This document shows positions 1 through 64,000 of a stretch of DNA of 64,000 nt, one piece after another (position 1 is the stretch's first letter; every line of letters begins with the position of its first letter). Position numbers and translations under genes: made by a program. The notes beneath the pieces were generated by a model, which did no database searches, was not told where the DNA came from, and saw only the letters and a program-made list of their open reading frames with translations. The stretch covers positions 372,001 through 436,000 of the forward strand of contig NZ_JAANYY010000004.1 in NCBI RefSeq assembly GCF_012274265.1. Direction: 5' to 3'. The DNA comes from Sphingopyxis microcysteis (GTDB lineage Bacteria > Pseudomonadota > Alphaproteobacteria > Sphingomonadales > Sphingomonadaceae).

Positions 1-2102
1 ATGACGCCCGAACCACAGTCTCCGATGATGGAGTCTAACGGAACCATATCTGCCCATCCGCCAGAAAATTCCGGAAGAAACGGAGCTCGCCAACCTTTTG
101 CTCCAGAATCCCATCCAACTGAATCGAGGGTTATGCGAGATAGTTCAGCGAACTTTTCGTCGCGAGATCCCTTGCCCAAGGCACGATATTTCACACTTGC
201 TGGAACGTCAGAGCAGTTTGCAGGAGAGCGAGAAGCCAGAACGATGCAAACAGGTTGCTGAACGTCTTGGAAAATGCGCGTTGCCACTTCCGGCTGATGG
301 CCTTCCGGCGAGCAATCCACTACCCAGATTTCGTCGCACTTGCTCCGCAAGTCGGACCGCATCATCTGAAAACCGGGGCCGTTCAGGAAACCGGCCGTAG
401 TAATGTAGCACACGATCCCCGACAGATGCTCCTCGACCGGCGGCTGCAGGTCGCGACCGCCCGCGCCTTGTTCGAACACCTTCCACGCCGCCCAGCGCCA
501 GAAATAGATATAGAGGTTGCGTAAATGCTTGGCGTGCGCGCCGACACCCCACGCGGCGGGGGGCTGCCAGTCGTTCAGCGGCGCGGCGCGGTTGCCCGAC
601 CCGCTTTCGACCCAGCTGCCCTTGCCCTTGGCCTTTTCCTTATATGGCGGATTGCCGATCACCACCGTGATCGGCTGCGACCGCTTGATCTCGTTCGCTT
701 CGCGCCGCGACCGCGACAATTCGCGATAAATGCCGGTGCCGCTTTCGAACTCGGCGTGCGGATCGCCCAGCGTGTCGGTTACGAACAGCCGCGGGCTGCC
801 CGCCGCACCATATTCGATCATCTCGGCCAGCATCCGCAATTGCGCGACGGCAAAGGCACCGAATTGCAGCTCGAATCCGATCAGCCTTTGCGCGATCGCG
901 GTCATCGCCGGGCCAACCGCGCCCGCGCCTTGATCGTTCTCGATCGTCGCCGCAATCTGGCGCATCACGCCCAGCAGGAATGTGCCCGATCCCATCGCCG
1001 GATCGGCGACATGCACTTCGGGTCCGGCCAACCCCTGCGGCACCGCAAAGCGTGCCGACGATTTTAGTGCCTCGTCGCACAATCGCACCATCGTCTGCAC
1101 GACCTCGGGTGGGGTGTAATAACTTCCCGTCTTCTTGCGCAGGCTGTTGTCGTAAACCTCCAGAAAATGCTCATAGAAATAGAGCCAGGCCTCGGGATCG
1201 CCCTTGGACACCTTCGACCAGTCAACCACGTCCAGCACGCGCAGCATCGTGTCGAGCGAGGTGACCAGCACCGGCCCCTGCTGGTCGGTGAGCAGGCGCA
1301 GCGCGACGCCGATCAGCGTGTTGGTTTCGCCCAGTTCGCGCGCAACATCAGCAAAACCTTCGGATAGTTTCAGCCCGCGCGATTTCGCCATCAACAGCCC
1401 GAACGTCACCGCCTGTGCATAGCCGTCGGCGAATTGCTCGTCGTTCGCTTCGGGGAACAACAGCCCGCGCCAATCGTCGCGCAGCTCGATCAGCGGCTGG
1501 CTGCCCCGCTCCATCTGTTCGATGACTTCGTCGCGCAGAAAGCGGCTGAGCCGCGCGGCGATGGCGGCGAGCTGGCGCGCATTGCGCGGCGCGATCGGTT
1601 CCCACGTCAGGAAATCGTGAACCAGCGTCAGCAGGCTTGCGGGTGCCTCGACCGCGCCGCCGTCGCTTTCAATATCGCCGGTCAATCGGACGACACCGCC
1701 TTGCAGCTCGCCGTCACGCCACAGCGAAAAACCATTGCCGTCGGTATAGATCAGGTTCGGCAGTGCCTTCAGCCGGTCCCACTGCGCCTTGTCATGCTTG
1801 TCCTTGAACTTGCGCGGGTCGGCGCCCTTGCCAGGTGCCTTGACTTCGACAAAGCCGATCAGCGCATTGTTCACCGTGACCGCATAGTCGGGCCGGGTTT
1901 TCAGGTCGGCGAGCGATGATTCACCGACCATGTGCATTTTCGCGGCGGGTGCGGCTTCGGCGGCAAGCGCAGTGAACAGGGTTTCGAGCGGTGCGCGCAG
2001 TTGATCTTCGGGCTGGCCGCTCGCGGCCGGATTGGCCAGCTTCGCTTTCGCTGCCGCGCCGAAATCGCCCACAGCTTTTTTGATGCGATCGGCTTGCGTC
2101 AT
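1..2102 (-). CDS. Single-chain restriction-modification enzyme (type ISP/IIG-like), C-terminus beyond the left edge
   Basis: About 700 codons are visible and no stop is reached at the left edge. The N-terminus carries a PD-(D/E)xK-type nuclease signature: Asp72 of RPDYAV, then GFVEVKAPG with Glu86 and Lys88. A gamma-class N6-adenine methyltransferase follows, with the SAM-binding DPAMGSGTFLL near residue 367 and the catalytic NPPY (VVIGNPPYKE) near residue 482. Nuclease and methylase in one chain, with a specificity region expected at the C-terminus, fits type ISP/IIG or MmeI-like enzymes. The start at 2102 reads MTQADRIKK. Codon use changes in roughly the last 270 bases, which become clearly more AT-rich than the methylase core; this suggests a swapped recognition domain. 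No separate methylase or specificity gene is visible on this side. Confidence 0.85.
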   Translation of the reverse strand, partial: MTQADRIKKAVGDFGAAAKAKLANPAASGQPEDQLRAPLETLFTALAAEAAPAAKMHMVGESSLADLKTRPDYAVTVNNALIGFVEVKAPGKGADPRKFKDKHDKAQWDRLKALPNLIYTDGNGFSLWRDGELQGGVVRLTGDIESDGGAVEAPASLLTLVHDFLTWEPIAPRNARQLAAIAARLSRFLRDEVIEQMERGSQPLIELRDDWRGLLFPEANDEQFADGYAQAVTFGLLMAKSRGLKLSEGFADVARELGETNTLIGVALRLLTDQQGPVLVTSLDTMLRVLDVVDWSKVSKGDPEAWLYFYEHFLEVYDNSLRKKTGSYYTPPEVVQTMVRLCDEALKSSARFAVPQGLAGPEVHVADPAMGSGTFLLGVMRQIAATIENDQGAGAVGPAMTAIAQRLIGFELQFGAFAVAQLRMLAEMIEYGAAGSPRLFVTDTLGDPHAEFESGTGIYRELSRSRREANEIKRSQPITVVIGNPPYKEKAKGKGSWVESGSGNRAAPLNDWQPPAAWGVGAHAKHLRNLYIYFWRWAAWKVFEQGAGGRDLQPPVEEHLSGIVCYITTAGFLNGPGFQMMRSDLRSKCDEIWVVDCSPEGHQPEVATRIFQDVQQPVCIVLASRSPANCSDVPASVKYRALGKGSRDEKFAELSRITLDSVGWDSGAKGWRAPFLPEFSGGWADMVPLDSIIGDCGSGV

Positions 2103-2169
2103 TCGTCCCCCTGCGTCACAAGCTATTGGCACAGACGCGGCGGCGCGGGCAACCGCCAAAGGAACGGAA

Positions 2170-2472
2170 ATGGCAGAAGAAATCGTTGATCTTTTCCCAG
2201 GTGCACCGCGCCAGATGGGCTTTGATCTCGGCGATGCGCCAAAGCCTCGCTCCTATGAGCCGGATCGCGAAGAGGTGCGCCGCGAACTGCACGACGTGCT
2301 GGCCACTGCCAAGGGCGCGACCGACCGCTGCCCGTGGGATCGCCGGACCTTCCAGTATCACAAGACCGTCTTTCCGCAGATGGCGAACTGGCTTCCCGAG
2401 GATGAGCGCGATCAGCTCCGCTTCGAATTCGCCGAAGAGGTCGAGCGGCTGGAAAAACTGTTGGCCGCCTGA
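2170..2472 (+). CDS. Conserved-looking small protein of unknown function, divergent from the restriction enzyme
   Basis: A 100-residue soluble acidic protein (MAEEIVDLFPGAPRQMGFD to VERLEKLLAA). The frame is open upstream, but the start at 2170 is chosen because AAAGGAA lies 7-13 bases before it. It has no signal peptide, membrane segment or family motif that I recognise; the C-terminal third is predicted helical and charged. It is transcribed away from the restriction-modification gene with 67 bp between the start codons, so it could be a control or partner protein of that system, or simply an unrelated chromosomal gene. Base composition is like the host. Confidence 0.7.
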   Translation: MAEEIVDLFPGAPRQMGFDLGDAPKPRSYEPDREEVRRELHDVLATAKGATDRCPWDRRTFQYHKTVFPQMANWLPEDERDQLRFEFAEEVERLEKLLAA

Positions 2473-2828
2473 TCCCTCCGCGCCCTCCGCGTCTCCGCGC
2501 GAAAAACCCCTTTCCTACATTATCTCGCCATGCCAGCATCTTGCCGCTGGCTCTTTAACTCGTTGAAATCTGCTGCCCGATCGCCTCGCGCCGAACGTCG
2601 CGGGTGCGCGCGACCTTTGCGATGTTTCGTCCGTGCGCGGGGTGGGTCACCTTCGCGACCTTTGGCGCCGTCGCGAACGGCCGGGACGGGATGCGCCATT
2701 GGGCTGAACTTTCCTGAACTTTGGATCGCTAAAGCCACAAAGGACACAATCCCGACGTGCGCACGCGGGGCTTTTGTGGCTTTAAGACCTTGCTGACAGC
2801 GCCGCAAACCCCTGCTAGGGCGCCGCGC
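2473..2828. other. Intergenic region with two shared motifs and an inverted repeat, no convincing gene
   Basis: It holds CTTTCCTACATTAT inside a 22-nt motif at 2502-2523, whose near-identical copy lies before the HTH gene at 14525. It also holds CTGAACTTTCCTGAACTTT at about 2704-2722, also found at the end of that HTH gene, and an inverted repeat TAAAGCCACAAA (2730-2741) / TTTGTGGCTTTA (2773-2784). The 88-codon open frame from 2530 has no ribosome binding site or recognisable domain. The region could be the remnant of a gene cassette related to the one at 13774-14570, or a promoter region for lepA. Confidence 0.5.
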
Positions 2829-4652
2829 ATGACCACGCCCTTGTCCCACATCCGCAATTTTTCGATCATCGCGCACATCGACCATGGCAAGTCGACGCTC
2901 GCCGACCGGCTGATCCAGTTCACCGGCGGCCTGACCGCGCGCGAGATGTCGGCGCAAGTCCTTGATAATATGGATATCGAGAAAGAGCGCGGGATCACGA
3001 TCAAGGCGCAGACGGTGCGCCTGAAATATACCGCGAAGGACGGCGAGACCTACGAGCTCAACCTCATGGACACGCCCGGCCACGTCGACTTCGCCTATGA
3101 AGTGTCGCGCAGCCTTGCGGCGTGCGAGGGCGCGTTGCTCGTCGTCGACGCGGCGCAGGGGGTCGAGGCGCAGACGCTCGCCAACGTCTATCAGTCGATC
3201 GAGCACGATCATGAAATCGTGCCGGTGATCAACAAGATCGACCTGCCCGCCGCCGATGTCGACAAGGTGAAGGCCGAGATCGAGGACATCATCGGGCTGC
3301 CCGCCGACGACGCGGTGCTCGCCTCGGCGAAGTCGGGGATCGGGATCGAGGAATGCCTCGAGGCGATCGTCACCAAGATCCCGCCGCCAAAGGGCGACGC
3401 CGCGGCGCCCTTGCTCGCGATGCTCGTCGACAGCTGGTACGACCCCTATCTCGGCGTCGTGATTTTGGTCCGCGTGGTGGATGGCGTGCTGAAAAAAGGC
3501 CAGCAGATCAAGTTCATGCAGGCGGGCACCACCCATCTGATCGACCGCGTCGGCTGTTTCACGCCGAAGCGCGAGGAGCTGACCGAGATCGGCCCGGGCG
3601 AGATCGGCTTCATCACCGCGCAGATCAAGGACGTCGCGCAGGCGCGCGTCGGCGATACGGTGACCGACGCCAAGAAACCCGCCGCGGCGCCGCTGCCGGG
3701 GTTCAAGGAAGTCCAGCCGGTCGTCTTCTGCGGCCTGTTTCCGACCGACGCGAACGACTTCGAGAAGCTGCGCGAGAGCATCCAGAAGCTGCGGCTGAAC
3801 GATGCGAGCTTCTCGTTCGAGATGGAAAGCTCGGCGGCGCTCGGCTTCGGCTTCCGCTGCGGCTTCCTTGGCCTCTTGCACCTCGAGATCATCCAGGAGC
3901 GCCTCTCCCGCGAATATGACCTCGACCTCATCACCACCGCGCCGTCGGTGGTCTATAAGCTGAAGCTCAGCCACACCAAGAATGAGGCGGCGAAGGAGAT
4001 CGAGCTCCACAACCCCGCCGACATGCCCGACCCCAACCGCATCGACGAGATCGAGGAGCCGTGGATCGAGGCGGTGATCTACGTCCCCGACGATTATCTG
4101 GGTCCGATCCTGAAACTGTGCCAGGACCGCCGCGGCATCCAGAAGAACCTGACCTATGTCGGCGGCCGCGCGCAGATCACTTACGAACTGCCATTGAACG
4201 AAGTGGTGTTCGACTTCTACGACCGGCTGAAGAGCATTTCGCGCGGCTATGCGTCGTTCGACTATCACCAGATCGGCCACCGCCCCGGCGACCTCGTCAA
4301 GATGAGCATCCTCGTCAACAACGAGCCCGTCGATGCGCTGTCGATGATCGTCCACCGCGGTTCGGCGGAAAGCCGCGGCCGCGGCATGTGCGAGCGGCTC
4401 AAAGACCTGATCCCGCGCCACATGTTCAAGATCCCGATCCAGGCGGCGATCGGCGGCAAGGTGATCGCCCGCGAAACCATCGCCGCGCTGCGCAAGGACG
4501 TCACCGCCAAATGCTATGGCGGCGACGCGACCCGCAAGAAGAAGCTCCTCGAAAAACAGAAAGAGGGCAAAAAGCGGATGCGCGAATATGGCAATGTGAA
4601 CATCCCGCAGGAGGCGTTCATCGCCGCGCTGCGGATGGGCGACGACGCCTGA
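2829..4652 (+). CDS. lepA: Elongation factor 4 (LepA), ribosome back-translocating GTPase
   Basis: A 607-residue translational GTPase, the usual length for LepA. G1 is AHIDHGKST at about residues 15-23, G3 is DTPGH near residue 80 and G4 is NKID near residue 132. The LepA-specific C-terminal domain ends with [17 protein letters not shown] and [17 protein letters not shown]. The frame is open 24 codons further upstream, but ATG 2829 gives the family-typical start ([16 protein letters not shown]). LepA binds the ribosome and acts during translation elongation or initiation, especially under stress. Its stop overlaps the beginning of the following hydrolase frame, so the two are probably co-transcribed. 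Confidence 0.98.
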
Positions 4653-5590
4653 TCGGGGCGGCGAAAGCGGGTGTCGCGGCGCTGGCGCTGCTGCTCGCCG
4701 CCTGCGTTCCCGCATCGGTCGGGCAAGCGAGTGAGGATGCGGCGTTGAACGACAAGCCGATCATGGCCTGGCCCGACCTTTTGACCCGCGCGAAGCCCGC
4801 GCCCGACGCGACGATCCGCTATGGCGAGGATCCGCTCCAGATCGTCGATGTCTGGGTGCCGAAGGGGCAGGGGCCGCACCCCGCGGTGCTCATGATCCAC
4901 GGCGGCTGCTGGCAGACGTCGGTCGCCGAGCGCGACATCATGAACTGGATCGCGGACGACTTGCGGTCGCACGGTGTTGGCGTGTGGAACATCGAATATC
5001 GCGGCGTCGACCGCGGCGGCGGGATGCCGGGAACCTATGACGACGTCGCTCGCGCCGCCGATCTGTTCGTCGCCGATGGCGCAAAGCACGGGTTCGACAC
5101 CGGCGGCACCCGCATTGCGATCGGGCATAGCGCGGGCGGCCATCTGGCGCTGTGGCTGGCGCGGCGTCCGGCGCTGGCGGCGGGCGATGCGCTGCGCGGC
5201 GCCGACCCGATCCGCATCGATCTGGCGATCAGCCAGGGCGGCTTGCCCGACCTGCGCGCCGGGGCGGCCAGCATCGGCCATGCCTGCGGCGCCGACGCCC
5301 CCGCCGCGATGGCGCGCGGCGACTATGCCCGCACCTCGCCCCCCGAAATGCCGGTCGGCAAGGCGCGCGAGATGCAGTTCAACAATGACCGCGACCATGT
5401 GACCCCGCCCGCGACCGGTGCCGCCTACAGCGCCGCGATGGCAAAGCGCGGCGTGACCGTGCCAATGGAGGTAACGCCGGGCGAGGGGCATGTCGAACTG
5501 ATCGCGCCCGACAGCGCCAGCTGGGCCAAACAGCGCGCCGCGATCCTGACGGCGCTGGGGCGACCAGCCGCCGCGCCTACATCTCGATAA
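4649..5590 (+). CDS. Secreted or lipoprotein-type alpha/beta hydrolase (esterase-like)
   Basis: The frame encodes an alpha/beta hydrolase with an oxyanion-hole HGGCW, the nucleophile elbow GHSAGGH, a likely acid in [10 protein letters not shown] and a catalytic His in GEGHVEL. This resembles BD-FAE or kynurenine-formamidase-like esterases. The N-terminus [18 protein letters not shown] looks like a lipoprotein signal with lipobox LLAAC. There is no ATG before it: the most plausible start is CTG at 4649, inside the lepA stop (CTGA). TTG at 4744 is an alternative but would lose the signal peptide. About 313 residues. The 3' end overlaps the convergent XRE gene by 14 bp. Substrate unknown. Confidence 0.75.
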
Positions 5591-6026
5591 CGATCCGTAC
5601 CTTCGACGGATTGGTGCCGGCGACGCGGGCAATCTCGGCCCGGGTCCGCGCGACCAGGTCGGCGAGATTCTGTCGTCCCGCTATGCCGTCATCGCTCAGC
5701 AGATCGGCGGTCGACACGCCGAACAATTGCGACAGCGACTGCAAACGCGCCGCCTTTGGCCGCGATCGATCCTGCTCCCAATGGCAGATCGCGGTGATGC
5801 TTATTCCCAATCGATCGGCGACCTCGGTCTTGCTCAGTCCCTGCATCCGTCGCAGCCGCGCCAGTCGGGCGCCAAGCGTTTCGATCGCAGGAGCGCCTTC
5901 GATCAGGCTGTCGATCGGTGAATGGATCAAAAAACGGTCCCTTGTCGGCTTGCTTTGACGGTCCCCATCATAGAAGTTCACACGCCCAACCGCTTTCAAC
6001 ATCTCACTGATCGGGTGCTGCCCCAT
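5577..6026 (-). CDS. XRE/Cro-type helix-turn-helix transcriptional regulator
   Basis: A 149-residue cytoplasmic protein with a Cro/C1-type HTH at about residues 50-105: LGARLARLRRMQGLSKTEVA, then DRLGISITAICHWEQDRSRP, then LFGVSTADLL. About 45 residues of N-terminal extension precede the HTH and a short tail (ARTRAEIARVAGTNPSKVRI) follows it. ATG 6026 has no strong ribosome binding site; ATG 6002 is possible. The target is unknown. The gene is convergent with the hydrolase and divergent from the GNAT gene, so it may regulate itself or the GNAT from the short space between them. Confidence 0.85.
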   Translation of the reverse strand: MGQHPISEMLKAVGRVNFYDGDRQSKPTRDRFLIHSPIDSLIEGAPAIETLGARLARLRRMQGLSKTEVADRLGISITAICHWEQDRSRPKAARLQSLSQLFGVSTADLLSDDGIAGRQNLADLVARTRAEIARVAGTNPSKVRIVIEM

Positions 6027-6085
6027 CGCACTGGATTTGCCAGCGGTGCGCGCCGCCTCTATCAGTAATGGATCGGGAGGCAGCG

Positions 6086-6733
6086 ATGACCGTCACGGAT
6101 GGACAGGCGCCACGACGCGCAAAGGCGATCGCGGACATCGCGGTGCACAGCGCGCTGAACGATGGCACGGTCATTTGCCTGCGAACCATCACGCCCGACG
6201 ATGAACAGCTACTGCGCGACGGGATCGCCCAATTGTCCGCTGAATCGCGCTATCTGCGCTTTTTTTCGCCGGTGGCGGTCCTGCCCGATGCGGTGATCGA
6301 ACGGCTGGTCGACGTCGATGGCCACGACCATATCGCGTGGGGCGCGATCTGCACCGAATGCGAAGGGCAACCGGCGATCGGCGCGGTTCATGCGGTGCGC
6401 TATGGCGACGGTGGCCGCGCGGGCGAGTTTTCGGTGGCGGTGGTCGATGCATTCCAGGGGCAGGGGTTGGCGCGGATGATGACCGCGGCGCTGCTCGTCC
6501 ATTGTCTGGCGGAAGGGCTGTCGGTGCTCGACGTGCATATGCTGTCGGAAAACGCCGCGGCGAAGCGACTGGTAAAGTCGCTGGGCGCCGAATGGACCGG
6601 CGAGTCGGCCGGTGTCGCCGAATATCGGCTCGATGTCGCAGCGGGCCTTGCCGCGCTGCGCGCCGATACCGACGCGCCGGGGGTGCAGGACGTCCTGCAG
6701 GCGCTGGAAGGCAATTCGGGGGCTTCGAACTAG
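6086..6733 (+). CDS. GNAT-family N-acetyltransferase
   Basis: A 215-residue GNAT fold protein. The acetyl-CoA loop is visible in FSVAVVDAFQGQGLARMMTA (QGQGLA), followed by the C-terminal strand (LSVLDVHMLSENAAAKRLVK) and a partial family pattern LGAEWTG. The N-terminal part (VICLRTITPDDEQLLRDGIA, then LSAESRYLRFF) is typical of GNAT modules linked to acyl-CoA synthetase-like Pat proteins, here free-standing. Start 6086 is preferred over ATG 6068 because GGGAGG lies at 6075-6080. Acceptor substrate unknown; a protein lysine is possible. A strong hairpin follows the stop. Confidence 0.88.
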   Translation: MTVTDGQAPRRAKAIADIAVHSALNDGTVICLRTITPDDEQLLRDGIAQLSAESRYLRFFSPVAVLPDAVIERLVDVDGHDHIAWGAICTECEGQPAIGAVHAVRYGDGGRAGEFSVAVVDAFQGQGLARMMTAALLVHCLAEGLSVLDVHMLSENAAAKRLVKSLGAEWTGESAGVAEYRLDVAAGLAALRADTDAPGVQDVLQALEGNSGASN

Positions 6734-6738
6734 TCCCT

Positions 6739-6769
6739 CCCACCGCCGGGGGTCGCTACCGGCGGTGGG
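6739..6769 (+). terminator. Hairpin after the GNAT gene
   Basis: A perfect 11-bp stem, CCCACCGCCGG (6739-6749) with CCGGCGGTGGG (6759-6769), starts 6 bp after the GNAT stop. There is no T-run, so termination efficiency is uncertain. Confidence 0.6.
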
Positions 6770-6896
6770 AAGGTAGGCCGTGGCGCAAAACAAGATGCGT
6801 TCCGGCCACACCGCTCTCATAGCCGCGATCGGATTACAAAGTGGTGACCCGCGTCACATGACGCCAAAAGCGCGAAAATTACCGTCGCACACGACA

Positions 6897-6925
6897 AAGG
6901 GCGCCGGAATCGATCCGGCGCCCTT
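6897..6925 (-). terminator. Rho-independent terminator of the lipoprotein gene
   Basis: A 12-bp perfect stem (AAGGGCGCCGGA / TCCGGCGCCCTT) with a 5-nt loop lies 28 bp beyond the stop of the leftward lipoprotein gene. A short T-run follows in that orientation. Confidence 0.8.
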
Positions 6926-6952
6926 CGCGCTGCCCTTTAGGGAAGGCAGGCC

Positions 6953-7225
6953 TTACTTCTTGGCCGGGTCCGCGCCGACTTCCGACGGGGCGATCTCGCC
7001 ATTGTCGTCCATGGCGTTGGCCTTTTCTTCGCCAGCGGCTTCGACGGCATCGGCCTTGTCTTCCATGGCTTCCTTGGCCGGACCTTCGGGCATGGCGTCG
7101 GCCTGATCGTCGATCACGTCGGCCTGCGCTTCGGCCTGATCTTCGACCTTGTCGGCAGCGGGGCTCTGGCAGGCGCCGAGGGCGAGGGCCGAGGTGACGG
7201 CGAGGGCAATGAACATCTTACGCAT
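6953..7225 (-). CDS. Small Ala/Asp/Glu-rich lipoprotein
   Basis: A 90-residue protein with a lipoprotein signal MRKMFIALAVTSALALGAC (lipobox LGAC, Cys19). After the lipid anchor it is very acidic and helical, with repeated ADK/EDQA/ADA segments (KVEDQAEAQADVIDDQADA) suggesting a coiled coil similar in style to Lpp-like or small entericidin-like envelope proteins. It is probably periplasmic and membrane-anchored. Function is unknown. It stands alone with its own terminator; its promoter should lie in 7226-7350. Confidence 0.85.
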   Translation of the reverse strand: MRKMFIALAVTSALALGACQSPAADKVEDQAEAQADVIDDQADAMPEGPAKEAMEDKADAVEAAGEEKANAMDDNGEIAPSEVGADPAKK

Positions 7226-7356
7226 AATCGAGTGACTCCCAAAGTTGACTCCGGGGCTTAACGCGGGGTGAACAATAGGGTTGCAACGAAAACGTCAAAT
7301 TGCAGAAATGCTGTGGATTTGTCGCGCCTCGCAGACTGGTCACGGTCGAAGCGGAC

Positions 7357-7386
7357 AAAAAAAGAGGGCGCCAAAGCGCCCTCTTT
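7357..7386 (-). terminator. Strong intrinsic terminator after sciP
   Basis: An 11-bp stem AAAGAGGGCGC / GCGCCCTCTTT with a 4-nt loop is followed on the minus strand by seven T residues. It lies 24 bp after the sciP stop. Confidence 0.9.
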
Positions 7387-7410
7387 CGCCTGATTTTTGC
7401 GCGACCGCGG

Positions 7411-7716
7411 TCAGAAGCGCTGCTGACGCTCGTACAGATCGCGGTAATGCTGGATGCGCGTGACGCGCAGCCCTGGCATGCCGCTGCGATCGATCGAGCG
7501 TTGCCAGCCGGCAAACTCCTCGAGCGTCAGGCTGTAGCGCTCGCACGCTTCGTCGACGCTGAGCAGACCGCCATTGACCGCGGCGACCACCTCGGCCTTG
7601 CGACGCACGACCCAGCGCGTCGTCGACGGCGGCGGCAGCGAGTCGATGGTCAGCGGTTCGCCGAGGGGGCCGATGACCTGAGCCGGCCGGATTTTCTGAT
7701 TCTCGATCATATTCAT
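7411..7716 (-). CDS. sciP: SciP-family CtrA inhibitory protein (DUF1153)
   Basis: A 101-residue protein matching the SciP/DUF1153 family from memory. The hallmark segments are IGPLGEPLTIDSLPPP, then TRWVVRRKAEVVAAVNGGLL, then ERYSLTLEEF and IQHYRDLYERQ, forming a Trp-repressor-like HTH. In Caulobacter SciP binds the master cell-cycle regulator CtrA and blocks CtrA-dependent transcription in G1. The start overlaps the preceding gene's stop (ATGA), so translation is probably coupled. A strong terminator follows. Identification is confident; the role here is inferred from the family. Confidence 0.92.
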   Translation of the reverse strand: MNMIENQKIRPAQVIGPLGEPLTIDSLPPPSTTRWVVRRKAEVVAAVNGGLLSVDEACERYSLTLEEFAGWQRSIDRSGMPGLRVTRIQHYRDLYERQQRF

Positions 7717-8093
7717 TCCATGGTTTCGACGTCGGGGGGGAATGTGTCCGACGCATTTGTCTCTAAAACAGAGGGACTCAACATCGGCTGAAATCCTCTG
7801 GTAAACAGGCCGTTCATAGTTTCGGACAGAGCGTTCGCTCCGTCCGACAGGTCGAAGAAACGAACGACACGCAGCGCTTTTCGTTCCGGCGCGCGGCGCG
7901 ATCCGCCGAGCGTGTGGCGCAGCGCGTTAAGTGTTTCCGCATGCGCCCGGCGACTCGCATCCGCCTGCAACAACCGCACGGTCGGCTGCGCTGCCTGCCG
8001 CGCGCTCGACACGGCCAGGATGATGTCAAAGCCGGGCTTCGACAGTCTGGCCGCACCGGCAAGGCGCGGGAATTCGGACGGTGCGACATTCAT
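7713..8093 (-). CDS. Hypothetical protein translationally coupled to sciP
   Basis: A 126-residue frame whose stop overlaps the sciP start by 4 bp. It has an Ala/Arg-rich helical middle (ARQAAQPTVRLLQADASRRA) and an acidic Ser/Thr/Pro tail (LSPSVLETNASDTFPPDVET). No domain, signal peptide or membrane segment is recognised and the ribosome binding site is weak. Coding status rests on the coupling and on the matching strand and promoter region. It could be a real partner of SciP or merely the transcribed leader of sciP. Confidence 0.5.
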   Translation of the reverse strand: MNVAPSEFPRLAGAARLSKPGFDIILAVSSARQAAQPTVRLLQADASRRAHAETLNALRHTLGGSRRAPERKALRVVRFFDLSDGANALSETMNGLFTRGFQPMLSPSVLETNASDTFPPDVETME

Positions 8094-8148
8094 GATGCTG
8101 GTCTAGCGCGGACCGCCTAAGGTCACGTAAATGCCCATTTCATGCCTT

Positions 8149-8164
8149 GTTAGCGAAGCTTAAC
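8149..8164. promoter_or_regulatory. Possible CtrA-like half-sites between the sciP operon and mnmA
   Basis: GTTAGCGAAGCTTAAC is a near-palindrome containing TTAAC and its near-complement GTTA, 56 bp upstream of the leftward gene. It resembles TTAA-N7-TTAA CtrA sites but the spacing is off by one, so this is tentative. Confidence 0.25.
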
Positions 8165-8177
8165 CCCCGTCAATATC

Positions 8178-8206
8178 TTGACAGCTGCGGCGGAAAAGCT
8201 GGATTT
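8178..8206 (+). promoter_or_regulatory. Possible promoter for mnmA
   Basis: TTGACA at 8178-8183 is a perfect -35 hexamer. About 17 bp downstream lies only a weak GGATTT-like -10, some 20 bp before the mnmA start. Confidence 0.35.
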
Positions 8207-8225
8207 TTTGGGTTGGCGTCCCTAG

Positions 8226-9377
8226 ATGGCGCGCATCATGGCAACGATGATTTCTCCCGTCGGACTGGCTCAGGCCGACTTTCAACTGGCAGCGCCGTTG
8301 AAGGATCGCCGAATCGTGGTTGCGATGTCGGGCGGAGTCGATTCGAGCGTCGTCGCCGCGCTGGCGGCGCGGTCGGGGGCCGAGGTCATCGGCGTCACGC
8401 TGCAATTATATGACCATGGCGCGAAGGCGAAACGCGTCGGTGCCTGCTGCGCGGGGCAGGATATTCGCGACGCGCGGGCGGTTGCCGATCGCCTGGGCTT
8501 TGCGCATCACGTCTATGACCATGAAAGCCGCTTTCGCGACACGGTGATCGATCAGTTCGCCGACGAATATCTGGCCGGTCGGACGCCGATTCCGTGCGTG
8601 CGCTGCAACATGGGGGTCAAGTTCACCGACCTGTTCGCGCTGGCAAGGGAGCTCGGCGCCGATTGTCTGGCGACCGGCCATTATGTCCGCCGCATGATCG
8701 GGCCGAACGGCGCCGAACTACACCGCGCGGTCGATCCGGCGCGCGACCAGAGCTATTTTCTGTTCGCGACGACGCAGGCGCAGCTCGACTTCCTGCGCTT
8801 CCCCTTGGGCGGGCTGGAAAAGAGCGTCGTGCGCGAGATCGCGCGCGATCTGGGGCTGGGGGTCGCGGGGAAACCCGATAGTCAGGACATCTGTTTCGTT
8901 CCCGACGGCGATTACGCAACGCTGGTCCGCAAGCTGCGTCCTGAAGCCGATGACCAGGGCGAGATCGTGCATGTCGACGGCACCGTATTGGGCGCGCACA
9001 AGGGGCTTATCCACTATACCGTCGGCCAGCGGCGCGGGATCGACATCGGCGGACAGGCGGAGCCGCTCTATGTCGTGCGGCTGGATGCAGCGGCAAAGCA
9101 GGTGATTGTCGGTCCGCGCCGCGCGCTCGCGGTCGCAGCGGCGCGGCTGGGCGAAGCAAACTGGCTGGGCGATGTCGATGGCCGCACGGTATTGGCCAAG
9201 GTGCGCAGCATGGCGCAGCCGGTACCGGCGCGGATGGTCGGCGACCGGCTGATCTTTGCTGCGCCCGAATTTGGGGTCGCGCCGGGACAGGCCGCGGTGC
9301 TTTACGACGCTGCCGACGCAAGCCGCGTGCTGGGTGGTGGCTGGATCGAAGAGACTTTTGCCGCCGACGCAACCTAA
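8226..9377 (+). CDS. mnmA: tRNA-specific 2-thiouridylase MnmA
   Basis: A 383-residue enzyme that thiolates U34 of tRNA(Lys, Glu, Gln) using sulfur relayed from IscS. The ATP-pyrophosphatase P-loop SGGVDSS is at residues 35-41. The two catalytic cysteines are in [12 protein letters not shown] (about Cys124) and [12 protein letters not shown] (about Cys223). TGHYVR and DQSYFLF are also family motifs, and [10 protein letters not shown] marks the C-terminal domain. The extra 25-30 residues at the N-terminus are common in alphaproteobacteria; the ATG at 8247 is an alternative start. Confidence 0.97.
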
Positions 9378-9443
9378 GCCCGCGCAACCATTGACATTCC
9401 CGCCTGTTGGTCCAGCTTGGACGACAGGAATGGGGAGACGATC

Positions 9444-9881
9444 ATGACCAACTGGATCTGGCGCGGCGCGGTGCTGCTGTGGGCCGCCTTTTTTGCCATC
9501 GTAGGTTTGCGCGGCGTCATCGACCCGGCGAGCTATTCGGAGACCTTCAACTTCTCTATCACCGGGGTGGCGATCAACACGCTGCGCGCCGACCTGTCGG
9601 CCTTTTTCATCGTGGCGTCGGGTGCGGCGGTGCTGGGCGCCCTGGTGCCGGGGTGGGTACGCGCCTTGCTGGTGCCGGCGGCGCTATTTGGCACCGCGCT
9701 CGCCGGTCGTCTGATTGGCGCGGCCATGGGCGATCCGACCAATTGGGGCATTATTCAGGGCATGATCGTCGAGGCTTTGACGGTCGTGCTGATGCTGGCG
9801 AGCTGGTGGGCCTTGTCGCGGCCCGCCGAAGCGCCGGTCGCGACGGCCGATGGCGGCGGCCTGGACGAGGCATCGCGCTGA
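9444..9881 (+). CDS. Small four-helix membrane protein, DUF4345-like
   Basis: A 145-residue integral membrane protein with about four hydrophobic segments: WRGAVLLWAAFFAIVGLRGV, LSAFFIVASGAAVLGALVPG, ALLVPAALFGTALAGRLIGA and MIVEALTVVLMLASWWALS. The pattern of an early Gly-Val-Ile-Asp-Pro segment and a later AGRLIG resembles DUF4345 proteins. Start 9444 is chosen over ATG 9417 because of the purine-rich GGGGAGACGATC before it. Function unknown; it follows mnmA by 66 bp. Confidence 0.75.
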   Translation: MTNWIWRGAVLLWAAFFAIVGLRGVIDPASYSETFNFSITGVAINTLRADLSAFFIVASGAAVLGALVPGWVRALLVPAALFGTALAGRLIGAAMGDPTNWGIIQGMIVEALTVVLMLASWWALSRPAEAPVATADGGGLDEASR

Positions 9882-9981
9882 TCGGTGACCGCGAATCCGG
9901 GTCGGTTGTTGTGTTTTCGGCCATTCTATGAGCTAATGCCCACCGGGTTGCTTCTTTTCCCTTTCACGGTGGACGAAGCGT

Positions 9982-10122
9982 ATGGCAGTCGATGATGAGA
10001 AGCGAGCACCGTCGGACAGGCGATCGGCGGACAGGCGCGTTGCCGAGGATCCAGGCTACAAGGGGCCAGAGCGGCGCAAGGCCGACCGGCGCTCCGGCAA
10101 GGATCGCCGATCGTTCGATTGA
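9982..10122 (+). CDS. 46-residue highly charged protein with DRR repeats
   Basis: The frame reads MAVDDEKRAPSDRRSADRRV and then AEDPGYKGPERRKADRRS, GKDRRSFD. It contains four (S/A/K)DRR units around GPERRKADRR, a pattern I associate with RR-DRR tails and small proteins in proteobacteria. It is strongly basic, with no hydrophobic segment. GGTGGA lies 8 bases before the start as a modest ribosome binding site. It ends 23 bp before the DsbA-like gene and may share its transcript. The motif-level repeat argues that it is coding despite its size. Confidence 0.55.
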   Translation: MAVDDEKRAPSDRRSADRRVAEDPGYKGPERRKADRRSGKDRRSFD

Positions 10123-10145
10123 CCGCGCGGCACGGGAGAGTTTCT

Positions 10146-10838
10146 TTGGCTGAACCGAATGTGCCGCGGCTGAACGTCGATATCGTGTCCGATGTCATGT
10201 GCCCCTGGTGCATCATCGGTTGGCTGAAGTTCCAGCATGTGATGGCGCATTTCGCCGGGCGACTCGATTTTCGCGTCCAATGGCATCCGTTCGAACTCAA
10301 CCCCGATATGCCGCCCGAGGGCGAGGATGCCGCCGCGCACGTCATGCGCAAATATGGCATTACCGCCGAACAGAGCCGCGCCAACAGCGGCAAGCTGGCG
10401 GGCGTCGCGGCCGACCTTGGTTTTCAGTTCAACCGGGGACCGGGCTTCCGGATGCGCAACAGTTTCGACGCCCACCGTCTGCTGACTTGGGCCGGGGCGC
10501 TGGAAGAACCTGAGCAAGCGGCGGCGACCGGGGTGCAGACCGCGCTGAAGCTGGCGCTGTTCGCGGCCCATTTCACCGACAATCGCGATGTCAGCGACCA
10601 TGCGGTGCTTGCCGACGTCGCCGCCTCGGTCGGGCTCGATCGCGCCCGTGCCGCGGCGATCCTCGCTTCGGGCGAGTTCGGCGAGATGGTCCGCGCCGAA
10701 GAGGCCTATTGGGCCGACCAGAATATCACCGGCGTTCCCGCCTTCATCCTGGGTGGTCGCATGATGATTCCCGGCGCGCAGGATCCGGAGGTGTTCATCC
10801 GGGTAATCGAGAACAAGATCCTCGCCGCGGCGGCCTGA
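10146..10838 (+). CDS. DsbA-family (FrnE-like) thiol oxidoreductase
   Basis: A 230-residue thioredoxin-fold protein with the active-site motif CPWC at residues 19-22 in VDIVSDVMCPWCIIGW, typical of the FrnE/DsbA-like cytoplasmic branch. The cis-Pro loop appears as ITGVPAFILGGRMMIPGAQ. There is no signal peptide. The start is a TTG at 10146 with GGGAGAG 5 bases upstream; the frame is open to another TTG at 10119, which lacks a binding site. It probably catalyses disulfide exchange or a glutathione-dependent isomerisation; the substrate is unknown. Confidence 0.88.
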   Translation: MAEPNVPRLNVDIVSDVMCPWCIIGWLKFQHVMAHFAGRLDFRVQWHPFELNPDMPPEGEDAAAHVMRKYGITAEQSRANSGKLAGVAADLGFQFNRGPGFRMRNSFDAHRLLTWAGALEEPEQAAATGVQTALKLALFAAHFTDNRDVSDHAVLADVAASVGLDRARAAAILASGEFGEMVRAEEAYWADQNITGVPAFILGGRMMIPGAQDPEVFIRVIENKILAAAA

Positions 10839-10864
10839 CCGCGTCGCCGAAGTGTGCCGAACGA

Positions 10865-10978
10865 TTAGCGCTTTGAACGCAGGATGTCGGCGAGCGCGAT
10901 CGGGCCGATCGTCAGCGCAAAGCTGATCATCATGAAGGCAAAGACGAGGACGGGCGTCTGCATAAGCGGGTGGGTCAT
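10865..10978 (-). CDS. 37-residue single-pass membrane protein
   Basis: MTHPLMQTPVLVFAFMMISF and then ALTIGPIALADILRSKR: one transmembrane helix with a short basic C-terminus. GGGAGCC lies 7 bases before ATG 10978. The frame is open further upstream but that part lacks a start signal. Function unknown. It resembles small accessory subunits of membrane complexes, but no such complex is encoded nearby. Confidence 0.6.
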   Translation of the reverse strand: MTHPLMQTPVLVFAFMMISFALTIGPIALADILRSKR

Positions 10979-11082
10979 TGATCGGCTCCCTTGAAATGGC
11001 GATGTCCCGCCATCACCGCATTGCCGGTCAGCGTCGTTGATCTGCGTCAAATCGCCTTTGCGCCAGCGCGCCGCCCCAGCTG

Positions 11083-11763
11083 CTAATCGTCGGTGTTGTC
11101 CGGCGCGGGCGGCAATTCCCCGCGCAGCGGCGGGTTCGGGCCGACGAGCTGGCGGGCGATGTCGGCGGCGATCAGCTGGGCCACCGGATCATCGCGCCGG
11201 GCGTCATATTCGTCGCGGCGCGCGGTCAGATAGGCGGTGCGGTCGCTGGCGGGCAGCGCGGCGGCTTCGGCATAGAGGCGCACCACCTGTAGCCAGGGGG
11301 CGTCATCGGTCAGCACATCCTCGGCCCAGCGGCTGAACGGCCCGCCCGCGGGCGTCCAGCCGCGTTCTGATTGGCGGAGAAAGAACAGCACCCGCGAACC
11401 CCTGGGGACCATATACCGGATACAGCCGCCGGTCTGTGACAGCGGGTGGGCATGTTCCAGATCGTACGGATGGCTGAGGATCGCCAGCGGAGCCGGGGCC
11501 AGCGCGATCGGCAGGCTCGTCGGTGCGGCGGCGCGGTCGCCCTTGATCGCCGCCACCGGCGTGATGTCGATCCGCATCGTTTCGGGATCGTCGATGGCAT
11601 CGATCGCGGTACCGCCATCGACGGTCGCGAGCAGGATCATGTCGGCGCCTTCGACCAGTTCCATGTTCGTCGGGATCCGGTAACCACCGGCGACCGAGCA
11701 GGCCGCAGCGGGAAGCGGCGCGGCGACTAGCGCGGCGGCAGCGAGCGAGAGCAGGATACGCAT
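11083..11763 (-). CDS. Secreted protein of unknown function
   Basis: A 226-residue protein with a clear signal peptide (MRILLSLAAAALVAAPLPAAA, cleavage near ACS). The mature part has ELVEGADMILLATVDG, GGCIRYMVPRGSRVLFFLR and a C-terminal Pro/Asp-rich end (PAPDNTDD). Its arrangement is reminiscent of periplasmic proteins with an OB- or NTR-like fold that begin with a conserved Cys (CSVAGGYR), but I do not recognise the family with certainty. The long open frame upstream of 11763 is a shadow of the opposite-strand gene. Confidence 0.75.
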   Translation of the reverse strand: MRILLSLAAAALVAAPLPAAACSVAGGYRIPTNMELVEGADMILLATVDGGTAIDAIDDPETMRIDITPVAAIKGDRAAAPTSLPIALAPAPLAILSHPYDLEHAHPLSQTGGCIRYMVPRGSRVLFFLRQSERGWTPAGGPFSRWAEDVLTDDAPWLQVVRLYAEAAALPASDRTAYLTARRDEYDARRDDPVAQLIAADIARQLVGPNPPLRGELPPAPDNTDD

Positions 11764-11910
11764 CGACCGAGCGTAGAACATGGCGGCGCGCGCAGGAAGC
11801 CCGGCGTTGCTTTCGGGCGGCTCGTCGGCGCCGCCGGATCGATGGCGGCTGCCGGACGTTCGGGTACCAGACTTTGCGGGTGGTCCCGCAAGGCGGCAAG
11901 GAGAATGACG

Positions 11911-12150
11911 ATGGCTGAGCATGACCATAGCGCAATCAAGGAACATATGAATGTCATCGGCGCCGATGGCGTCCATGTCGGCACCGTCGACCATCTCGAC
12001 GGCGAACGGATCAAGCTGACCAAAGGCGACAGCGGCGACGGCAGGCATCATTTCCTGCCCGCCGGACTGGTCGCGGCGGTGGAGGGAGACACGGTGCGCC
12101 TGTCGGCAACCGGCGCCACTGCGGTCGACCTGTTCGAAGAGGCCGAATAA
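11911..12150 (+). CDS. DUF2171-like small protein
   Basis: A 79-residue protein, MAEHDHSAIKEHMNVIGADG, continuing as VHVGTVDHLDGERIKLTKGD. The layout (I-x-E-H-M-x-V-x-G-x-D-G-x-x-V-G-T-V-D) matches DUF2171/PRC-like beta-barrel proteins. AAGGAG lies 7 bases before ATG 11911; ATG 11905 is too close to it. Soluble; function unknown, and PRC-like folds often bind RNA or other proteins. Confidence 0.82.
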   Translation: MAEHDHSAIKEHMNVIGADGVHVGTVDHLDGERIKLTKGDSGDGRHHFLPAGLVAAVEGDTVRLSATGATAVDLFEEAE

Positions 12151-12405
12151 CTGGCGCACCGGGCTTACGTATCAGGCGCCATGGCTCGCCCCGGCATTCG
12201 GGGCGGGCCAATTTTTGCGCCGCCGCGCCCGTTGCCGCCGGGGCGGGATTTTGCGCAAGGTCAAAGACTCGCGCCCGATTTTACGGTACTGGAGTCGCAC
12301 AGTCGGCGCGGCCGTGAACGGCCCGCCGGCGGGGTCGTTCGGGCTGCGCGACAGGCCACAAACGCCGCGCCATCCCCCATGTGGCAATGCAACAGGGGAA
12401 ATAGC

Positions 12406-13185
12406 ATGAAGCATTTTTCGACGAAGAGCATCGCGGCGCTGGCCGCGGCGTCGATGCTGGTAACGCCGGTGCTGGCGAAGCAGGCGCCGGGGTTGCAGGA
12501 TCTGGTCGGTGCGCGCGGGTCGAGCGGCGAAACGCAGCTGGAAATGCGCGGCTATACGCATATCGAAACGCACAACGACGGCGACCGCAAGCACAGCTAT
12601 TGGTGGAACCGCGACAGCAAGCAATGCGCGCATGTCGTGACGTGGGACGGCAAATATCAGTCGGTCGAAACGGCATCGCGGTCCGACTGCAATCAGGGCG
12701 GTGGCGGCGGCGACAATGCCGGGGCCGCGGTTGCTGCGGTCGCGGGCATCGCGCTGATCGCGGCGCTGGCGAGCAAGAAACACCATAAGGACAAGGAGTA
12801 TGACGCGCAGGGAACGGGCGAGTTCGACCGCGGATACCGCGACGGCCTGTATAACGCGCCCTACCATAATTACGGTCGGTCCGACGCCTATTCGAGCGGC
12901 TATCAGGCCGGGGTGAACGAGCGGAGTTCGAACCTGGGCCATCATTATGGCGGCGGCGGTTATGCCGAGGTCGGGCAATATATGGACCTGAACGGCGCGC
13001 GCGCGTCGAGCGCTGACGATGCAATGCGCAGCCGCGGCTTTACCAATGTCGACAGCTTCAAATCGGGCAACACCGCGTACAGCGTGTGGAACCGCCGCGC
13101 GAGCCGCCAGTGCGTCCAGATGACGGTCGCCGACGGCCGCGTTTACGACATCCGCGACATCGGCACCCACCCGCGCTGCCGATAG
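12406..13185 (+). CDS. Exported protein with a duplicated YxWN-Cys module
   Basis: A 259-residue protein with a signal peptide (MKHFSTKSIAALAAASMLVT to VLA). Two copies of a roughly 50-residue module flank the centre: GYTHIETHNDGDRKHSYWWN/RDSKQCAHVV near the N-terminus and GFTNVDSFKSGNTAYSVWN/RRASRQCVQMTV at the C-terminus. Both end in a conserved C (RSDC, HPRC). Between them lie a Gly-rich hydrophobic segment (AGAAVAAVAGIALIAALA), a His/Lys patch and a Tyr/Gly-rich stretch. It is probably periplasmic or envelope-attached. Function unknown. GGGGAA precedes the start. Confidence 0.78.
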   Translation: MKHFSTKSIAALAAASMLVTPVLAKQAPGLQDLVGARGSSGETQLEMRGYTHIETHNDGDRKHSYWWNRDSKQCAHVVTWDGKYQSVETASRSDCNQGGGGGDNAGAAVAAVAGIALIAALASKKHHKDKEYDAQGTGEFDRGYRDGLYNAPYHNYGRSDAYSSGYQAGVNERSSNLGHHYGGGGYAEVGQYMDLNGARASSADDAMRSRGFTNVDSFKSGNTAYSVWNRRASRQCVQMTVADGRVYDIRDIGTHPRCR

Positions 13186-13246
13186 GCGGCGGTGCGATCG
13201 CGACGGACGGCTGGCGCCCGGCGGCAAGGCTGCTATGGGCGGGGCG

Positions 13247-13753
13247 ATGAAGCCTGTGGGATCGCGAAGGGTGGTGCTCGCCCGGTTGAAGGCCAAGCCG
13301 TTGCTGGCGGGGCAATTGCTGTGCGCGCTGGCCGCCGCGGTGCTGGCGCTGCGGCAAGCGTTGCCGGTGTGGGACGATGGCGCGGCCGCGGTGGTGCGCG
13401 CGGTGCTGTTCGGCAATCTGCTGGTCAGCGCCGGGATAGCCGCGGCGCTGGTCGGAGTCGCCGCCTTTCACCGCGCGTGGCGCTGGCGCGATGCCTATAT
13501 CTGGCACGATGGCGCGATGCTGTATCGCGGCGGCGGCGAGCGCTGGCCGCTGGCGCTGATCCAGGACGTGGTTGTCGCGCGAAGCGAGCTGGGCATCGCG
13601 TCGCTGCGGCTGGTGGTCGACGATGACAGCGAGGTGACGCGCGAGCTGGTGAAGCTGTACCTGCTCGAGGATGCGCCCGAGGCGGTGCGCGGCGGGGTGA
13701 TGTTCGCGGTCGCCGGGGTGCGCGGATTTCCGGGCGGGTCGGCGCTGAATTAG
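13247..13753 (+). CDS. Membrane protein with two helices and a PH-like tail
   Basis: A 168-residue protein with hydrophobic segments LLAGQLLCALAAAVLAL and VRAVLFGNLLVSAGIAAALV. A cytoplasmic domain follows (DAYIWHDGAMLYRGGGERWP, then LALIQDVVVARSELGIASLR) that resembles bacterial PH-like domains of small membrane proteins. ATG 13235 is 4 codons upstream; 13247 is favoured because GGGCGGGG precedes it. Function unknown. Confidence 0.65.
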   Translation: MKPVGSRRVVLARLKAKPLLAGQLLCALAAAVLALRQALPVWDDGAAAVVRAVLFGNLLVSAGIAAALVGVAAFHRAWRWRDAYIWHDGAMLYRGGGERWPLALIQDVVVARSELGIASLRLVVDDDSEVTRELVKLYLLEDAPEAVRGGVMFAVAGVRGFPGGSALN

Positions 13754-13773
13754 GCGGGGTGCGCCCCAAAGTT

Positions 13774-13825
13774 CAGCAAAGTTCAGCCCAACGACGCGGC
13801 GCGTTGGTCAAAGTTCAGGAAAGTT
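13774..13825. repeat. Tandem TGAACTTT-type repeats around a hairpin at the end of the HTH gene
   Basis: Two pairs of a 10-bp unit (CTGAACTTTS on the minus strand) flank a small hairpin (AACGACGCGGCGCGTT). The pair at 13805-13825 overlaps the last codons of the HTH gene. The same paired unit occurs at 2703-2724 before lepA. Confidence 0.6.
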
Positions 13826-14525
13826 CAGCCTCATCCCACGCCGCCACCACGGGCGGGGTCGCGGGCGGCACGAGCGCCTCGTCCGCGTCGTCGCGGTACC
13901 AGCGCGGCAGCTCGCCATCGCAGAGATCGGCAACCTCGAGCGCCACCGCGAGATCGTCGGGCGCCATCAGCGCCGCGGGCGCGGCCGGCGGTTCGGGGTG
14001 GAGGTGGACCAGCGCCTCGGCAACCGGGGTCGCGGCGGGGGCATGCGCAGCGGCGCCCTCACGGAAGCGGTCGGGGCCATAGGCGCGGAGCAGGAACATC
14101 AGCAGCCGGTCGCTCTGGCGCAGGCGGCGGCCGACGCGGTTGCCCTCGCGGTCGAACACCGGCTCTTCGCTGCCGACGATCGCGCGTTCGAACGCGGCGT
14201 CGAGCAATTTCTTGGACGCCGCATCGATCGCCGCCGACCAGGCGCGATCGAACGCTTCGGCGCCCGGCGAGCGGCGCAGGCGATAGGCGGAGGATTCGGA
14301 CATGCCGACGCGCTGCGCCGCAGTGGCAACCGAGCCGCTGTCGGCCAGCGCCTCGACAAAGGCGCGCTGCTTGTCGGGCGACCAGCCGTCATGGCGGCGC
14401 TTTTTCAGCACCGGCACCCAGTCATAAGCGGCAGGGTCGTGGCCGTGCGCGTCGCGCGCGGGGGTGGATCCGGGGACGGCGGCAGGGGCCGCGTCGGGCG
14501 AAAGGATGGGGGCGATGTGGCTCAT
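13815..14525 (-). CDS. Helix-turn-helix protein, terminase-small-subunit-like
   Basis: A 236-residue protein (MSHIAPILSPDAAPAAVPGS start). The DNA-binding core is WSPDKQRAFVEALADSGSVA followed by TAAQRVGMSESSAYRLRRSP, a homeodomain-like HTH of the kind found in phage terminase small subunits and sphingomonad regulators. A charged C-terminal half (DRLLMFLLRAYGPDRF) and an Ala/Pro-rich linker follow. ATG 14525 is preferred over the longer frame to 14657. A conserved 22-nt motif lies 24 bp upstream and repeated TGAACTTT units end the gene. No phage genes accompany it. Confidence 0.78.
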   Translation of the reverse strand: MSHIAPILSPDAAPAAVPGSTPARDAHGHDPAAYDWVPVLKKRRHDGWSPDKQRAFVEALADSGSVATAAQRVGMSESSAYRLRRSPGAEAFDRAWSAAIDAASKKLLDAAFERAIVGSEEPVFDREGNRVGRRLRQSDRLLMFLLRAYGPDRFREGAAAHAPAATPVAEALVHLHPEPPAAPAALMAPDDLAVALEVADLCDGELPRWYRDDADEALVPPATPPVVAAWDEAELS

Positions 14526-14548
14526 CTGCCAGTTTGGAGCATATGGGA

Positions 14549-14570
14549 ATAATGTAGGAAAGAGGTTTTT
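14549..14570 (-). promoter_or_regulatory. Motif shared with 2502-2523, upstream of the HTH gene
   Basis: On the minus strand this 22-nt motif, with core CTTTCCTACATTAT, has one mismatch to the copy at 2502-2523. It lies 24 bp upstream of ATG 14525. CATTAT may serve as a -10 element or as an operator. Confidence 0.45.
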
Positions 14571-14674
14571 GGGGTGGGGTGTGCGAAATAGGATTTGGTG
14601 GGGTGTGGGTGCACGCGGGCGTCCGCGTTTTGGGTTCGCACGAAGCCACGAAGCCACAAAGATTCACCCCGCTT

Positions 14675-14747
14675 TCGTCACCCCGGACTAGATCCGGGGT
14701 CCATTCCAGCGCCGCCGCATGGATCCCGGATCAAGTCCGGGATGACG
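14675..14747. repeat. Palindromic repeat pair (CCGGACTnGATCCGG type)
   Basis: Two palindromes, CCCCGGACTAGATCCGGGG and CCCGGATCAAGTCCGGG, lie back to back and run into the 3' end of the GIY-YIG gene. Further copies are at 15079-15107 and 15141-15170. Confidence 0.85.
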
Positions 14748-15057
14748 ATGGAAGGGGGGGCAACCCCAATTCCTCGGCTAAGTCGCGCCATTCGGGGTTT
14801 GTCACCTCGATTAGCTCGATCTTCCACCGGCGCTGCCAATTCTTGATCTGCTTCTCACGCGCGATCGCGACGTGCATCGTCCCGGCAAGTTCGAACCAGA
14901 CGAGCGTTTTGACGCCATAAAGTTTGGTGAAGCCGTCGAAGCTGCCATCGCGGTGCTGGCAGATCCGCTGGATCAGGTGCGAGGTGACGCCGGTATAGAG
15001 CGTGCCGTGCCGCGCGCTGGCGGTGATATAGACGCAGGGTTGGAAGTCGGCATGCAT
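14731..15057 (-). CDS. GIY-YIG nuclease superfamily protein
   Basis: A 108-residue single-domain protein with the GIY-YIG pattern in CVYITASARHGTLYTGVTSH (here VYI / LYTG), then Arg and His in LIQRICQHRDGS. It also has KLVWFE-like FTKLYGVKTLVWFE and REKQIKNWQRRWK, as in the UPF0213/YhbQ-like group. Its C-terminal codons run into one palindromic repeat while others lie just upstream. This association of small GIY-YIG genes with such repeats is often seen in alphaproteobacteria. A role in DNA repair or repeat maintenance is only an inference. Confidence 0.9.
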   Translation of the reverse strand: MHADFQPCVYITASARHGTLYTGVTSHLIQRICQHRDGSFDGFTKLYGVKTLVWFELAGTMHVAIAREKQIKNWQRRWKIELIEVTNPEWRDLAEELGLPPLPSSSRT

Positions 15058-15387
15058 GGGGTGGAGGCTAGGGCGGCGATGGACCCCGGATCAAGTCCGG
15101 GGTGACGAAGATGGGATCGGAACGGATGCTTCTCTTCACATCGTCATGCCGGACTTGATCCGGCATCCATCCGGCGCAGGGCAATTGGGGGTTAAGTAAA
15201 CTGTCACCGTAATTCGTCACCGTAATTCCGATGTTCGCGGTGGCGCGCGTGGGTAGCCGGATGGAGCCGGTTCCGGCGTGTTGAGGATTGTCCAATCCCC
15301 GCCATGTCGGATTTGGCTTGAGGCTCAAGTGACATGACGAGGTGACAAAAGTGTGTTTTCAGATGTTCGCGATTTGATCGAGATAGG
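15058..15387. repeat. Repeat-rich intergenic region, no gene seen
   Basis: It holds two palindromes of the CCGGATCAAGTCCGG family (15079-15107 and 15141-15170) and a short direct repeat of GTCACCGTAATTC at about 15202-15228. AT content rises sharply from about 15360, the edge of the next module. The 86-codon frame at 15068-15328 is repeat-derived and not called. Confidence 0.6.
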
Positions 15388-16155
15388 CTATTTTTTCCGG
15401 CTCATTCTAGCAATCTCGGTGGTAATCTTATCAATCAGCTCTTGTTTTGAGCCAAACAGTAGCACTCTTTGCTGATTTAGATCGAACTCGATCGGAGTTG
15501 CTAGCCCGCCCACTATTATGACCTGCTTTTCTAGCATTTGAGCTATCGCTAGCTCGTAAAAGACATTAGCATTGCGGCCCGATATATTGGCGATAACAAA
15601 ATCTGCTCCAATTATGGATTCAATAATATATTTCAACAAGTTAGACGATACATATTGCTCGTCGCCTCTTATGCATCTCAGATCAAGTAGCTGGCATGCT
15701 TCTTTTATTGTGTTATAGTCGTCCCCATAGTCACTGGAGAATGGCGTAATAACAAATACATCATGCCGAGATTCGGATATAATCCGATCTATTTCTTCTC
15801 TATTTATGCCTAGATCTGACAGAAAACGTGACCTGTATACGACATCTTTTGTAGAGTCGTACCTCATATCTGAGGAAACGGGCGGCTGGTTTGCTACAGA
15901 TTGAACGACGAGTTCGTTTATGCGCTCAAATCCTCCAGGGTTTCTGTAGGCTTCTTCAAGAAGATTTTTTATCTGCCTGTCAATATATTCACGATCAGGG
16001 GCAAGGGAGCGTCGCGCTATCTCGTTGTGTTCAAATTGAATCTTCTGATTTATTGCATCTCGCCTAACGAAATATAGAATTGCGAACGAGATAACGGCAA
16101 CCAGCAATGAGAGTATTGCAGCAGCAAAAATGAATATGTATTCGCTATTTGTCAT
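15388..16155 (-). CDS. Membrane-anchored TIR-like / nucleoside deoxyribosyltransferase-like protein
   Basis: A 255-residue protein beginning MTNSEYIFIFAAAILSLLVA, with one N-terminal transmembrane helix (to about residue 30), then a charged helical linker (FVRRDAINQKIQFEHNEIAR). The C-terminal domain starts with DVFVITPFSSDYGDDYNTIK and contains IIGADFVIANISGRNANVFY followed by ELAIAQMLEKQVIIVGG. The xMPF-like strand plus D/NxSxRNxNVFYELxxA is the signature of TIR-like and NDT-like nucleotide-processing folds used by several anti-phage effectors. The start overlaps the upstream gene's stop (ATGA). The gene is clearly AT-rich relative to its neighbours, a sign of transfer. Enzyme activity is inferred. 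Confidence 0.8.
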   Translation of the reverse strand: MTNSEYIFIFAAAILSLLVAVISFAILYFVRRDAINQKIQFEHNEIARRSLAPDREYIDRQIKNLLEEAYRNPGGFERINELVVQSVANQPPVSSDMRYDSTKDVVYRSRFLSDLGINREEIDRIISESRHDVFVITPFSSDYGDDYNTIKEACQLLDLRCIRGDEQYVSSNLLKYIIESIIGADFVIANISGRNANVFYELAIAQMLEKQVIIVGGLATPIEFDLNQQRVLLFGSKQELIDKITTEIARMSRKK

Positions 16156-16547
16156 TGCAATGACCTGCTCATTATTATCAGGCACCCAGCCATTATTGAT
16201 AGCATTAAAAACCAACTTGCTCCAATTGATGCTGAGATTTTTACGAAGGAACTTGTACTTTCCCAATTCAATCTATTAGATATAACTATCTGTTGAAAAT
16301 ATATCTGAATAAAACAAAAAATAATTGTAAGGAGGCAAATTGCAATGGAGGCGCCGAGATTGTTGGCATCCAAGAATGTTAAACCGAGGCAGCAGGTGAA
16401 CAGACCTGACGTTGCATCAATAGGTATCTCCGCTGCGGATGTTGCCCATCCAATTGAAGATTTATCATGGGCCAGCAATGCTTTGAATAAAGCGATGATG
16501 ATAACGGCCAAAAAGCCGACAGGTATGATCCAATATCCAATCGACAT
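16152..16547 (-). CDS. Four-helix membrane protein coupled to the TIR-like gene
   Basis: A 131-residue integral membrane protein. The hydrophobic segments are IGYWIIPVGFLAVIIIALFK, then GLFTCCLGLTFLDANNLGAS, ASIAICLLTIIFCFIQIYFQ and ASWFLMLSIMAGCLIIMSR. No family is recognised. Its stop codon overlaps the ATG of the TIR-like gene, so the two are translated together and probably form one unit. Composition is AT-rich like its partner. A pore, sensor or anchoring partner is a reasonable guess but cannot be shown here. Confidence 0.75.
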   Translation of the reverse strand: MSIGYWIIPVGFLAVIIIALFKALLAHDKSSIGWATSAAEIPIDATSGLFTCCLGLTFLDANNLGASIAICLLTIIFCFIQIYFQQIVISNRLNWESTSSFVKISASIGASWFLMLSIMAGCLIIMSRSLQ

Positions 16548-16622
16548 ACAACCGACTTCTCGTCCCCCTAGTAGGCCGCGATCATTGTCGTAGAAGCTAG
16601 TTTGAAAGCTAGTCTCGTCCCT

Positions 16623-16662
16623 GTATAGTATAATCTACTACTGCAAGGTCAAACCGAAAACC
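16623..16662 (-). promoter_or_regulatory. Probable promoter of the AT-rich two-gene module
   Basis: On the minus strand TTGACC and TTGCAG hexamers precede AGATTATACTATACAG, which contains TATACT and TACTAT. This lies about 80 bp upstream of the membrane protein start. Spacing is not ideal (14-16 bp). Confidence 0.4.
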
Positions 16663-16879
16663 CGCCCGCATTGCGCCGGTTCGAGCTCGCGGCCAGCACT
16701 TTCTTGCCCTGCGGGGTCAGCGCCCATTTGGCGCCCTGTTTCACCACCAGCCCCAGCGTGACGAGTTCGTCGCGCACGGAATCGGTGGGGAGCTGGGGGC
16801 GGCGGTTTGACAGGCCTTCCAGCGTCGCGCGCTGCGGCTGGCTGAGGATGAGGAGTTTTTCTTTTTTCTTTTCGGTCAT
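16649..16879 (-). CDS. Small winged-helix-like protein
   Basis: A 76-residue basic protein: MTEKKKEKLLILSQPQRATL, then EGLSNRRPQLPTDSVRDELV and a short beta-like LTPQGKKVLAAS. The pattern LVTLGLVVKQGAKWALTPQG resembles the last helix and wing of a winged helix. No signal peptide. GC-rich like the host, so it lies outside the AT-rich module even though it is directly upstream of it. Function unknown. Confidence 0.65.
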   Translation of the reverse strand: MTEKKKEKLLILSQPQRATLEGLSNRRPQLPTDSVRDELVTLGLVVKQGAKWALTPQGKKVLAASSNRRNAGGFSV

Positions 16880-16978
16880 TTTGGTCTCTGACTATTGCGT
16901 TGCGCGGGGGTGCGGCGTTGCTCGCCCTCCCCGCTGCAACTAGCGGCCCTTCGACAAGCTCAGGACCGCAAGTTTCGC

Positions 16979-17004
16979 TGCCCCTCCCGCAAGCGGGAGG
17001 GGTT
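16979..17004 (-). terminator. Terminator after nrdB
   Basis: An inverted repeat CCCCTCCCGC / GCGGGAGGGG lies 5 bp after the nrdB stop on the minus strand. A second repeat fragment of the CTTCGACAAGCTCAGG family is just beyond, at about 16948-16966. Confidence 0.7.
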
Positions 17005-17008
17005 TATA

Positions 17009-18073
17009 TCATTCGGCGGCGATCCCCGCCTTCGCGAACATATCCTCGCCGTCGGTTTCGGCGGCGGGGGCCGCGGCGCCGTCGTCGTTCGCCTTGGCTT
17101 TCTTGCGGTTGTCGAAGCTCGACCAGACGGTGTTCCAGTCGCCGCGCGTCGCGCCCTTGCTGTATTCGGTCGCGCGGGTTTCGAAGAAGTTCGCGTGCTC
17201 GACGCCGTTCAGGAGCGGGGCGAGCCAGGGGAGGGGGTGTTCGTCGATCATGTAGATCGGCTGGAACCCCAGCTGGCCGAGGCGCCAGTCGGCGATGTAG
17301 CGGATGTAGCGCTTGATTTCCTTGGGCGTCATGCCGGGGACGGGGCCTTGTTCGAAGGCGAGGTCGATGAACGCATCCTCGAGCCGCACCGTTTTCTGGC
17401 AGGTGTCGATGATGTCTTCCTTCACCGCCTTGGTCAGACAGCCGCGTTCCTTCACGAAGGTGTGGAACAGCTTGATGATGCCTTCGCAGTGCAGGCTTTC
17501 GTCGCGGATCGACCAGCTGACGATCTGGCCCATGCCCTTCATCTTGTTGAAGCGCGGGAAGTTCATCAGCATCGCGAAGCTGGCGAACAGCTGAAGCCCC
17601 TCGGTAAAGCCGCCGAACATCGCGAGCGTGCGCGCGATGTCTTCGTCGCTTTCGACGCCGAAGGTGCCCATATAGTCGTGCTTGGCGCGCATCTCGTCAT
17701 ATTCGAGGAACATGCCGTACTCGCTTTCGGGCATGCCGATCGTGTCGAGCAGGTGGCTGTACGCCGCGATATGCACCGTCTCCATGTTGCTGAACGCGGT
17801 CAGCATCATCTTGATCTCGGTCGGCTTGAACACGCGGCCGTATTTTTCGTGGTAGCAATCCTGCACCTCGATATCGGCTTGGGTGAAGAAGCGGAAAATC
17901 TGGGTGAGCAGATTGCGTTCATGGTCGCTGATCTTCTGCGCCCAGTCGCGGCAATCCTCGCCCAGCGGCACTTCCTCGGGAACCCAGTGGATCTGCTGCT
18001 GGCGCTTCCAGAAATCGAACGCCCAGGGATATTCGAAGGGCTTGTAGGTCTTGCGGGCTTCTAGAAGGGGCAT
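17009..18073 (-). CDS. nrdB: Class I ribonucleotide reductase, beta subunit
   Basis: A 354-residue ferritin-like radical-generating subunit. Diiron ligands and the radical tyrosine are seen in QADIEVQD (about Asp67) and METVHIAAY (Glu98, His101, Tyr105). The second iron-binding pair lies in DESLHCEG. The extended C-terminus, used to bind the alpha subunit, ends DGEDMFAKAGIAAE. With NrdA it reduces ribonucleotides to deoxyribonucleotides. It is downstream of nrdA on the same strand, with a DUF559 gene between them. Confidence 0.97.
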   Translation of the reverse strand: MPLLEARKTYKPFEYPWAFDFWKRQQQIHWVPEEVPLGEDCRDWAQKISDHERNLLTQIFRFFTQADIEVQDCYHEKYGRVFKPTEIKMMLTAFSNMETVHIAAYSHLLDTIGMPESEYGMFLEYDEMRAKHDYMGTFGVESDEDIARTLAMFGGFTEGLQLFASFAMLMNFPRFNKMKGMGQIVSWSIRDESLHCEGIIKLFHTFVKERGCLTKAVKEDIIDTCQKTVRLEDAFIDLAFEQGPVPGMTPKEIKRYIRYIADWRLGQLGFQPIYMIDEHPLPWLAPLLNGVEHANFFETRATEYSKGATRGDWNTVWSSFDNRKKAKANDDGAAAPAAETDGEDMFAKAGIAAE

Positions 18074-18076
18074 TGT

Positions 18077-18625
18077 TCAACTCCAGTCGCAAATTCGGTC
18101 CAGTTTCCCTCTCCCCTTGTGGGAGAGGGAGGGGCCCAAGGCGTCAGCCTTGGGAGGGTGAGGGGTGTCGGCCTCGTTCCCCCTCATCCGGCCCTGCGGG
18201 CCACCTTCTCCCACCAGAGGAGAAGGGAGGGTGGACGCGATCGAGGTCAATACGCCCTCCAGATTCGTCATCACATCGTTATTCCAGAAGCGGATCACCC
18301 TGTAACCCTCGCCTTCGATAAAGCGTGTCCGCGCTTCATCCCGGGCGACCGCTTCGCCATGCTGTCCTCCGTCGATTTCGATCACCAGCCGCGCGGCGTG
18401 CGATGCGAAATCGGCGAAATAGGGCCCGAGAGCTTGCTGGCGGCGGAACTTTGCGAGAGGGAAGGCCTCTCGCAAGGCGCGCCACATGCGCTTCTCGGCA
18501 TCGGTGGCTTCGCGGCGGAGCGTGCGCGCTCTTTCGGTCGTCCACCGGGGGAGGTCGGCTTTGCGGCCTCGCCCCCTCACCCTCCCATCGCCGCTCACGC
18601 GGCGACGGGCCCCTCCCTCTCCCAC
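18077..18625 (-). CDS. DUF559 (VSR/restriction-endonuclease-like) protein between nrdA and nrdB
   Basis: A 182-codon frame with a DUF559 core: RARTLRREATDAEKRMWRAL, then KFRRQQALGPYFADFASHAA, RLVIEIDGGQHG, and VIRFWNNDVMTNLEGVL. The acidic residues in YFADF and VIEIDGGQH are the presumed metal ligands of the VSR-like nuclease fold. The first roughly 25 codons and the last 45 are built from palindromic repeats (SPLVGEGGPQGRMRG, SLSHKGRGK), so the true ends are uncertain. An internal start near LPRWTTERAR is possible. Its position within an essential operon is unusual. Confidence 0.75.
   Translation of the reverse strand: MGEGGARRRVSGDGRVRGRGRKADLPRWTTERARTLRREATDAEKRMWRALREAFPLAKFRRQQALGPYFADFASHAARLVIEIDGGQHGEAVARDEARTRFIEGEGYRVIRFWNNDVMTNLEGVLTSIASTLPSPLVGEGGPQGRMRGNEADTPHPPKADALGPSLSHKGRGKLDRICDWS
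18100..18245. repeat. Palindromic repeats in the 3' part of the DUF559 gene
   Basis: TCTCCCCTTGTGGGAGAGG-type palindromes occur around 18110-18135, with related TCCCACCAGAGGAGAAGGG at about 18208-18226. A further copy is at 18618-18640 between the DUF559 gene and nrdA. They encode the repeat-like ends of the DUF559 frame. Confidence 0.75.
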
Positions 18626-18644
18626 AAGGGGAGAGGGGTTTCAT

Positions 18645-20585
18645 TTACTGACAAGCCAGACACTCGTCATAATCGGTAGTTTGCAGCTCGAACTTCGGGG
18701 CTTCGGCGGTGTTGTCGGCCTCGACCCCGCCCGCGAAGCCGGCGCGCTGCACCGATTTCGAGCGGAGATAGTAGAGCGATTTGATGCCGAGTTCCCACGC
18801 GCGGTAGTGGAGCATGAGCAGGTCCCACTTCTCGACGTCCGCCGGGATGAACAGGTTCAGCGATGCGGCCTGGTCGATATAGGGTGTGCGGTCGGCGGCG
18901 AGTTCGAGCAGCCAGCGCTGGTCGATCTCGAAGCTCGTTTTGTACACATCCTTTTCGTCCTGCGTCAGGAAGTCGAGGTGCTGGACGCTGCCGCCGCGTT
19001 CGAGGATCGAGTTCCACACCGCGTCGCTGTTCTTCGCCTTGTCGACGAGCAGGGCTTCCAAATGCGGGTTGCGGATCGAGAAGCTGCCCGAGAGCGTCTT
19101 GTGCGTGTAGATGTTCGCGGGGATCGGCTCGATGCACGCGCTGGTGCCGCCGCAGATGATGCTGATCGACGCGGTCGGCGCGATCGCCATCTTGCAGCTG
19201 AAACGCTCCATCACTCCCTGATCGGCGGCGTCGGGGCAGGGGCCGCGCTCATTGGCGAGCAGCATCGAGGCGGCGTCGACCTGCGCGCGGATATGCTTGA
19301 AGACGCGGAGGTTCGAGGACTTCGCCATCGCGCCCTCGAACGGCAGGCCGCGCGCCTGCAGGAAGCTGTGGAAGCCCATGACACCGAGGCCGACCGAGCG
19401 TTCGCGCGACGCGCTATATTTGGCGCGCGCCATTTCGGGCGGGGCGCGGTCGATATAATCCTGAAGGACGTTATCGAGCATGCGCATGACATCCTCGATG
19501 AAGCGCTTGTCGCCGTTCCACTCGTCCCAGGTTTCGAGGTTGAGGCTCGACAGGCAGCAGACCGCGGTGCGATCGTTGCCGAGATGGTCGCGGCCGGTCG
19601 GCAGGGTGATTTCGGAGCAGAGGTTCGAGGTGGTGACCTTGAGCCCGAGGTCGCGATGATGCTTGGGCATCATGCGGTTCACCTGATCGATGAAGATGAT
19701 GTAGGGTTCGCCGGTCGCGAGGCGCGTTTCGACGAGCTTCTGGAACAGCCCGCGCGCGTCGACGCTGCCGCGGACGCTGCCGTCCTTGGGCGATTTCAGG
19801 TTGAATTCATTGCCGTCGCGGACGGCCTCCATGAACTCGTCGGTGATCAGGACGCCGTGGTGGAGGTTCAAGGCCTTGCGGTTGAAGTCGCCCGAGGGTT
19901 TGCGGACTTCGAGAAACTCCTCGATCTCGGGGTGCGAGATGTCGAGGTAGCAGGCCGCCGAACCGCGGCGGAGCGAGCCTTGGCTGATCGCGAGGGTGAG
20001 CGAGTCCATCACGCGGACGAAGGGGATAATGCCGCTGGTCTTGCCGTTCAAACCGACGGGTTCGCCGATGCCGCGCACCGCGCCCCAATAGGTGCCGATG
20101 CCGCCGCCGCGGCTGGCGAGCCAGACATTCTCGTTCCAGGTGCCGACGATGCCCTCGAGGCTGTCGTCGACCGAGTTGAGGTAGCAGCTGATCGGCAGGC
20201 CGCGACCGGTGCCGCCGTTCGACAGCACGGGGGTGGCGGGCATGAACCACAGTTTCGAGATATAGTCGTAGAGCCGCTGCGCATGCTCCTGATCATCGGC
20301 ATAGGCCGACGCGACGCGCGCGAACAGATCCTGATATGATTCGCCGGGGAGGAGGTAGCGGTCCTCGAGCGTTTCCTTGCCGAAGTCGGTGAGCAGCGCG
20401 TCGCGGCTCGCGTCGGTCACGATTTCGAATCGGCGCGCGTGGACCTTGGCCTCGCTGCTGTCGTTAAGCTTGGCGGCAGGCGCTGTTGCCGGGGTCGATT
20501 CGTTCGCTGGGGGCGCTTCGTTTTTCGTCAATTCCATCGTCGCCACGTCGCTCGTCTCCACCCGTTCTGTCTCGCGAAAATCCAT
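18645..20585 (-). CDS. nrdA: Class I ribonucleotide reductase, alpha (catalytic) subunit
   Basis: A 646-residue catalytic subunit. The ten-stranded barrel is seen through FMPATPVLSNGGTGRGLPIS (active-site Cys in ISCYLNSVDDS), NLCSEITLPTG and CCLSSLNLETW. The carboxy-terminal redox pair is CLACQ (Cys642 and Cys645), which is reduced by thioredoxin or glutaredoxin. There is no N-terminal ATP-cone; instead a 45-residue Pro/Ala-rich lead (ESTPATAPAAKLNDSSEAKV) precedes the core. Two NrdR-like boxes lie about 180 bp upstream. Co-directional with nrdB. Confidence 0.97.
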   Translation of the reverse strand: MDFRETERVETSDVATMELTKNEAPPANESTPATAPAAKLNDSSEAKVHARRFEIVTDASRDALLTDFGKETLEDRYLLPGESYQDLFARVASAYADDQEHAQRLYDYISKLWFMPATPVLSNGGTGRGLPISCYLNSVDDSLEGIVGTWNENVWLASRGGGIGTYWGAVRGIGEPVGLNGKTSGIIPFVRVMDSLTLAISQGSLRRGSAACYLDISHPEIEEFLEVRKPSGDFNRKALNLHHGVLITDEFMEAVRDGNEFNLKSPKDGSVRGSVDARGLFQKLVETRLATGEPYIIFIDQVNRMMPKHHRDLGLKVTTSNLCSEITLPTGRDHLGNDRTAVCCLSSLNLETWDEWNGDKRFIEDVMRMLDNVLQDYIDRAPPEMARAKYSASRERSVGLGVMGFHSFLQARGLPFEGAMAKSSNLRVFKHIRAQVDAASMLLANERGPCPDAADQGVMERFSCKMAIAPTASISIICGGTSACIEPIPANIYTHKTLSGSFSIRNPHLEALLVDKAKNSDAVWNSILERGGSVQHLDFLTQDEKDVYKTSFEIDQRWLLELAADRTPYIDQAASLNLFIPADVEKWDLLMLHYRAWELGIKSLYYLRSKSVQRAGFAGGVEADNTAEAPKFELQTTDYDECLACQ

Positions 20586-20762
20586 CTTTTCCGTCCCCGA
20601 TTGCCCATGCGCCGCGGCGCATATGTTCCTGTCTTGTTCGACTCGGGACGAAGCCCCAGCCTAGCATTTATTCGATCCGCGGGGGCACATATTTTTGGCC
20701 GCACGAAGTAGTTTTCCGAGCCCATGTGCAGCGGGCGACGGAAATCCGCCATTTTTGGCTAA

Positions 20763-20810
20763 CCACTAATGCTTGGGGTGCCCCCTCGGCTGACCCACCA
20801 TCTATAGTGC
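20763..20810 (-). promoter_or_regulatory. Two NrdR-like boxes upstream of nrdA
   Basis: On the minus strand GCACTATAGATGGTGG (20795-20810) and CCCCAAGCATTAGTGG (20763-20778) lie exactly 32 bp apart, three helical turns. Tandem boxes at this spacing are the known arrangement for the repressor NrdR. The first matches the CACTATAT-TwGTG consensus well and the second less so. nrdR itself is not in the window. Confidence 0.6.
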
Positions 20811-20819
20811 CACGTCGGC

Positions 20820-21153
20820 GTGACGATGCAAGACGGTAAATGACGTTTTAGCGACTCGGTTCGTCGATATTTTGATTCGTCTCGTCGCTGGCGATGCCCG
20901 CGCGCGGCGCGCCATGCCAGCGTTTCCGCCGCTCAGGGCCGGTGGCTGCGCCGCGCGACCGCGCGCAATGTTTTTGCAAGCGGGATCGGGCGGTGATGAA
21001 GGAGCGGCGCGGAGGTGGCGCTTCGCCGGATCGCTATTCGCGGTTTCGCCAATCGCCCGCGCCGGAGACGGACGCATGACAGGCAAAGAACATGACAGGC
21101 AAAGAAAAAGGGCCCCGGACATGTCCGGGACCCTTTTCTGTTTGATATTCGGA
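20820..21153. other. Intergenic region with a tandem duplication and a terminator
   Basis: A perfect 16-bp tandem duplication of CATGACAGGCAAAGAA spans 21075-21106. A hairpin GGGCCCCGGACA / TGTCCGGGACCC follows. Open frames on the plus strand here lack start signals and I see no gene. Confidence 0.5.
21105..21138 (-). terminator. Terminator after the EAL gene and the small peptide frame
   Basis: AAAAGGGTCCCGGACA and TGTCCGGGGCCCTTTTT on the minus strand form a long stem with one mismatch and a trailing T-run. It is the first terminator downstream of the CHASE2-EAL gene. Confidence 0.8.
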
Positions 21154-21216
21154 TTAAGCTTCTGCGCCGCCGTTGCCGGAGCCGCCGCCGCCCATCCATC
21201 TCCAAAACCAACCCAT
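21154..21216 (-). CDS. Possible 20-residue Trp- and Gly-rich peptide
   Basis: The frame reads MGWFWRWMGGGGSGNGGAEA and a stop. AGGAGATATCTT directly precedes the ATG, a near-perfect ribosome binding site at the right distance, and a terminator begins 16 bp after the stop. It lies 108 bp downstream of the EAL gene on the same strand. The aromatic head suggests membrane association. It is far too short for ordinary gene callers, and coding is not proven. Confidence 0.45.
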   Translation of the reverse strand: MGWFWRWMGGGGSGNGGAEA

Positions 21217-21323
21217 AAGATATCTCCTGTCGGCACTGCCCACGAAGAACAGTTAACGGAGCATATACCATCTTTGGTAAGGTAAATCGAGTCTTAACCA
21301 TAAAATTGCCACCAATATGGCAG

Positions 21324-23630
21324 CTATCCGGTGCGGTTTTGTTGCGGTGCAGCAAGGGTTGCCGTGAGCTCGGAAAACAATTGCGGTTTTCCAAGATGAT
21401 AACCTTGGCCAACGTCGCAGCCGAGCTGGCCGAGCAGCGTCATGGTTTCGGCATCTTCGATGCCTTCGGCGACTGCTACGGCGCCCAGGCGATGTGCTAG
21501 GTCAATGGTCGACTTAACGACTTCGAGGTTGCGCTGCGAATCGCGCATGGTCATCACGAATCGCTTGTCGATCTTGATTTCGTCGGCCTCGATTTCGGTC
21601 AGATATTCGAGATTTGACTGCCCCGTGCCATAATCGTCGATCGACAGCCGGATGCCGGTGCGGCGAAGCTGCGCGAGCGTCTGGCGCGCCTGGCGGCTGT
21701 TTTCGATCTGCGCGGTTTCGGTGATCTCGATCGTCAATATCTCGGGCGGCAGATGATGCGCGGTCAGCATGACGCGGATCGTCCCGACCAGATCATTATG
21801 GTCGAGCAGCGCCGCCGACAGGTTGACCGACATGTTGATCCGCATTCCGCGCTCGTGGAGCTGCGCCGCCGAACGGATCGCCTGATCCATGACGAACAGG
21901 GTCAGGCGGTAGATGTCCTGGCTCTTTTCGGCCTGCACGATGAATTCGTCGGGCGGGATCGGGCCGCGCGTCGGGTGGGTCCAGCGCGCCAGCGCCTCGA
22001 CCCCGACCAGCTTGCCCGTCGCGATGGCATATTGCGGCTGGAACGCGACCCAGATGTCGCCCCCGGTCAGCGCATCTTCGAGCTGCGAGTGGAAGGAGAG
22101 CTGCCAGCCGGCATCGTCCTTTTGCCGCGGGACATATTTGGTCCACAGCGCGCGCGTACGGATCGCGCGTTCGGCGGCGACGAGCGCGGCGGCGAGCCGC
22201 TGTGCGTTCGATCCTTCGAACTCGTCGTTGACCCCGAAGGCGATCGCGACGTCGACGCGCAATTCGCCGATCGTGAGCGGTGCGTTGAACAGCGCGGCGA
22301 GGCCCGCCAGCTGCCCTTCGATCTGGCTGTGCTGATAATAGGGGACGAGCCAGGCGAAGGTGCCGTCGAGATCGTGGTGCAGCGTCGTCCCCTGCGACGC
22401 CAGTTGCAGGCGGCGGGTGACCTGTTCGACCAGCTTGCCGATGCCGTCGCCCGGAATGAAGGCGGCGAGATCCTCGAAATTGACCACCTTGGCGGCGATA
22501 ACGGTCGCGCTGCCGAAGGGAGCCTGGGTACGCAGCGCTTCGAAATTGGGCAGGCCGGATACGGGATTTTCGCGCTGCGCAGACGAGCGGCGGCGGGTGC
22601 GCGCGACGTTGGCACTTATCGCCGCGATCAGGAAGCAGGCCGCGCCGATGTGGATCGTGACGAGCGAGAGGCTGCCGACGACCTTTACGACCAGCAGCGC
22701 CGCAGCGATCACGCCCGCCGTCACGCCCTGCCACCGGCCGTTTCGCCACGCGAGCGCCGCGAGCATGGCGAGGAAGCTGACGGCAAGGGCAGGGAGCCAG
22801 CCAATATCGACCGGCTGCCCACGCTTGAGTGCTTCTCCCGCGATCAAATGGATATAGGCGCCATGCACCTTGTCACGACCCGGCAGATAATGCTGGTCAG
22901 GCAAGGCCGCCGACGCCGAGGCAAAGATCACATCCTTGCCGCGGAGCAGCTCTGGATCCAGTTTGCCCGTCATGACGTCGATCGCGCTATATTGCGTGAT
23001 CGTGTCGGGGTCGTAGGACAGGTCGAGGGCGAATTGGCCGGGCGCGTCGAGCGGGCGATTCGCCAGCAGTGCGGCAAAGCTGGGCAGGATCCGGCCTTCG
23101 GCGTTCACCGCGAGAGGCACTTTCCATACCTGCCAGAATTCATATTCCAAACCGATGAAGCCAAGCGTGGCCTGGTTGCCAAAGCGCGAATCGGGCCATC
23201 GCAGCGCGGTGGCCGTGGTTCCACCAAAGCTGGCGGACGGTACCGCGAGGATGATGCGATCGCCCATCTGGCGCACCGCTGCGGCAAATTTTGGAAAATC
23301 CCGATCCTCGGTCCGGCGTGCGTAGGAAAAGTCGACGAACAGGCGCTTTGCTGGCGACGCGTCGATGGCGCGCACCAGTTGCATGTGGTGGTTGATGTCG
23401 AAATCCTGATTGCCGACCGCCTGCAGCGTCTTGTCGTCGAGCGCAACGACCACCGTGTCACCCGATACCGCGCGCGCGGTCATGCGGCTGGTCGCGACCG
23501 ACGCCAGCCGGTCGGGCAGTTCGCCCGCACCGCTGACGCCGACGATCAGGCTGAGAATCAACGCCAGGGCGATCGTGCGCCAGCTGATGATCAGACTTTT
23601 GACCGGGATGGGCACGCACGTCTCCAGCAA
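21324..23630 (-). CDS. CHASE2 sensor with degenerate GGDEF and active EAL c-di-GMP phosphodiesterase
   Basis: A 768-residue inner-membrane protein. An N-terminal helix is followed by a periplasmic CHASE2 domain (VVVALDDKTLQAVGNQDFDI to GAYIHLIAGEALKRGQ), then three transmembrane helices (LPALAVSFLAMLAALAW, VTAGVIAAALLVVKVVG, LVTIHIGAACFLIAAIS). The GGDEF-like domain has lost its GGDEF motif (HHDLDGTFAWL). The EAL domain keeps every catalytic element seen in the family: VGVEALARW, NMSVNLS, TIEITET, IDDYGTG, KIDKRF and EGIED. It should hydrolyse c-di-GMP in response to a periplasmic signal. It ends with PQQNRTG. Confidence 0.93.
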   Translation of the reverse strand: MLETCVPIPVKSLIISWRTIALALILSLIVGVSGAGELPDRLASVATSRMTARAVSGDTVVVALDDKTLQAVGNQDFDINHHMQLVRAIDASPAKRLFVDFSYARRTEDRDFPKFAAAVRQMGDRIILAVPSASFGGTTATALRWPDSRFGNQATLGFIGLEYEFWQVWKVPLAVNAEGRILPSFAALLANRPLDAPGQFALDLSYDPDTITQYSAIDVMTGKLDPELLRGKDVIFASASAALPDQHYLPGRDKVHGAYIHLIAGEALKRGQPVDIGWLPALAVSFLAMLAALAWRNGRWQGVTAGVIAAALLVVKVVGSLSLVTIHIGAACFLIAAISANVARTRRRSSAQRENPVSGLPNFEALRTQAPFGSATVIAAKVVNFEDLAAFIPGDGIGKLVEQVTRRLQLASQGTTLHHDLDGTFAWLVPYYQHSQIEGQLAGLAALFNAPLTIGELRVDVAIAFGVNDEFEGSNAQRLAAALVAAERAIRTRALWTKYVPRQKDDAGWQLSFHSQLEDALTGGDIWVAFQPQYAIATGKLVGVEALARWTHPTRGPIPPDEFIVQAEKSQDIYRLTLFVMDQAIRSAAQLHERGMRINMSVNLSAALLDHNDLVGTIRVMLTAHHLPPEILTIEITETAQIENSRQARQTLAQLRRTGIRLSIDDYGTGQSNLEYLTEIEADEIKIDKRFVMTMRDSQRNLEVVKSTIDLAHRLGAVAVAEGIEDAETMTLLGQLGCDVGQGYHLGKPQLFSELTATLAAPQQNRTG

Positions 23631-23730
23631 TTGCCGGATGTGCCTAGTCCCAGATGGTTATCATCGCGTTAATCATGAACAAATTCTTGCCGGGATCGAG
23701 GCGCCCGAAACCGGCTTGAATCCGCCGGAT

Positions 23731-25473
23731 TCAGGCGAGTTTCGGGAGCGGAGCCAGCACGGCGTCGCCGGCCAGCGCCGACGGTGCCAGGCCGATCGCC
23801 GCGGGGACGATCTGGGCCAGGTAAAAATGCGTCGACGCGAGCTTGGCTTCGAGGAAGGCGCGGTCGCCGCTGCCCTCGTCGAGCGCGATTTTCGCCGCGC
23901 GATGCTGAAGCGCCATCAGCCGGCCGCAGGTCGCGGTCGCGAGCATCGTCAGATAGGGGTAGCTGCCCGCGAGCCGATCGGCGGTGTTCGCATCGACCAT
24001 CCAGTCGGTCACGGCACGGCATGCATGGGCGAGCTGCTGAAGCTCGGCGAAATCGGTGGCGGCATCGGTGATGTCGTCGATCAACCCGCGGACCAGATCG
24101 CCACCCGCCATGCCGAGCTTGCGCCCGACGAGATCGGCCGCCTGAATGCCGTTGGTGCCTTCGTAGATCGGGGCGATGCGCGCGTCGCGATAATGCTGCG
24201 CGGCGCCGGTTTCCTCGATAAAGCCCATGCCGCCATGGACCTGGATGCCGAGGCTGGCGACCTCGCAGCCGATGTCGGTGGCGTGCGCCTTGACCAACGG
24301 GATCAGGATTTCGGCGCGCATCGCCGCGTCCTCGTCGCCCAATTTGCCGAAATCGGTCTGCGCCGCGGCGTAATAGGTGAGCGCGCGCGCCGCTTCGGTC
24401 TGGGCGCGCATCCGCCACAGCATGCGGCGCACGTCGGGATGCTGGTCGATCGTCACCGGGGTGCGGTCGGGCGAGCCCGCGAGCGACGACTGGACGCGCT
24501 CGGCGGCAAAGCGCTGCGCCTGCTGAGTCGCGCGTTCGGCGATCTGGACGCCCTGGCAACCGACCATCAGCCGCGCATTGTTCATCATCACGAACATGGC
24601 GCGCATCCCGCCCATTTCGTCGCCGACGATCTCGCCGAGGCAGTCTTCGCCCTCGCCATAGACCATCACCGCGGTCGGCGAGCCGTGGATGCCGAGTTTG
24701 TGCTCGATCGAGGCGCAATGGACGCCGTTCGAAATCGTCGGATTGCCGTCCGCGTCGAGGCGGTATTTGGGGACGAGGAACAGCGAAATGCCGCGCGTCC
24801 CCTCGGGCGCGCCGGGGGTGCGCGCGAGGACGAGGTGGACGATATTGTCGGTGAGGTCATGCTCGCCGAAGGTGATGAAGATTTTCTGGCCCTTGATCCG
24901 GTAGAGGCCCGCATTTGGGCCTTCGGTGACCTTTTCCGCCGTCGAGCGCAGCGCGCCGACGTCGCTGCCCGCGGCGGGTTCGGTCAGGTTCATCGTCCCG
25001 TTCCATGCGCCCGACACCAGCTTCGGGAGCCATGTCTGGCGCTGCTCCTCGGTGCCATAGGCCATCAGCGCGTGGATCGCGCCCGGGGTCAGGATGTTGC
25101 AGAGGGTAAAGCCCATGTCGGCGCTGCCCAGCGCCTCGATGATCACGGTCGCGAGGGTGAAGGGCAGGCCTTGCCCACCATATTCGGTCGGGCCGTCGAT
25201 GCTGCCCCAGCCGGCATCGACGAACTGTTGGTACGCTTCCTTGAACCCCGGGGGCATGGTGACCTTGCCGTCCTGCCATTTGGGGTTCTCGACGTCGCCG
25301 ACGCGGTTCAGCGGCGCGTACACCTCGGCCGCGAATTCGCCGATGCCGGTGACGATCGCCTCGACCATGTCGGGGGTCGCATCGGCGAAACGATCATGCT
25401 GCGCCATCGCGTCGATGCGCGCGATGTGATTGAGGACGAAGATCTGTTCGGTGGTGGGCGGCGTATAGGTCAT
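23731..25473 (-). CDS. Acyl-CoA dehydrogenase, DmdC/long-chain type with C-terminal extension
   Basis: A 580-residue FAD-dependent dehydrogenase that introduces an alpha-beta double bond into acyl-CoA. NLTEPAAGSDVGALRSTAEK, then IKGQKIFITFGEHDL, are the FAD/substrate motifs. IEHKLGIHGSPTAVM, GCQGVQIAERATQQAQRFA and IQVHGGMGFIEETGAAQHYR with YEGTNGIQA complete the family set. The length and C-terminal domain fit the 3-methylmercaptopropionyl-CoA dehydrogenase-like branch. ATG 25473 (MTYTPPTTEQIF) is favoured over an extension to 25530. It is divergent from tsaC with 49 bp between starts. Confidence 0.93.
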   Translation of the reverse strand: MTYTPPTTEQIFVLNHIARIDAMAQHDRFADATPDMVEAIVTGIGEFAAEVYAPLNRVGDVENPKWQDGKVTMPPGFKEAYQQFVDAGWGSIDGPTEYGGQGLPFTLATVIIEALGSADMGFTLCNILTPGAIHALMAYGTEEQRQTWLPKLVSGAWNGTMNLTEPAAGSDVGALRSTAEKVTEGPNAGLYRIKGQKIFITFGEHDLTDNIVHLVLARTPGAPEGTRGISLFLVPKYRLDADGNPTISNGVHCASIEHKLGIHGSPTAVMVYGEGEDCLGEIVGDEMGGMRAMFVMMNNARLMVGCQGVQIAERATQQAQRFAAERVQSSLAGSPDRTPVTIDQHPDVRRMLWRMRAQTEAARALTYYAAAQTDFGKLGDEDAAMRAEILIPLVKAHATDIGCEVASLGIQVHGGMGFIEETGAAQHYRDARIAPIYEGTNGIQAADLVGRKLGMAGGDLVRGLIDDITDAATDFAELQQLAHACRAVTDWMVDANTADRLAGSYPYLTMLATATCGRLMALQHRAAKIALDEGSGDRAFLEAKLASTHFYLAQIVPAAIGLAPSALAGDAVLAPLPKLA

Positions 25474-25522
25474 AGCGGGTACTTTGCTGGTGAATATCGT
25501 TGCGTGGGCGCTATAGCGCGGC

Positions 25523-26479
25523 ATGGCCAAGGGTCAAAACAACAGCGGTGCGACCGAAACCTTCCCCTACGGCGCCGACGCGATCGCGCGCGCGGCGGCG
25601 CTGGTCGCGGCGGGACAGCCCGTCGCGGTGCCGACCGAGACGGTTTACGGACTCGCCGCCGATGCGCGCAACGCGGCGGCGGTGGCGCGGATCTATGCGG
25701 CGAAGGGGCGGCCCGATTTCAATCCGTTGATCGTGCATGTGCCCGATCTGGCGGCGGCGGAGCTTTTGGGGGTGTTCGGCGCGGCCGAACGGGCGCTGGC
25801 GACGCTTTTCTGGCCGGGGCCGCTGACGCTGGTCGTGCCGCGTACGGACGACTGCCCGGTGGCGAGCATCGCGACGGCGGGGCTGGCGACGATCGCGCTC
25901 AGGGTGCCCGGGCATCGCGCGATGCAGGCCTTGCTGGCGGCGAGCGGGGCGCCTTTGGCGGCGCCCAGTGCCAATGCGAGCGGCGGGGTCAGCCCGACGA
26001 GGGCAAGCCATGTGCTCGCGACGCTGGACGGGCGGATTGCGCTGGTGGTCGACGACGGGCCGACGACGGCAGGGGTCGAATCGACGATCGCGCGCGTGAA
26101 TGAGGGCGCGGTCGAGGTGCTGCGGCCGGGGCCGGTGACGGCGGCGATGCTGGGCGAAGCGAGCGGCTTTCCGGTGACGGGGGTCAAGGGATCCGAGATT
26201 GTCGCGCCGGGGATGCTGGCGAGCCATTATGCGCCGGGCAAGCCGGTGCGGCTGGAGGCGACGGATTTTGCGGAGGACGAGTTCGGGATCGGATTCGGCG
26301 CGGTTCGGGGCGATTATGATTTGAGCGCGGCGAGCGATCTGACCGAAGCGGCGGCGCGGCTGTTCGATGCGCTGCACGCCGGGGCGGCGAGCGCGAAGAC
26401 GCGGATTGGGGTGGCCGCTATTCCGGCGGAGGGGTTGGGTGTGGCGATCAACGATCGGCTTTCGCGCGCGGCGGTGTGA
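25523..26479 (+). CDS. tsaC: L-threonylcarbamoyladenylate synthase (Sua5/TsaC type)
   Basis: A 318-residue YrdC-domain enzyme that makes threonylcarbamoyl-AMP for t6A37 in tRNA. The YrdC core has VPTETVYGLAADARNAAAVA, IYAAKGRPDFNPLIVHV, WPGPLTLVVPRTD, TIALRVPGHR and SANASGGVSPTRASHV. The C-terminal Sua5 domain (PGMLASHYAPGKPVRLEATD and onwards) makes it the longer Sua5 form. Start 25523 gives MAKGQNNSGATETFPYGADA. Acts with TsaB/D/E encoded elsewhere. Confidence 0.95.
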   Translation: MAKGQNNSGATETFPYGADAIARAAALVAAGQPVAVPTETVYGLAADARNAAAVARIYAAKGRPDFNPLIVHVPDLAAAELLGVFGAAERALATLFWPGPLTLVVPRTDDCPVASIATAGLATIALRVPGHRAMQALLAASGAPLAAPSANASGGVSPTRASHVLATLDGRIALVVDDGPTTAGVESTIARVNEGAVEVLRPGPVTAAMLGEASGFPVTGVKGSEIVAPGMLASHYAPGKPVRLEATDFAEDEFGIGFGAVRGDYDLSAASDLTEAAARLFDALHAGAASAKTRIGVAAIPAEGLGVAINDRLSRAAV

Positions 26480-26633
26480 TATTTGGTTCACACGAAGATC
26501 TCGGGTCGCCGCTCTTCAGTCCGCTTATCGCCGCAGGCGATTTATACGAAAGGCGCTTCGCGCAATCGGCAAGCGAATGGGGGGCTATTGCCGGTGTCTT
26601 CGTGTCTTTGTGTCTTCGTGCGAACTATTCTTC

Positions 26634-27536
26634 TCAAGCCGCCGCCGGTTCGACCGGGTCGAGCTGCGGGGTCTTGCGCGCCACGATCAGGCAGCCGACG
26701 ACGATCAGCGCCGCGCCGGCGATCGTCGGCCAGGTCACCGCTTCGTCGAAGAACATCCAGCCGAACAGCATCGCCCACAGGAAGCCGGTATATTCGGTGG
26801 TTGCCAGAATCTGTGCCTCGGCGCGGGCATAGGCCCAGCTGAGCAGCAGGAGCGAGGCGACCGCAAGGAAGGCGGCGCCGACGATCGGTAGCGTCTGGTC
26901 GCCGCCGGGGACGGCGAGGAACCAGGGGGCGCCGAGCGCGAGGATCAGCGCGACGAAGCCGTTCTGGAAAAAGGCGATTTCCATCGGTTCGGCCATCTTC
27001 GCCTGCCGCCGCGCGAGGATCAGGTTATAGGCATAGAGCAGCGCCGAGCCGACCACCGCACCGACCGCCCACAAGGCTTCGGGCGCATAGTCGCCGCGGC
27101 CGAGCTTGCCCGCGACGATCACCAGCACCCCGCCGAGACCGAGCAGCGAGGCGAGGATCGAGCGCGGGCCGATCTTTTCGCCGAGAAAGATCGCCGCCAT
27201 GTAGAGCGTGACGAGCGGCGCGATGAAGGCGATCGCGATCGCCTCCGCCATCGGCAGCCGCGCCAGCGCCCAGAAAAAGCTGACCGCCATGCCCGCCACG
27301 AATAGCGAGCGCACCGCGTGGATGCGGAGGGTTGCGCGGTCGGGCATCGCGGGGCGCGAGGCGAAATAGAGCGCGCCGCTGAGGATCGTCCCGGCGCCGG
27401 TGCGCCACAGGACGGCGTTATAGGCGCCGATGTCGATCGAGAGCCCCTTCATCAGCACGTCCATCGCGGAAAAGGTCGCGATCCCCGCGCAGGCGATGAG
27501 GAAGGGGATGACGGGGGAGGGCGAATCGGGGCGCAT
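26634..27536 (-). CDS. EamA-family (DMT superfamily) transporter
   Basis: A 300-residue membrane protein with ten predicted helices in two EamA repeats, for example FLIACAGIATFSAMDVLMKG, AIAIAFIAPLVTLYMAAIFL and ILATTEYTGFLWAMLFGWMF. WRTGAG, MAEAIAIAF and FFDEAVTWPTIAGAALIVVG are family features. It probably exports a small metabolite or amino acid; the substrate cannot be read from sequence. The 150 bp between it and tsaC contain a CTTCGTGTCTTTGTGTCTT-type repeat and no gene. Confidence 0.9.
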   Translation of the reverse strand: MRPDSPSPVIPFLIACAGIATFSAMDVLMKGLSIDIGAYNAVLWRTGAGTILSGALYFASRPAMPDRATLRIHAVRSLFVAGMAVSFFWALARLPMAEAIAIAFIAPLVTLYMAAIFLGEKIGPRSILASLLGLGGVLVIVAGKLGRGDYAPEALWAVGAVVGSALLYAYNLILARRQAKMAEPMEIAFFQNGFVALILALGAPWFLAVPGGDQTLPIVGAAFLAVASLLLLSWAYARAEAQILATTEYTGFLWAMLFGWMFFDEAVTWPTIAGAALIVVGCLIVARKTPQLDPVEPAAA

Positions 27537-27566
27537 GGGCGGGCTTTAGCGAAGATTGCGCTGGTT

Positions 27567-27708
27567 AGCTCCCCTCCCTGCAAGGGAGGGGCCGGGGGTG
27601 GGTGCGCGGCCTGGCCGCGCAGCGACGTCGCGAGATATTCGCCCGGCGGGGCATCGAGCCCCGCCCGACGAGACCCACCCCTAACCCCTCCCTTGCAGGG
27701 AGGGGAAA
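27567..27708. repeat. Inverted palindromic repeat pair between the EamA and SDR genes
   Basis: CCCCTCCCTGCAAGGGAGGGG (27571-27591) and its inverted partner at 27685-27705, each itself palindromic, flank about 90 bp. It is a BIME-like element. The SDR stop lies 2 bp beyond it. Confidence 0.85.
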
Positions 27709-27709
27709 T

Positions 27710-28489
27710 CTATCGAAACGTCGCCTGCCCGGCGCCGTCGATGTTGAGTTTCTGGCCCGAGCAATAGCTGTTCGCATCGCTGACGAACCACACGACCGCT
27801 GCGGCGACGTCGGCGGGCACGGCGACGCGGCCGAAGGGCATTTTGGTATCGAGGTGGTGGATATCCTCGTTGCCGGTGATCGCGCGCGACAGTTTTGCGC
27901 CCATGTCGCTGACGGTGAGCGCGGGGGCGACGATGTTGACGCGGACGCCGTTTTTCAGCTCTTCCTTGGCGAGGGTGAGCGCGAGGGCTTCGCCTGCCGC
28001 CTTCGCCATCGTGTAGGGCGCGCCGTTCGGCGAGTTCACATAGGTGGCGATGCTGGAAATGACGATGATGTCGCTGCGCTTGTGCTGGCGGAGCTGCGGC
28101 AGCGCGAGGCGGCTGAGGCGGTGCGGCCCCGCGGCGTGGACCGCGAAAAGCTTGTCGACTTCTTCGGGGGTCGTGTCGGCGACCGACAGCCCGCGGCTCG
28201 CGATGCCCGCGTTGTTGACGAGGATCGACATCGCCCCGAAGTCGGCCTCGATCGCGGCGACCATTGCGGCGCAGGCGGCCTCGTCGGTGACCGACGCCTG
28301 ATAGGCCTTGGCCTTGCGGCCGAGTGCTTCGATCGCGGCGACGGTTTCGGCGGCGGCCTCTTCGCCGCGGGTATAGTTGACCGCGACATCGGCGCCCGCT
28401 TCGGCAAGGCCGATCGCGATGCCGCGGCCGATGCCGCGCGAGGCGCCGGTGACGAGCGCGACGCGCCCCGTCAGGTTCATGTCGGCCAT
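27710..28489 (-). CDS. Short-chain dehydrogenase/reductase
   Basis: A 259-residue classical SDR. TGASRGIGRGIAIG is the NAD(P) glycine motif and ILVNNAGIASRG the NNAG motif. The catalytic set is Ser in IVISSIATYVNS with Tyr and Lys in APYTMAKAAGEAL, and the C-terminus is YCSGQKLNIDGAGQATFR. It resembles FabG-like 3-oxoacyl reductases but is monofunctional and isolated; the substrate is unknown. It is 12 bp downstream of the thioredoxin-fold gene on the same strand, so the two are probably co-transcribed. Confidence 0.92.
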   Translation of the reverse strand: MADMNLTGRVALVTGASRGIGRGIAIGLAEAGADVAVNYTRGEEAAAETVAAIEALGRKAKAYQASVTDEAACAAMVAAIEADFGAMSILVNNAGIASRGLSVADTTPEEVDKLFAVHAAGPHRLSRLALPQLRQHKRSDIIVISSIATYVNSPNGAPYTMAKAAGEALALTLAKEELKNGVRVNIVAPALTVSDMGAKLSRAITGNEDIHHLDTKMPFGRVAVPADVAAAVVWFVSDANSYCSGQKLNIDGAGQATFR

Positions 28490-28501
28490 GTCTCTCTCTC
28501 C

Positions 28502-28990
28502 CTAATCCATCAGCTCGTTGTAGATATCGTCGTCGCTGCGGCTGGCGGCGTTGCGCCATTTGGGGGCGGCCTTGCGATTGAGGACGCGGCCATCGGCGGC
28601 GAGGATCGCGACGGTCGGCGTGCCCTTGATCTTGAAGCGGAAGCGTTTGGCGACTTCGGGATTGCGACCTAGCCCGCGGACATGCGGCATACCGATGTCG
28701 GCATAGACGATCTCGTAGCGCGCGCGGACGGGGGCGAAGCGGTCGGTGGCGATCAGGTTGGCGAGCCAGGCGCTGTCGTGGCAGCCCCCGGTGCCCATGA
28801 TCAGGAGGACGGGTTTGCCCGATTGTCTGGCAGCGGCGAGCGCCGCGTCGATCGCGGGCATCGGATCGGCGACAAAGGCGGCGCTCTTATACACATCCTC
28901 GACGCCGGGGAGTGTGCGTGGTTCGGCTGCACCGGCGGGCCACGTTGCGAGCATCGCGGCGGCGAGAGCGAGGGTAATCGGGCGCGTCAT
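28502..28990 (-). CDS. Exported thioredoxin-fold protein with a single active-site cysteine
   Basis: A 162-residue protein with a signal peptide MTRPITLALAAAMLATWPAG (cleavage after AGA). The fold is seen in KPVLLIMGTGGCHDSAWLAN and KIKGTPTVAILAADGRVLNR with the cis-Pro loop GTP. Where typical thioredoxins have CxxC it has GGCHDS, so only one cysteine remains. That argues against a standard disulfide reductase and for a chaperone or nitrosothiol/persulfide-type role. The ORF extends to 29164, but 28990 gives the signal peptide. Confidence 0.8.
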   Translation of the reverse strand: MTRPITLALAAAMLATWPAGAAEPRTLPGVEDVYKSAAFVADPMPAIDAALAAARQSGKPVLLIMGTGGCHDSAWLANLIATDRFAPVRARYEIVYADIGMPHVRGLGRNPEVAKRFRFKIKGTPTVAILAADGRVLNRKAAPKWRNAASRSDDDIYNELMD

Positions 28991-29046
28991 GTCCGGACGA
29001 TAGGTTTCGGATGACGTTTCCGTCAACGTAAGATAGCCTCCCGCCC

Positions 29047-30564
29047 ATGAGCTGGGAAAAAGAGATTGACGAACTCGCCGCGCGGCGCGCGATGGCGGAG
29101 AAGATGGGCGGCGAAGAAAAGGTCGCGCGCCAGCATGGGCGCGGCAAGATGGACGCGCGGGCACGGCTCGCGGGGATCGTCGATGCGGGCAGCTTTCGCG
29201 AGATCGGCAAGATCGCGGGGCGCGGGACTTATGGCCCCGACGGCGAACTCGAAGACCTTGCGGCCAGCAATTTCATTTTCGGACGCGCCAATATCGACGG
29301 GCGCCCGGTGGTGGCTAGCGCCGACGATTTTACCGTGCGCGGCGGCGCGGCCGATGCGGCGCTGCACCGCAAGTTCGTCCAATGCGAGGCAATGGCGCAT
29401 GAATATCGCCTGCCGCTCATTCGCATGATCGACGGCACCGGCGGCGGCGGGTCGGTCAAGACGCTGGAGGATATGGGCTATACCTACATCCCGCATGTGC
29501 CGGGGTGGCATGAGATCATCGCCAACCTCGATACGGTGCCGGTGGTCGCGCTGGCGCTGGGGCCGACGGCGGGGCTGGGCGCGGCGCGGGTGGTGGCGAG
29601 CCATTACAGCGTGATGGTGCGCGGGCTGTCGCAGCTGTTCGCAGCAGGACCGGCGGTCGCGGCGGCGATCGGCGATACGCTCGATCGTGAGGAACTTGGC
29701 GGCAGCGACGTCCATACGCGCAACGGGGTCGTCGACGATGAGGTCGCAAGCGAGGCCGAGGCGTTCGCCGCGGCGCGGCGGTTCCTGTCCTACCTGCCGT
29801 CGTCGATCGATGACCGGGCCGAGCGTAGGCCGTGCAGCGATCCGGTCGATCGCCGCGACGAGAGCCTGCTGTCGGTGGTGCCGCGCGAGGCGAAGCAGGT
29901 TTATTCGATGCGGCGCATCGCCGACGCGGTGTTCGACAAGGGCAGCTTTTTCGAAATGGGTTCGCGCTGGGGCCGCGCGGTGATCACGGCCTTCGCGCGA
30001 TTGGACGGCTATCCGGTCGCGGTGCTCGCGAGCGATCCTTCCTATCTGGGCGGATCGTGGGATGCGAAGACGAGCGAGAAGGCCGAGCGCTTCGTGAAGC
30101 TCGCCGACCAGTTCCGGCTGCCGATCGTCCATCTGGTCGACAATCCCGGCTTCATGATCGGCGGCGAGGCCGAGCGGACGGGGACGATCCGCTATGGTGT
30201 GCAAGCAATGAACGCGATCTACCGCGCGACAGTGCCATTGGCGTCGGTGGTGGTGCGCCGCGCCTACGGGATCGCGGGCAGCGCCATGTCGAACGCCGAG
30301 CGGTTCCAATATCGTTTCGCCTGGCCGTCGGGCGACTGGGGCAGCCTGCCGATCGAGGGCGGGGTCGAGGTCGCGTACAAGAGCGAGCTGGAGGCGGCGG
30401 CGGACCCGGCGGCGCATCTGGAGGCGATCAGGGAGCGGCTCAACCGGGTGCGTAGCCCGTTCCGGACGGCGGAGAAATTCGGGGTCGAGGATATTATCGA
30501 CCCAAGGGATACGCGGCCGCTCTTGTGCGAGTTTGCCGAGCTGGCGTGGCGGGTGCTTGGATAG
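29047..30564 (+). CDS. Acyl-CoA carboxylase, carboxyltransferase (beta) subunit
   Basis: A 505-residue crotonase-fold carboxyltransferase. The N-terminal half has RQHGRGKMDARARLAGIVD, FGRANIDGRPVVASADDFTV, GTGGGGSVKTLEDMGYTYIP and an AGPAVAAAIGDTLDREELGG motif. The C-terminal half has VLASDPSYLGGSWDAKTSEK and PIVHLVDNPGFMIGGEAERT. It would join carboxybiotin and an acyl-CoA such as propionyl- or methylcrotonyl-CoA. There is no biotin carboxylase gene nearby, so its partner must be encoded elsewhere. The substrate is not readable from motifs. Confidence 0.92.
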   Translation: MSWEKEIDELAARRAMAEKMGGEEKVARQHGRGKMDARARLAGIVDAGSFREIGKIAGRGTYGPDGELEDLAASNFIFGRANIDGRPVVASADDFTVRGGAADAALHRKFVQCEAMAHEYRLPLIRMIDGTGGGGSVKTLEDMGYTYIPHVPGWHEIIANLDTVPVVALALGPTAGLGAARVVASHYSVMVRGLSQLFAAGPAVAAAIGDTLDREELGGSDVHTRNGVVDDEVASEAEAFAAARRFLSYLPSSIDDRAERRPCSDPVDRRDESLLSVVPREAKQVYSMRRIADAVFDKGSFFEMGSRWGRAVITAFARLDGYPVAVLASDPSYLGGSWDAKTSEKAERFVKLADQFRLPIVHLVDNPGFMIGGEAERTGTIRYGVQAMNAIYRATVPLASVVVRRAYGIAGSAMSNAERFQYRFAWPSGDWGSLPIEGGVEVAYKSELEAAADPAAHLEAIRERLNRVRSPFRTAEKFGVEDIIDPRDTRPLLCEFAELAWRVLG

Positions 30565-30667
30565 CCGGAAGGTGACGTTGGACGTAGTTGCGGGGTGCCA
30601 CAACAGCGCTGAGACATTCTCTTGGTCCGTCATCCCGGCGAAGGGTGAGACGGTGGAGAAATAACGT

Positions 30668-30743
30668 CGTCATTGCGAGCGCAGCGAAGCAATCCAGAGT
30701 TGCGTAAACCGCTCTGGATTGCTTCGCTGCGCTCGCAATGACG
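30668..30743. repeat. Perfect 32-bp inverted repeat (GTCATTGCGAGCG type)
   Basis: Two perfectly complementary 32-bp arms, 30668-30699 and 30712-30743, are separated by 12 bp. This GTCATTGCGAGCGcAGCGAAG type is a widespread dispersed element in alphaproteobacteria. It lies 17 bp upstream of the acyltransferase start. Confidence 0.9.
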
Positions 30744-30760
30744 GGATGGGAAGGCAGCGC

Positions 30761-31894
30761 ATGAATTCTACGCGCCATTACGGCATGGACTGGCTGCGGA
30801 TTGCGGCGTTTGCGCTGCTCATCCTTTATCATATCGGCATGTATTTCGTGCCGTGGGGCTGGCATGTGAAGATTGCCGAACCGCTCGACTGGGTGGCGAT
30901 CCCGATGCTGGCGACCAATGGCTGGCGGCTGGCGCTGCTGTTCCTCGTTTCCGGCTACGCGAGCGCCGCGCTGTTCGCCAAGCTGGGTGGCAGCGGTGCG
31001 TTTGCGCGTTCGCGCAGTGCCCGGCTGCTAATTCCCTTATTCTTTGCGGTGGCGGTGATCATTCCGCCGCAGCCGTGGATCGACCTCAAGGGACAGCATG
31101 GCTATCCGCATGATTTTCTCCATTTCTGGCTGCGCGATTATTTCGGGTTTCAGTTCATCGACGGCATCGCGCTGCCGACCTGGCAGCATCTGTGGTTTGT
31201 CGTGTATCTGTGGGCGTACACGATGCTCGCGGCGCTGGTGATCGCCGTCGTCCCCGGGACGGCGCGCGCGCGGGTTGCGGACGCGGCGGCACGGCTGTTG
31301 CACAGATGGGGCGTGCTGGCCGTGCCGATGCTGCTGTGGATCGCGATTTATGTCGCCTTTCCCGACCATGACGAGACGCATGCGCTGTTCGACGATGGCC
31401 CGTCGCACCTTCACTATCTGGTCGCCTTTGCCGCCGGCTGGCTGCTGCGGGTGCGCCCGCAGCTGTTCGCGGCGGTCGCACATTGCTGGAAGCCTGCCGC
31501 GGTGCTGGCGGTGATCGCCTTTGTTCCCATCGCCTGGGTCTAGCTGAGCTGGCCCGGCGATACCCGCGCGCCGGACGGGGCGATCCTGCTCTACCACCTG
31601 ATGCGGCAGGTGCAGGGGTGGGCAACGATCGTCGCGCTGCTGGGGATCGCCGACCGATATTGGAACCGCGACCATGCGCGGCGCGCGATGCTGGCCGAGG
31701 CGGTGTTCCCCTTTTACATCGTCCACCAGACGATCATCGTCGTTGTCGGCTGGTATCTGTTGGGCGCCGGGGTCGCGGCGCTGCCGTCCTTCCTGATCCT
31801 GCTCGCGGCGACGGTGACGGGATGCTGGCTTTTCTATTGGATCGGGCGCAGCATCGGCTGGCTGCGGCCGCTGATCGGATTGCAGCGCATATAG
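30761..31894 (+). pseudogene. Acyltransferase_3 family membrane protein interrupted by an in-frame TAG
   Basis: The frame begins MNSTRHYGMDWLRIAAFALL and reads through a roughly ten-helix acyltransferase_3 (OafA/NolL-like) protein: FLVSGYASAALFAKL is the usual second helix. At 31541-31543 a TAG follows FVPIAWV. The same frame then continues without further stops as LSWPGDTRAPDGAILLYHLM and ends VGWYLLGAGVAALPSFLILL, RSIGWLRPLIGLQRI. Together about 377 residues would be a full-length family member. One base change is enough to explain the break. It may be a recent pseudogene, a sequencing error or a suppressed stop. Confidence 0.85.
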
Positions 31895-31906
31895 GGGGAG
31901 GTCATC

Positions 31907-32104
31907 ATGGGTGCATTGAAGGGCGTTTTCGCGATTCTGGGGGTCGCGATGATCCTGGTCGGCGGGCTGTGGGCGTTGCAGGGGCTCGACATCGTCCGCT
32001 GGCCGGCGAGCAGCTTCATGCTGGGCGATACGACGTGGACGCGCAACGGCATCGTGCTCGCGGTGGTCGGCATCTTTCTGGTCTGGTTCGCGCGCAAGCG
32101 TTGA
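31907..32104 (+). CDS. Two-helix small membrane protein
   Basis: A 65-residue protein with GGGGGAGG six bases upstream. Two helices, GVFAILGVAMILVGGLWALQ and NGIVLAVVGIFLVWFARKR, are joined by a short loop (DIVRWPASSFMLGDTTW). No family is recognised. It follows the interrupted acyltransferase closely and is probably on its transcript. Confidence 0.75.
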   Translation: MGALKGVFAILGVAMILVGGLWALQGLDIVRWPASSFMLGDTTWTRNGIVLAVVGIFLVWFARKR

Positions 32105-32116
32105 TTTGGGCTATCG

Positions 32117-32130
32117 ACTACAAATGTAGT
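32117..32130. promoter_or_regulatory. BlaI/MecI-type operator
   Basis: ACTACAAATGTAGT consists of perfect 6-bp arms ACTACA/TGTAGT around two bases. It matches the known BlaI/MecI operator core (TACA-N2-TGTA) and lies 61 bp upstream of the S41 peptidase start. No blaI/mecI or BlaR-type gene occurs in this window. Confidence 0.55.
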
Positions 32131-32190
32131 TGATCTGTATTGCCGGTACGATACACTTCCTTTTGGCCGGGGCTGGATGGGAGATCAAAG

Positions 32191-33300
32191 GTGATTCGTT
32201 CGACGCATATTATGGCCGCTTTGCTGCTTGCCGGCGGCGCCGCGCTGGTTCCGGTGATCATGGCGGCGCCCGCCCAGGCAGCCGACGATACCAGCGCCGA
32301 TGCGATCGCGGAAACATATGCGGCGTTGCTCGAACGCGATTATGTCTATCCCGACATTGGCAAACGCTATGCGGCGGCGATCCGCGCCGCCATTGCGTCG
32401 GGCCGCTATGCACCGCTGTCGGGCGACGCGCTGGCGAAGGCGCTCGATGCGACGGTCAACGGGGTGTCGCCCGATGGCCATTTGCGCGTTCGCCCGCCCG
32501 AAGGCAGCACGCCGGTCGCGCCGCCCGCGGGGAGCGGCCCGCCGCGCGCGGCGCCGGTGAGCCTGCCCCCCGTCGAGCAGCCCGGGTGGATCGCGCCGGG
32601 GGTCGCCTATATCCGCTTCAACCTGTTTCCGATGGACGCGGCGGTGACCGCGCAGGCAGCAAAGTTCATGGCCGATCACGCCGACGCCAAAGCGATCATC
32701 TTTGACATCCGCACCCATCGCGGCGGCGGGCTCGACCAGATGGATGTCATTTTCCCGTGGCTGTTCGACAAGCCGACGCGGCTGGTGACGATGGCGACGC
32801 GCACCTCTGTCGACGCGGCGGGCGGCTCGCCGATCGCGGGTGTTCCGACGCTGCGCCAAGTCGGCGGTGATCCGGGCATGGTGGCGCGCGAGCATTGGGC
32901 AACCCCCAATGGCGACAAGCGACTGCATGATGCGAAAATCTTTGTGCTGACGTCGGGCGCGAGTGGGTCGGCGGCCGAACATTTTGCGCTGGCGATGAAG
33001 CATACGGGGCGCGGCACGCTGGTCGGCAGCGCCACCGGCGGCGCCAATCATTTCGGCTATGGCGAGGAGCTGGGCGGCGGGTTCCAGGCGTTCATCCCGG
33101 TCGGGCGAACCTACGACCCCGTCACCGGCAAGGATTGGGAAGGCGAAGGCGTCGCGCCCGATGTCGCGGTGGCCCCGGCGGATGCGCTGGTGCGCGTGCT
33201 GACCGACCTGGGGGTCGCGACGGGCGAAGCGAGGCGATTGTCGGATCTCCATCTGCCGAAAGCGCCGATGGAACGGCGGCGGCCAAGGGGTGCCCGCTAG
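32191..33300 (+). CDS. S41-family (C-terminal processing-type) peptidase, exported
   Basis: A 369-residue protein starting at a GTG (32191) with GGGAG about 10 bases upstream. The signal peptide ends at APAQA. The S41 domain shows IIFDIRTHRGGGLDQMDVIF, VLTSGASGSAAEHFALAMKH with the predicted catalytic Ser, and GSATGGANHFGYGEE. No PDZ domain is obvious. The N-terminal helical region (TYAALLERDYVYPDIGKRYA) matches the tail-specific protease leader. The start, placed after a BlaI-like operator, suggests control by a cell-wall stress repressor. Confidence 0.88.
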   Translation: MIRSTHIMAALLLAGGAALVPVIMAAPAQAADDTSADAIAETYAALLERDYVYPDIGKRYAAAIRAAIASGRYAPLSGDALAKALDATVNGVSPDGHLRVRPPEGSTPVAPPAGSGPPRAAPVSLPPVEQPGWIAPGVAYIRFNLFPMDAAVTAQAAKFMADHADAKAIIFDIRTHRGGGLDQMDVIFPWLFDKPTRLVTMATRTSVDAAGGSPIAGVPTLRQVGGDPGMVAREHWATPNGDKRLHDAKIFVLTSGASGSAAEHFALAMKHTGRGTLVGSATGGANHFGYGEELGGGFQAFIPVGRTYDPVTGKDWEGEGVAPDVAVAPADALVRVLTDLGVATGEARRLSDLHLPKAPMERRRPRGAR

Positions 33301-33341
33301 CTCTCCATTGTCATGACGGCCTTATCCGGGATGACGGGTCG

Positions 33342-33821
33342 CTAGGACGCGGCGAGTTTCGTCAGTGCGTCGCCATCGACGCGCATGACGGTCCATTCGT
33401 CCATCAGCCTAGCGCCGAGGCTCTGGTAAAAGCCGATCGCGGGCGCGTTCCAGTCGAGCACGCTCCATTCGAGCCGCGCGCAGTCGCGGGTCACGCACAG
33501 CTCGGCCAGATGCGCGAGCAGCGCCTTGCCGAGCCCCGATCCGCGCGCGGTCGGGCGGACAAAGAGATCTTCGAGATAGATGCCGGGGCGCCCTTCGAAG
33601 GTCGAGAAATTGTGGAAGAAGAGCGCGAAGCCCTGCGCTTCGCCGTCGATCTCGCCGATCAGCACCTCGGCATAAGGGCGCGGGCCGAACAGCTTCGCAC
33701 CGAGCGTGGCTTCGTCGAAGCGAACCTCGTGCGCGAGCTTTTCATAGTCGGCAAGGTCGCGGATGAACTGCGCGATCAACGGCAGGTCGGCGGGCGTGGC
33801 AGGGCGGATCGCGAGGGTCAT
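33342..33821 (-). CDS. GNAT acetyltransferase, spermidine/thialysine-acetyltransferase-like
   Basis: A 159-residue GNAT: MTLAIRPATPADLPLIAQFI, then GFALFFHNFSTFEGRPGIYL and the acetyl-CoA loop VRPTARGSGLGKALLAHLA. The sequence IYLEDLFV and EWSVLDWNAPAIGFYQSLGA is typical of the SSAT/thialysine acetyltransferase branch acting on amines. Substrate not proved. The stop is preceded on this side by a palindromic repeat remnant (GTCATGACGG, CCGGGATGACGGG). Confidence 0.9.
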   Translation of the reverse strand: MTLAIRPATPADLPLIAQFIRDLADYEKLAHEVRFDEATLGAKLFGPRPYAEVLIGEIDGEAQGFALFFHNFSTFEGRPGIYLEDLFVRPTARGSGLGKALLAHLAELCVTRDCARLEWSVLDWNAPAIGFYQSLGARLMDEWTVMRVDGDALTKLAAS

Positions 33822-33852
33822 GCCCGCCCTGTGTCGCGCGCCGCCGTCGCTG

Positions 33853-34776
33853 TCAAACCTCCAGCTTGTGGAGCGCGCAGCTGTTCGCGAAGCCGAGTCC
33901 GCGCTTCAGCGCCGGATAGGCGGTGACCGTTGCCGCGGTGAGCGCCATTTCGAAGCGGACGGTGCGCCCATAGAGCATTTCGACCTGCGCGCCATGCGCG
34001 TCGGCGGCGGGGTCGTGGCTGCCGATCGCGACGCCGAAGGCAAAGGCTTCGGCAAGGTCGGCGGGCGGGTCGGCGGCGAGCAGGCGGTTGACGGTGGCGC
34101 GCGCGACGCCGTCGCCGAGCGCGCTTTCGGCCGCAATCAGCGCGCAGGGACCGCAATCGGCAGCAAGCGTCGCGCCGATCCGCGCGGCGTGGAAGGCGTC
34201 GGCGGGTGCGGCGTGGCGGTGCGCGGTGACCGGCATAAAGTGCTGGAATTTTTCGGCAGCATGACCGGGCGCGGCGATCAGGTCGGGGAGATAGGGGCTG
34301 TTGCCGCCGGTCGCCTTGTCCGCGGCCTGCGCGAACAGCCGCGCGGGGATGCCCGCGGGGGCGATCCGCTGGCGCGCGAACAGGATCGCCAGCGCCGCGA
34401 TCACCAGCAAGGGATGGCCCAGAACTCCCGGTGCGTCGGCCCAGAAGGTCGCCGGACCGCAAATGCCCGCCAGCACTTCATAGATGTGGAGCAGCCCGTG
34501 GAGCGTCAGCCACAGCCCGCCGACGACCGCAGCGCGCCAGCGCAGAATGGGATGCCCGGCGGCGTAGAGCAGGATCAGTCCCGACCCGACATAGGCGAGG
34601 CCGATGTCACGGATGAAATGCGCGTTCGGCGGCCCGGTGGTGATGACGGTCGGGATGAACACATACCAGGCGAGCGGATCGACGAGCATGAAGCCGCCAT
34701 TGGCGATGGCGCCGACCGCGGCGATCAGCAGCAGCAGCTGGACCAACCGGTCCAGCGCATCGAATTTGCCCAGCAT
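33853..34776 (-). CDS. Membrane protein fused to an AhpD-like (carboxymuconolactone decarboxylase) domain
   Basis: A 307-residue protein. The first 135 residues contain about four transmembrane helices ([60 protein letters not shown] and [18 protein letters not shown]). The C-terminal half is soluble and helical, with [20 protein letters not shown]. The CxxC (CGPC) and surrounding helix pattern resemble the peroxidase core of AhpD. Fusion of this domain to a membrane anchor is unusual. AGGGGGGA precedes ATG 34776. Confidence 0.75.
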
Positions 34777-34864
34777 ATCGGATCCCCCCTCGCTTGGTAT
34801 CGCCGGGCAATTTAGGCGGCTGCGGCCAGCGTGTAAAAAGCTAAGATGTACCGGGCGCAGGCAT

Positions 34865-36283
34865 CTATTTCCCCTTGATCCCCGCCGCCTGTTCCAGTTC
34901 GACCAGCGCATCCTCCAGATAGTCGATCAGCCGCTGGACGTGCGGCACGCTGCGGCGGCACGCGGTGATGCCGAAGTCGATATTCTTGTTGTTGCTGACC
35001 TGGGTGATGTTCATCGCCATGCCGTCGACCGGGATGCTCGCGGGATACATGCCGTCCAATCGCGCGCCATTCCAATAAAGCTGTTCGCGCGGACCGGGGA
35101 CGTTCGAGATGGTGACGCTGTACGCGGGAAATCGGTCGGCGGTGCGGGTGAGCGCGGTCAGCATTTGCGGCATTTGGGTGATCGCGGTATAGATCTGGAT
35201 CTGCTGCGCGGTCATCTCGCGCAGCTGCGCCTTCGCCGCGTTCATCGATGCCTGGATCGTGCGCATGCGCTCGGCGGGATCGTCGATATGCGTCGCGAGA
35301 TTGGCGGTCACCGCGGCGACCGAATTGCCCGAATCGATGTCGTCCTTGGCGCGGATCGACACCGGGGCCATGGCCTTCAGCGGCTTGTCGGGCAGCTCGT
35401 TCAGCGATTGCAGATATTTGCGCATCGCGCCCGAACACATGGCGAGCACCGCGTCGTTGATCGTCCCGTCATAGGCCTTGCCCATCGCGCGCACGCGTTC
35501 GAGCGACCAGCTTTGCGCGACGAAGCGGCGGGCGCCGGTGATGTTGCGGTTGAAGCTGGTGCGCGGCAGGCCCGCCCACGGTGTTGCAAGGTCGCCGCCG
35601 CCCAATCCGAACATCGCCGCGGCATATTGGTTCAAGGCCTTGGTCACCCCGACGCTGTTGCCCCATTGCTCCTTCAGAAAGGCGCCGATGGCCTTGAGGT
35701 CGGTGATGCTGGGGGTCGGCGCCTTTTTCGCGGTCGGGAATTTGCGCTTATAGGCCTCATAGACCTCGACCGACATCGGCGAGGCGGTCGGTTTGTAATT
35801 CTTGTCGTTGCTGAGCATCGCATTGGTGAAATGCATCGAGCTGGCGCCGTCCATGAAGGCATGGTGGATTTTGAAATAGGTCGCGATCTGGCGGTTCGGC
35901 AGCCCCGAGATCAGCGTGATCTCCCACATCGGCCGGGTGCGATCGAGCAGGGTGCCGTGGAGGCGCGAGGCGAGCTCGAACATCTCGCGATAGCGCCCCG
36001 GTTTCGGCAGCGCCGCGGCGCGGACATGATAATGCATGTCGATGTCCTTGTCGGGGACCAGCCGGATCGGGCCATATTGGCCGAGCGGGGTGAGCTTCAG
36101 GACTTCGGAAAACGGCCGCCGCAGCCCTTCCTGCTGGCGGAGCAAGGCGAGCATCTCGTTCAGCCATTCCGTCTCGTCGACCTTTTCGGGCAGGGTGTAG
36201 AGATTGACCCCGCCGACATGCATCGGCGTCTCGCGCGTTTCGGCGACGAGAAACATCGCGTCGGTCACCGGCATCAACCGCAT
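34865..36283 (-). CDS. Wax ester synthase / diacylglycerol acyltransferase (WS/DGAT)
   Basis: A 472-residue acyltransferase that joins acyl-CoA to a fatty alcohol or diacylglycerol for storage lipid. The catalytic HHxxxDG is [15 protein letters not shown] at about residues 134-140. [20 protein letters not shown] (NVPGP) and [19 protein letters not shown] are further family motifs. It starts [20 protein letters not shown]. Start 36283 with GGGGAGAG upstream is better than 36298. It stands alone downstream of a promoter in the repeat-rich region; a role in triacylglycerol or wax accumulation is inferred. Confidence 0.93.
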
Positions 36284-36374
36284 GGCAGCTCTCCCCACTG
36301 TTTATGCTGCGTCTTTGGTGCGCAGCATGAAAGTGGGGTGGGGGTGAGTCAAGCAATCCAGCCTTCAAGGAAAT

Positions 36375-36452
36375 CGTCATCCCGGCGAAGGCCGGGATCT
36401 CAACGGTGCGTTTTGGCGCGCGGGCGAGATCCCGGCCTTCGCCGGGATGACG
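36375..36452. repeat. Inverted repeat pair of the CGTCATCCCGGCGAAGG family
   Basis: Perfect 27-bp inverted arms (36375-36401 and 36426-36452) flank 24 bp. The same element occurs at 52375-52451. A fragment is near 30630. Confidence 0.9.
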
Positions 36453-36499
36453 AGGAGGGGGTGATTGCCTCGCCCAAATTGAGCGGTTATCGCACCCCC

Positions 36500-37102
36500 A
36501 TGGCCAAGCTCTATTTCTATTATGCCAGCATGAATGCGGGCAAATCGACCACGCTGCTCCAGGCGGATTTCAACTATCGCGAGCGCGGCATGCAGACGAT
36601 GCTGTGGACCGCGGCGCTCGACGACCGTTATGGCGTGGGGCAGGTGACGAGCCGCATCGGGTTGATGGCCGAGGCGCATAAGTTCGATCCCGACAGCGAC
36701 CTGTGGGCCGCGGTGAATGCCGAACATGCGCAGCGCCCGCTCGCCTGCGTGCTGGTCGACGAGGCGCAGTTTCTGACCCGGGCGCAGGTGCTGGAACTGG
36801 CGCGGCTTGCCGACGAAAGCGGCATTCCGGTGCTCTGCTATGGCCTGCGTACCGATTTTTCGGCCGAGCTGTTCCCGGGTTCGGCGGCGCTGCTCGGCAT
36901 CGCCGACGCGCTCGTTGAACTCAAGGCCGTGTGCGAATGCGGACGCAAGGCGACGATGAACCTGCGCGTTGACGAACAGGGCCGCGCGGTGGTCGAAGGC
37001 GCGCAGACCGAGATCGGCGGCAACGATCGCTACGTCGCGATGTGCCGACGCCATTTCATGGCAAAGCGGCGCGAGGCCGCCGCCGCCGGGGTTCCCGCTT
37101 GA
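36500..37102 (+). CDS. tdk: Thymidine kinase
   Basis: A 200-residue type II thymidine kinase of the salvage pathway. The P-loop [12 protein letters not shown] is at residues 10-21, the Walker B is [10 protein letters not shown] and the lasso/zinc region is [17 protein letters not shown] with CRRH near the end. It starts [15 protein letters not shown] at ATG 36500. It stands apart from nrdAB but serves the same dNTP supply. Confidence 0.96.
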
Positions 37103-37146
37103 TCGCGGGCGCGTGCCGACACTTCGGTTTTGATGAAAGGATTTCC

Positions 37147-38421
37147 ATGCGTAACACGCTGTTGCTGACCGCTGCTGCCCTGCTGGCCGCCGCACCCGTC
37201 CAGGTCGCATCGCAGCCGAAGCCCGAAGCGGTGCTCGAGACCAAGGGCTATGTGTCGGCGGTCCGCATCCTCGATCGCGATCACGACCGGATGGTCGATG
37301 AAATCATCAAGCTGACCGAAATTCCGGCGCCGCCGTTCAAGGAGGCCGCCCGCGCCGCTGCGTATCGTGACATGTTGATCGATGCCGGGCTGGCAGACGT
37401 CGAAATCGATGCGGAAGGCAATGCGATGGGCGTCTATCGCGGCACCGGCCCTGCAGGCGGTCCGGCGGTGATGATCGCCGCGCATCTCGACACGGTGTTT
37501 CCCGAAGGCACGCCGGTCAAGGTGCGCCGCGAAGGCACGCGCCTGCACGCCCCCGGCGTCGGCGACGACACGCGCGGCTTGGCGGTGTTGCTTGCCTATG
37601 CGCGCGCGATGAAGGAAAGCGGCGTCCGGGTGAAGCAGGACATCATCTTTGTCGGCAATGTCGGCGAGGAAGGGCCGGGCGATCTACGCGGGGTCCGTTA
37701 CCTGTTCACCAAGGGCAAATATAAGGATCGGGTTCAGACCTTTATCTCGATGGACGGCATCGATCCGTCGAGCATCGTCACCGGCGGGGTCGGGTCGAAA
37801 CGCTATCGCGTCACGTACAAGGGACCGGGCGGCCACAGCTTCAATGCGTTCGGCCTGGTCAATCCGATGGCTGCGATGAGCCAGACGATCGTCGATTTCT
37901 ACAAGATACCGGTGCCGGCAACGCCCAAGACGACCTATTCGGCCAGCGTCACCGGCGGCGGCACGTCGGTCAATTCGATCCCGAACGAGGTGTTCGTCGA
38001 ATTCGATATGCGGTCCGAAAATCCGGCTGAGCTCGCCAAGCTGGAACAGGCGTTCCTCGCGGTCGTCAAGCGGGGCGTCGAAACCGAAAATGCCGCGCGG
38101 TCGGTGAAGGAAGGGCCGATCACCGCCGACATCAAGCCGATCGGCGACCGACCGGCGGGCGAAACGGCGGCGACGCAGCCGATCGTCCGCACTGCCAATG
38201 CGATCATTCGCGCGCTGGGACTGACCCCCCGAGCCGCCTTTTCGTCGACCGATGCCAACCTGCCGATGAGCCTGGGGATTCCGGCGGTGACGATCGGGTC
38301 GGGCGGCGAGGGCGGACGCGCGCATGCGCTCGACGAGTGGATCGACGTCGAGAAGACCAAGAGCGTTCATGGCGCGTCGGTGGGGCTCGCCATCCTGCTC
38401 GCGACCGCGGGCGCCCGATGA
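37147..38421 (+). CDS. Exported M20-family metallopeptidase
   Basis: A 424-residue protein with a signal peptide (MRNTLLLTAAALLAAAPVQV). The M20 zinc ligands are visible: AAHLDTVFPEG (His, Asp), PGVGDDTRGL (Asp), GNVGEEGPGD (catalytic and ligand Glu), ISMDGIDPSS (Asp) and GGRAHALDEWID (His). The dimerisation insert (YKGPGGHSFNAFG) follows. GAAAGGATTT precedes ATG 37147. It probably cleaves dipeptides or peptide-like substrates in the periplasm. Stop and next start overlap (ATGA). Confidence 0.92.
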   Translation: MRNTLLLTAAALLAAAPVQVASQPKPEAVLETKGYVSAVRILDRDHDRMVDEIIKLTEIPAPPFKEAARAAAYRDMLIDAGLADVEIDAEGNAMGVYRGTGPAGGPAVMIAAHLDTVFPEGTPVKVRREGTRLHAPGVGDDTRGLAVLLAYARAMKESGVRVKQDIIFVGNVGEEGPGDLRGVRYLFTKGKYKDRVQTFISMDGIDPSSIVTGGVGSKRYRVTYKGPGGHSFNAFGLVNPMAAMSQTIVDFYKIPVPATPKTTYSASVTGGGTSVNSIPNEVFVEFDMRSENPAELAKLEQAFLAVVKRGVETENAARSVKEGPITADIKPIGDRPAGETAATQPIVRTANAIIRALGLTPRAAFSSTDANLPMSLGIPAVTIGSGGEGGRAHALDEWIDVEKTKSVHGASVGLAILLATAGAR

Positions 38422-38966
38422 TCCGCGATCGCCTGTATGTCGAATTGGCCGACGGGGATTTGCGGCTCGTCAAATTGGCCGAGGCGCATCGCGAGGCGCT
38501 GCGCGCGGCTTGCGCCGCCGACGGCGACATCTGGACGATCTATTCCTCCAGCTTTGGCGGGGAGCATTTCGATCGGAGTTTTGACGCGCTGATCGGCGGC
38601 GGTGGGCGGATGCCCTATGCGATTTTCGACGGCGACACGCTGGTCGGGATGACCGCGTGGCTGCGCCCCGACTGGTCGGCCGAGACGGTGGAGATCGGCA
38701 ACAGCTATCTCCATCCCAATGCGCGCGGTACCGGCTTCAACGGGCGCCTGAAGCGGTTGATGATCGACCACGCCTTTGCCGCCGGTATCCGCCGCATCGA
38801 ATTTCGCATCGATGAGCGCAATAAGCGCAGTCAGGCCGCGGTCGCGAAGCTCGGCTGTACCAAGGAGGCGACGCTGCGGTCGGAACGGATCACCTGGACC
38901 GGCCATGTCCGCGATACCGCGCTGTGGTCGCTGCTGGCCGACGAATGGGCGAGCGGGCGCGCTTGA
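38418..38966 (+). CDS. RimJ/RimL-type GNAT acetyltransferase
   Basis: A 182-residue GNAT. MIRDRLYVELADGDLRLVKL begins at ATG 38418, which overlaps the M20 stop. The family pattern is GMTAWLRPDWSAETVEIGNS, YLHPNARGTGFNGRLKRLM and RRIEFRIDERNKRSQAAVAK with LGCTKEATLR. It is translationally coupled to the peptidase and to truB. Substrate unknown. Confidence 0.88.
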   Translation: MIRDRLYVELADGDLRLVKLAEAHREALRAACAADGDIWTIYSSSFGGEHFDRSFDALIGGGGRMPYAIFDGDTLVGMTAWLRPDWSAETVEIGNSYLHPNARGTGFNGRLKRLMIDHAFAAGIRRIEFRIDERNKRSQAAVAKLGCTKEATLRSERITWTGHVRDTALWSLLADEWASGRA

Positions 38967-39958
38967 ACGGCTGGATCATCCTCGACAAACCGCTGGGACT
39001 TGGCTCGACGCAGGCGGTCGGCGCGGTGAAGCGCGTGTGCCGCGAGGCGGGGCTCGGCAAGGTGAAGGTCGGCCATGGCGGCACGCTCGATCCGCTGGCG
39101 ACCGGGGTGCTGCCGATCGCGCTCGGCGAGGCGACGAAACTGTGCGGGCGGATGCTCGATGCCAGCAAAATCTATGAATTTGCCGTGCGGTTCGGGACCG
39201 AGACCGCAGGGCTCGATGCCGAGGGCGAAGTGGTCGCGGTAAGCGATGTGCGACCGACACTGGCGGAGGTGGAGGCGGTGCTGCCGCGCTTCACCGGGCC
39301 GATCGAGCAGGTGCCGCCGGCCTACTCGGCGATCAAGATCGACGGCGAACGGGCCTATGATCGCGCGCGCAAGGGTGAAGAAGTCGAGATGAAAGCGCGG
39401 GGGGTGACGGTGCATTCGCTTGAGCCCCTCCCCTTCAGGGGAGGGGTTGGGGTGGGGGCCATCGGCCTTGCGCAGGGCCGATGGCCCCCACCCGCTGCGA
39501 CTAAGCCGGCAAGCCGGCAAGTCTCGCTGCCCTCCCCTGAAGGGGAGGGCGTGGAGGAAATCACCCTCATCGCCCACGTTTCCAAGGGTACCTATATCCG
39601 CAGCCTTGCCCGCGACATCGCGTACGCCGTCGGCACCGTCGGCCATGTCACGATGCTCCGCCGCACGAAGGCCGGGCCGTTCGACCTGTCACAGGCGATT
39701 TCGCTGGACAAATTGAACGCGTTCGGCCAAGGGGCCGCGCAATCAGAGATATTTCTGCCGCTCGAGGCAGGGCTGGTCGACATCCCGGCTCTGAACCTTT
39801 CCCCGGAAGCGGCAGGGGCGATCCGTCGGGGTCGTGTCTGGACCGGGGTAGCTACGGATGACGGGCTCTATTGGGGACGGGACGATCAAGATCGTCCGAT
39901 CGCCCTGATCGAGGCTTTGGCGGGAACGCTGAAGGTCGTCCGGGGCTTCAATCTGTAA
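38963..39958 (+). CDS. truB: tRNA pseudouridine-55 synthase with an in-frame repeat insertion
   Basis: A 331-residue TruB from a TTG at 38963 ([20 protein letters not shown]), overlapping the preceding stop; ATG 38945 is an alternative. The catalytic Asp lies in [15 protein letters not shown] and the RNA-binding core in [14 protein letters not shown]. Between GVTVHSLE and [12 protein letters not shown] about 43 residues are encoded by a palindromic element (39424-39551): [20 protein letters not shown] and onward. Without this stretch the protein has the usual length near 290 residues. The insert sits in a loop before the conserved SKGTYIR strand, and the rest of the frame is intact. rpsO follows. 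Confidence 0.95.
39424..39551. repeat. Palindromic element inserted inside truB
   Basis: A 128-bp element starts and ends with inverted CCCCTCCCCTTCAGGGGAGG-type palindromes and has an inner inverted repeat CATCGGCCTTGCG / CGCAGGGCCGATGG. It is translated as part of TruB. Related copies are at 55377-55562, 56512-56638 and 57947-58106. Confidence 0.9.
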
Positions 39959-39984
39959 ACAAGGATGTTCGAGGAAAAAAGAAT

Positions 39985-40254
39985 ATGTCGATTACCGCCG
40001 AGCGCAAAACCGAAGTTATCAACGACAATGCCCGCGCAAAGGGCGATACCGGTTCGCCGGAAGTGCAGGTCGCAATCCTGACCGACCGCATCAACACGCT
40101 GACCGCCCATTTCAAGGCGCATCACAAGGACAACCACAGCCGCCGCGGCCTTTTGATGATGGTCAACAAGCGCCGCAGCCTCCTCGACTATCTGAAGAAG
40201 AAGGACGAGGCCCGCTATCTGGCGCTGATCGCGAAGCTGGGTCTGCGTAAATAA
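39985..40254 (+). CDS. rpsO: 30S ribosomal protein S15
   Basis: An 89-residue S15 ([20 protein letters not shown]). The core [20 protein letters not shown] and [20 protein letters not shown], with the end [13 protein letters not shown], is unmistakable. It binds 16S rRNA and is needed for 30S assembly. The usual truB-rpsO-pnp order is kept. A GAGGAAAA site lies upstream of the start. Confidence 0.98.
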
Positions 40255-40263
40255 TTCACGGTG

Positions 40264-40287
40264 AACGGCCCCTTCGCGGGGCCGTTT
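40264..40287 (+). terminator. Terminator after rpsO
   Basis: A stem AACGGCCCC / GGGGCCGTT with a TTCGC loop and a short T-run starts 10 bp after the stop. Confidence 0.85.
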
Positions 40288-40555
40288 GCTTGTCCAAGCC
40301 TCCGTTTGTCCTGAGGAGGGACTGAGCGAAGGCGAAGGCCCGTCTCGAAGGACGCAGACGCAAACATCCTTCGAGACGCCATTTCGACAAGCTCAATGGC
40401 TCCTCAGGACGAGCGGGTGTTGAGTTTGACAAAAGGCCGCCCCGCATCCGGCGGGGCCGCCATAGGGCAGACAGACGCCCTACACCGCCCCGGGCCGGAT
40501 TGCCCGGACACAGAGGCCCCGCCCGGCATAGGGCCCGGCGGGCGAAGGAAACCAC
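40288..40555. repeat. Repeats and GC-rich leader of pnp
   Basis: About 40307-40414 is a dispersed inverted element (TGTCCTGAGGAGG to CCTCAGGACGA, with CTTCGAGACG arms inside). At about 40436-40462 a strong GC hairpin (GCCCCGC ATCC GGCGGGGC) and several smaller stems precede pnp, resembling the structured leaders through which PNPase autoregulates in other bacteria. Confidence 0.55.
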
Positions 40556-42859
40556 ATGTTTGACGTGAAAAAAGTATCGATCGAGTGGGGCGGTGAAACG
40601 CTGACGCTCGAAACGGGCAAGGTTGCCCGCCAGGCCGACGGCGCCGTGATGGCGACGCTGGGCGAAACGGTCGTCCTGTGCGCCGTGACCGCCGCGAAGT
40701 CGGTGAAGGACGGGCAGGACTTCTTCCCGCTCACCGTCCATTATCAGGAAAAATATTCGGCCGCGGGTCGCATCCCCGGCGGCTTCTTCAAGCGCGAACG
40801 CGGCGCGACCGAAAAGGAAACTTTGGTCAGCCGCCTGATCGACCGTCCGATCCGCCCGCTGTTCCCCGAAGGTTTCTACAACGAAATCAACGCCATTGCC
40901 CAGGTTCTGAGCTATGACGGTCATAACGAGCCCGACATCCTTGCGATGGTCGCCGCGTCGGCTGCGCTCACCATTTCGGGCGTGCCCTTCATGGGCCCGA
41001 TCGGTGCCGCGCGCGTTGGCTACCTGAACGGCGAATATATTCTGAACCCGACCGACGAACAGGTCGCCGAGGGCGACCTCGACCTCGTCGTCGCCGCCAC
41101 TTACGACGCGGTGATGATGGTCGAATCCGAAGCCAATGAGCTGTCGGAAGACATCATGCTCGGCGCCGTGCTGTTCGCGCACGACGCGTGCCGCGAAGTC
41201 GTGAAGGCGATCATCAAGCTCGCCGAACAAGCTGCCAAGGATCCGTGGGAAATGGCCGCGTCGGACGACAATGCCGCGCTCAAGGACAAGCTGAAGAAGC
41301 TGATCGGCAAGGACATTGCGGCGGCTTACAAGCTGACCGACAAGTCGGCGCGTTCGAATGCCTTGAACGAAGCGCGCGCGAAGGCGAAGGAAAGCTTCAC
41401 GGCCGACGGCCTCAGCCCGCAGGACGTCATGGCGGGCATCAAGCTCACCAAGAAGCTCGAAGCCGAAATCGTGCGCGGCGCCATCCTGAAGGACGGCAAG
41501 CGCATCGACGGCCGCACGACGACGCAGATCCGCCCGATCGTCGCCGAAACGCACTTCCTGCCGCGCGCGCATGGTTCGGCGCTGTTCACCCGCGGCGAAA
41601 CCCAGACGATCGCTACGGCTACTCTGGGCACCAAGGATGCGGAGCAGATGATCGACGGCCTCAACGGCCTGTCGTACCAGAACTTCATGCTGCACTATAA
41701 CTTCCCGCCCTATTCGGTCGGTGAAGTCGGCCGCTTCGGCGCCCCGGGCCGCCGCGAAGTCGGTCACGGCAAGCTCGCATGGCGCGCGCTGCACCCGGTG
41801 CTGCCGACCAAGGACGAGTTCCCCTACACGATCCGCCTCACCAGCGACATCACCGAGTCGAACGGCTCGTCGTCGATGGCGTCGGTGTGTGGTGGTTCGC
41901 TCGCGATGATGGACGCCGGCGTGCCGATCAAGCGCCCCGTGTCGGGCATCGCGATGGGCCTGATCCTCGAAGGCAAGGATTATGCGATCCTCAGCGACAT
42001 CTTGGGCGACGAGGATCACCTCGGCGACATGGACTTCAAGGTCGCGGGGACGTCCGAAGGCATCACCACGATGCAGATGGACATCAAGATCGCGGGCATC
42101 ACGAAGGAAATCTTTGAAGCCGCGCTCAACCAGGCGAAGGAAGGCCGCGCGCACATCCTTGGCGAGATGAACAAGGCGCTCGGCGAGACCCGCAGCGAAT
42201 TGTCGGCGCACGCGCCGCGCATCGAAACGATGCAGATCGACAAGTCGAAGATCCGCGACGTCATCGGCACCGGCGGCAAGGTGATCCGCGAGATCGTCGC
42301 GACCACCGGCGCCAAGGTCGACATCGACGACGAAGGCCTGATCAAGATCTCGTCGAGCGACCTCGACCAGATCGAAGCCGCGCGCAAGTGGATCAGCGGC
42401 ATCGTCGAGGAAGCCGAAGTCGGCAAAATCTATGACGGCAAGGTCGTCAACCTCGTCGATTTCGGGGCGTTCGTGAATTTCATGGGCGGCAAGGACGGCC
42501 TGGTTCACGTCAGCGAAATCGCCAATGAGCGCGTCGAGAAGGTCTCGGACGTCCTCAGCGAAGGCCAGGAAGTCAAGGTCAAGGTGCTCGAGATCGACCA
42601 GCGCGGCAAGGTTCGCCTGTCGATGCGCGTCGTCGATCAGGAAACCGGCGCCGAGCTGGAAGACACCCGCCCGCCGCGCGAACCGCGCGGGGATCGTGGT
42701 CCGCGCGGTGACCGCGGCGATCGTGGCCCGCGCCGCGATGGCGGCGGTCGTGGCGACCGTGGTCCGCGCCGCGACGGCGACCGCGATCGCGGCCCGCGCC
42801 GCGAACGCAACGACGGCCCGGAAGATCAGGGCCATGTGCCTGATTTCCTGAAGGACTAA
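40556..42859 (+). CDS. pnp: Polyribonucleotide nucleotidyltransferase (PNPase)
   Basis: A 767-residue 3'-5' phosphorolytic exoribonuclease of the RNA degradosome. Two RNase PH domains ([20 protein letters not shown], then [20 protein letters not shown]) are followed by KH ([20 protein letters not shown]) and S1 ([20 protein letters not shown]). The tail is unusually rich in Arg/Gly/Asp units ([20 protein letters not shown]), probably disordered and RNA-binding, ending GHVPDFLKD, a common alphaproteobacterial C-terminus. A terminator follows. Confidence 0.98.
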
Positions 42860-42881
42860 ACCTTCGGTTTATCGAAACAGG

Positions 42882-42912
42882 AAAGGGGCTGCCGAGAGGC
42901 GGCCCCTTTTTT
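42882..42912 (+). terminator. Terminator after pnp
   Basis: AGGGGCTGCC GAGA GGCGGCCCCT forms an imperfect stem followed by six T residues. Confidence 0.85.
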
Positions 42913-42963
42913 CTTAACCTGCTTAAGGATATCAGAATATCCAGGCAGGAGAGGAGTAGGGCG

Positions 42964-43791
42964 ATGGGTAAGTGGAGCGTTCTGTTTCTTGCAGTCGCTT
43001 TAATCGCCGTTTCTGGTCTCTTAGGGACATCGACCAGCGCCTGCGCCTGCGTCGAACCGATGCCGGAAAAGGAGCTGCGAGCTCTGATCCGAAAAGCCGA
43101 CACAGGCGATATCCGCGCTGTTGGACAAGTGTGGCAGGAATATGCGTTTGTTCGTGAGGATCGCCGCAAGGGAAAGATATGGGCTAGCCGAGCGATCCGC
43201 GTTGGGGATCCGCATACGATGGCGTCCATGGCCGACGATTGGATGTGGGAAGGTCAGCGTGCGATCGACAAACGGCATAAGCTTGTTTTCTATGACGCCG
43301 CGATCCGGCTATTGGAAAACGGATACCGCAATCGCAACATGCTTTCTACCTGTGGTCCCGGCGGGTCCAACGATAGATATTTCTACATCGCAAATCTCCG
43401 CAGCGCGCGCGCAGCCCTGGCTACTGCAAGTAGCGGTCCAAGCAGCTGGATTCGCAGCGCAGGCAGGAAAAATGCTTCGGCTGCATATCATGTTGCAAAC
43501 CACTATTTCTGGGTAGAGCTGGACCAAAGTAAGCGTGGGCAATGGGAACTTCGCGCTTCCGAACTGGGTGACCCAATGTATGCGGGCAGCGTGGTCGATA
43601 AGCGCCCGCAATCGGATGACATTCGAGATATTGTCTATTCCTTGGGCAGGGCTGATGGGATCGCAAAACTGGGCGACAACTGGGTTCAGCAGGCCGTGAC
43701 TGCGGAGCTCCGGGATCGACTAGCCAGAGCGCGGCATTTTGCCAGCGGCAAAAAGGGCAAATTTGTCGACCCAAATTGCAAAGCCGCCTGA
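42964..43791 (+). CDS. Exported protein of unknown function
   Basis: A 275-residue protein with a signal peptide (MGKWSVLFLAVALIAVSGLL to TSA). The mature part has repeated helical segments: RALIRKADTGDIRAVGQVWQ, ASRAIRVGDPHTMASMADDW and RAIDKRHKLVFYDAAIRLLE. It also has several cysteines (CACVEP, STCGPGG, PNCKAA). The A/G/L spacing is reminiscent of Sel1-like repeats but is not a clear match. Codon use is less GC-rich than neighbours. GGAGAGGAG precedes the ATG. Confidence 0.78.
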   Translation: MGKWSVLFLAVALIAVSGLLGTSTSACACVEPMPEKELRALIRKADTGDIRAVGQVWQEYAFVREDRRKGKIWASRAIRVGDPHTMASMADDWMWEGQRAIDKRHKLVFYDAAIRLLENGYRNRNMLSTCGPGGSNDRYFYIANLRSARAALATASSGPSSWIRSAGRKNASAAYHVANHYFWVELDQSKRGQWELRASELGDPMYAGSVVDKRPQSDDIRDIVYSLGRADGIAKLGDNWVQQAVTAELRDRLARARHFASGKKGKFVDPNCKAA

Positions 43792-43852
43792 CGGGATTTT
43801 CTAATCCGCCAATGCGGCCTTCCTCGCATTGCGCTGCCGTCGCGATGGCGGG

Positions 43853-45511
43853 CTATTTGCGCGCCGCGGCGCTCTGGTCGCGGATCGCCTTGAATTCGCT
43901 GCCGGCTTTCCAGCCGGGCCAGCGATCCGAGCGCGCCAGTTCGTCGCCGATCGTGTAGAATAGCGAAATATCCTGCACCGCGCCGTCGAGGTTCCAGTCG
44001 GGCCCCCAGGCGTCGCATGCCTGATGATAGCATTTGCCGGTATAGGCATCGACCCACGCCTGCCCTGCGGGCTTGCCGCCGCTTACAAGGTCGGAGGCAC
44101 CCGCGATCCCCATCATCAGCAGGACGGGGACGCCGCGCTTGGCCATGCTGAAATGGTCGGCGCGGTAGAACAGCCCGCGTTCGGGCAGGCTTTCGACCGA
44201 AACGGTGCGGCCCTGCGCGGCGGCGACGCGCGCGAGATCATCCTCGAGCGTTCCCTGCCCCTTGCCGACAAGGATGACGTCCTTGGCGCGCCCCGCGGTC
44301 TGCAGGATGTCGAGGCCGAGGTTGGCGACGGTCTTTTCGACCGGATAGAGTGGGTTCGCCGCATAGGCCTCGGAACCGAGCAGGCCGCGCTCCTCGGCGG
44401 TCCAGAAGGCGAAGAGGATGCTGCGGTCGGGCGGTGGCGCGGCCTTGAAGCCGCGCGCGATTTCGAACAACCCCGCGACGCCGAGCGCGTCGTCGTTGGC
44501 GCCGGCGCGGTAGATGCGCCCCGTTTCGTCGGGCGCGCCCGCGCCATAGGCGTCCCAGTGCGCGCCGTACATCACGACCTCGTCGGGGCGTTTGGCGCCG
44601 GGGATCTTCGCGAGGACGTTCTGGCTTTGCACGACCGCGTGCGTCACCGGGACGGCGGCGTTGAAGCTGGTGCCAAGGGCGACGGGTTTGAAGTCCTTGC
44701 GGCGCGCGGCGATGCGCAGTTTGGCGAGATCCTGCCCGGCGTCGGCGAACAATTTCGTCGCGGTCTCGCCCGAAATCCAGCCCTGCAGCACCAGGCTCGT
44801 CATCTTTTCGGGCGGCACGACGAGGCCGTAATTTTCGCCGCCGCCGCTTTTGACGACATTCCAGCCATAGCCGACGCCGTCGGTGTCGTGGACGATCAGC
44901 GCCGCGATCGCGCCGCGCCGCGCCGCTTCCTCGAACTTGTAGGTCCAGCGGCCATAATAGGTCATCGTACGGTCGCCAAACTTGCCGAACGCATCCTCGC
45001 CCTTGGCCGCGACGAAATCGGGGTCGTTGATCAGGAAGACCGCGACCTTGCCCTTCAGATCCTGCCCCTTGAAATCATCCCAGCCGCGTTCGGGCGCGGT
45101 GACGCCATAGCCGACGAAAACGAGCGGCGCGTTCTGAACTACCGCCTGATCCTGGGGCTGGAGCGTCGAGACATAGATGTCGGTGCCGAAGGCGAGCGGC
45201 GTCGCCGCGCCCTTGCGGTCGAACGCCAGCGTCGTGGCGGTTCCAAGGCGGGTGTGCAGCAACGGCACAGGCTGGGTCCAGCCGCCGTCGACGCCCGCGG
45301 GTTCGAGCCCGAGCGCCTGCAGCCGCCCGATCAGATAGCCGATCGTGCGTTCCTCGCCGATCGTCCCCGGCGCGCGGCCCTGAAACTGGTCGGAGGCGAG
45401 CGTGCGCACGGTTTCGGTGAGGTTGGCGGGGTCGATCGCCGGGGCGGTTTGCGCGACGGCAGGGACTGAAACGGCAGCAAGGAGCGCGGCGGCGGCGAGG
45501 CGTAGGGTCAT
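43853..45511 (-). CDS. Exported M28-family aminopeptidase with PA domain
   Basis: A 552-residue zinc peptidase with a signal peptide (MTLRLAAAALLAAVSVPAVA). The PA-like insertion runs over DDFKGQDLKGKVAVFLINDP. The catalytic M28 domain has MYGAHWDAYGAG (His, Asp), RAGANDDALGVAG (Asp), FAFWTAEERGLLGSEAYAAN (Glu-Glu) and YTGKCYHQACDAWGPDWN. It probably releases N-terminal residues from periplasmic peptides. Its start is separated from the TetR gene by 74 bp. Confidence 0.93.
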   Translation of the reverse strand: MTLRLAAAALLAAVSVPAVAQTAPAIDPANLTETVRTLASDQFQGRAPGTIGEERTIGYLIGRLQALGLEPAGVDGGWTQPVPLLHTRLGTATTLAFDRKGAATPLAFGTDIYVSTLQPQDQAVVQNAPLVFVGYGVTAPERGWDDFKGQDLKGKVAVFLINDPDFVAAKGEDAFGKFGDRTMTYYGRWTYKFEEAARRGAIAALIVHDTDGVGYGWNVVKSGGGENYGLVVPPEKMTSLVLQGWISGETATKLFADAGQDLAKLRIAARRKDFKPVALGTSFNAAVPVTHAVVQSQNVLAKIPGAKRPDEVVMYGAHWDAYGAGAPDETGRIYRAGANDDALGVAGLFEIARGFKAAPPPDRSILFAFWTAEERGLLGSEAYAANPLYPVEKTVANLGLDILQTAGRAKDVILVGKGQGTLEDDLARVAAAQGRTVSVESLPERGLFYRADHFSMAKRGVPVLLMMGIAGASDLVSGGKPAGQAWVDAYTGKCYHQACDAWGPDWNLDGAVQDISLFYTIGDELARSDRWPGWKAGSEFKAIRDQSAAARK

Positions 45512-45585
45512 GAGGCAAAGGCTTCCCGGTTGATGAGCCGCCAGCCTAAGCGGTTTCGACGCGACATTGAAGCGCGCAGGTCGCG

Positions 45586-46185
45586 TCAGACCTCCAGACA
45601 GGCCAGAACAGCAGGAAGCAGCGCGGCGGCGGCGCGCTCGCGGGTGCCGGGATCGCTGCCGAACACGTCCTCAACCGCCAGTTTTGCGAAACCGTGGACC
45701 AGCGACCATGCGGCGACGGTCGGCGCCAGTGCGGGATCGAGCGGGTCGGCGATGGCGGGCTGGCCCGCGCGGACCACCTCGTCGAGCATCGCAAAGGCGC
45801 GGCGGCCGGCGGCGGCGAAATCGGGATCGGCGGCATCGACCACCGCGCGCCGCCACATCAGGTCGAACGCCGCGGGGTGCGCGAGCGCGAAGCCGACATA
45901 CGCCGCGCCCTGTGCTTCCAGTCGGGTACGGCGATTACCGGGAATCGCCGCCGCTGCGGTCAGGACATCGCCCAGTTCGGTAAAGGCCGCGGTGGCGACG
46001 GCGGTGAGCAGGCCGCGCGCATCGCCGAAATGATGCCCGGGCGCGGCGGGCGATACCCCGGCGCGGCGCGCTGCCTCACGAAGCGAGAAGCCATCGACCC
46101 CGCGCTCGGTAATCACCGCTTCGGCGGCTGCAATCAACGCGGCGCGAAGGTCGCCATGGTGATAGGGGCGCGACTTGTCCGTCAT
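45586..46185 (-). CDS. TetR-family transcriptional regulator
   Basis: A 199-residue repressor. The N-terminal HTH is RAALIAAAEAVITERGVDGF and SLREAARRAGVSPAAPGHHF, typical TetR. The C-terminal ligand domain (LEAQGAAYVGFALAHPAAFD to ACLEV) is the TetR_C_33-like type. ATG 46185 starts MTDKSRPYHHGDLR. It is divergent from the DUF4281 gene with 64 bp between starts, so it probably represses that gene and itself. Confidence 0.9.
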   Translation of the reverse strand: MTDKSRPYHHGDLRAALIAAAEAVITERGVDGFSLREAARRAGVSPAAPGHHFGDARGLLTAVATAAFTELGDVLTAAAAIPGNRRTRLEAQGAAYVGFALAHPAAFDLMWRRAVVDAADPDFAAAGRRAFAMLDEVVRAGQPAIADPLDPALAPTVAAWSLVHGFAKLAVEDVFGSDPGTRERAAAALLPAVLACLEV

Positions 46186-46249
46186 CTTGACATTGTTTAG
46201 ATTGCTGCTCACAACGCCATCTTTGCAGTGTTCAGATGGGGGTGGCAAG
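46186..46249. promoter_or_regulatory. Divergent promoter/operator region of tetR and the DUF4281 gene
   Basis: A perfect TTGACA lies at 46187-46192 for rightward transcription. ATTGT and ACAAC half-sites are spaced about 15 bp apart, a plausible but unproven TetR operator. Confidence 0.35.
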
Positions 46250-46693
46250 ATGGTTGAACCGGCGGCACTTTTTTCACTGGCGGGAACGCTGGCGCTTTTG
46301 GGATGGGTGGCGCTGCTCGTCGCCCTGTTCTTCCGGCGCGCGCGGCCCGGGGTCTGGACGGTCACCCAATATGTCATCCCCGGGCTGATCGCGGTCGCCT
46401 ATGGCCTGCTGTGGTGGGGTGGGCGCGGCGCCTATGCCGACGGCGGCTTCGGGTCGATCCCCGAAGTTCGCGCCTGGTTCGCCAATGATTTTCTGCTGAC
46501 CGCGGGGTGGCTGCATTATCTGGCATTTGACCTGTTCATCGGAACCTGGATTTGCCGCGATGCCGAGGCGCGGGGGGTTCATCCGCTGCTGGTGCTGCCG
46601 ACGTTGCCGCTGACCTTTTTGTTCGGTCCGCTGGGATTGCTGCTGTGGTTCGCGGTCCGCGCAGGGGTTCGCGGGATCGCGCGCACGGAATGA
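46250..46693 (+). CDS. DUF4281 (ABA4-like) membrane protein
   Basis: A 147-residue four-helix membrane protein: LFSLAGTLALLGWVALLVAL, YVIPGLIAVAYGLLWWGGRG, LTAGWLHYLAFDLFIGTWIC and LPLTFLFGPLGLLLWFAVR. The HYLAFDLFIGTW and FLFGPLGLLLW motifs identify DUF4281, homologous to plant ABA4, which in plants is needed for neoxanthin synthesis. In a bacterium it may act in carotenoid chemistry; this is inference. It is controlled from the tetR side. Confidence 0.85.
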   Translation: MVEPAALFSLAGTLALLGWVALLVALFFRRARPGVWTVTQYVIPGLIAVAYGLLWWGGRGAYADGGFGSIPEVRAWFANDFLLTAGWLHYLAFDLFIGTWICRDAEARGVHPLLVLPTLPLTFLFGPLGLLLWFAVRAGVRGIARTE

Positions 46694-46747
46694 TTTGATC
46701 GCAAGAAACGGGGCGCCCGCCACGCGGCGACGTGGCAGGGGCGCGGC

Positions 46748-47473
46748 ATGACCGAGACGATCGATACCGAGATTGCCGCGCGCAGCGCCGCGCTCGACTG
46801 GCCTGCCATTGCCGCCTCGCTCGACAGCGAGGGGTGGGCGGTGTTGCCGCGGCTGCTGTCGCTGCGCGAATCCGATGCGGCCGCGGCGCAATATGGCGAC
46901 GAGGCATTGTTCCGCAGCCATGTCCATATGGCGCGGCACGGGTTCGGGCGCGGCGAGTATCGCTATTTCGCCTATCCGTTGCCGCCGCTGGTCGCGGCGC
47001 TACGCGGGGCGCTTTATACCCGTCTGGCGCCGATCGCGAACCGCTGGCACGAACGGACGGGGCAGGATTCGCGCTTTCCCGCTCGCCACGCCGACTATCT
47101 GGCGCATTGCCATGCGGCGGGGCAGGCGCGTCCGACGCCGCTGTTGCTGCAATATGGACCGGGCGACTATAATTGCCTGCACCGCGACCTCTATGGCGCC
47201 GAGGTCTTTCCGTTGCAGGTCGCGGTGCTGCTGTCGGCGCCGGGCGATGATTTCACCGGCGGCGAGTTCGTGCTGACCGAGCAGCGGCCCCGGATGCAGT
47301 CGCGCGCCGCTGTCGTGCCGCTGGACAAGGGCGATGCGGTGATCTTTGCGGTGAACGAACGGCCGGTCGCGGGCAGCCGCGGCGATTATCGCGTTGCGAT
47401 GCGCCACGGGGTGAGCGCGATCCGCTCGGGGCGGCGGCATACGCTGGGGGTGATCTTTCACGACGCGGCCTAA
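46748..47473 (+). CDS. 2-oxoglutarate-Fe(II) dioxygenase-like protein
   Basis: A 241-residue protein with a jelly-roll dioxygenase pattern: YNCLHRDLYGAEVFPLQVAV (HxD metal ligands), GEFVLTEQRPRMQSRAAVVP and the distal His in RRHTLGVIFHD with the 2OG-binding Arg nearby. The N-terminal 60 residues (LDSEGWAVLPRLLSLRESDA) match the prolyl hydroxylase-like branch. It could hydroxylate a protein or small molecule; no substrate is evident. Confidence 0.85.
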   Translation: MTETIDTEIAARSAALDWPAIAASLDSEGWAVLPRLLSLRESDAAAAQYGDEALFRSHVHMARHGFGRGEYRYFAYPLPPLVAALRGALYTRLAPIANRWHERTGQDSRFPARHADYLAHCHAAGQARPTPLLLQYGPGDYNCLHRDLYGAEVFPLQVAVLLSAPGDDFTGGEFVLTEQRPRMQSRAAVVPLDKGDAVIFAVNERPVAGSRGDYRVAMRHGVSAIRSGRRHTLGVIFHDAA

Positions 47474-47551
47474 CTCCGCCCAGCGGGTGGACATGGCGGC
47501 TAGGGCGGCTAAGCCAGTGCTTCCCCCACGGCACCAGCGAGGACAGCGGCG

Positions 47552-48646
47552 ATGGATTTTTCCCGGCTTCAGGCGAGCAGCAAGATCGGCGACGACTGGG
47601 TCTATCCGCAGCCGCCGTGCCTGAATTTCGGCTGGCTGGATGTCGACCGCGATCCCGACCACCGCGTCTATTGGGAGGAATATGGCAACCCCGCCGGTGA
47701 GCCCGTCATGTTCCTGCACGGCGGCCCCGGCGGCGCCTGCGCCCCCGCGATGGCGCGTTTCTTTGACCCCAAACGCTATCGCGTCATCCTCTTCGACCAG
47801 CGCGGGTGCGGCAAGAGCGAGCCCAATGTCGCGTCAGCCGGTCCCGCGGTCGCGCTCGCCAAAAATACCACCGCCGACCTGATCGGCGACATCGAGAAAT
47901 TGCGCGACCATCTGGGGATCGCGGGGCCGATGCACGTGTTCGGCGGCAGCTGGGGCAGCACGCTGGCGATGGCCTATGCGATCGCGCATCCGGCGCATTG
48001 CGCCAGCCTGATCTTGCGCGGCATCTTCCTCGGCGCGCCGGAGGATCTCGACTATCTGTATCAGGGCAATGCCGCGACATGGGACGCCGACCCGTTCGGC
48101 CTGACCGCGCCGGGCGCCTATATCAAATATCCCGATGAATGGGCGGCGCTGCTGAACGTCCTGACCCCCGCCGAACGCGGCGATGTGATGGCGTCGTACA
48201 AGGCGATCTTTGACATGGTGCCGACCACCGCGGCGGAGAAGGCGCGGCAGCTGGAGGCGGCGCTGACCTGGTCGTTGTGGGAGGGGGTGATTTCGAACAT
48301 GATCCCCGAAACCGCCGATACCGGCAAGTTCGGCGAGGCGGACTTCGCCTTGTGCTTTGCGCAGATCGAGGCGCATTATTTCGCGAACGCGCTGTTCCTG
48401 CCCGCGGGGCATTTCTTTGATCATATCGGGGCGCTCGCGGCGATCCCGATCCATATCGTCCACGGGCGGTTCGACGAAGTCTGTCCGCTGACGCAGGCGT
48501 CGCGGCTGGTCACCGCGCTGCGCGCGGCAGGCGCCGAGCCGGTGAGCTATATTATCACCAACGCCGGGCATAGCGCGATGGAGCGCGAAAATGCGCTGGC
48601 ACTGACCGCGGTGATGGATGGACTGGTGCCGCTGCCCCGGGCTTAG
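47552..48646 (+). CDS. pip: Prolyl aminopeptidase
   Basis: A 364-residue alpha/beta hydrolase that removes N-terminal proline. The oxyanion region is HGGPGGACAPAMARFFDPKR, the nucleophile FGGSWGSTLAMAYAIAHP, and the Asp/His pair lies in HIVHGRFDEVCPLTQ and TNAGHSAMER. DQRGCGKSEP is a family motif. Residues EDLDYLYQGNAAT and onward form the alpha-helical cap. It starts MDFSRLQASSKIGDDWVYPQ. Confidence 0.95.
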   Translation: MDFSRLQASSKIGDDWVYPQPPCLNFGWLDVDRDPDHRVYWEEYGNPAGEPVMFLHGGPGGACAPAMARFFDPKRYRVILFDQRGCGKSEPNVASAGPAVALAKNTTADLIGDIEKLRDHLGIAGPMHVFGGSWGSTLAMAYAIAHPAHCASLILRGIFLGAPEDLDYLYQGNAATWDADPFGLTAPGAYIKYPDEWAALLNVLTPAERGDVMASYKAIFDMVPTTAAEKARQLEAALTWSLWEGVISNMIPETADTGKFGEADFALCFAQIEAHYFANALFLPAGHFFDHIGALAAIPIHIVHGRFDEVCPLTQASRLVTALRAAGAEPVSYIITNAGHSAMERENALALTAVMDGLVPLPRA

Positions 48647-48679
48647 GCATGGCGCGTTAAATCCGCATCCCCTTCAAAT

Positions 48680-48765
48680 CCGTTTGTGCTGAGCTTGTCG
48701 AAGCACCGTTCTTCCTTCTGACGTCAAAAGAAAGAACGGCCCTTCGACAAGCTCAGGGCGAACGG
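48680..48765. repeat. Inverted repeat pair with CTTCGACAAGCTCAGG
   Basis: CCGTTTGTGCTGAGCTTGTC and its inverted partner GACAAGCTCAGGGCGAACGG lie at the ends, with ACCGTTCTT / AAGAACGG arms inside. Nearly the same element is at 51095-51182, so the pair brackets ispG and the porin gene. Confidence 0.9.
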
Positions 48766-48820
48766 TTCATATCAGATGCTCAGAGCTAAGATATTAGAGC
48801 GATCGGGTGCGTTTGCGCGC

Positions 48821-49972
48821 TTACGCGGCCTTGCCGTGTGTGACGTCCATGCTGACCGCGTTACCCGCATCGATTTCGGCGGCCTTGGCTTCGACCAGCT
48901 TGACGATGTGGCCGATCATATCGGCGTCTTCGACATGGTGGTCGGTGACGCCCGAGAGGTACACCATATGCTTGCCGTTGCCGCCGCCGGTGATGCCGAT
49001 GTCGGTCTCGCGCGCCTCGCCGGGGCCGTTGACGACGCAGCCCAATACCGAGAGCGACATCGGGGTCTTGATGTGGCTGAGCGCCTCTTCGAGCGCCTGC
49101 ACGGTGCGGATGACGTCGAAACCCTGCCGCGCGCAGCTGGGGCAGGAGACGACGCGCACGCCGCGGGTGCGGAGGCCGAGCGATTTGAGGATTTCATAGC
49201 CGACGCGCACTTCCTCTTCGGGTTCGGCCGACAGGCTGACGCGGATCGTGTCGCCGATCCCCGCCCAGAGGAGGTTGCCGATCCCGAGCGCCGATTTGAC
49301 CGTGCCGCCGATCAGTCCGCCGGCTTCGGTGATGCCGAGGTGGAGCGGGCAGTCGACCGCGTCGGCGAGCTGCGCATAGGCGGCGACCGCAAGGAAGACG
49401 TCGCTCGCCTTTACCGCGACCTTATAGTCGTGGAAGTCGTGATCCTGGAGCAGCTTGATATGGTCGAGCGCGCTTTCGACGAGCGCTTCGGGGCAGGGCT
49501 CGCCATATTTTTCGAGCAGGTCTTTCTCAAGGCTGCCCGCGTTGACCCCGATGCGGATCGCGCAGCCGTTCGCCTTGGCGGCGCGGACGACCTCGCCGAC
49601 GCGCTCGCTGCTGCCGATATTGCCGGGGTTGATGCGCAGGCACGCCGCGCCCGCATCGGCGGCTTCGAGCGCGCGCTTATAGTGGAAATGGATGTCGGCG
49701 ATGATCGGGATGCGCGCGGCGCGAAAGATCTTGCCCAATGCCGCGGTCGAATCGGTGTCGGGGCACGACACGCGGATCAGGTCGGCGCCGGCTTCCTCGC
49801 AGCGGCGGATCTGGTCGATCGTTGCCACCGCATCGCTGGTCAGCGTGTTCGTCATCGTCTGGACCGTGATCGGTGCGCCGCCGCCGACCGGCACATCGCC
49901 GACCATGATCTGGCGGCATTGGCGCCGCGCGATGTCGCGCCAGGGGCGCAGGCCGGGGTTGTGATCGCTCAT
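48821..49972 (-). CDS. ispG: (E)-4-hydroxy-3-methylbut-2-enyl-diphosphate synthase (flavodoxin), IspG
   Basis: A 383-residue [4Fe-4S] enzyme of the MEP isoprenoid pathway. The TIM-barrel part has [31 protein letters not shown] and [10 protein letters not shown]. The cluster ligands are seen in [13 protein letters not shown] and [20 protein letters not shown] 49972 starts [20 protein letters not shown]; the frame is open to 50056 but that part has no start signal. It belongs to the same essential isoprenoid pathway as dxs/ispH elsewhere. Confidence 0.96.
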
Positions 49973-50232
49973 GGGTTCGGGCTCGATCGAGAAGGGGACA
50001 GGCGCGCTCTTTAGCCGTCGCGAGGCGACTTGGCAAAGCCTGCGCGCTCCGATCAAGCTGTTGCGCGAAAGACACAGTTTGTCGCCGAATCATGGGCAGG
50101 CGCAATTTTTGTTTGTGCGGCGCAGCAAAATCGGCAATTTTGAATCGTTCGACGTCACAGGCCCGCTCTAAAGAGGCGTGGACAGCGTACAGCAGGCTGG
50201 GACGATCCGTTGTTTTACTAGGGGGATCACCC

Positions 50233-50982
50233 ATGAAGTTTCTTACCAAAGCGTGTTTCGGCATGCTGCTCGCCGCGTCGGCCATGTCGACGCCCGCCTT
50301 CGCCCAGGAAGAAGAAGCCAGCGGCCCGGTCTCGCTTTCGGGCGGTGTTTCGGTCGTGTCGGATTACCGGTTCCGCGGCATTTCGCTGTCGAACGAAAAG
50401 GTGGCGCTTCAGTCGACGATTACTGCCAGCCACGAAAGCGGCTTTTACGCCGGCGTTTGGGGATCGACGCTGCCCGACAGCCCCCTCTATGGCAAATATG
50501 AGCTCGATCTTTATGCCGGCTTCGCGACCGAAATCGCGCCCGGCACGACGGTCGATCTCGGCGCAACCTATTATGTCTATCCGGGCAATCAGGATTTTGC
50601 CGGTCCCAGCGACTATGTCGAAATCATCGGCAAGCTGTCGCACGACATCGGCCCCGTTTCGGCAACCGGCACGGTGGCTTATGCCCCCGACCAGAACTCG
50701 CTGGGCAGCAACGACAATATCTATCTGAACCTTGGCCTCGGCTACGGCATCCCCAACACCCCGGTGACGCTCAACGCCGGGCTCGGCTATACCGACGGTT
50801 CGCTCGGCGCGCTGGCGCCCGGCGGCAATTACCTCGACTGGATGCTCGGCGCTTCGTTCGCCGCTGGTCCCGCGACCTTTACCGTTCAATATATCGACAC
50901 CGACATCAAAAAGTCGGGCATCAAGGCCGTCGATACGCTGTTCGATCCAACCGTGGTCTTTACGCTGGGCTTTTCTTTCTGA
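50233..50982 (+). CDS. TorF-family putative porin
   Basis: A 249-residue outer-membrane beta-barrel protein with a signal peptide (MKFLTKACFGMLLAASAMST to AFA). The strands alternate polar and apolar residues (VSLSGGVSVVSDYRFRGISL, ESGFYAGVWGSTLPDSPLYG) and it ends in the barrel-type FTLGFSF with a terminal Phe. The TorF/Gcw_chp signature SDYRFRGIS is present. AGGGGGAT precedes ATG 50233. A strong terminator follows. Confidence 0.9.
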   Translation: MKFLTKACFGMLLAASAMSTPAFAQEEEASGPVSLSGGVSVVSDYRFRGISLSNEKVALQSTITASHESGFYAGVWGSTLPDSPLYGKYELDLYAGFATEIAPGTTVDLGATYYVYPGNQDFAGPSDYVEIIGKLSHDIGPVSATGTVAYAPDQNSLGSNDNIYLNLGLGYGIPNTPVTLNAGLGYTDGSLGALAPGGNYLDWMLGASFAAGPATFTVQYIDTDIKKSGIKAVDTLFDPTVVFTLGFSF

Positions 50983-51010
50983 TCGCCTAGCGGGTCAGCG
51001 ACCACGCGCG

Positions 51011-51045
51011 AAGGGGGCGGCTTCGGGGGAGGCCGCCCCCTTTTT
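51011..51045 (+). terminator. Terminator after the porin gene
   Basis: AAGGGGGCGGC and GCCGCCCCCTT enclose a short loop, followed by TTT. Confidence 0.9.
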
Positions 51046-51094
51046 CGTGCGTGCAGCAAAAGCACCGTGCATCAATTCTGTACGATCTCCCAAC

Positions 51095-51182
51095 CCGTTC
51101 GTGCTGAGCTTGTCGAAGCACCGTTCTTCTTCTTGCGACGCTAAAAGAAAGAACGGCCCTTCGACAAGCTCAGGGCAAACGG
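51095..51182. repeat. Second copy of the CTTCGACAAGCTCAGG inverted element
   Basis: CCGTTCGTGCTGAGCTTGTC and the inverted GACAAGCTCAGGGCAAACGG match 48680-48765 closely. The two copies are about 2.4 kb apart. Confidence 0.9.
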
Positions 51183-51204
51183 CTCACATTTTACACACGA
51201 TGCT

Positions 51205-52353
51205 CTAGCGCCAGCGGAGATTGTCGCGCGACAGGTCGGTGAGCGACTTGGCGCCCATCAATTTCATGCCACGCTCCATTTCGGCGCGCAGCAGCGCGAT
51301 GGCGCGGGCGACACCATCCTCGCCCGCCGCGGCGAGCGCGTAGAGATAGAGGCGGCCGCCCGAACAGGCTTTCGCGCCGACCGATAGCGCCTTCAGCACA
51401 TGGGTGCCGCGGGTGATGCCGCCGTCGCAGATGACCTCGATCCTGTCGCCGACCGCATCGACGATCTCGGCCAGCGCATCGAACGGCGCACGGCTGCCGT
51501 CGAGCTGGCGCCCGCCGTGGTTCGACACCATGATCGCAGTGGCGCCAATCTCGACCGCACGCTTGGCATCCTCGACCGCGACGATGCCTTTCAGGCAGAA
51601 GGGGCCGTCCCACTGCTGGCGGATTGCTTCGGCGCGGTTCCAGTCGAGGCTCTGGTCGAGCATCGAGGTGAAATAGTCGGCGACCGATTTGGGGACGCTC
51701 GATCCTTCGGAGACATGCGTCGCGAGGTTCGGCAGGCTGAATTTCTCGCGCAGCACATAGTTGAGCCCCCAGCCGGGCTTGGCGGCGTAGCTCAGCATAT
51801 TGCCCGGCGTGAAGCGCGGCGGCGAAGTGAAGCCCGAGCGCAGGCAGCGCTCGCGGTTGCCGCCGACGATCGTATCGACGGTGAGCGCGACGGCGTCGAA
51901 CTTCGCATCGCGCGCCGCGGCCAGCATCGCGCGGTTGAGGCCTTCATCCTTGTGGACATAGAGCTGGAACAGCTTGGGACCGCCCGTCAGCGCGCCCGCT
52001 TCGGCCAGGCTGATCGTCGCGAGGCTGGAGATGCCCGCCATCGTCCCGGCGCCTGCGGCGGCGCGCAGCACCGCGCGCTCGCCCTGCCAGTGGAACAGGC
52101 GCTGGAGCGCGGTCGGCGACAGGAACAGCGGCATCGCCATCTCGCGCCCGAACAGGGTGGTGCGCATATCGACGCTTTCGACCCCGGCGAGGACGCGGGG
52201 GATCAGGTCGCAATCGTCGAACGCGGCGCGGTTGCGGCGGCGGGTGACCTCGTCATCGGCGGCGCCGTCGATATAGTCGAACACCGGCCAGGGTAGGCGG
52301 CGTTTTGCGAGCGCGCGGAAGTCGTCGATATTGTGGCAGTCGGTGAGGCGCAC
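51205..52353 (-). CDS. FMN-dependent 2-hydroxy-acid dehydrogenase (L-lactate dehydrogenase/glycolate oxidase family)
   Basis: A 382-residue TIM-barrel flavoprotein. FMN and substrate motifs are LFLSPTALQRLFHWQGERAV, MAGISSLATISLAEAG, LYVHKDEGLNRAMLAAARDA and VSNHGGRQLDGSRAPFDALA with the catalytic His. CDGGITRGTHVLKALSVGAK follows. It oxidises an L-2-hydroxy acid to the keto acid; lldD-like is the best guess but the donor substrate is not settled. It stands alone between two repeats. Confidence 0.93.
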   Translation of the reverse strand: MRLTDCHNIDDFRALAKRRLPWPVFDYIDGAADDEVTRRRNRAAFDDCDLIPRVLAGVESVDMRTTLFGREMAMPLFLSPTALQRLFHWQGERAVLRAAAGAGTMAGISSLATISLAEAGALTGGPKLFQLYVHKDEGLNRAMLAAARDAKFDAVALTVDTIVGGNRERCLRSGFTSPPRFTPGNMLSYAAKPGWGLNYVLREKFSLPNLATHVSEGSSVPKSVADYFTSMLDQSLDWNRAEAIRQQWDGPFCLKGIVAVEDAKRAVEIGATAIMVSNHGGRQLDGSRAPFDALAEIVDAVGDRIEVICDGGITRGTHVLKALSVGAKACSGGRLYLYALAAAGEDGVARAIALLRAEMERGMKLMGAKSLTDLSRDNLRWR

Positions 52354-52374
52354 GCTTGTCTGTCCCCCTTAAAT

Positions 52375-52451
52375 CGTCATCCCGGCGAAGGCCGGGATCT
52401 CACCCTCTCGTTCTCCCTCGCCGGCGAGATCCCGGCCTTCGCCGGGATGAC
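52375..52451. repeat. CGTCATCCCGGCGAAGG inverted repeat pair
   Basis: The same element as 36375-36452: arms CGTCATCCCGGCGAAGGCCG and its inverse, with about 24 bp between. Confidence 0.9.
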
Positions 52452-52474
52452 TCGGTTGGGGTGCGTGATCGAAA

Positions 52475-53737
52475 TTAGAAGACCGTTCTTGCCGCCACCG
52501 TCCCCTTGGTCGCAAAGCTGAAGCGCGGTTCGACCGCCAGCTTCGCGTCAAGGATATGCGCCGCGATCCGCTTGCCCACCGCCGGGCCGTTCTTGAACCC
52601 GTGCCCCGATCCGCCGCCGACGAGCCAGACGCGCTCCTGCCCCGGAAAGCGGTCGATCAGATAATCGCCGTTCGAGCTATTCTCATATTGGCAGACGCGC
52701 CCGCCGATCAGCGGTGCCGACGCGAGGGCGGGGAAGCGGCGGGCGATATAGGCGCGCGCCTCGGCGATCCCCGCCGGGGTCAGGCTGCGCTCCATCGTGT
52801 CGGGGTCGATCGCCGGGCCGTGGCGGTCGATCGCGATCTTGAACCCGGCCCCCTCAAGGTCGGGGATGCCATAGAAAATGCCGTTGTTGCTGTTGTCGGC
52901 CCACACCGGCAGTTCGGGCGGCGCAAAGCGCGTGTCGCCCTGCGGCGCACCGAAATGATAGACCTCCTGCCGCGTCGCGACGATCTTGTTCATCAGCTGC
53001 TGCGGGAAGAGTTCGGCGAGCCACGGCCCCGCGGCATAGACGAGATGGTCGGCGGTGCCGCCGTCGGGCAGGCTGTGGCGCTTGATCCGTTTCGACAGCA
53101 GGGGCGCGGGCATCACGACGCGCTCGACGGCGATCTCAGCATCGGCGATGACTTCCTGGACCCCGCGGCCCGCGATCAGCGCGCCGCATTCGGTTTCGAG
53201 GATGCCGGTCTCGCCCTGATAGAATTGGATCTGGCGATATTTGTCCTGCAGCCAACGGACGTCGCCATGCTCGTGGCCGACGCGATTGGCCTGAAGCCAC
53301 GCCAGCGACTGCGCGGTATAGGCGTCGCCCTGCGGCGCGAACCACAGCACGCCGGTGTTGTGAAAGATCGGCGCACTGGCGCTGTCCGACAGTGCTTTCC
53401 AATAGGGCAGCGATTCGCGCGCCATTTCGGAATAGATGGTATCGGCGCCATAGCCCATGCGGATGACGCGGCTTTCGCCGCCCGAGGACGAGCGGACATG
53501 CCCCGCGCCATAGGCGTCGAACAGGCGCACGCTCTTGCCCGCCCGCAGCAGATGCCACGCGGTCCATGCGCCGAACACCCCGGCGCCGATGATCGCGACA
53601 TCGACGTGCTGGACCTTGGGCTTGGCGGGTTTGCGCTTCTTCGAGCGCCGTTCGGCCGCCGCCGCACTCGCCGCAACCGGCAGCGCAGCGAGTCCGGTCA
53701 GCAGCGCCCGCCGGCTGGGGACGCTATCGCCCGCCAC
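52475..53737 (-). CDS. Exported FAD-dependent amine/amino-acid oxidase (sarcosine-oxidase-like)
   Basis: A 420-residue DAO-fold enzyme from GTG 53737 (MAGDSVPSRRALLTGLAALP). The N-terminus looks like a Tat signal (SRRALLTG), then IIGAGVFGAWTAWHLLRAGK (FAD loop) and SSGGESRVIRMGYGADTIYS, the sarcosine-oxidase signature. The C-terminal active-site end is VWLVGGGSGHGFKNGPAVGK. It probably oxidises a secondary amine or amino acid in the periplasm. Its start overlaps the preceding amidohydrolase stop by 14 bp, so the two are coupled. Confidence 0.88.
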   Translation of the reverse strand: MAGDSVPSRRALLTGLAALPVAASAAAAERRSKKRKPAKPKVQHVDVAIIGAGVFGAWTAWHLLRAGKSVRLFDAYGAGHVRSSSGGESRVIRMGYGADTIYSEMARESLPYWKALSDSASAPIFHNTGVLWFAPQGDAYTAQSLAWLQANRVGHEHGDVRWLQDKYRQIQFYQGETGILETECGALIAGRGVQEVIADAEIAVERVVMPAPLLSKRIKRHSLPDGGTADHLVYAAGPWLAELFPQQLMNKIVATRQEVYHFGAPQGDTRFAPPELPVWADNSNNGIFYGIPDLEGAGFKIAIDRHGPAIDPDTMERSLTPAGIAEARAYIARRFPALASAPLIGGRVCQYENSSNGDYLIDRFPGQERVWLVGGGSGHGFKNGPAVGKRIAAHILDAKLAVEPRFSFATKGTVAARTVF

Positions 53738-55409
53738 CCGGCGCGTCCTTCTTGTAATAGCGGTAGCCGCCGATCCACGTTTCGAGCGGCACCATCTTGC
53801 GAATTTCGTCGGGGCTGGCGAGCATCGGGTCGGCGTCGATCATCAGGAAGTCGGCGCGCATCCCCGGCATCAGCGTGCCGATGCGGTCCTCGGCGAAGGC
53901 GGCGTAGGCCGCGGTGCGGGTAAAGCCGTCGAGCGCCGCTTCGCGGTTCACCGCTTCCTCGGGCCGCCAGCCGCCAAAGGGCTGGCCGTTCGCGTCGGTG
54001 CGCGAGATGGCGGCAGCAAGGCCGGCAAAGGGATCGGCGCTTTCGACCGGGACGTCGGAACCAAAGGCGAGGCGGGCGCCCGCCGCTTGCAGGCTGCGCC
54101 ACGCATAGGCGCCCTTCAGCCGATCGGGGCCGAGCCGTGCCTCGGCCATCAGCCGGTCGCTGGTCTGGTGGACCGGCTGCATCGAGGCGATCACCTTCAG
54201 GCTGGCAAAGCGCGCGATGTCGGCGGGGTCGATCACCTGCGCATGTTCGATGCGCCAGCGGCGTTCGCCCGGCAAGTCGGCGTTAAGGTCGGCGATCGCG
54301 TTCAAGGCCTCGGCATTGGCGGCGTCGCCGATCGCGTGGATCGTCACCTGGAACTTGTCCATCGACGCGCGCACCATCTTGTTGCGGAGCTGCGCCGGGG
54401 TGAGCAGCGGCAGGCCGGCCTGGCCCGGCGCGTCGCTGTATGGCGCCTTCAGCCATGCGCCGCGCGACCCGAGCGCGCCGTCGAGGTAGAGCTTGACCCC
54501 GACCATGCGCAGCCGGTCGTCGTACAGCCACGGCGTCGGTTCACCGCCCGCGATCATCGCCATATTGTCGATGTCGCCGCCGTAGCTGAGGATGCGGACC
54601 GCGAGCTGTTTCTTGTCGCCGGCGCGGCGGAACGCCTGCCAGTCGAGGATCGACGTCCCCATGTCGGCGATCGCGGTAATTCCCTGTTCGAGCAGTTTCT
54701 GCTGCGCGAGCAGCAAGGCGCGGTCGAGGTCGCGGGCGAGGGGTTTGGGCTTGGCGCTATCGATCAGGCTCATCGCGGCGTCGACAAAGACGCCGCTCGG
54801 CTTGCCGTCCGCCATCTCGATGCGGCCGCCGTCGGGTGACTTGCTGGCGGCGGTCACCTTGGCCGCGGTCATCGCGGCGGTGTTCGCCCAGCCCGCATGG
54901 CCGTCGACGCGTTCGAGCCAGACCGGGCGGTTCGGCACCGCGGCGTCAAGGTCGGCGGCGGTCGGGAACCGGCCCAGACCCCATTTTTCCTGATTCCATC
55001 CCGACCCGATGATCCACGGCATTTCGGGATTGTCGGCGGCATATTTCCGGATCGCCGCCTGGGCTTCGGCCAGCGAGTTGGTGCCCGAGAGGTCGAGCAG
55101 CATCAGCTGGAAACCCAGCCCCATGACATGACCGTGCGCGTCGATCAGCCCGGGGATCAGGGTGCGGCCCTTGCCATCCTCCTTGAAATCGGGGCGTTCG
55201 GGGCGCTTGTCCTTGCGGTCGAGCAGCTCTTTGACCTTGCCCTCCTTGTCGATGACCAGCCCGGTAAAGCGCACCAGCTTGCCGTCCTTGTCGAGCGTGA
55301 TGCCGTTGACATTGTCGACGAGCGTGTCGGCGTGCGCGGGGGCGGCGATGGAGAGGGCGAGCGCGGCCGCAATCAAGCCCCTCCCCTTCAGGAGCGTCGG
55401 GTCGGCCAT
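53724..55409 (-). CDS. Amidohydrolase 3 family protein (YtcJ-like), exported
   Basis: A 561-residue metal-dependent amidohydrolase. The signal peptide is IAAALALSIAAPAHA. The metal ligands are in IPGLIDAHGHVMGLGFQLML (HxH), VGVKLYLDGALGSRGAW, TIHAIGDAANAEALNAI and RWRIEHAQVIDP, and the final Asp is in LAFGSDVPVESADPFAGLAA. ATG 55409 lies inside a palindromic repeat and gives ADPTLLKGRG ahead of the signal; the alternative start is TTG 55376 just after the GGGGAGGGG of the repeat. Substrate unknown; the coupled FAD oxidase suggests joint catabolism of an amide-bearing compound. Confidence 0.88.
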   Translation of the reverse strand: MADPTLLKGRGLIAAALALSIAAPAHADTLVDNVNGITLDKDGKLVRFTGLVIDKEGKVKELLDRKDKRPERPDFKEDGKGRTLIPGLIDAHGHVMGLGFQLMLLDLSGTNSLAEAQAAIRKYAADNPEMPWIIGSGWNQEKWGLGRFPTAADLDAAVPNRPVWLERVDGHAGWANTAAMTAAKVTAASKSPDGGRIEMADGKPSGVFVDAAMSLIDSAKPKPLARDLDRALLLAQQKLLEQGITAIADMGTSILDWQAFRRAGDKKQLAVRILSYGGDIDNMAMIAGGEPTPWLYDDRLRMVGVKLYLDGALGSRGAWLKAPYSDAPGQAGLPLLTPAQLRNKMVRASMDKFQVTIHAIGDAANAEALNAIADLNADLPGERRWRIEHAQVIDPADIARFASLKVIASMQPVHQTSDRLMAEARLGPDRLKGAYAWRSLQAAGARLAFGSDVPVESADPFAGLAAAISRTDANGQPFGGWRPEEAVNREAALDGFTRTAAYAAFAEDRIGTLMPGMRADFLMIDADPMLASPDEIRKMVPLETWIGGYRYYKKDAPGGGR

Positions 55410-55562
55410 GCCCCCGGCATGGCCTGAATAGTCCGGGGGACTGTTCACCCGACGCTGGGTTGGGGTGGGGGCCCGCGGCGTGGCGTGAGGCCACTGGCCC
55501 TCACCCGCTGCGACTAGGCAGCAAGCTGCCAAGTCTCGCTGCCCTCCCCTGAAGGGGAGGGC
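55377..55562. repeat. Palindromic element, copy with a nested insertion
   Basis: It has the same ends as the truB element (CCCCTCCCCTTCAGG and CCTGAAGGGGAGGG) but is longer, because a second inverted repeat is inserted near the left end (55393-55456). It supplies the start region of the amidohydrolase. Confidence 0.85.
55393..55456. repeat. Second palindrome nested inside the repeat element
   Basis: Arms AGCGTCGGGT (55393-55402) and ACCCGACGCT (55447-55456) flank inner hairpins GGCCATGCC / GGCATGGCC and GTCCGGGGGAC. It occurs only in this copy. Confidence 0.75.
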
Positions 55563-55579
55563 GAATTTTTGAAGTCGGT

Positions 55580-56458
55580 TCATTTCGGCAACCTTGTTAC
55601 GAGTGAGCTGGTGTCGCGGCGGCCATGTCCGGCCTTTTGCACATCGGCGTAGAATTGATCGACGATCGCGGCGACGGGGATCGTCGCGCCGTTCGAGCGC
55701 GCTTCGTCGAGCGCGAGGCCGAGGTCCTTGCGCATCCAGTCGACCGCAAAGCCAAAGTCGAACTCGTCCTTGGCCATCGTGTCCCAGCGGTTGAGCATCT
55801 GCCAGCTCGCCGCCGCGCCGCCCGACACCGCCTCGAACACCTTGTCGGTGTCGAGCTTCGACGCCTGCGCAAAGCGCAGCGCTTCGGACAGGCCTTGCAG
55901 CACCCCGGCGATCGCGATCTGGTTGACCATCTTGGTCGTCTGCCCCGCGCCGGGGCCGCCGATATGAACCATGCGCGCGGCATAGGCCTGCATCACCGGC
56001 TCGGCGGCCGCGAACGCCGCCCTGGTCCCGCCGCACATGATCGACAGCGTGCCGTTCTGCGCCCCCGCTTCGCCGCCCGACACCGGCGCATCGACGCACA
56101 GCAGGCCAAGCCCGTCGGCCTCGACCGACAGCTGGCGGGCGATCCGCGCCGATACCGTGGTATGGTCGATAAACAAGGCGCCTTTGCGCATCGCGCGGAA
56201 CGCCCCGTCGCGCCCCAGCGTCACCTGCGCCAGATCATCGTCGTTGCCGACGCAGGTCAGCACGACATCGGCGTCCTGCGCCGCCTCCGCCGGGGTCGCC
56301 GCCGCCTTGCCGCCATGCGCCGCGACCCAGGCGTCGGCCTTGGCGCGCGTGCGGTTATAGACGGTGAGGTCATGGCCCGCTTTCGCAAGATGCCCCGCCA
56401 TCGGACCGCCCATGACGCCGGTGCCGATGAAGCTGATGCGCAATTTTTGTTCGCTCAT
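55580..56458 (-). CDS. NAD(P)-binding 3-hydroxyisobutyrate dehydrogenase-like protein
   Basis: A 292-residue member of the beta-hydroxyacid dehydrogenase family. The Rossmann loop is ISFIGTGVMGGPMAGHLAKA, the substrate loop VDAPVSGGEAGAQNGTLSIM, and the catalytic Lys lies in GPGAGQTTKMVNQIAIAGVL. The C-terminal domain ends GHGRRDTSSLVTRLPK. It could act on 3-hydroxyisobutyrate, tartronate semialdehyde or glyoxylate. It lies between two copies of the palindromic element and is divergent from ilvA. Confidence 0.92.
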   Translation of the reverse strand: MSEQKLRISFIGTGVMGGPMAGHLAKAGHDLTVYNRTRAKADAWVAAHGGKAAATPAEAAQDADVVLTCVGNDDDLAQVTLGRDGAFRAMRKGALFIDHTTVSARIARQLSVEADGLGLLCVDAPVSGGEAGAQNGTLSIMCGGTRAAFAAAEPVMQAYAARMVHIGGPGAGQTTKMVNQIAIAGVLQGLSEALRFAQASKLDTDKVFEAVSGGAAASWQMLNRWDTMAKDEFDFGFAVDWMRKDLGLALDEARSNGATIPVAAIVDQFYADVQKAGHGRRDTSSLVTRLPK

Positions 56459-56511
56459 GCTCGGTCCATAGCATTGTTTTGAGGGGGTGCCAGAGCGAGC
56501 AGCACAATCAA

Positions 56512-56638
56512 GCCCCTCCCCTTCAGGGGAGGGGTTGGGGTGGGGGCCATCGGCCTTGCGCAAGGCCGATGGCCCCCACCCGCTGCAACTAGGCAGCAAG
56601 CTGCCAAGTTTCGCTGCCCTCCCCTGAAGGGGAGGGCG
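56512..56638. repeat. Palindromic element between the dehydrogenase and ilvA
   Basis: A 127-bp copy closely similar to the truB element: CCCCTCCCCTTCAGGGGAGG ends and an inner CATCGGCCTTGCG / CGCAAGGCCGATG repeat. Confidence 0.9.
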
Positions 56639-56686
56639 CAAGAAGGCCTTTCCCTTCGCTGCCCTTGCCGTTAGGGCCGCAACGCT

Positions 56687-57937
56687 ATGACCGATCACCT
56701 GACTCTGACGCCCGCCGCCGATTTGCCGGCGATCACATTGGACGATGTGCGCGCGGCGGCGGAGCGAATTGATGGCGCGGTGGTGCGCACGCCGACGCTG
56801 AAGTCGCAGACGCTTTCGGAGCTGGTCGGCGCCGATGTGTGGCTGAAGTTCGAGAATCTGCAATTCACCGCGGCGTACAAGGAACGCGGCGCCTTGAATG
56901 CCCTGCTGTTGCTGAGCGAGGAAGCCAAGGCCCGCGGTGCGATCGCCGCATCGGCGGGCAATCATGCGCAAGGGCTGGCCTATCATGGCAAAAGGCTGGG
57001 CGTGCCGGTGACGATCGTGATGCCCAAGACCACGCCGCAGGTGAAAGTGTCGCAGACCGCGAGCCACGGCGCGACGATCGTGCTGCACGGCGAGACGTTC
57101 GACGACGCCTATGCCCATGCGCGGCTGCTGGAGGTCGAGCGCGGGCTGACCTTTGTCCACCCCTTCGACCATCCGCACGTCGCGGCGGGGCAGGGGACGG
57201 TTGCGCTCGAAATGCTCGAGGACGTGCCCGAGCTTGATACCCTCATCGTGCCGATCGGCGGCGGCGGGCTGCTTGCGGGCATGGGCACCGCGGCGCGCGG
57301 GATCAAGAACGACATGCGGCTGGTTGGCGTGCAGGCCGAACTATATCCGTCGATGTATGCCGAGTTGAACGGTGTCGACATGGCGTGCGAGGGCGACACG
57401 CTGGCCGAGGGCATCGCGGTCAAGGAACCGGGGTCCTACACCCGCAAGCTCGTTGCCGAACTTAACGACGACATCGTGCTCGTCGCCGAACGGCATCTGG
57501 AGCGGGCGGTGAGCCTGCTGCTCCAGATCGAAAAGACGGTGGTTGAGGGCGCGGGCGCGGCAGGACTCGCGGCGATGCTCGCGCATCCGGAGGAGTTTGC
57601 GGGGCGCAAGGTCGGGCTTGTGCTCACCGGCGGCAATATCGACACGCGGCTGCTCGCGAACGTGTTGCTGCGCGACCTCGCGCGCTCGGGCCGCATCGCG
57701 CGGCTGCGCATCCGCTTGCAGGATCGACCGGGCGCGTTGTTCAAGGTGATGAAGCTGTTCGACGAGAAACAGGTCAACATCATCGAAATCTATCACCAGC
57801 GCATCTTCACGACCTTGCCTGCCAAGGGGCTGATCACCGATATCGAATGCGAAGCGCGCGACCGCGAACATCTCGACAGCCTTGTCGCCTCGCTGCGCGA
57901 TGCGGGGTATATGGTGACCACGGTGGAGTTGGCTTAA
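56687..57937 (+). CDS. ilvA: Threonine ammonia-lyase with ACT domain
   Basis: A 416-residue PLP enzyme that deaminates threonine to 2-oxobutyrate, feeding isoleucine synthesis. The PLP Lys is K65 in FTAAYKERGALNALLL. The phosphate loop is in IAASAGNHAQGLAYHGKRLG, and IVPIGGGGLLAGMGTAAR is the Gly-rich loop. The C-terminal ACT-like domain (RLRIRLQDRPGALFKVMKLF to VASLRDAGYMVTTVELA) makes it the regulated short form. GC-rich and host-like; flanked by palindromic elements on both sides. Confidence 0.94.
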   Translation: MTDHLTLTPAADLPAITLDDVRAAAERIDGAVVRTPTLKSQTLSELVGADVWLKFENLQFTAAYKERGALNALLLLSEEAKARGAIAASAGNHAQGLAYHGKRLGVPVTIVMPKTTPQVKVSQTASHGATIVLHGETFDDAYAHARLLEVERGLTFVHPFDHPHVAAGQGTVALEMLEDVPELDTLIVPIGGGGLLAGMGTAARGIKNDMRLVGVQAELYPSMYAELNGVDMACEGDTLAEGIAVKEPGSYTRKLVAELNDDIVLVAERHLERAVSLLLQIEKTVVEGAGAAGLAAMLAHPEEFAGRKVGLVLTGGNIDTRLLANVLLRDLARSGRIARLRIRLQDRPGALFKVMKLFDEKQVNIIEIYHQRIFTTLPAKGLITDIECEARDREHLDSLVASLRDAGYMVTTVELA

Positions 57938-57946
57938 ACGCAATAT

Positions 57947-58106
57947 GCCCCTCCCCTTCAGGGGAGGGGCAACGAAGACTTGGCAGCTTGCTGCCTAGTC
58001 GTAGTGGGGTGGGGGCCAGCGGCCTTGCGCAAGGCCGCGGGCCCCACCCGCTGCGACTAACGAACAAGTTCGTAAGTCTCGTTGCCCTCCCCTGAAGGGG
58101 AGGGCG
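57947..58106. repeat. Palindromic element between ilvA and the thioesterase gene
   Basis: A 160-bp variant: the same CCCCTCCCCTTCAGGGGAGG end and CCCTCCCCTGAAGGGGAGG end, with an extra TTGGCAGCTTGCTGCC hairpin near the left end. Its right end overlaps the ribosome binding region of the next gene. Confidence 0.9.
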
Positions 58107-58114
58107 TAGAGGAT

Positions 58115-58516
58115 ATGACCCCAATGAAATCCTTCACCCTCCAACTCACCGCCACCCCCGACGCCATCGACGAACTCGGCCATGTCAACAATGCGGTCTG
58201 GGTCCAGTGGATCCAGCAGGTCGCGACCGGGCATTGGGACGCCGCGGCGCCGCAAAGCCATAAGGACGCCTATGTCTGGGTCGTGGTGCGGCACGAGATC
58301 GACTATCTGCGCGCGCTTGGTCCCGGCGAAACGGTGACCGCGCGGACGTGGGTCGCCGACACGCCGCAGGGGGCGAAGTTCGACCGGTTCATGGAGTTCA
58401 CCGGCGCCGACGGCAAGGTGCATGTGCGGGCACGGACGGTGTGGGCGCTGCTCGACAAGGCGAGCGGGCGGCCGCTGCGCGTGACCGCCGAAGTGGTGGC
58501 GCCGTTCCTCGATTAG
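58115..58516 (+). CDS. 4-hydroxybenzoyl-CoA thioesterase-type hotdog protein
   Basis: A 133-residue hotdog-fold thioesterase: DELGHVNNAVWVQWIQQVAT (the catalytic Asp-x-x-x-H-V-N-N segment), VWVVVRHEIDYLRALGPGET and HVRARTVWALLDKASGRPLR. Start 58115 follows AGAGGAT; ATG 58124 is possible. The preceding repeat ends 9 bp upstream. Its stop overlaps the convergent MarR gene's stop by 3 bp. Acyl-CoA substrate unknown. Confidence 0.9.
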   Translation: MTPMKSFTLQLTATPDAIDELGHVNNAVWVQWIQQVATGHWDAAAPQSHKDAYVWVVVRHEIDYLRALGPGETVTARTWVADTPQGAKFDRFMEFTGADGKVHVRARTVWALLDKASGRPLRVTAEVVAPFLD

Positions 58517-59001
58517 CGGGATTGTGGCGGCGTGCGTTCGCGAAGCGGCCGCTCTTTGAGCGCCCGCAAGGTTTTCAATATCATCGCATGCACATCGCCG
58601 GTCTCTTCGAAGAGTCGTCGGTACACCTCGGAAATTTCTTCGCTATATCGGTCTTGCATCGCCATTTGGGCCTGTCCCTTTTCGGTCAGGCGAAACAGCT
58701 TGCGGCGCGCGTCGGCCGGATCGGGATGCTGGGTTATCAGGCCGAGGCGAATCAGCGCCGGGCATTTCTGGATCACCAGCTGGTGCGACTGCCCCAGCGT
58801 TCGCGCCAGCTCCGCCGCCGACGCCTCCCCCGCCTGCCGCAGCGCGGTGAGCAGCGAGCAGGATCGCACCGGGATGACGATGCCCGCCGCATCGAACAGC
58901 TCGCGCGTCTGGTCCTCGATCGTCTGGCTCAAGGCCTCGCTGAGCCGACCGAGGAACGATATGTCGTCGAGGTCGGCTGCGCGGTCAGTCGAGGCGGGCA
59001 T
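58513..59001 (-). CDS. MarR-family transcriptional regulator
   Basis: A 162-residue winged-helix regulator: RSCSLLTALRQAGEASAAEL, ARTLGQSHQLVIQKCPALIR and LGLITQHPDPADARRKLFRL, the MarR recognition helix and wing. ATG 59001 overlaps the S41 gene's stop by 17 bp, so the two are coupled. A perfect 34-bp palindrome lies upstream of the operon and is the obvious candidate operator, making this an autoregulated unit. Confidence 0.9.
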   Translation of the reverse strand: MPASTDRAADLDDISFLGRLSEALSQTIEDQTRELFDAAGIVIPVRSCSLLTALRQAGEASAAELARTLGQSHQLVIQKCPALIRLGLITQHPDPADARRKLFRLTEKGQAQMAMQDRYSEEISEVYRRLFEETGDVHAMILKTLRALKERPLRERTPPQSR

Positions 59002-60316
59002 AGCTGTCGGTCGTTCCATCGCGGTTGATGCGTTCGAGCGCGATGACCTTGCCCGCCTTGCGCACAACACGGAAGCGGAAATCGCTGACGCCCTCGACGG
59101 CGAAAAGATCATCGCCGAGCGGTTCGAGCGTGGCACGGAAACGCTCGCGCCAGGTGTAGAGCAGCTTGCCGTCCGCCATGGCGACCTGCGGACCATCATA
59201 GCGTCCGGCGACTGCCCTCATGTCGGCGGGCGTCAGCTGGACCGCCTTGGCGCGCGCGGCAAGCGTCGGCGCGAACCAGTCGGCGTCGGCCTGTTTCGCG
59301 GGATCGGCCTTTGCGACGTCCGCCATCGCCATGCGATGCGCGACGATCAGCGCGTCGGCGGATGTTACCCGATGATCGGGAGTGACGCCGCGCCCTTCGA
59401 AATCGCCGCGATCGACGGGGTCGTGGATCTGGCCGATCGGCACCTGGACGAAAAAGTCGGTCCCCACCGGCTTGCGGTCGACCGGGTGCGCGCCGCCCGC
59501 CGTGCGCTCGCCGACCAGCGTCGCGCGGCCGAGCTTTTGCAGCGAATAGCCGAACCATTCCGCCGCCGAAAAGCTGGTCGAGGACGTCAGCACATAGACG
59601 GGTTTGCCGGTCAGGCGTTTGGCGGGAAGGGCGGGGAGCACCCATTGGCCGCGGGCGACGCGGCGGCCATCGTCGGTGTAATAATAATCGAACAGCTCCT
59701 GATCCTTGTCGGCGCGGAACAGCTGGCTCGCAAGCAGCTGCGCCATCTCAAGATGCCCGCCATTATTGTAGCGCATGTCATAGATGACCGCGTCGCTATT
59801 CTCGATAAAGCGCATCGCGGCGGCCGCCGCGTCATGGCCGAGTTCGGGGTCGGCGAAGTGCGACATTCCGACATAGGCAATATTGCCCTCGAGCCGGCGC
59901 AGCTCAGTGAAGCCGAAATTTTTGCGTGCCTCGTCCCGCCGGTCGGTTTCGCGCAATTCGGCGGCGCGCGTGGGATCTTTCCGCGCGGCATAGTCGGCGG
60001 CGAACTTCGGATCGACGCCGACGAAGAAATGGAGGTCGTTGCTGGCCGCGACCAGATCTTTGGTCAGCGCCTGCGCGAGTGCGGCCTTGTCCTGCGCGCC
60101 ATCATAGTCGCCCTTGTCGAGATTGGCGCGCAGCGTGGCGGCGAGCGTCTTGGCCTTGTCGGCAAAGACGTAATTGGCCTCCAATGTTTGCCCAAGCTGC
60201 TCGACCACCCGTTGCCGGTCGGCGGGCGTCAACGGCGCCTCGCCGGTGGCGCCGACGCCGAGTAGCCACGCGGCCGCAACAACCGCAGCCGATCCGAACT
60301 TTCTCATGGGAAGCAT
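58985..60316 (-). CDS. S41-family peptidase, exported
   Basis: A 443-residue protein with a signal peptide (RKFGSAAVVAAAWLLGVGAT). The S41 core has VIYDMRYNNGGHLEMAQLLA, YVLTSSTSFSAAEWFGYSLQ with the catalytic Ser, and GERTAGGAHPVDRKP. The N-terminal TSP-like helices are ADRQRVVEQLGQTLEANYVF. The frame is open to a TTG at 60319; ATG 60316 or 60307 are the likely starts. It is co-transcribed with the MarR gene behind the palindromic operator, which suggests substrate-induced expression. Confidence 0.9.
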   Translation of the reverse strand: MLPMRKFGSAAVVAAAWLLGVGATGEAPLTPADRQRVVEQLGQTLEANYVFADKAKTLAATLRANLDKGDYDGAQDKAALAQALTKDLVAASNDLHFFVGVDPKFAADYAARKDPTRAAELRETDRRDEARKNFGFTELRRLEGNIAYVGMSHFADPELGHDAAAAAMRFIENSDAVIYDMRYNNGGHLEMAQLLASQLFRADKDQELFDYYYTDDGRRVARGQWVLPALPAKRLTGKPVYVLTSSTSFSAAEWFGYSLQKLGRATLVGERTAGGAHPVDRKPVGTDFFVQVPIGQIHDPVDRGDFEGRGVTPDHRVTSADALIVAHRMAMADVAKADPAKQADADWFAPTLAARAKAVQLTPADMRAVAGRYDGPQVAMADGKLLYTWRERFRATLEPLGDDLFAVEGVSDFRFRVVRKAGKVIALERINRDGTTDSYARLD

Positions 60317-60336
60317 CAATATTCACCCGTGACTCA

Positions 60337-60370
60337 GTTATACAATATATTGCGCAATATATTGTATAAC
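60337..60370. promoter_or_regulatory. Perfect 34-bp palindromic operator
   Basis: A perfectly symmetric site built from two CAATATATTG units separated by CG, each itself a palindrome, within TATA-rich arms. It lies about 20 bp upstream of the S41-MarR operon start. The spacing puts both units on one face of the helix, as expected for tandem MarR dimers. The core also resembles NrdR boxes, but no nrd gene is adjacent. Confidence 0.75.
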
Positions 60371-60401
60371 CCGCACAGGCAAGCGCGAAAACGGCTGTGC
60401 G

Positions 60402-61097
60402 TCAGGCGTAGGCGACCCAGCCGCGCCAGGTGAACGCCCCATAGAATTGCTCGACGCCGGTAAAGCCTGCGTCGCGCAAGACGGCTTCGTCCGCCTCCGG
60501 GCTCAACATCGCGACATGCGCGGCGACGGCGGCGCGGGCGGTGTTGGTCTGGTCGGGGTCGGCGCCCGAGGCGATGGCATAGGACGCGTAGCGATCGAGC
60601 CAGCGGTCGCGTTCGTCCGGGCCTTGCGGGAAGCTGCCATGCGCGGCGACGAATGGCGCGCCGGGTTTCAACCGCGCGCGGATTTGGGCCGCGGTCCGGA
60701 CGCGCTCGTCGGCGGCGAGGAAATGCAGGGTGAGCAGGCAGACGGCGCCATCGAAGGGGCCAGGAGGCGCGTCGTCAATATAGCCCTCGATCAGTTCGGC
60801 GCGATCGGCGTTGGCGCCAAGCGTGTGCGCGGCAAGGCGCAGCATCGCGGCTGCCGGATCGACGCCGGTGAAGGTCCAGCCGGGATAGGCCTCGGCCATC
60901 GCCTTGAGCTCGAGGCCGCCGCCAGCCCCGAGCACGAGAATGCGCGCGTCGGCGGGCACGCGTTCGGCGAGCAGCAGCCCGGTCATCCGATGCAGCGCGT
61001 CGAAGCCGGGAACGAAGCGGCGCGGGCCGTCGGCGTAGCGCGCAACCGCATCGGCATCGTTGAAATGGTCGAGGAAATGCTGGGCGCCGTCAGCCAT
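60402..61097 (-). CDS. SAM-dependent methyltransferase (class I)
   Basis: A 231-residue enzyme: RILVLGAGGGLELKAMAEAY (motif I), WTFTGVDPAAAMLRLAAHTL (motif II), APPGPFDGAVCLLTLHFLAA (motif IV) and LKPGAPFVAAHGSFPQGPDE. The substrate is unknown. Its start lies inside the end of the Rrf2 gene (8-bp overlap), so the two form an operon with the regulator first. Confidence 0.88.
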   Translation of the reverse strand: MADGAQHFLDHFNDADAVARYADGPRRFVPGFDALHRMTGLLLAERVPADARILVLGAGGGLELKAMAEAYPGWTFTGVDPAAAMLRLAAHTLGANADRAELIEGYIDDAPPGPFDGAVCLLTLHFLAADERVRTAAQIRARLKPGAPFVAAHGSFPQGPDERDRWLDRYASYAIASGADPDQTNTARAAVAAHVAMLSPEADEAVLRDAGFTGVEQFYGAFTWRGWVAYA

Positions 61098-61551
61098 GAA
61101 TATGATCCTTTACGGACGTCGCCGGGCGCGCCGCCATGCGGGCGTGGAAGTCGGCGGCGAGTTCGGCGAGCGTCACTTGCGCGAACCGTGCGAGCAGCAA
61201 CGCCTCCGCGTCGCGAAAGCTGGTGTCGAGCGCCGCGTTGACCGCCTGCTCGACCAGGCATCCGGGCGCGTCGGTGCGGTGGCCCATCGCCATCAGCGCG
61301 GGGCGGCCGATCGCGTCATAGATGTCGCGCATTGTGATATCGCCAAGCGCGCGCTGGATCGTCCACCCGCCGCCATGGCCCTTTTCGGAGCGGACGAACC
61401 CCGCATCGCGCAAACCGCCGAGGATGCGGCGGATCACCACGGGATGCGTCTGCATCGCCTGCGCCAGCGCCTCCGACGTCATCGGATCGCGCCGCTCGGC
61501 CATATGGAGGAGGACGTGGAGTACGCCCGAAAGTCGGCTGTCGCGTTTCAT
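61090..61551 (-). CDS. Rrf2-family transcriptional regulator
   Basis: A 153-residue winged-helix protein: SRLSGVLHVLLHMAERRDPM, TSEALAQAMQTHPVVIRRIL, GGLRDAGFVRSEKGHGGGWT. The usual Rrf2 three-cysteine cluster is absent (only one Cys, in APGCLVEQA), so an iron-sulfur cofactor is unlikely; it may sense another ligand. It controls the downstream methyltransferase and probably itself. Confidence 0.9.
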   Translation of the reverse strand: MKRDSRLSGVLHVLLHMAERRDPMTSEALAQAMQTHPVVIRRILGGLRDAGFVRSEKGHGGGWTIQRALGDITMRDIYDAIGRPALMAMGHRTDAPGCLVEQAVNAALDTSFRDAEALLLARFAQVTLAELAADFHARMAARPATSVKDHIHG

Positions 61552-61552
61552 G

Positions 61553-61592
61553 TAACTTTAAATAATACGTGAAATCGCCCTGTCAATCGATA
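61553..61592 (-). promoter_or_regulatory. Promoter/operator region of the Rrf2 operon
   Basis: On the minus strand TTGACA, 16 bp, then TATTTA precede the ATG. ACTTTAAATAAT and ATTTCACG surround the -10 and could hold an Rrf2 site. Confidence 0.5.
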
Positions 61593-61603
61593 GAGGCCGG
61601 AAT

Positions 61604-62107
61604 ATGCAGATCCGCCCCGCCACGTCCGCCGATGCCGCCGCAATCTGGGCGATCATCGGCCCCACGATCCGCGCCGGCGAAACCTACACGCTCGATCGCG
61701 ACATGACCGAGGCGGAGGCGATCGCCTATTGGTTCGGTGTGGGGAAGGCGGTGTTCGTTGCCGAAGCGGGGGGTGCCATTGTCGGCACCTATTATCTCCA
61801 CGCCAACCGGGCGGGCGGCGGTGCGCACGTCGCGAACTGCGGCTATATGACCGCGGCATCGGCCACGGGGCGCGGGGTCGCGCGGGCGATGGCCGAGCAT
61901 AGCCTGACCGAAGCGCGCGATCGCGGTTTCCGCGCGATGCAATTCAACTTCGTCGTCGCGACCAACGATCGCGCGGTACGCCTTTGGCAGTCGCTGGGGT
62001 TCGAGACTGTCGGGCGGTTGCCGGGCTCCTTCGCGCATCCGGCGCACGGCCTGGTCGATGCGCTGGTCATGTACCGCATGCTTGACCCGCAGCGACCGAG
62101 CGATTAG
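61604..62107 (+). CDS. GNAT acetyltransferase
   Basis: A 167-residue GNAT: MQIRPATSADAAAIWAIIGP, VGTYYLHANRAGGGAHVANC, GYMTAASATGRGVARAMAEH and NFVVATNDRAVRLWQSLGFE with TVGRLPGSFAH. The pattern fits amino-acid or small-molecule acetyltransferases of the phosphinothricin-like group. It stands alone; the intergenic region to 62290 contains no gene. Confidence 0.88.
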   Translation: MQIRPATSADAAAIWAIIGPTIRAGETYTLDRDMTEAEAIAYWFGVGKAVFVAEAGGAIVGTYYLHANRAGGGAHVANCGYMTAASATGRGVARAMAEHSLTEARDRGFRAMQFNFVVATNDRAVRLWQSLGFETVGRLPGSFAHPAHGLVDALVMYRMLDPQRPSD

Positions 62108-62290
62108 CCCCGCCGACGATGACCAGCAACCGATCCACCCGATTCAAGGCATATTGGCGCTCCTTTACCTAGGGGCGGCATGGCATCACCTTTGACCATC
62201 GCCGCCGTGACCGGAAGGCGAATGGTTGTCATCACATCATCAAACCATGATCCCCGGCTGCGGCGCGTTTTTTTTTGAAGAAGACGCGAC
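62108..62290. other. Intergenic region, nothing recognised
   Basis: Contains a GCGTTTTTTTTTGAAGAAG stretch before the next gene and no clear promoter, repeat or RNA. Confidence 0.4.
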
Positions 62291-62803
62291 ATGACCGACA
62301 CTTTGCTTGCCCTTTCGACCGCGCGGTGCCGCATCGCGCCCTTGCACGCCGACGATGCCGCGGCGCTGGCCGCCATCACTGACGCTTCGGTGACCGATCG
62401 CGTCGATTTCCTGCCCGCGCCCTTCACCGCGGCCGACGCGCGCGCGTTGATCGCGGGGTCGGGCGGCGGCGACGTGTTCCATGCGGTGCGCGACCGCAGC
62501 GGCGGGCGGCTGCACGGCGTGATCGGGGTCCACCGCCGCGATGCGCAGATGGTCGAGGTCGGTTACTGGTTCGCGGCGTCTGCGCGCGGGCAGGGACTGG
62601 CGACCGAGGCGGTCGAGGCGGTCGTGCGCGAAATCGCGGCGTCGCGCCCTAGCGCTGCGATCATCGCCGAATGCCATCCGAACAACGAACGCTCGCGCGC
62701 GCTGCTGCGCCGGATCGGGTTTCTGGCGACGGGGCAGGCGGGGCGGCGGTCCGGGCGCAAGGTGATGAAATGGCGCCCCGGTGCCGGGATCGACGTCTGC
62801 TGA
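62291..62803 (+). CDS. RimJ/RimL-type GNAT acetyltransferase
   Basis: A 170-residue GNAT: LSTARCRIAPLHADDAAALA, GVIGVHRRDAQMVEVGYWFA, ASARGQGLATEAVEAVVREI and IAECHPNNERSRALLRRIGF. It has the typical RimJ/RimL layout (G-x-x-x-x-x-R-x-x-x-x-x-V-E-V-G-Y-W). GAAGAAG precedes ATG 62291. Its stop directly abuts that of the convergent hydrolase. Confidence 0.9.
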   Translation: MTDTLLALSTARCRIAPLHADDAAALAAITDASVTDRVDFLPAPFTAADARALIAGSGGGDVFHAVRDRSGGRLHGVIGVHRRDAQMVEVGYWFAASARGQGLATEAVEAVVREIAASRPSAAIIAECHPNNERSRALLRRIGFLATGQAGRRSGRKVMKWRPGAGIDVC

Positions 62804-63553
62804 TCAATCCGCGCGCGCCACATCTTCTTTCAGCGCCTTGACGATCGCCGCCACCGACGTCGGTGCATAGGCAAAGCCCATATGGCCGCAATCGACCTCG
62901 ACCTGGCGATCGCTTTCGTGCGGCTGGCCGCGCGCGCTGCCCACCGCGACGACGCCGTCATAGGCCGACCACAAGGCAAAGGTCGGCATTTCGGGGCGCG
63001 GGGCGGGGTGGAAGTCGATCGGCGGATTGTCGACCGGATGGCGCGCGACGAGGTGGTAGAGGCGCCAGGCGCGATTGGCGCGGCGGCTGCCCGAAAAGGG
63101 CGAGCCGAGGGTGACGATGCGCGCGACCTTGTGCGGGTGATGCTTGGCATATTCGCGCGCGTAAATGCCGCCAAGGCTCCAGCCGACCAGCGCGGGAGCC
63201 TGACCGGTGCGATCGATGATCCATTGCACGCGGCTGTCGATCCGCTCGATGATGTCGGGGGTGGCGCCGCGGTTGAAGCCGAGCCCCCAGGCGTAGCAGC
63301 GAAAGCCCGCGCGGCGCAGGTCGGCGCGCAGCGCCTTGGTCGCCCAGTCGCCCGACAGGAACCCCGGCAGCACCATCACCGGCGGATGATCGCTGTCGGG
63401 ATTGGCCTCGGCGGGCATCGGCCGGATGCGCCCCCACAGCGCACGCGCGAGGCTTGTCACTTCGCGCCACAGCAGCCCCAGCGGCGGCAGCGCGTCGGGA
63501 TCGGGAATGCGCGCGGGCCATTCGGCGCGCCGGGTGAGGAAGCCGCGGATCAT
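62804..63553 (-). CDS. Lipase/esterase-like alpha/beta hydrolase
   Basis: A 249-residue protein: PPVMVLPGFLSGDWATKALR (oxyanion loop), APALVGWSLGGIYAREYAKH (nucleophile GWSLGG) and the Asp/His in TFALWSAYDGVVAVGSA and EVDCGHMGFAYAPTSV. This resembles triacylglycerol lipases that lack a signal. The N-terminus (MIRGFLTRRAEWPARIPDPD) has no signal peptide; the 22-residue VTSLARALWGRI may associate with the membrane. Confidence 0.88.
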   Translation of the reverse strand: MIRGFLTRRAEWPARIPDPDALPPLGLLWREVTSLARALWGRIRPMPAEANPDSDHPPVMVLPGFLSGDWATKALRADLRRAGFRCYAWGLGFNRGATPDIIERIDSRVQWIIDRTGQAPALVGWSLGGIYAREYAKHHPHKVARIVTLGSPFSGSRRANRAWRLYHLVARHPVDNPPIDFHPAPRPEMPTFALWSAYDGVVAVGSARGQPHESDRQVEVDCGHMGFAYAPTSVAAIVKALKEDVARAD

Positions 63554-63598
63554 GGCAAAACCCTATCACCGTCCCTCCCGCGAAAGGAGGGTTTGGGT

Positions 63599-64000
63599 TC
63601 AGCGCTTCGGAACCAGCTTGACCAGCTTGCCATTCTCGCCATCGGTCAGCAGCCATACGGTTCCGTCATCGCGCACCTCGACCTCGCGGATGCGGGTGCC
63701 GAAGTCCCAGCGATCGGCCTTGCTCAGCCGCTCGCCATCGATGCTGGCGCGGACGAGGCCTTCGCCCGAAAGCGCCCCCATCAGCAGGCTGTTCTTCCAG
63801 CCGGGATAGAGGTCGCCGCCGTACCATGCGAGGCCGCCGGGCGAGACTGCGGGGTTCCACCACAGCTTCGGCGCCGCAAATTCGGGCCGCGTCGGGTGGT
63901 CGGGGATCGCGCTGCCATTATAATGGTCGCCGTTCGACACCACCGGCCAGCCATAGTTGGCGCTGCGTTCGACAAGGTTGATTTCATCGCCGTGGCGCGG
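63599..64000 (-). CDS. PQQ-dependent sugar dehydrogenase, C-terminal part (start beyond the right edge)
   Basis: The visible 133 residues begin PRHGDEINLVERSANYGWPV and continue VSNGDHYNGSAIPDHPTRPE, KLWWNPAVSPGGLAWYGGDL, GWKNSLLMGALSGEGLVRAS and REVEVRDDGTVWLLTDGENG. The HGDEIN, NYGWP and APSGL-like (VSPGGLAWY) segments are the known six-bladed propeller signature of soluble aldose sugar dehydrogenases. The stop is at 63599; the N-terminal half including any signal peptide is outside the window. Confidence 0.9.
   Translation of the reverse strand, partial: PRHGDEINLVERSANYGWPVVSNGDHYNGSAIPDHPTRPEFAAPKLWWNPAVSPGGLAWYGGDLYPGWKNSLLMGALSGEGLVRASIDGERLSKADRWDFGTRIREVEVRDDGTVWLLTDGENGKLVKLVPKR

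Follow-up and report, generated by a model that had tools for sequence, protein, structure and literature searches.

Unrelated palindromic repeat families repeatedly fill, replace and vacate one TruB loop in Sphingopyxis and its relatives

The window, a 64,000-nucleotide stretch of the Sphingopyxis microcysteis genome, carries a truB gene in which a palindromic element, here called class A, lies in frame (Table 1). The gene probably starts at the TTG at 38963, the point at which the truB of a relative (L095) begins ATGAACGGCTGG. A preliminary description had placed a 128-bp palindrome inside the coding sequence, and this is borne out by the sequence, the open frame and the Pfam domains on either side, TruB_N upstream and TruB_C_2 downstream, the insert occupying the loop just before SKGTYIR. 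The folded RNA of the element consists of two inner hairpins enclosed by one outer stem and has a free energy of -114.6 kcal/mol, whereas its shuffled versions average -72.63 (z -10.49, none of 200 shuffles being as good). The outer arms pair as terminal inverted repeats in the manner of a MITE, and inspection by eye of the flanks of 30 class A copies found no clear target-site duplication, with AA often preceding GCCCC. The ends of class A are GCCCCTCCCC and GGGAGGGCG, with neither CGTC nor GTAG present there, and a search of the whole window with Rfam at gathering scores matched no known RNA family. The earlier figure of about 43 added residues holds as the length of the element but not as a net gain, which amounts to some 34 residues when compared with the short TruB common in the genus (331 vs 297 aa) and some 37 relative to E. 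coli TruB (44 vs 7 residues between aligned blocks). In the AF2 model of TruB (mean pLDDT 87.9), for which the best Foldseek match was E. coli TruB 1k8w, residues 160-186 fall below a pLDDT of 50 and lie between the beta strands 146-155 and 199-206, in keeping with an insert that is predicted to be disordered.

Table 1. Coordinates of truB, its insert and the dispersed repeats in the window
Feature	Positions	Strand	Evidence or remark
truB (tRNA pseudouridine-55 synthase), 331 aa	38963..39958	+	open frame, Pfam TruB_N and TruB_C_2, Foldseek
class A palindromic element, in frame within truB	39424..39551	+	sequence, repeat search, RNA fold
class A element, left outer arm	39424..39446	+	sequence; paired to right arm in fold
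class A element, inner hairpin 1	39450..39493	+	inverted-repeat search and fold
class A element, inner hairpin 2 (ends approximate)	39495..39529	+	fold
class A element, right outer arm	39530..39551	+	sequence and fold
dispersed class A copy	55457..55563	+	at start of - strand amidohydrolase-like ORF (named by eye)
dispersed class A copy	56512..56638	+	upstream of - strand gene (start MSEQKLRISF by eye)
dispersed class A copy or copies	about 57947..58113	-	two overlapping matches, opposite strands
class B repeat (CGTC-tagged REP dimer)	14672..14750	+	repeat and family searches
class C repeat (CGTCATCCCGGCGAAGGCCGGGATCTC), same family as truB inserts of L059-L061	36374..36453	+	repeat searches
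class C repeat, second window copy	52374..52451	+	repeat searches
class D repeat (GAGCTTGTCGAAGG), same family as truB inserts of L065, L074	48680..48765	+	repeat searches
class D repeat, second window copy	51095..51182	+	repeat searches

The recurrence of the element between genes at 55-58 kb, noted previously, was confirmed (Table 1), and across the genome class A occupies about 40 places (84 matches with both strands counted, 40 of 82 candidates being scored). Among 30 copies inspected the full-length ones have common ends, and some are cut or fused. In the amidohydrolase-like ORF (53724-56099, - strand) MNRLQKF and GLIAAALALSIAAPAHA are separated by the class A copy, which leaves the frame open; a signal peptide may be interrupted by this copy, or the real start of the ORF may lie further downstream. 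Classes A, B, C, D and E/F are all many-copy in this genome, 40 of 75-135 candidates having been scored for each family. The window also holds two inverted repeats of other types, one at 30668-30743 with 32-nt arms that are 100% complementary around a 12-nt spacer and one at 18107-18637 with 31-nt arms separated by 469 nt.

When 145 loci of the five families in this genome were sampled, some of them one place read on both strands, truB alone passed a test for coding on both sides of the repeat within a gene; the sample is incomplete since it missed the insert in the genome's own DNA ligase (L412, see below). Most long frames running over the repeats looked spurious by codon-position G+C, and the sampled loci gave no sign of many in-frame host genes in this genome. 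One further candidate (L300) passed the composition test and was rejected as its Pfam domain lies entirely downstream of the element, and a full E/F copy (L276) sits between two genes read by eye as frr and uppS rather than within a gene.

A search for truB in 80 Sphingopyxis genomes gave a match in 79, the exception being G068; among the matches listed G067 gave insert-like peptides only, and G048, with a weak match (E 1e-12), was left out of the reading. The gene was read in 77 genomes, being whole in 72 and incomplete or broken in the other five (L095, L102, L105, L106 and L107/L108). Repeats of known families occupy the loop in 52 of the 77, a figure made up of 50 whole genes, every one with an open frame, plus the incomplete L106 (class B, E 4e-20) and L107 (class C, 8e-17), with L105 (weak match only) and L102 (a frame-broken single class B unit) not counted. 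Among the 72 whole genes class B is found in 28 (RHAGLDPAS..TPDQVRGDE), class E/F in 11 (ILPTCGE or ILPGTGRG..PLHHPADGPPPRAGEE), class A in six (PLPFRGG..PSPEGEG), class C in three (RHPGEGRDL) and class D in two (VRPELVEGP..PSTSSG), the remaining 22 having no recognised repeat. All 50 whole-gene inserts (L031-L080) match repeats that lie outside truB in the genome of the window (E up to 0.01). Repeats with CCTCCCC arms are among the unrelated types at the loop before SKGTYIR in other species of the genus. A further class set by eye for L105 (weak support, one 28-nt match, E 0.002) and L160 (no match) was not adopted. Alignment of the homologues revealed no conserved shared segment, the relatives carrying either different repeats or a short loop. 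Class A inserts are also present at the identical position in L032 and L035 and in decayed form in L034, which answers the concern that the insert might be an assembly error of one genome.

Deletion scars of former repeats were recognised in L086, L087, L096 and L097, with L087 and L096 also matching repeats, and frame-broken remnants in L095 (G064) and L102 (from G036, a fragmented assembly of 550 contigs). The breaks in L095 and L102 lie at the insert site and resemble class B repeats that have been partly deleted; in L095 the frame appears to have been broken by loss of a class B insert, with GGGGTGACG in truB and a similar sequence at the end of the repeat as the endpoints.

A truB tree of 110 rows was built with the insert excluded. 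To the 72 whole genes of the genus it adds 38 genes taken from named records, one of which (L151) is identical to L099; of the other named-record loci L156, a copy of L036, was dropped and L165 was not parsed. On this tree the family label undergoes no fewer than 43 changes, gains, losses and swaps being counted together, with a recognised repeat absent from 42 of the rows. The total is 43 instead of 44 because L160 was counted as having no repeat; labelling it separately gives 44 changes (bootstrap 43-45). Restricted to the 68 insert-bearing rows there are 25 changes, or 15 when families are pooled by arm type, and 19 (bootstrap 18-19) when the rows are limited to the 50 of the genus that bear inserts. 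One TruB loop in Sphingopyxis and its relatives is repeatedly filled, swapped and emptied by unrelated palindromic repeat families. The earlier reading of this DNA had missed that the truB site is common to unrelated repeat families across the family.

At the truB loop, class H, class A and class E/F as well as other repeats are found in records of Sphingorhabdus, Novosphingobium and other relatives. In a sample from other genera of the family, made up of 66 genes from 247 matched genomes (26 best matches plus 40 picked, mostly one per genus), 27 of the 64 parsed loops are strongly palindromic (z under -3), while L367, L370 and L371 are short and two, L357 and L365, were left unparsed. Further insert types read by eye include SSPARGGG and RHPREGGDPE..LDSRLRGND. 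Class H, the family for which dispersal within its own genomes was checked outside Sphingopyxis, gave 86, 51, 48, 18 and 6 matches in five genomes with both strands counted, the top three counts coming from the genomes behind L152, L154 and L170. In some members of the family the same place in TruB is occupied by a long native loop without a palindromic fold (STFATTAGRPDPYDP), read as STFATTAGRPDPYDPxAPLELAD in L317, L318, L327, L328 and others; in L340, L344, L347 and L353 repeats seem to lie just before it. In other alphaproteobacterial families all 33 readable truB loops were short, out of 40 genes picked from 101 matched genomes, the remaining seven being frames of 293-314 aa.

A second host was found when 20 frames over class A matches were screened. 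An ATP-dependent DNA ligase (PF01068, PF04679), matched in 74 of the 80 genomes, carries an in-frame repeat after ETAALLWPE, and of 30 loci sampled from these 74, with a list biased by the insert-bearing query, 28 have an insert at this loop and two do not. Dispersed repeats of the S. microcysteis genome match 24 of the 28 inserts at E below 1e-7, with L416 (0.005) and L419 (4e-4) giving weak matches and L413 and L414 none. Among the ligase inserts are class A copies, not all read in one frame, and a second type (L410, L412, L418). The ligase of the S. microcysteis genome itself (L412, outside the window) has the second type, and its relatives carry different repeats at that loop. The same pattern at a loop of unrelated sequence rules out truB as a unique case. 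An AF2 model of the ligase had a mean pLDDT of 39.0 and was set aside.

The probable explanation is recurrent insertion and partial deletion of repeats at a permissive TruB loop, filtered by the need to keep the reading frame. The tip of one TruB beta hairpin would provide the permissive loop, and small palindromic repeats lacking genes of their own would insert frequently in these genomes, most intragenic copies being purged while an in-frame, stop-free insert at the TruB loop would be nearly neutral and would be retained, translated as a disordered stretch. Partial deletion would then take out inserts and leave scars, and the emptied site could be refilled later by another active family. A rough estimate is that 6-20% of class A-D copies inserted at random would preserve the frame and contain no stop. 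Open frames and conserved flanks suggest that the insert is translated, and we infer both near neutrality and the order insertion, deletion, reinsertion. Permissivity rather than targeting appears to be the reason for the site; a permissive loop by itself leaves the choice of this loop unexplained. The 42 of 110 rows without a recognised repeat and the strong fold retained by 59 of 68 inserts also speak against this explanation. A bolder proposal, advanced tentatively and with low confidence, would have certain loops of housekeeping proteins, those of TruB and the ligase, serve as standing landing pads for all repeat families of a bacterial family, each able to enter, to be excised and to be replaced; the protein would hold an exchangeable translated cassette, possibly kept for an mRNA hairpin that is useful regardless of sequence.

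The choice of loop would be explained if truB were a true insertion target, with machinery common to several families recognising its sequence or structure. Read by eye, inserts of different families start within about 7 nt of one common Leu codon, this codon is CTT in 26 of the 28 class B rows against 15 of the 44 remaining rows of the genus, a T precedes CGTC in all 14 dispersed class B copies read in one genome (G022), and few in-frame copies turned up in other genes of the S. microcysteis genome. Against such targeting, the site is used by families with unrelated ends, the ligase loop shows the same pattern in unrelated sequence, inspection by eye gave no common target and a search of the S. 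microcysteis genome for the Y1 transposase PF01797 found no match, such that a shared targeting mechanism is considered unlikely.

The turnover could also reflect few real insertions, with most label changes arising by homologous exchange of truB alleles between species. Resolution is poor at the centre of the truB tree, in which only 48 of 106 inner branches are well supported, and the middles of class B inserts agree weakly with the flank phylogeny (Mantel r 0.28, a value reached by 20 of 2000 permutations), both of which count in favour of allele exchange. Each family still needed at least one entry at the site, in several genera, and sister genes with unrelated inserts remain alike right up to the insert. 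The window's gene (L031) and L033 are sisters (100/99) with 300-nt flanks that are 94.7% and 96.3% identical, as are L055 and L078 (96.3% and 96.7%), and in the nearest 60 nt on either side identity is 96.7% and 93.3% for the first pair and 91.7% and 95.0% for the second. In other pairs the identity next to the insert falls to 78-90%, which could be due to exchange of short tracts, and allele exchange between species could be the source of part of the label changes; as the main cause it is improbable. Within truB the class B middles have a mean likeness of 0.65 (19 rows), higher than the 0.55 among 21 genomic copies and the 0.48 between the two sets, and since they also weakly track the flank tree, part of the class B inserts share descent, which disfavours every class B insert being a fresh insertion.

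A further alternative is that the mRNA hairpin or a long flexible TruB loop is useful, with repeats being swapped and one always kept. A strong fold (z under -3) is present in 59 of 68 inserts, and class B arms are conserved at synonymous sites, with a pS of 0.067 against 0.332 in the flanks, one fifth, as calculated from the 19 of 28 class B rows with a fixed layout. The arms must therefore have been homogenised, re-inserted or constrained as nucleic acid, and plain neutrality does not predict their low pS unless copies are homogenised or re-inserted. In the L077 truB insert (L077/L474, G022) the two REP loops bear corresponding changes (CTTG to CTGG, CAAG to CCAG) that are absent from the 14 other class B copies read in that genome. 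Set against this usefulness are the 22 of 72 whole genus genes with no recognised repeat and the weak or absent hairpins in L034, L058, L073, L171 and L179, the frame of L034 still being open despite its decayed hairpin (z -1.1). The insert is weakly constrained as protein, class B pN/pS rising from 0.16 in the flanks to 0.43 in the arms and 0.53 in the middle, and the same pattern recurs in a DNA ligase, making a useful hairpin or loop a very unlikely reason for the turnover. Finally, although some members of the family have a native long loop here, the insert is almost certainly neither an assembly error nor a conserved segment of ordinary TruB, as the inserts match dispersed repeats and differ between sister genes and the 33 loops read outside the family are all short.

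In-frame palindromic repeats have so far been reported mostly one gene at a time. A single site whose repeat family has changed at least 19 times within the genus amounts to a natural experiment in which the mobility of repeats, the amount of foreign sequence that a protein loop tolerates and any gain of function by translated remnants can be measured. Peptides such as PLHHPADGPPPRAGEE in sphingomonad proteins are suggested to be repeat-derived, and a tolerant spot in a housekeeping protein serves as a record of long traffic in selfish DNA.

The preliminary description knew of no sphingomonad equivalent, a statement that does not survive the literature, as the available text of PMC3733652 names REPs, not of class A, in truB of S. 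alaskensis and E. litoralis. These are of CGTC or GTAG types, and the same text gives a truB REP in S. maltophilia, RPE-1 in R. conorii truB, a REP in a DNA ligase of O. terrae and, for two Xanthomonas, recB with different REPs at roughly one position, other genes of the recB category having REPs at different sites; flexible loops were suggested there as neutral hosts of inserts (Di Nocera et al., 2013). REPs in truB were thus already published, and what appears to be new here is the replacement of one unrelated family by another at one truB loop, of which no description was found in the open-licence literature and which is absent from the available text of PMC3733652. CGTC REPs are defined in that text by the tag, an 8-9 bp stem, a 4-5 nt loop, mostly a CCA tail and mostly head-to-head dimers. 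Class B, read by eye as CGTC, a ATGCCGGA stem, a CTTGA loop and CCA, agrees with them in tag, stem, short loop, tail and head-to-head dimer. Class C fits by eye in tag, stem and loop and has a CTC tail instead of CCA, whereas the class A element of the window has neither the CGTC nor the GTAG tag at its ends.

Among ERIC, Correia and Wolbachia WPE repeats we know of no reuse of one loop by several families. These are likewise small repeats fused in frame to genes, with sequences and hosts that differ from those described here, according to the part of PMC2229807 available. The Rickettsia palindromic elements (RPEs) are palindromes of 105-146 bp that lie between genes and in frame in conserved proteins, as does class A, and a guanylate kinase carrying an RPE is translated and active, while turnover between families at one codon is not reported in the available text (PMC2229807). 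The RPE-like behaviour proposed earlier for the element is upheld, a dispersed palindromic repeat lying in frame in a conserved gene, and the likeness described is one of mode of action, many copies outside genes and in frame within them.
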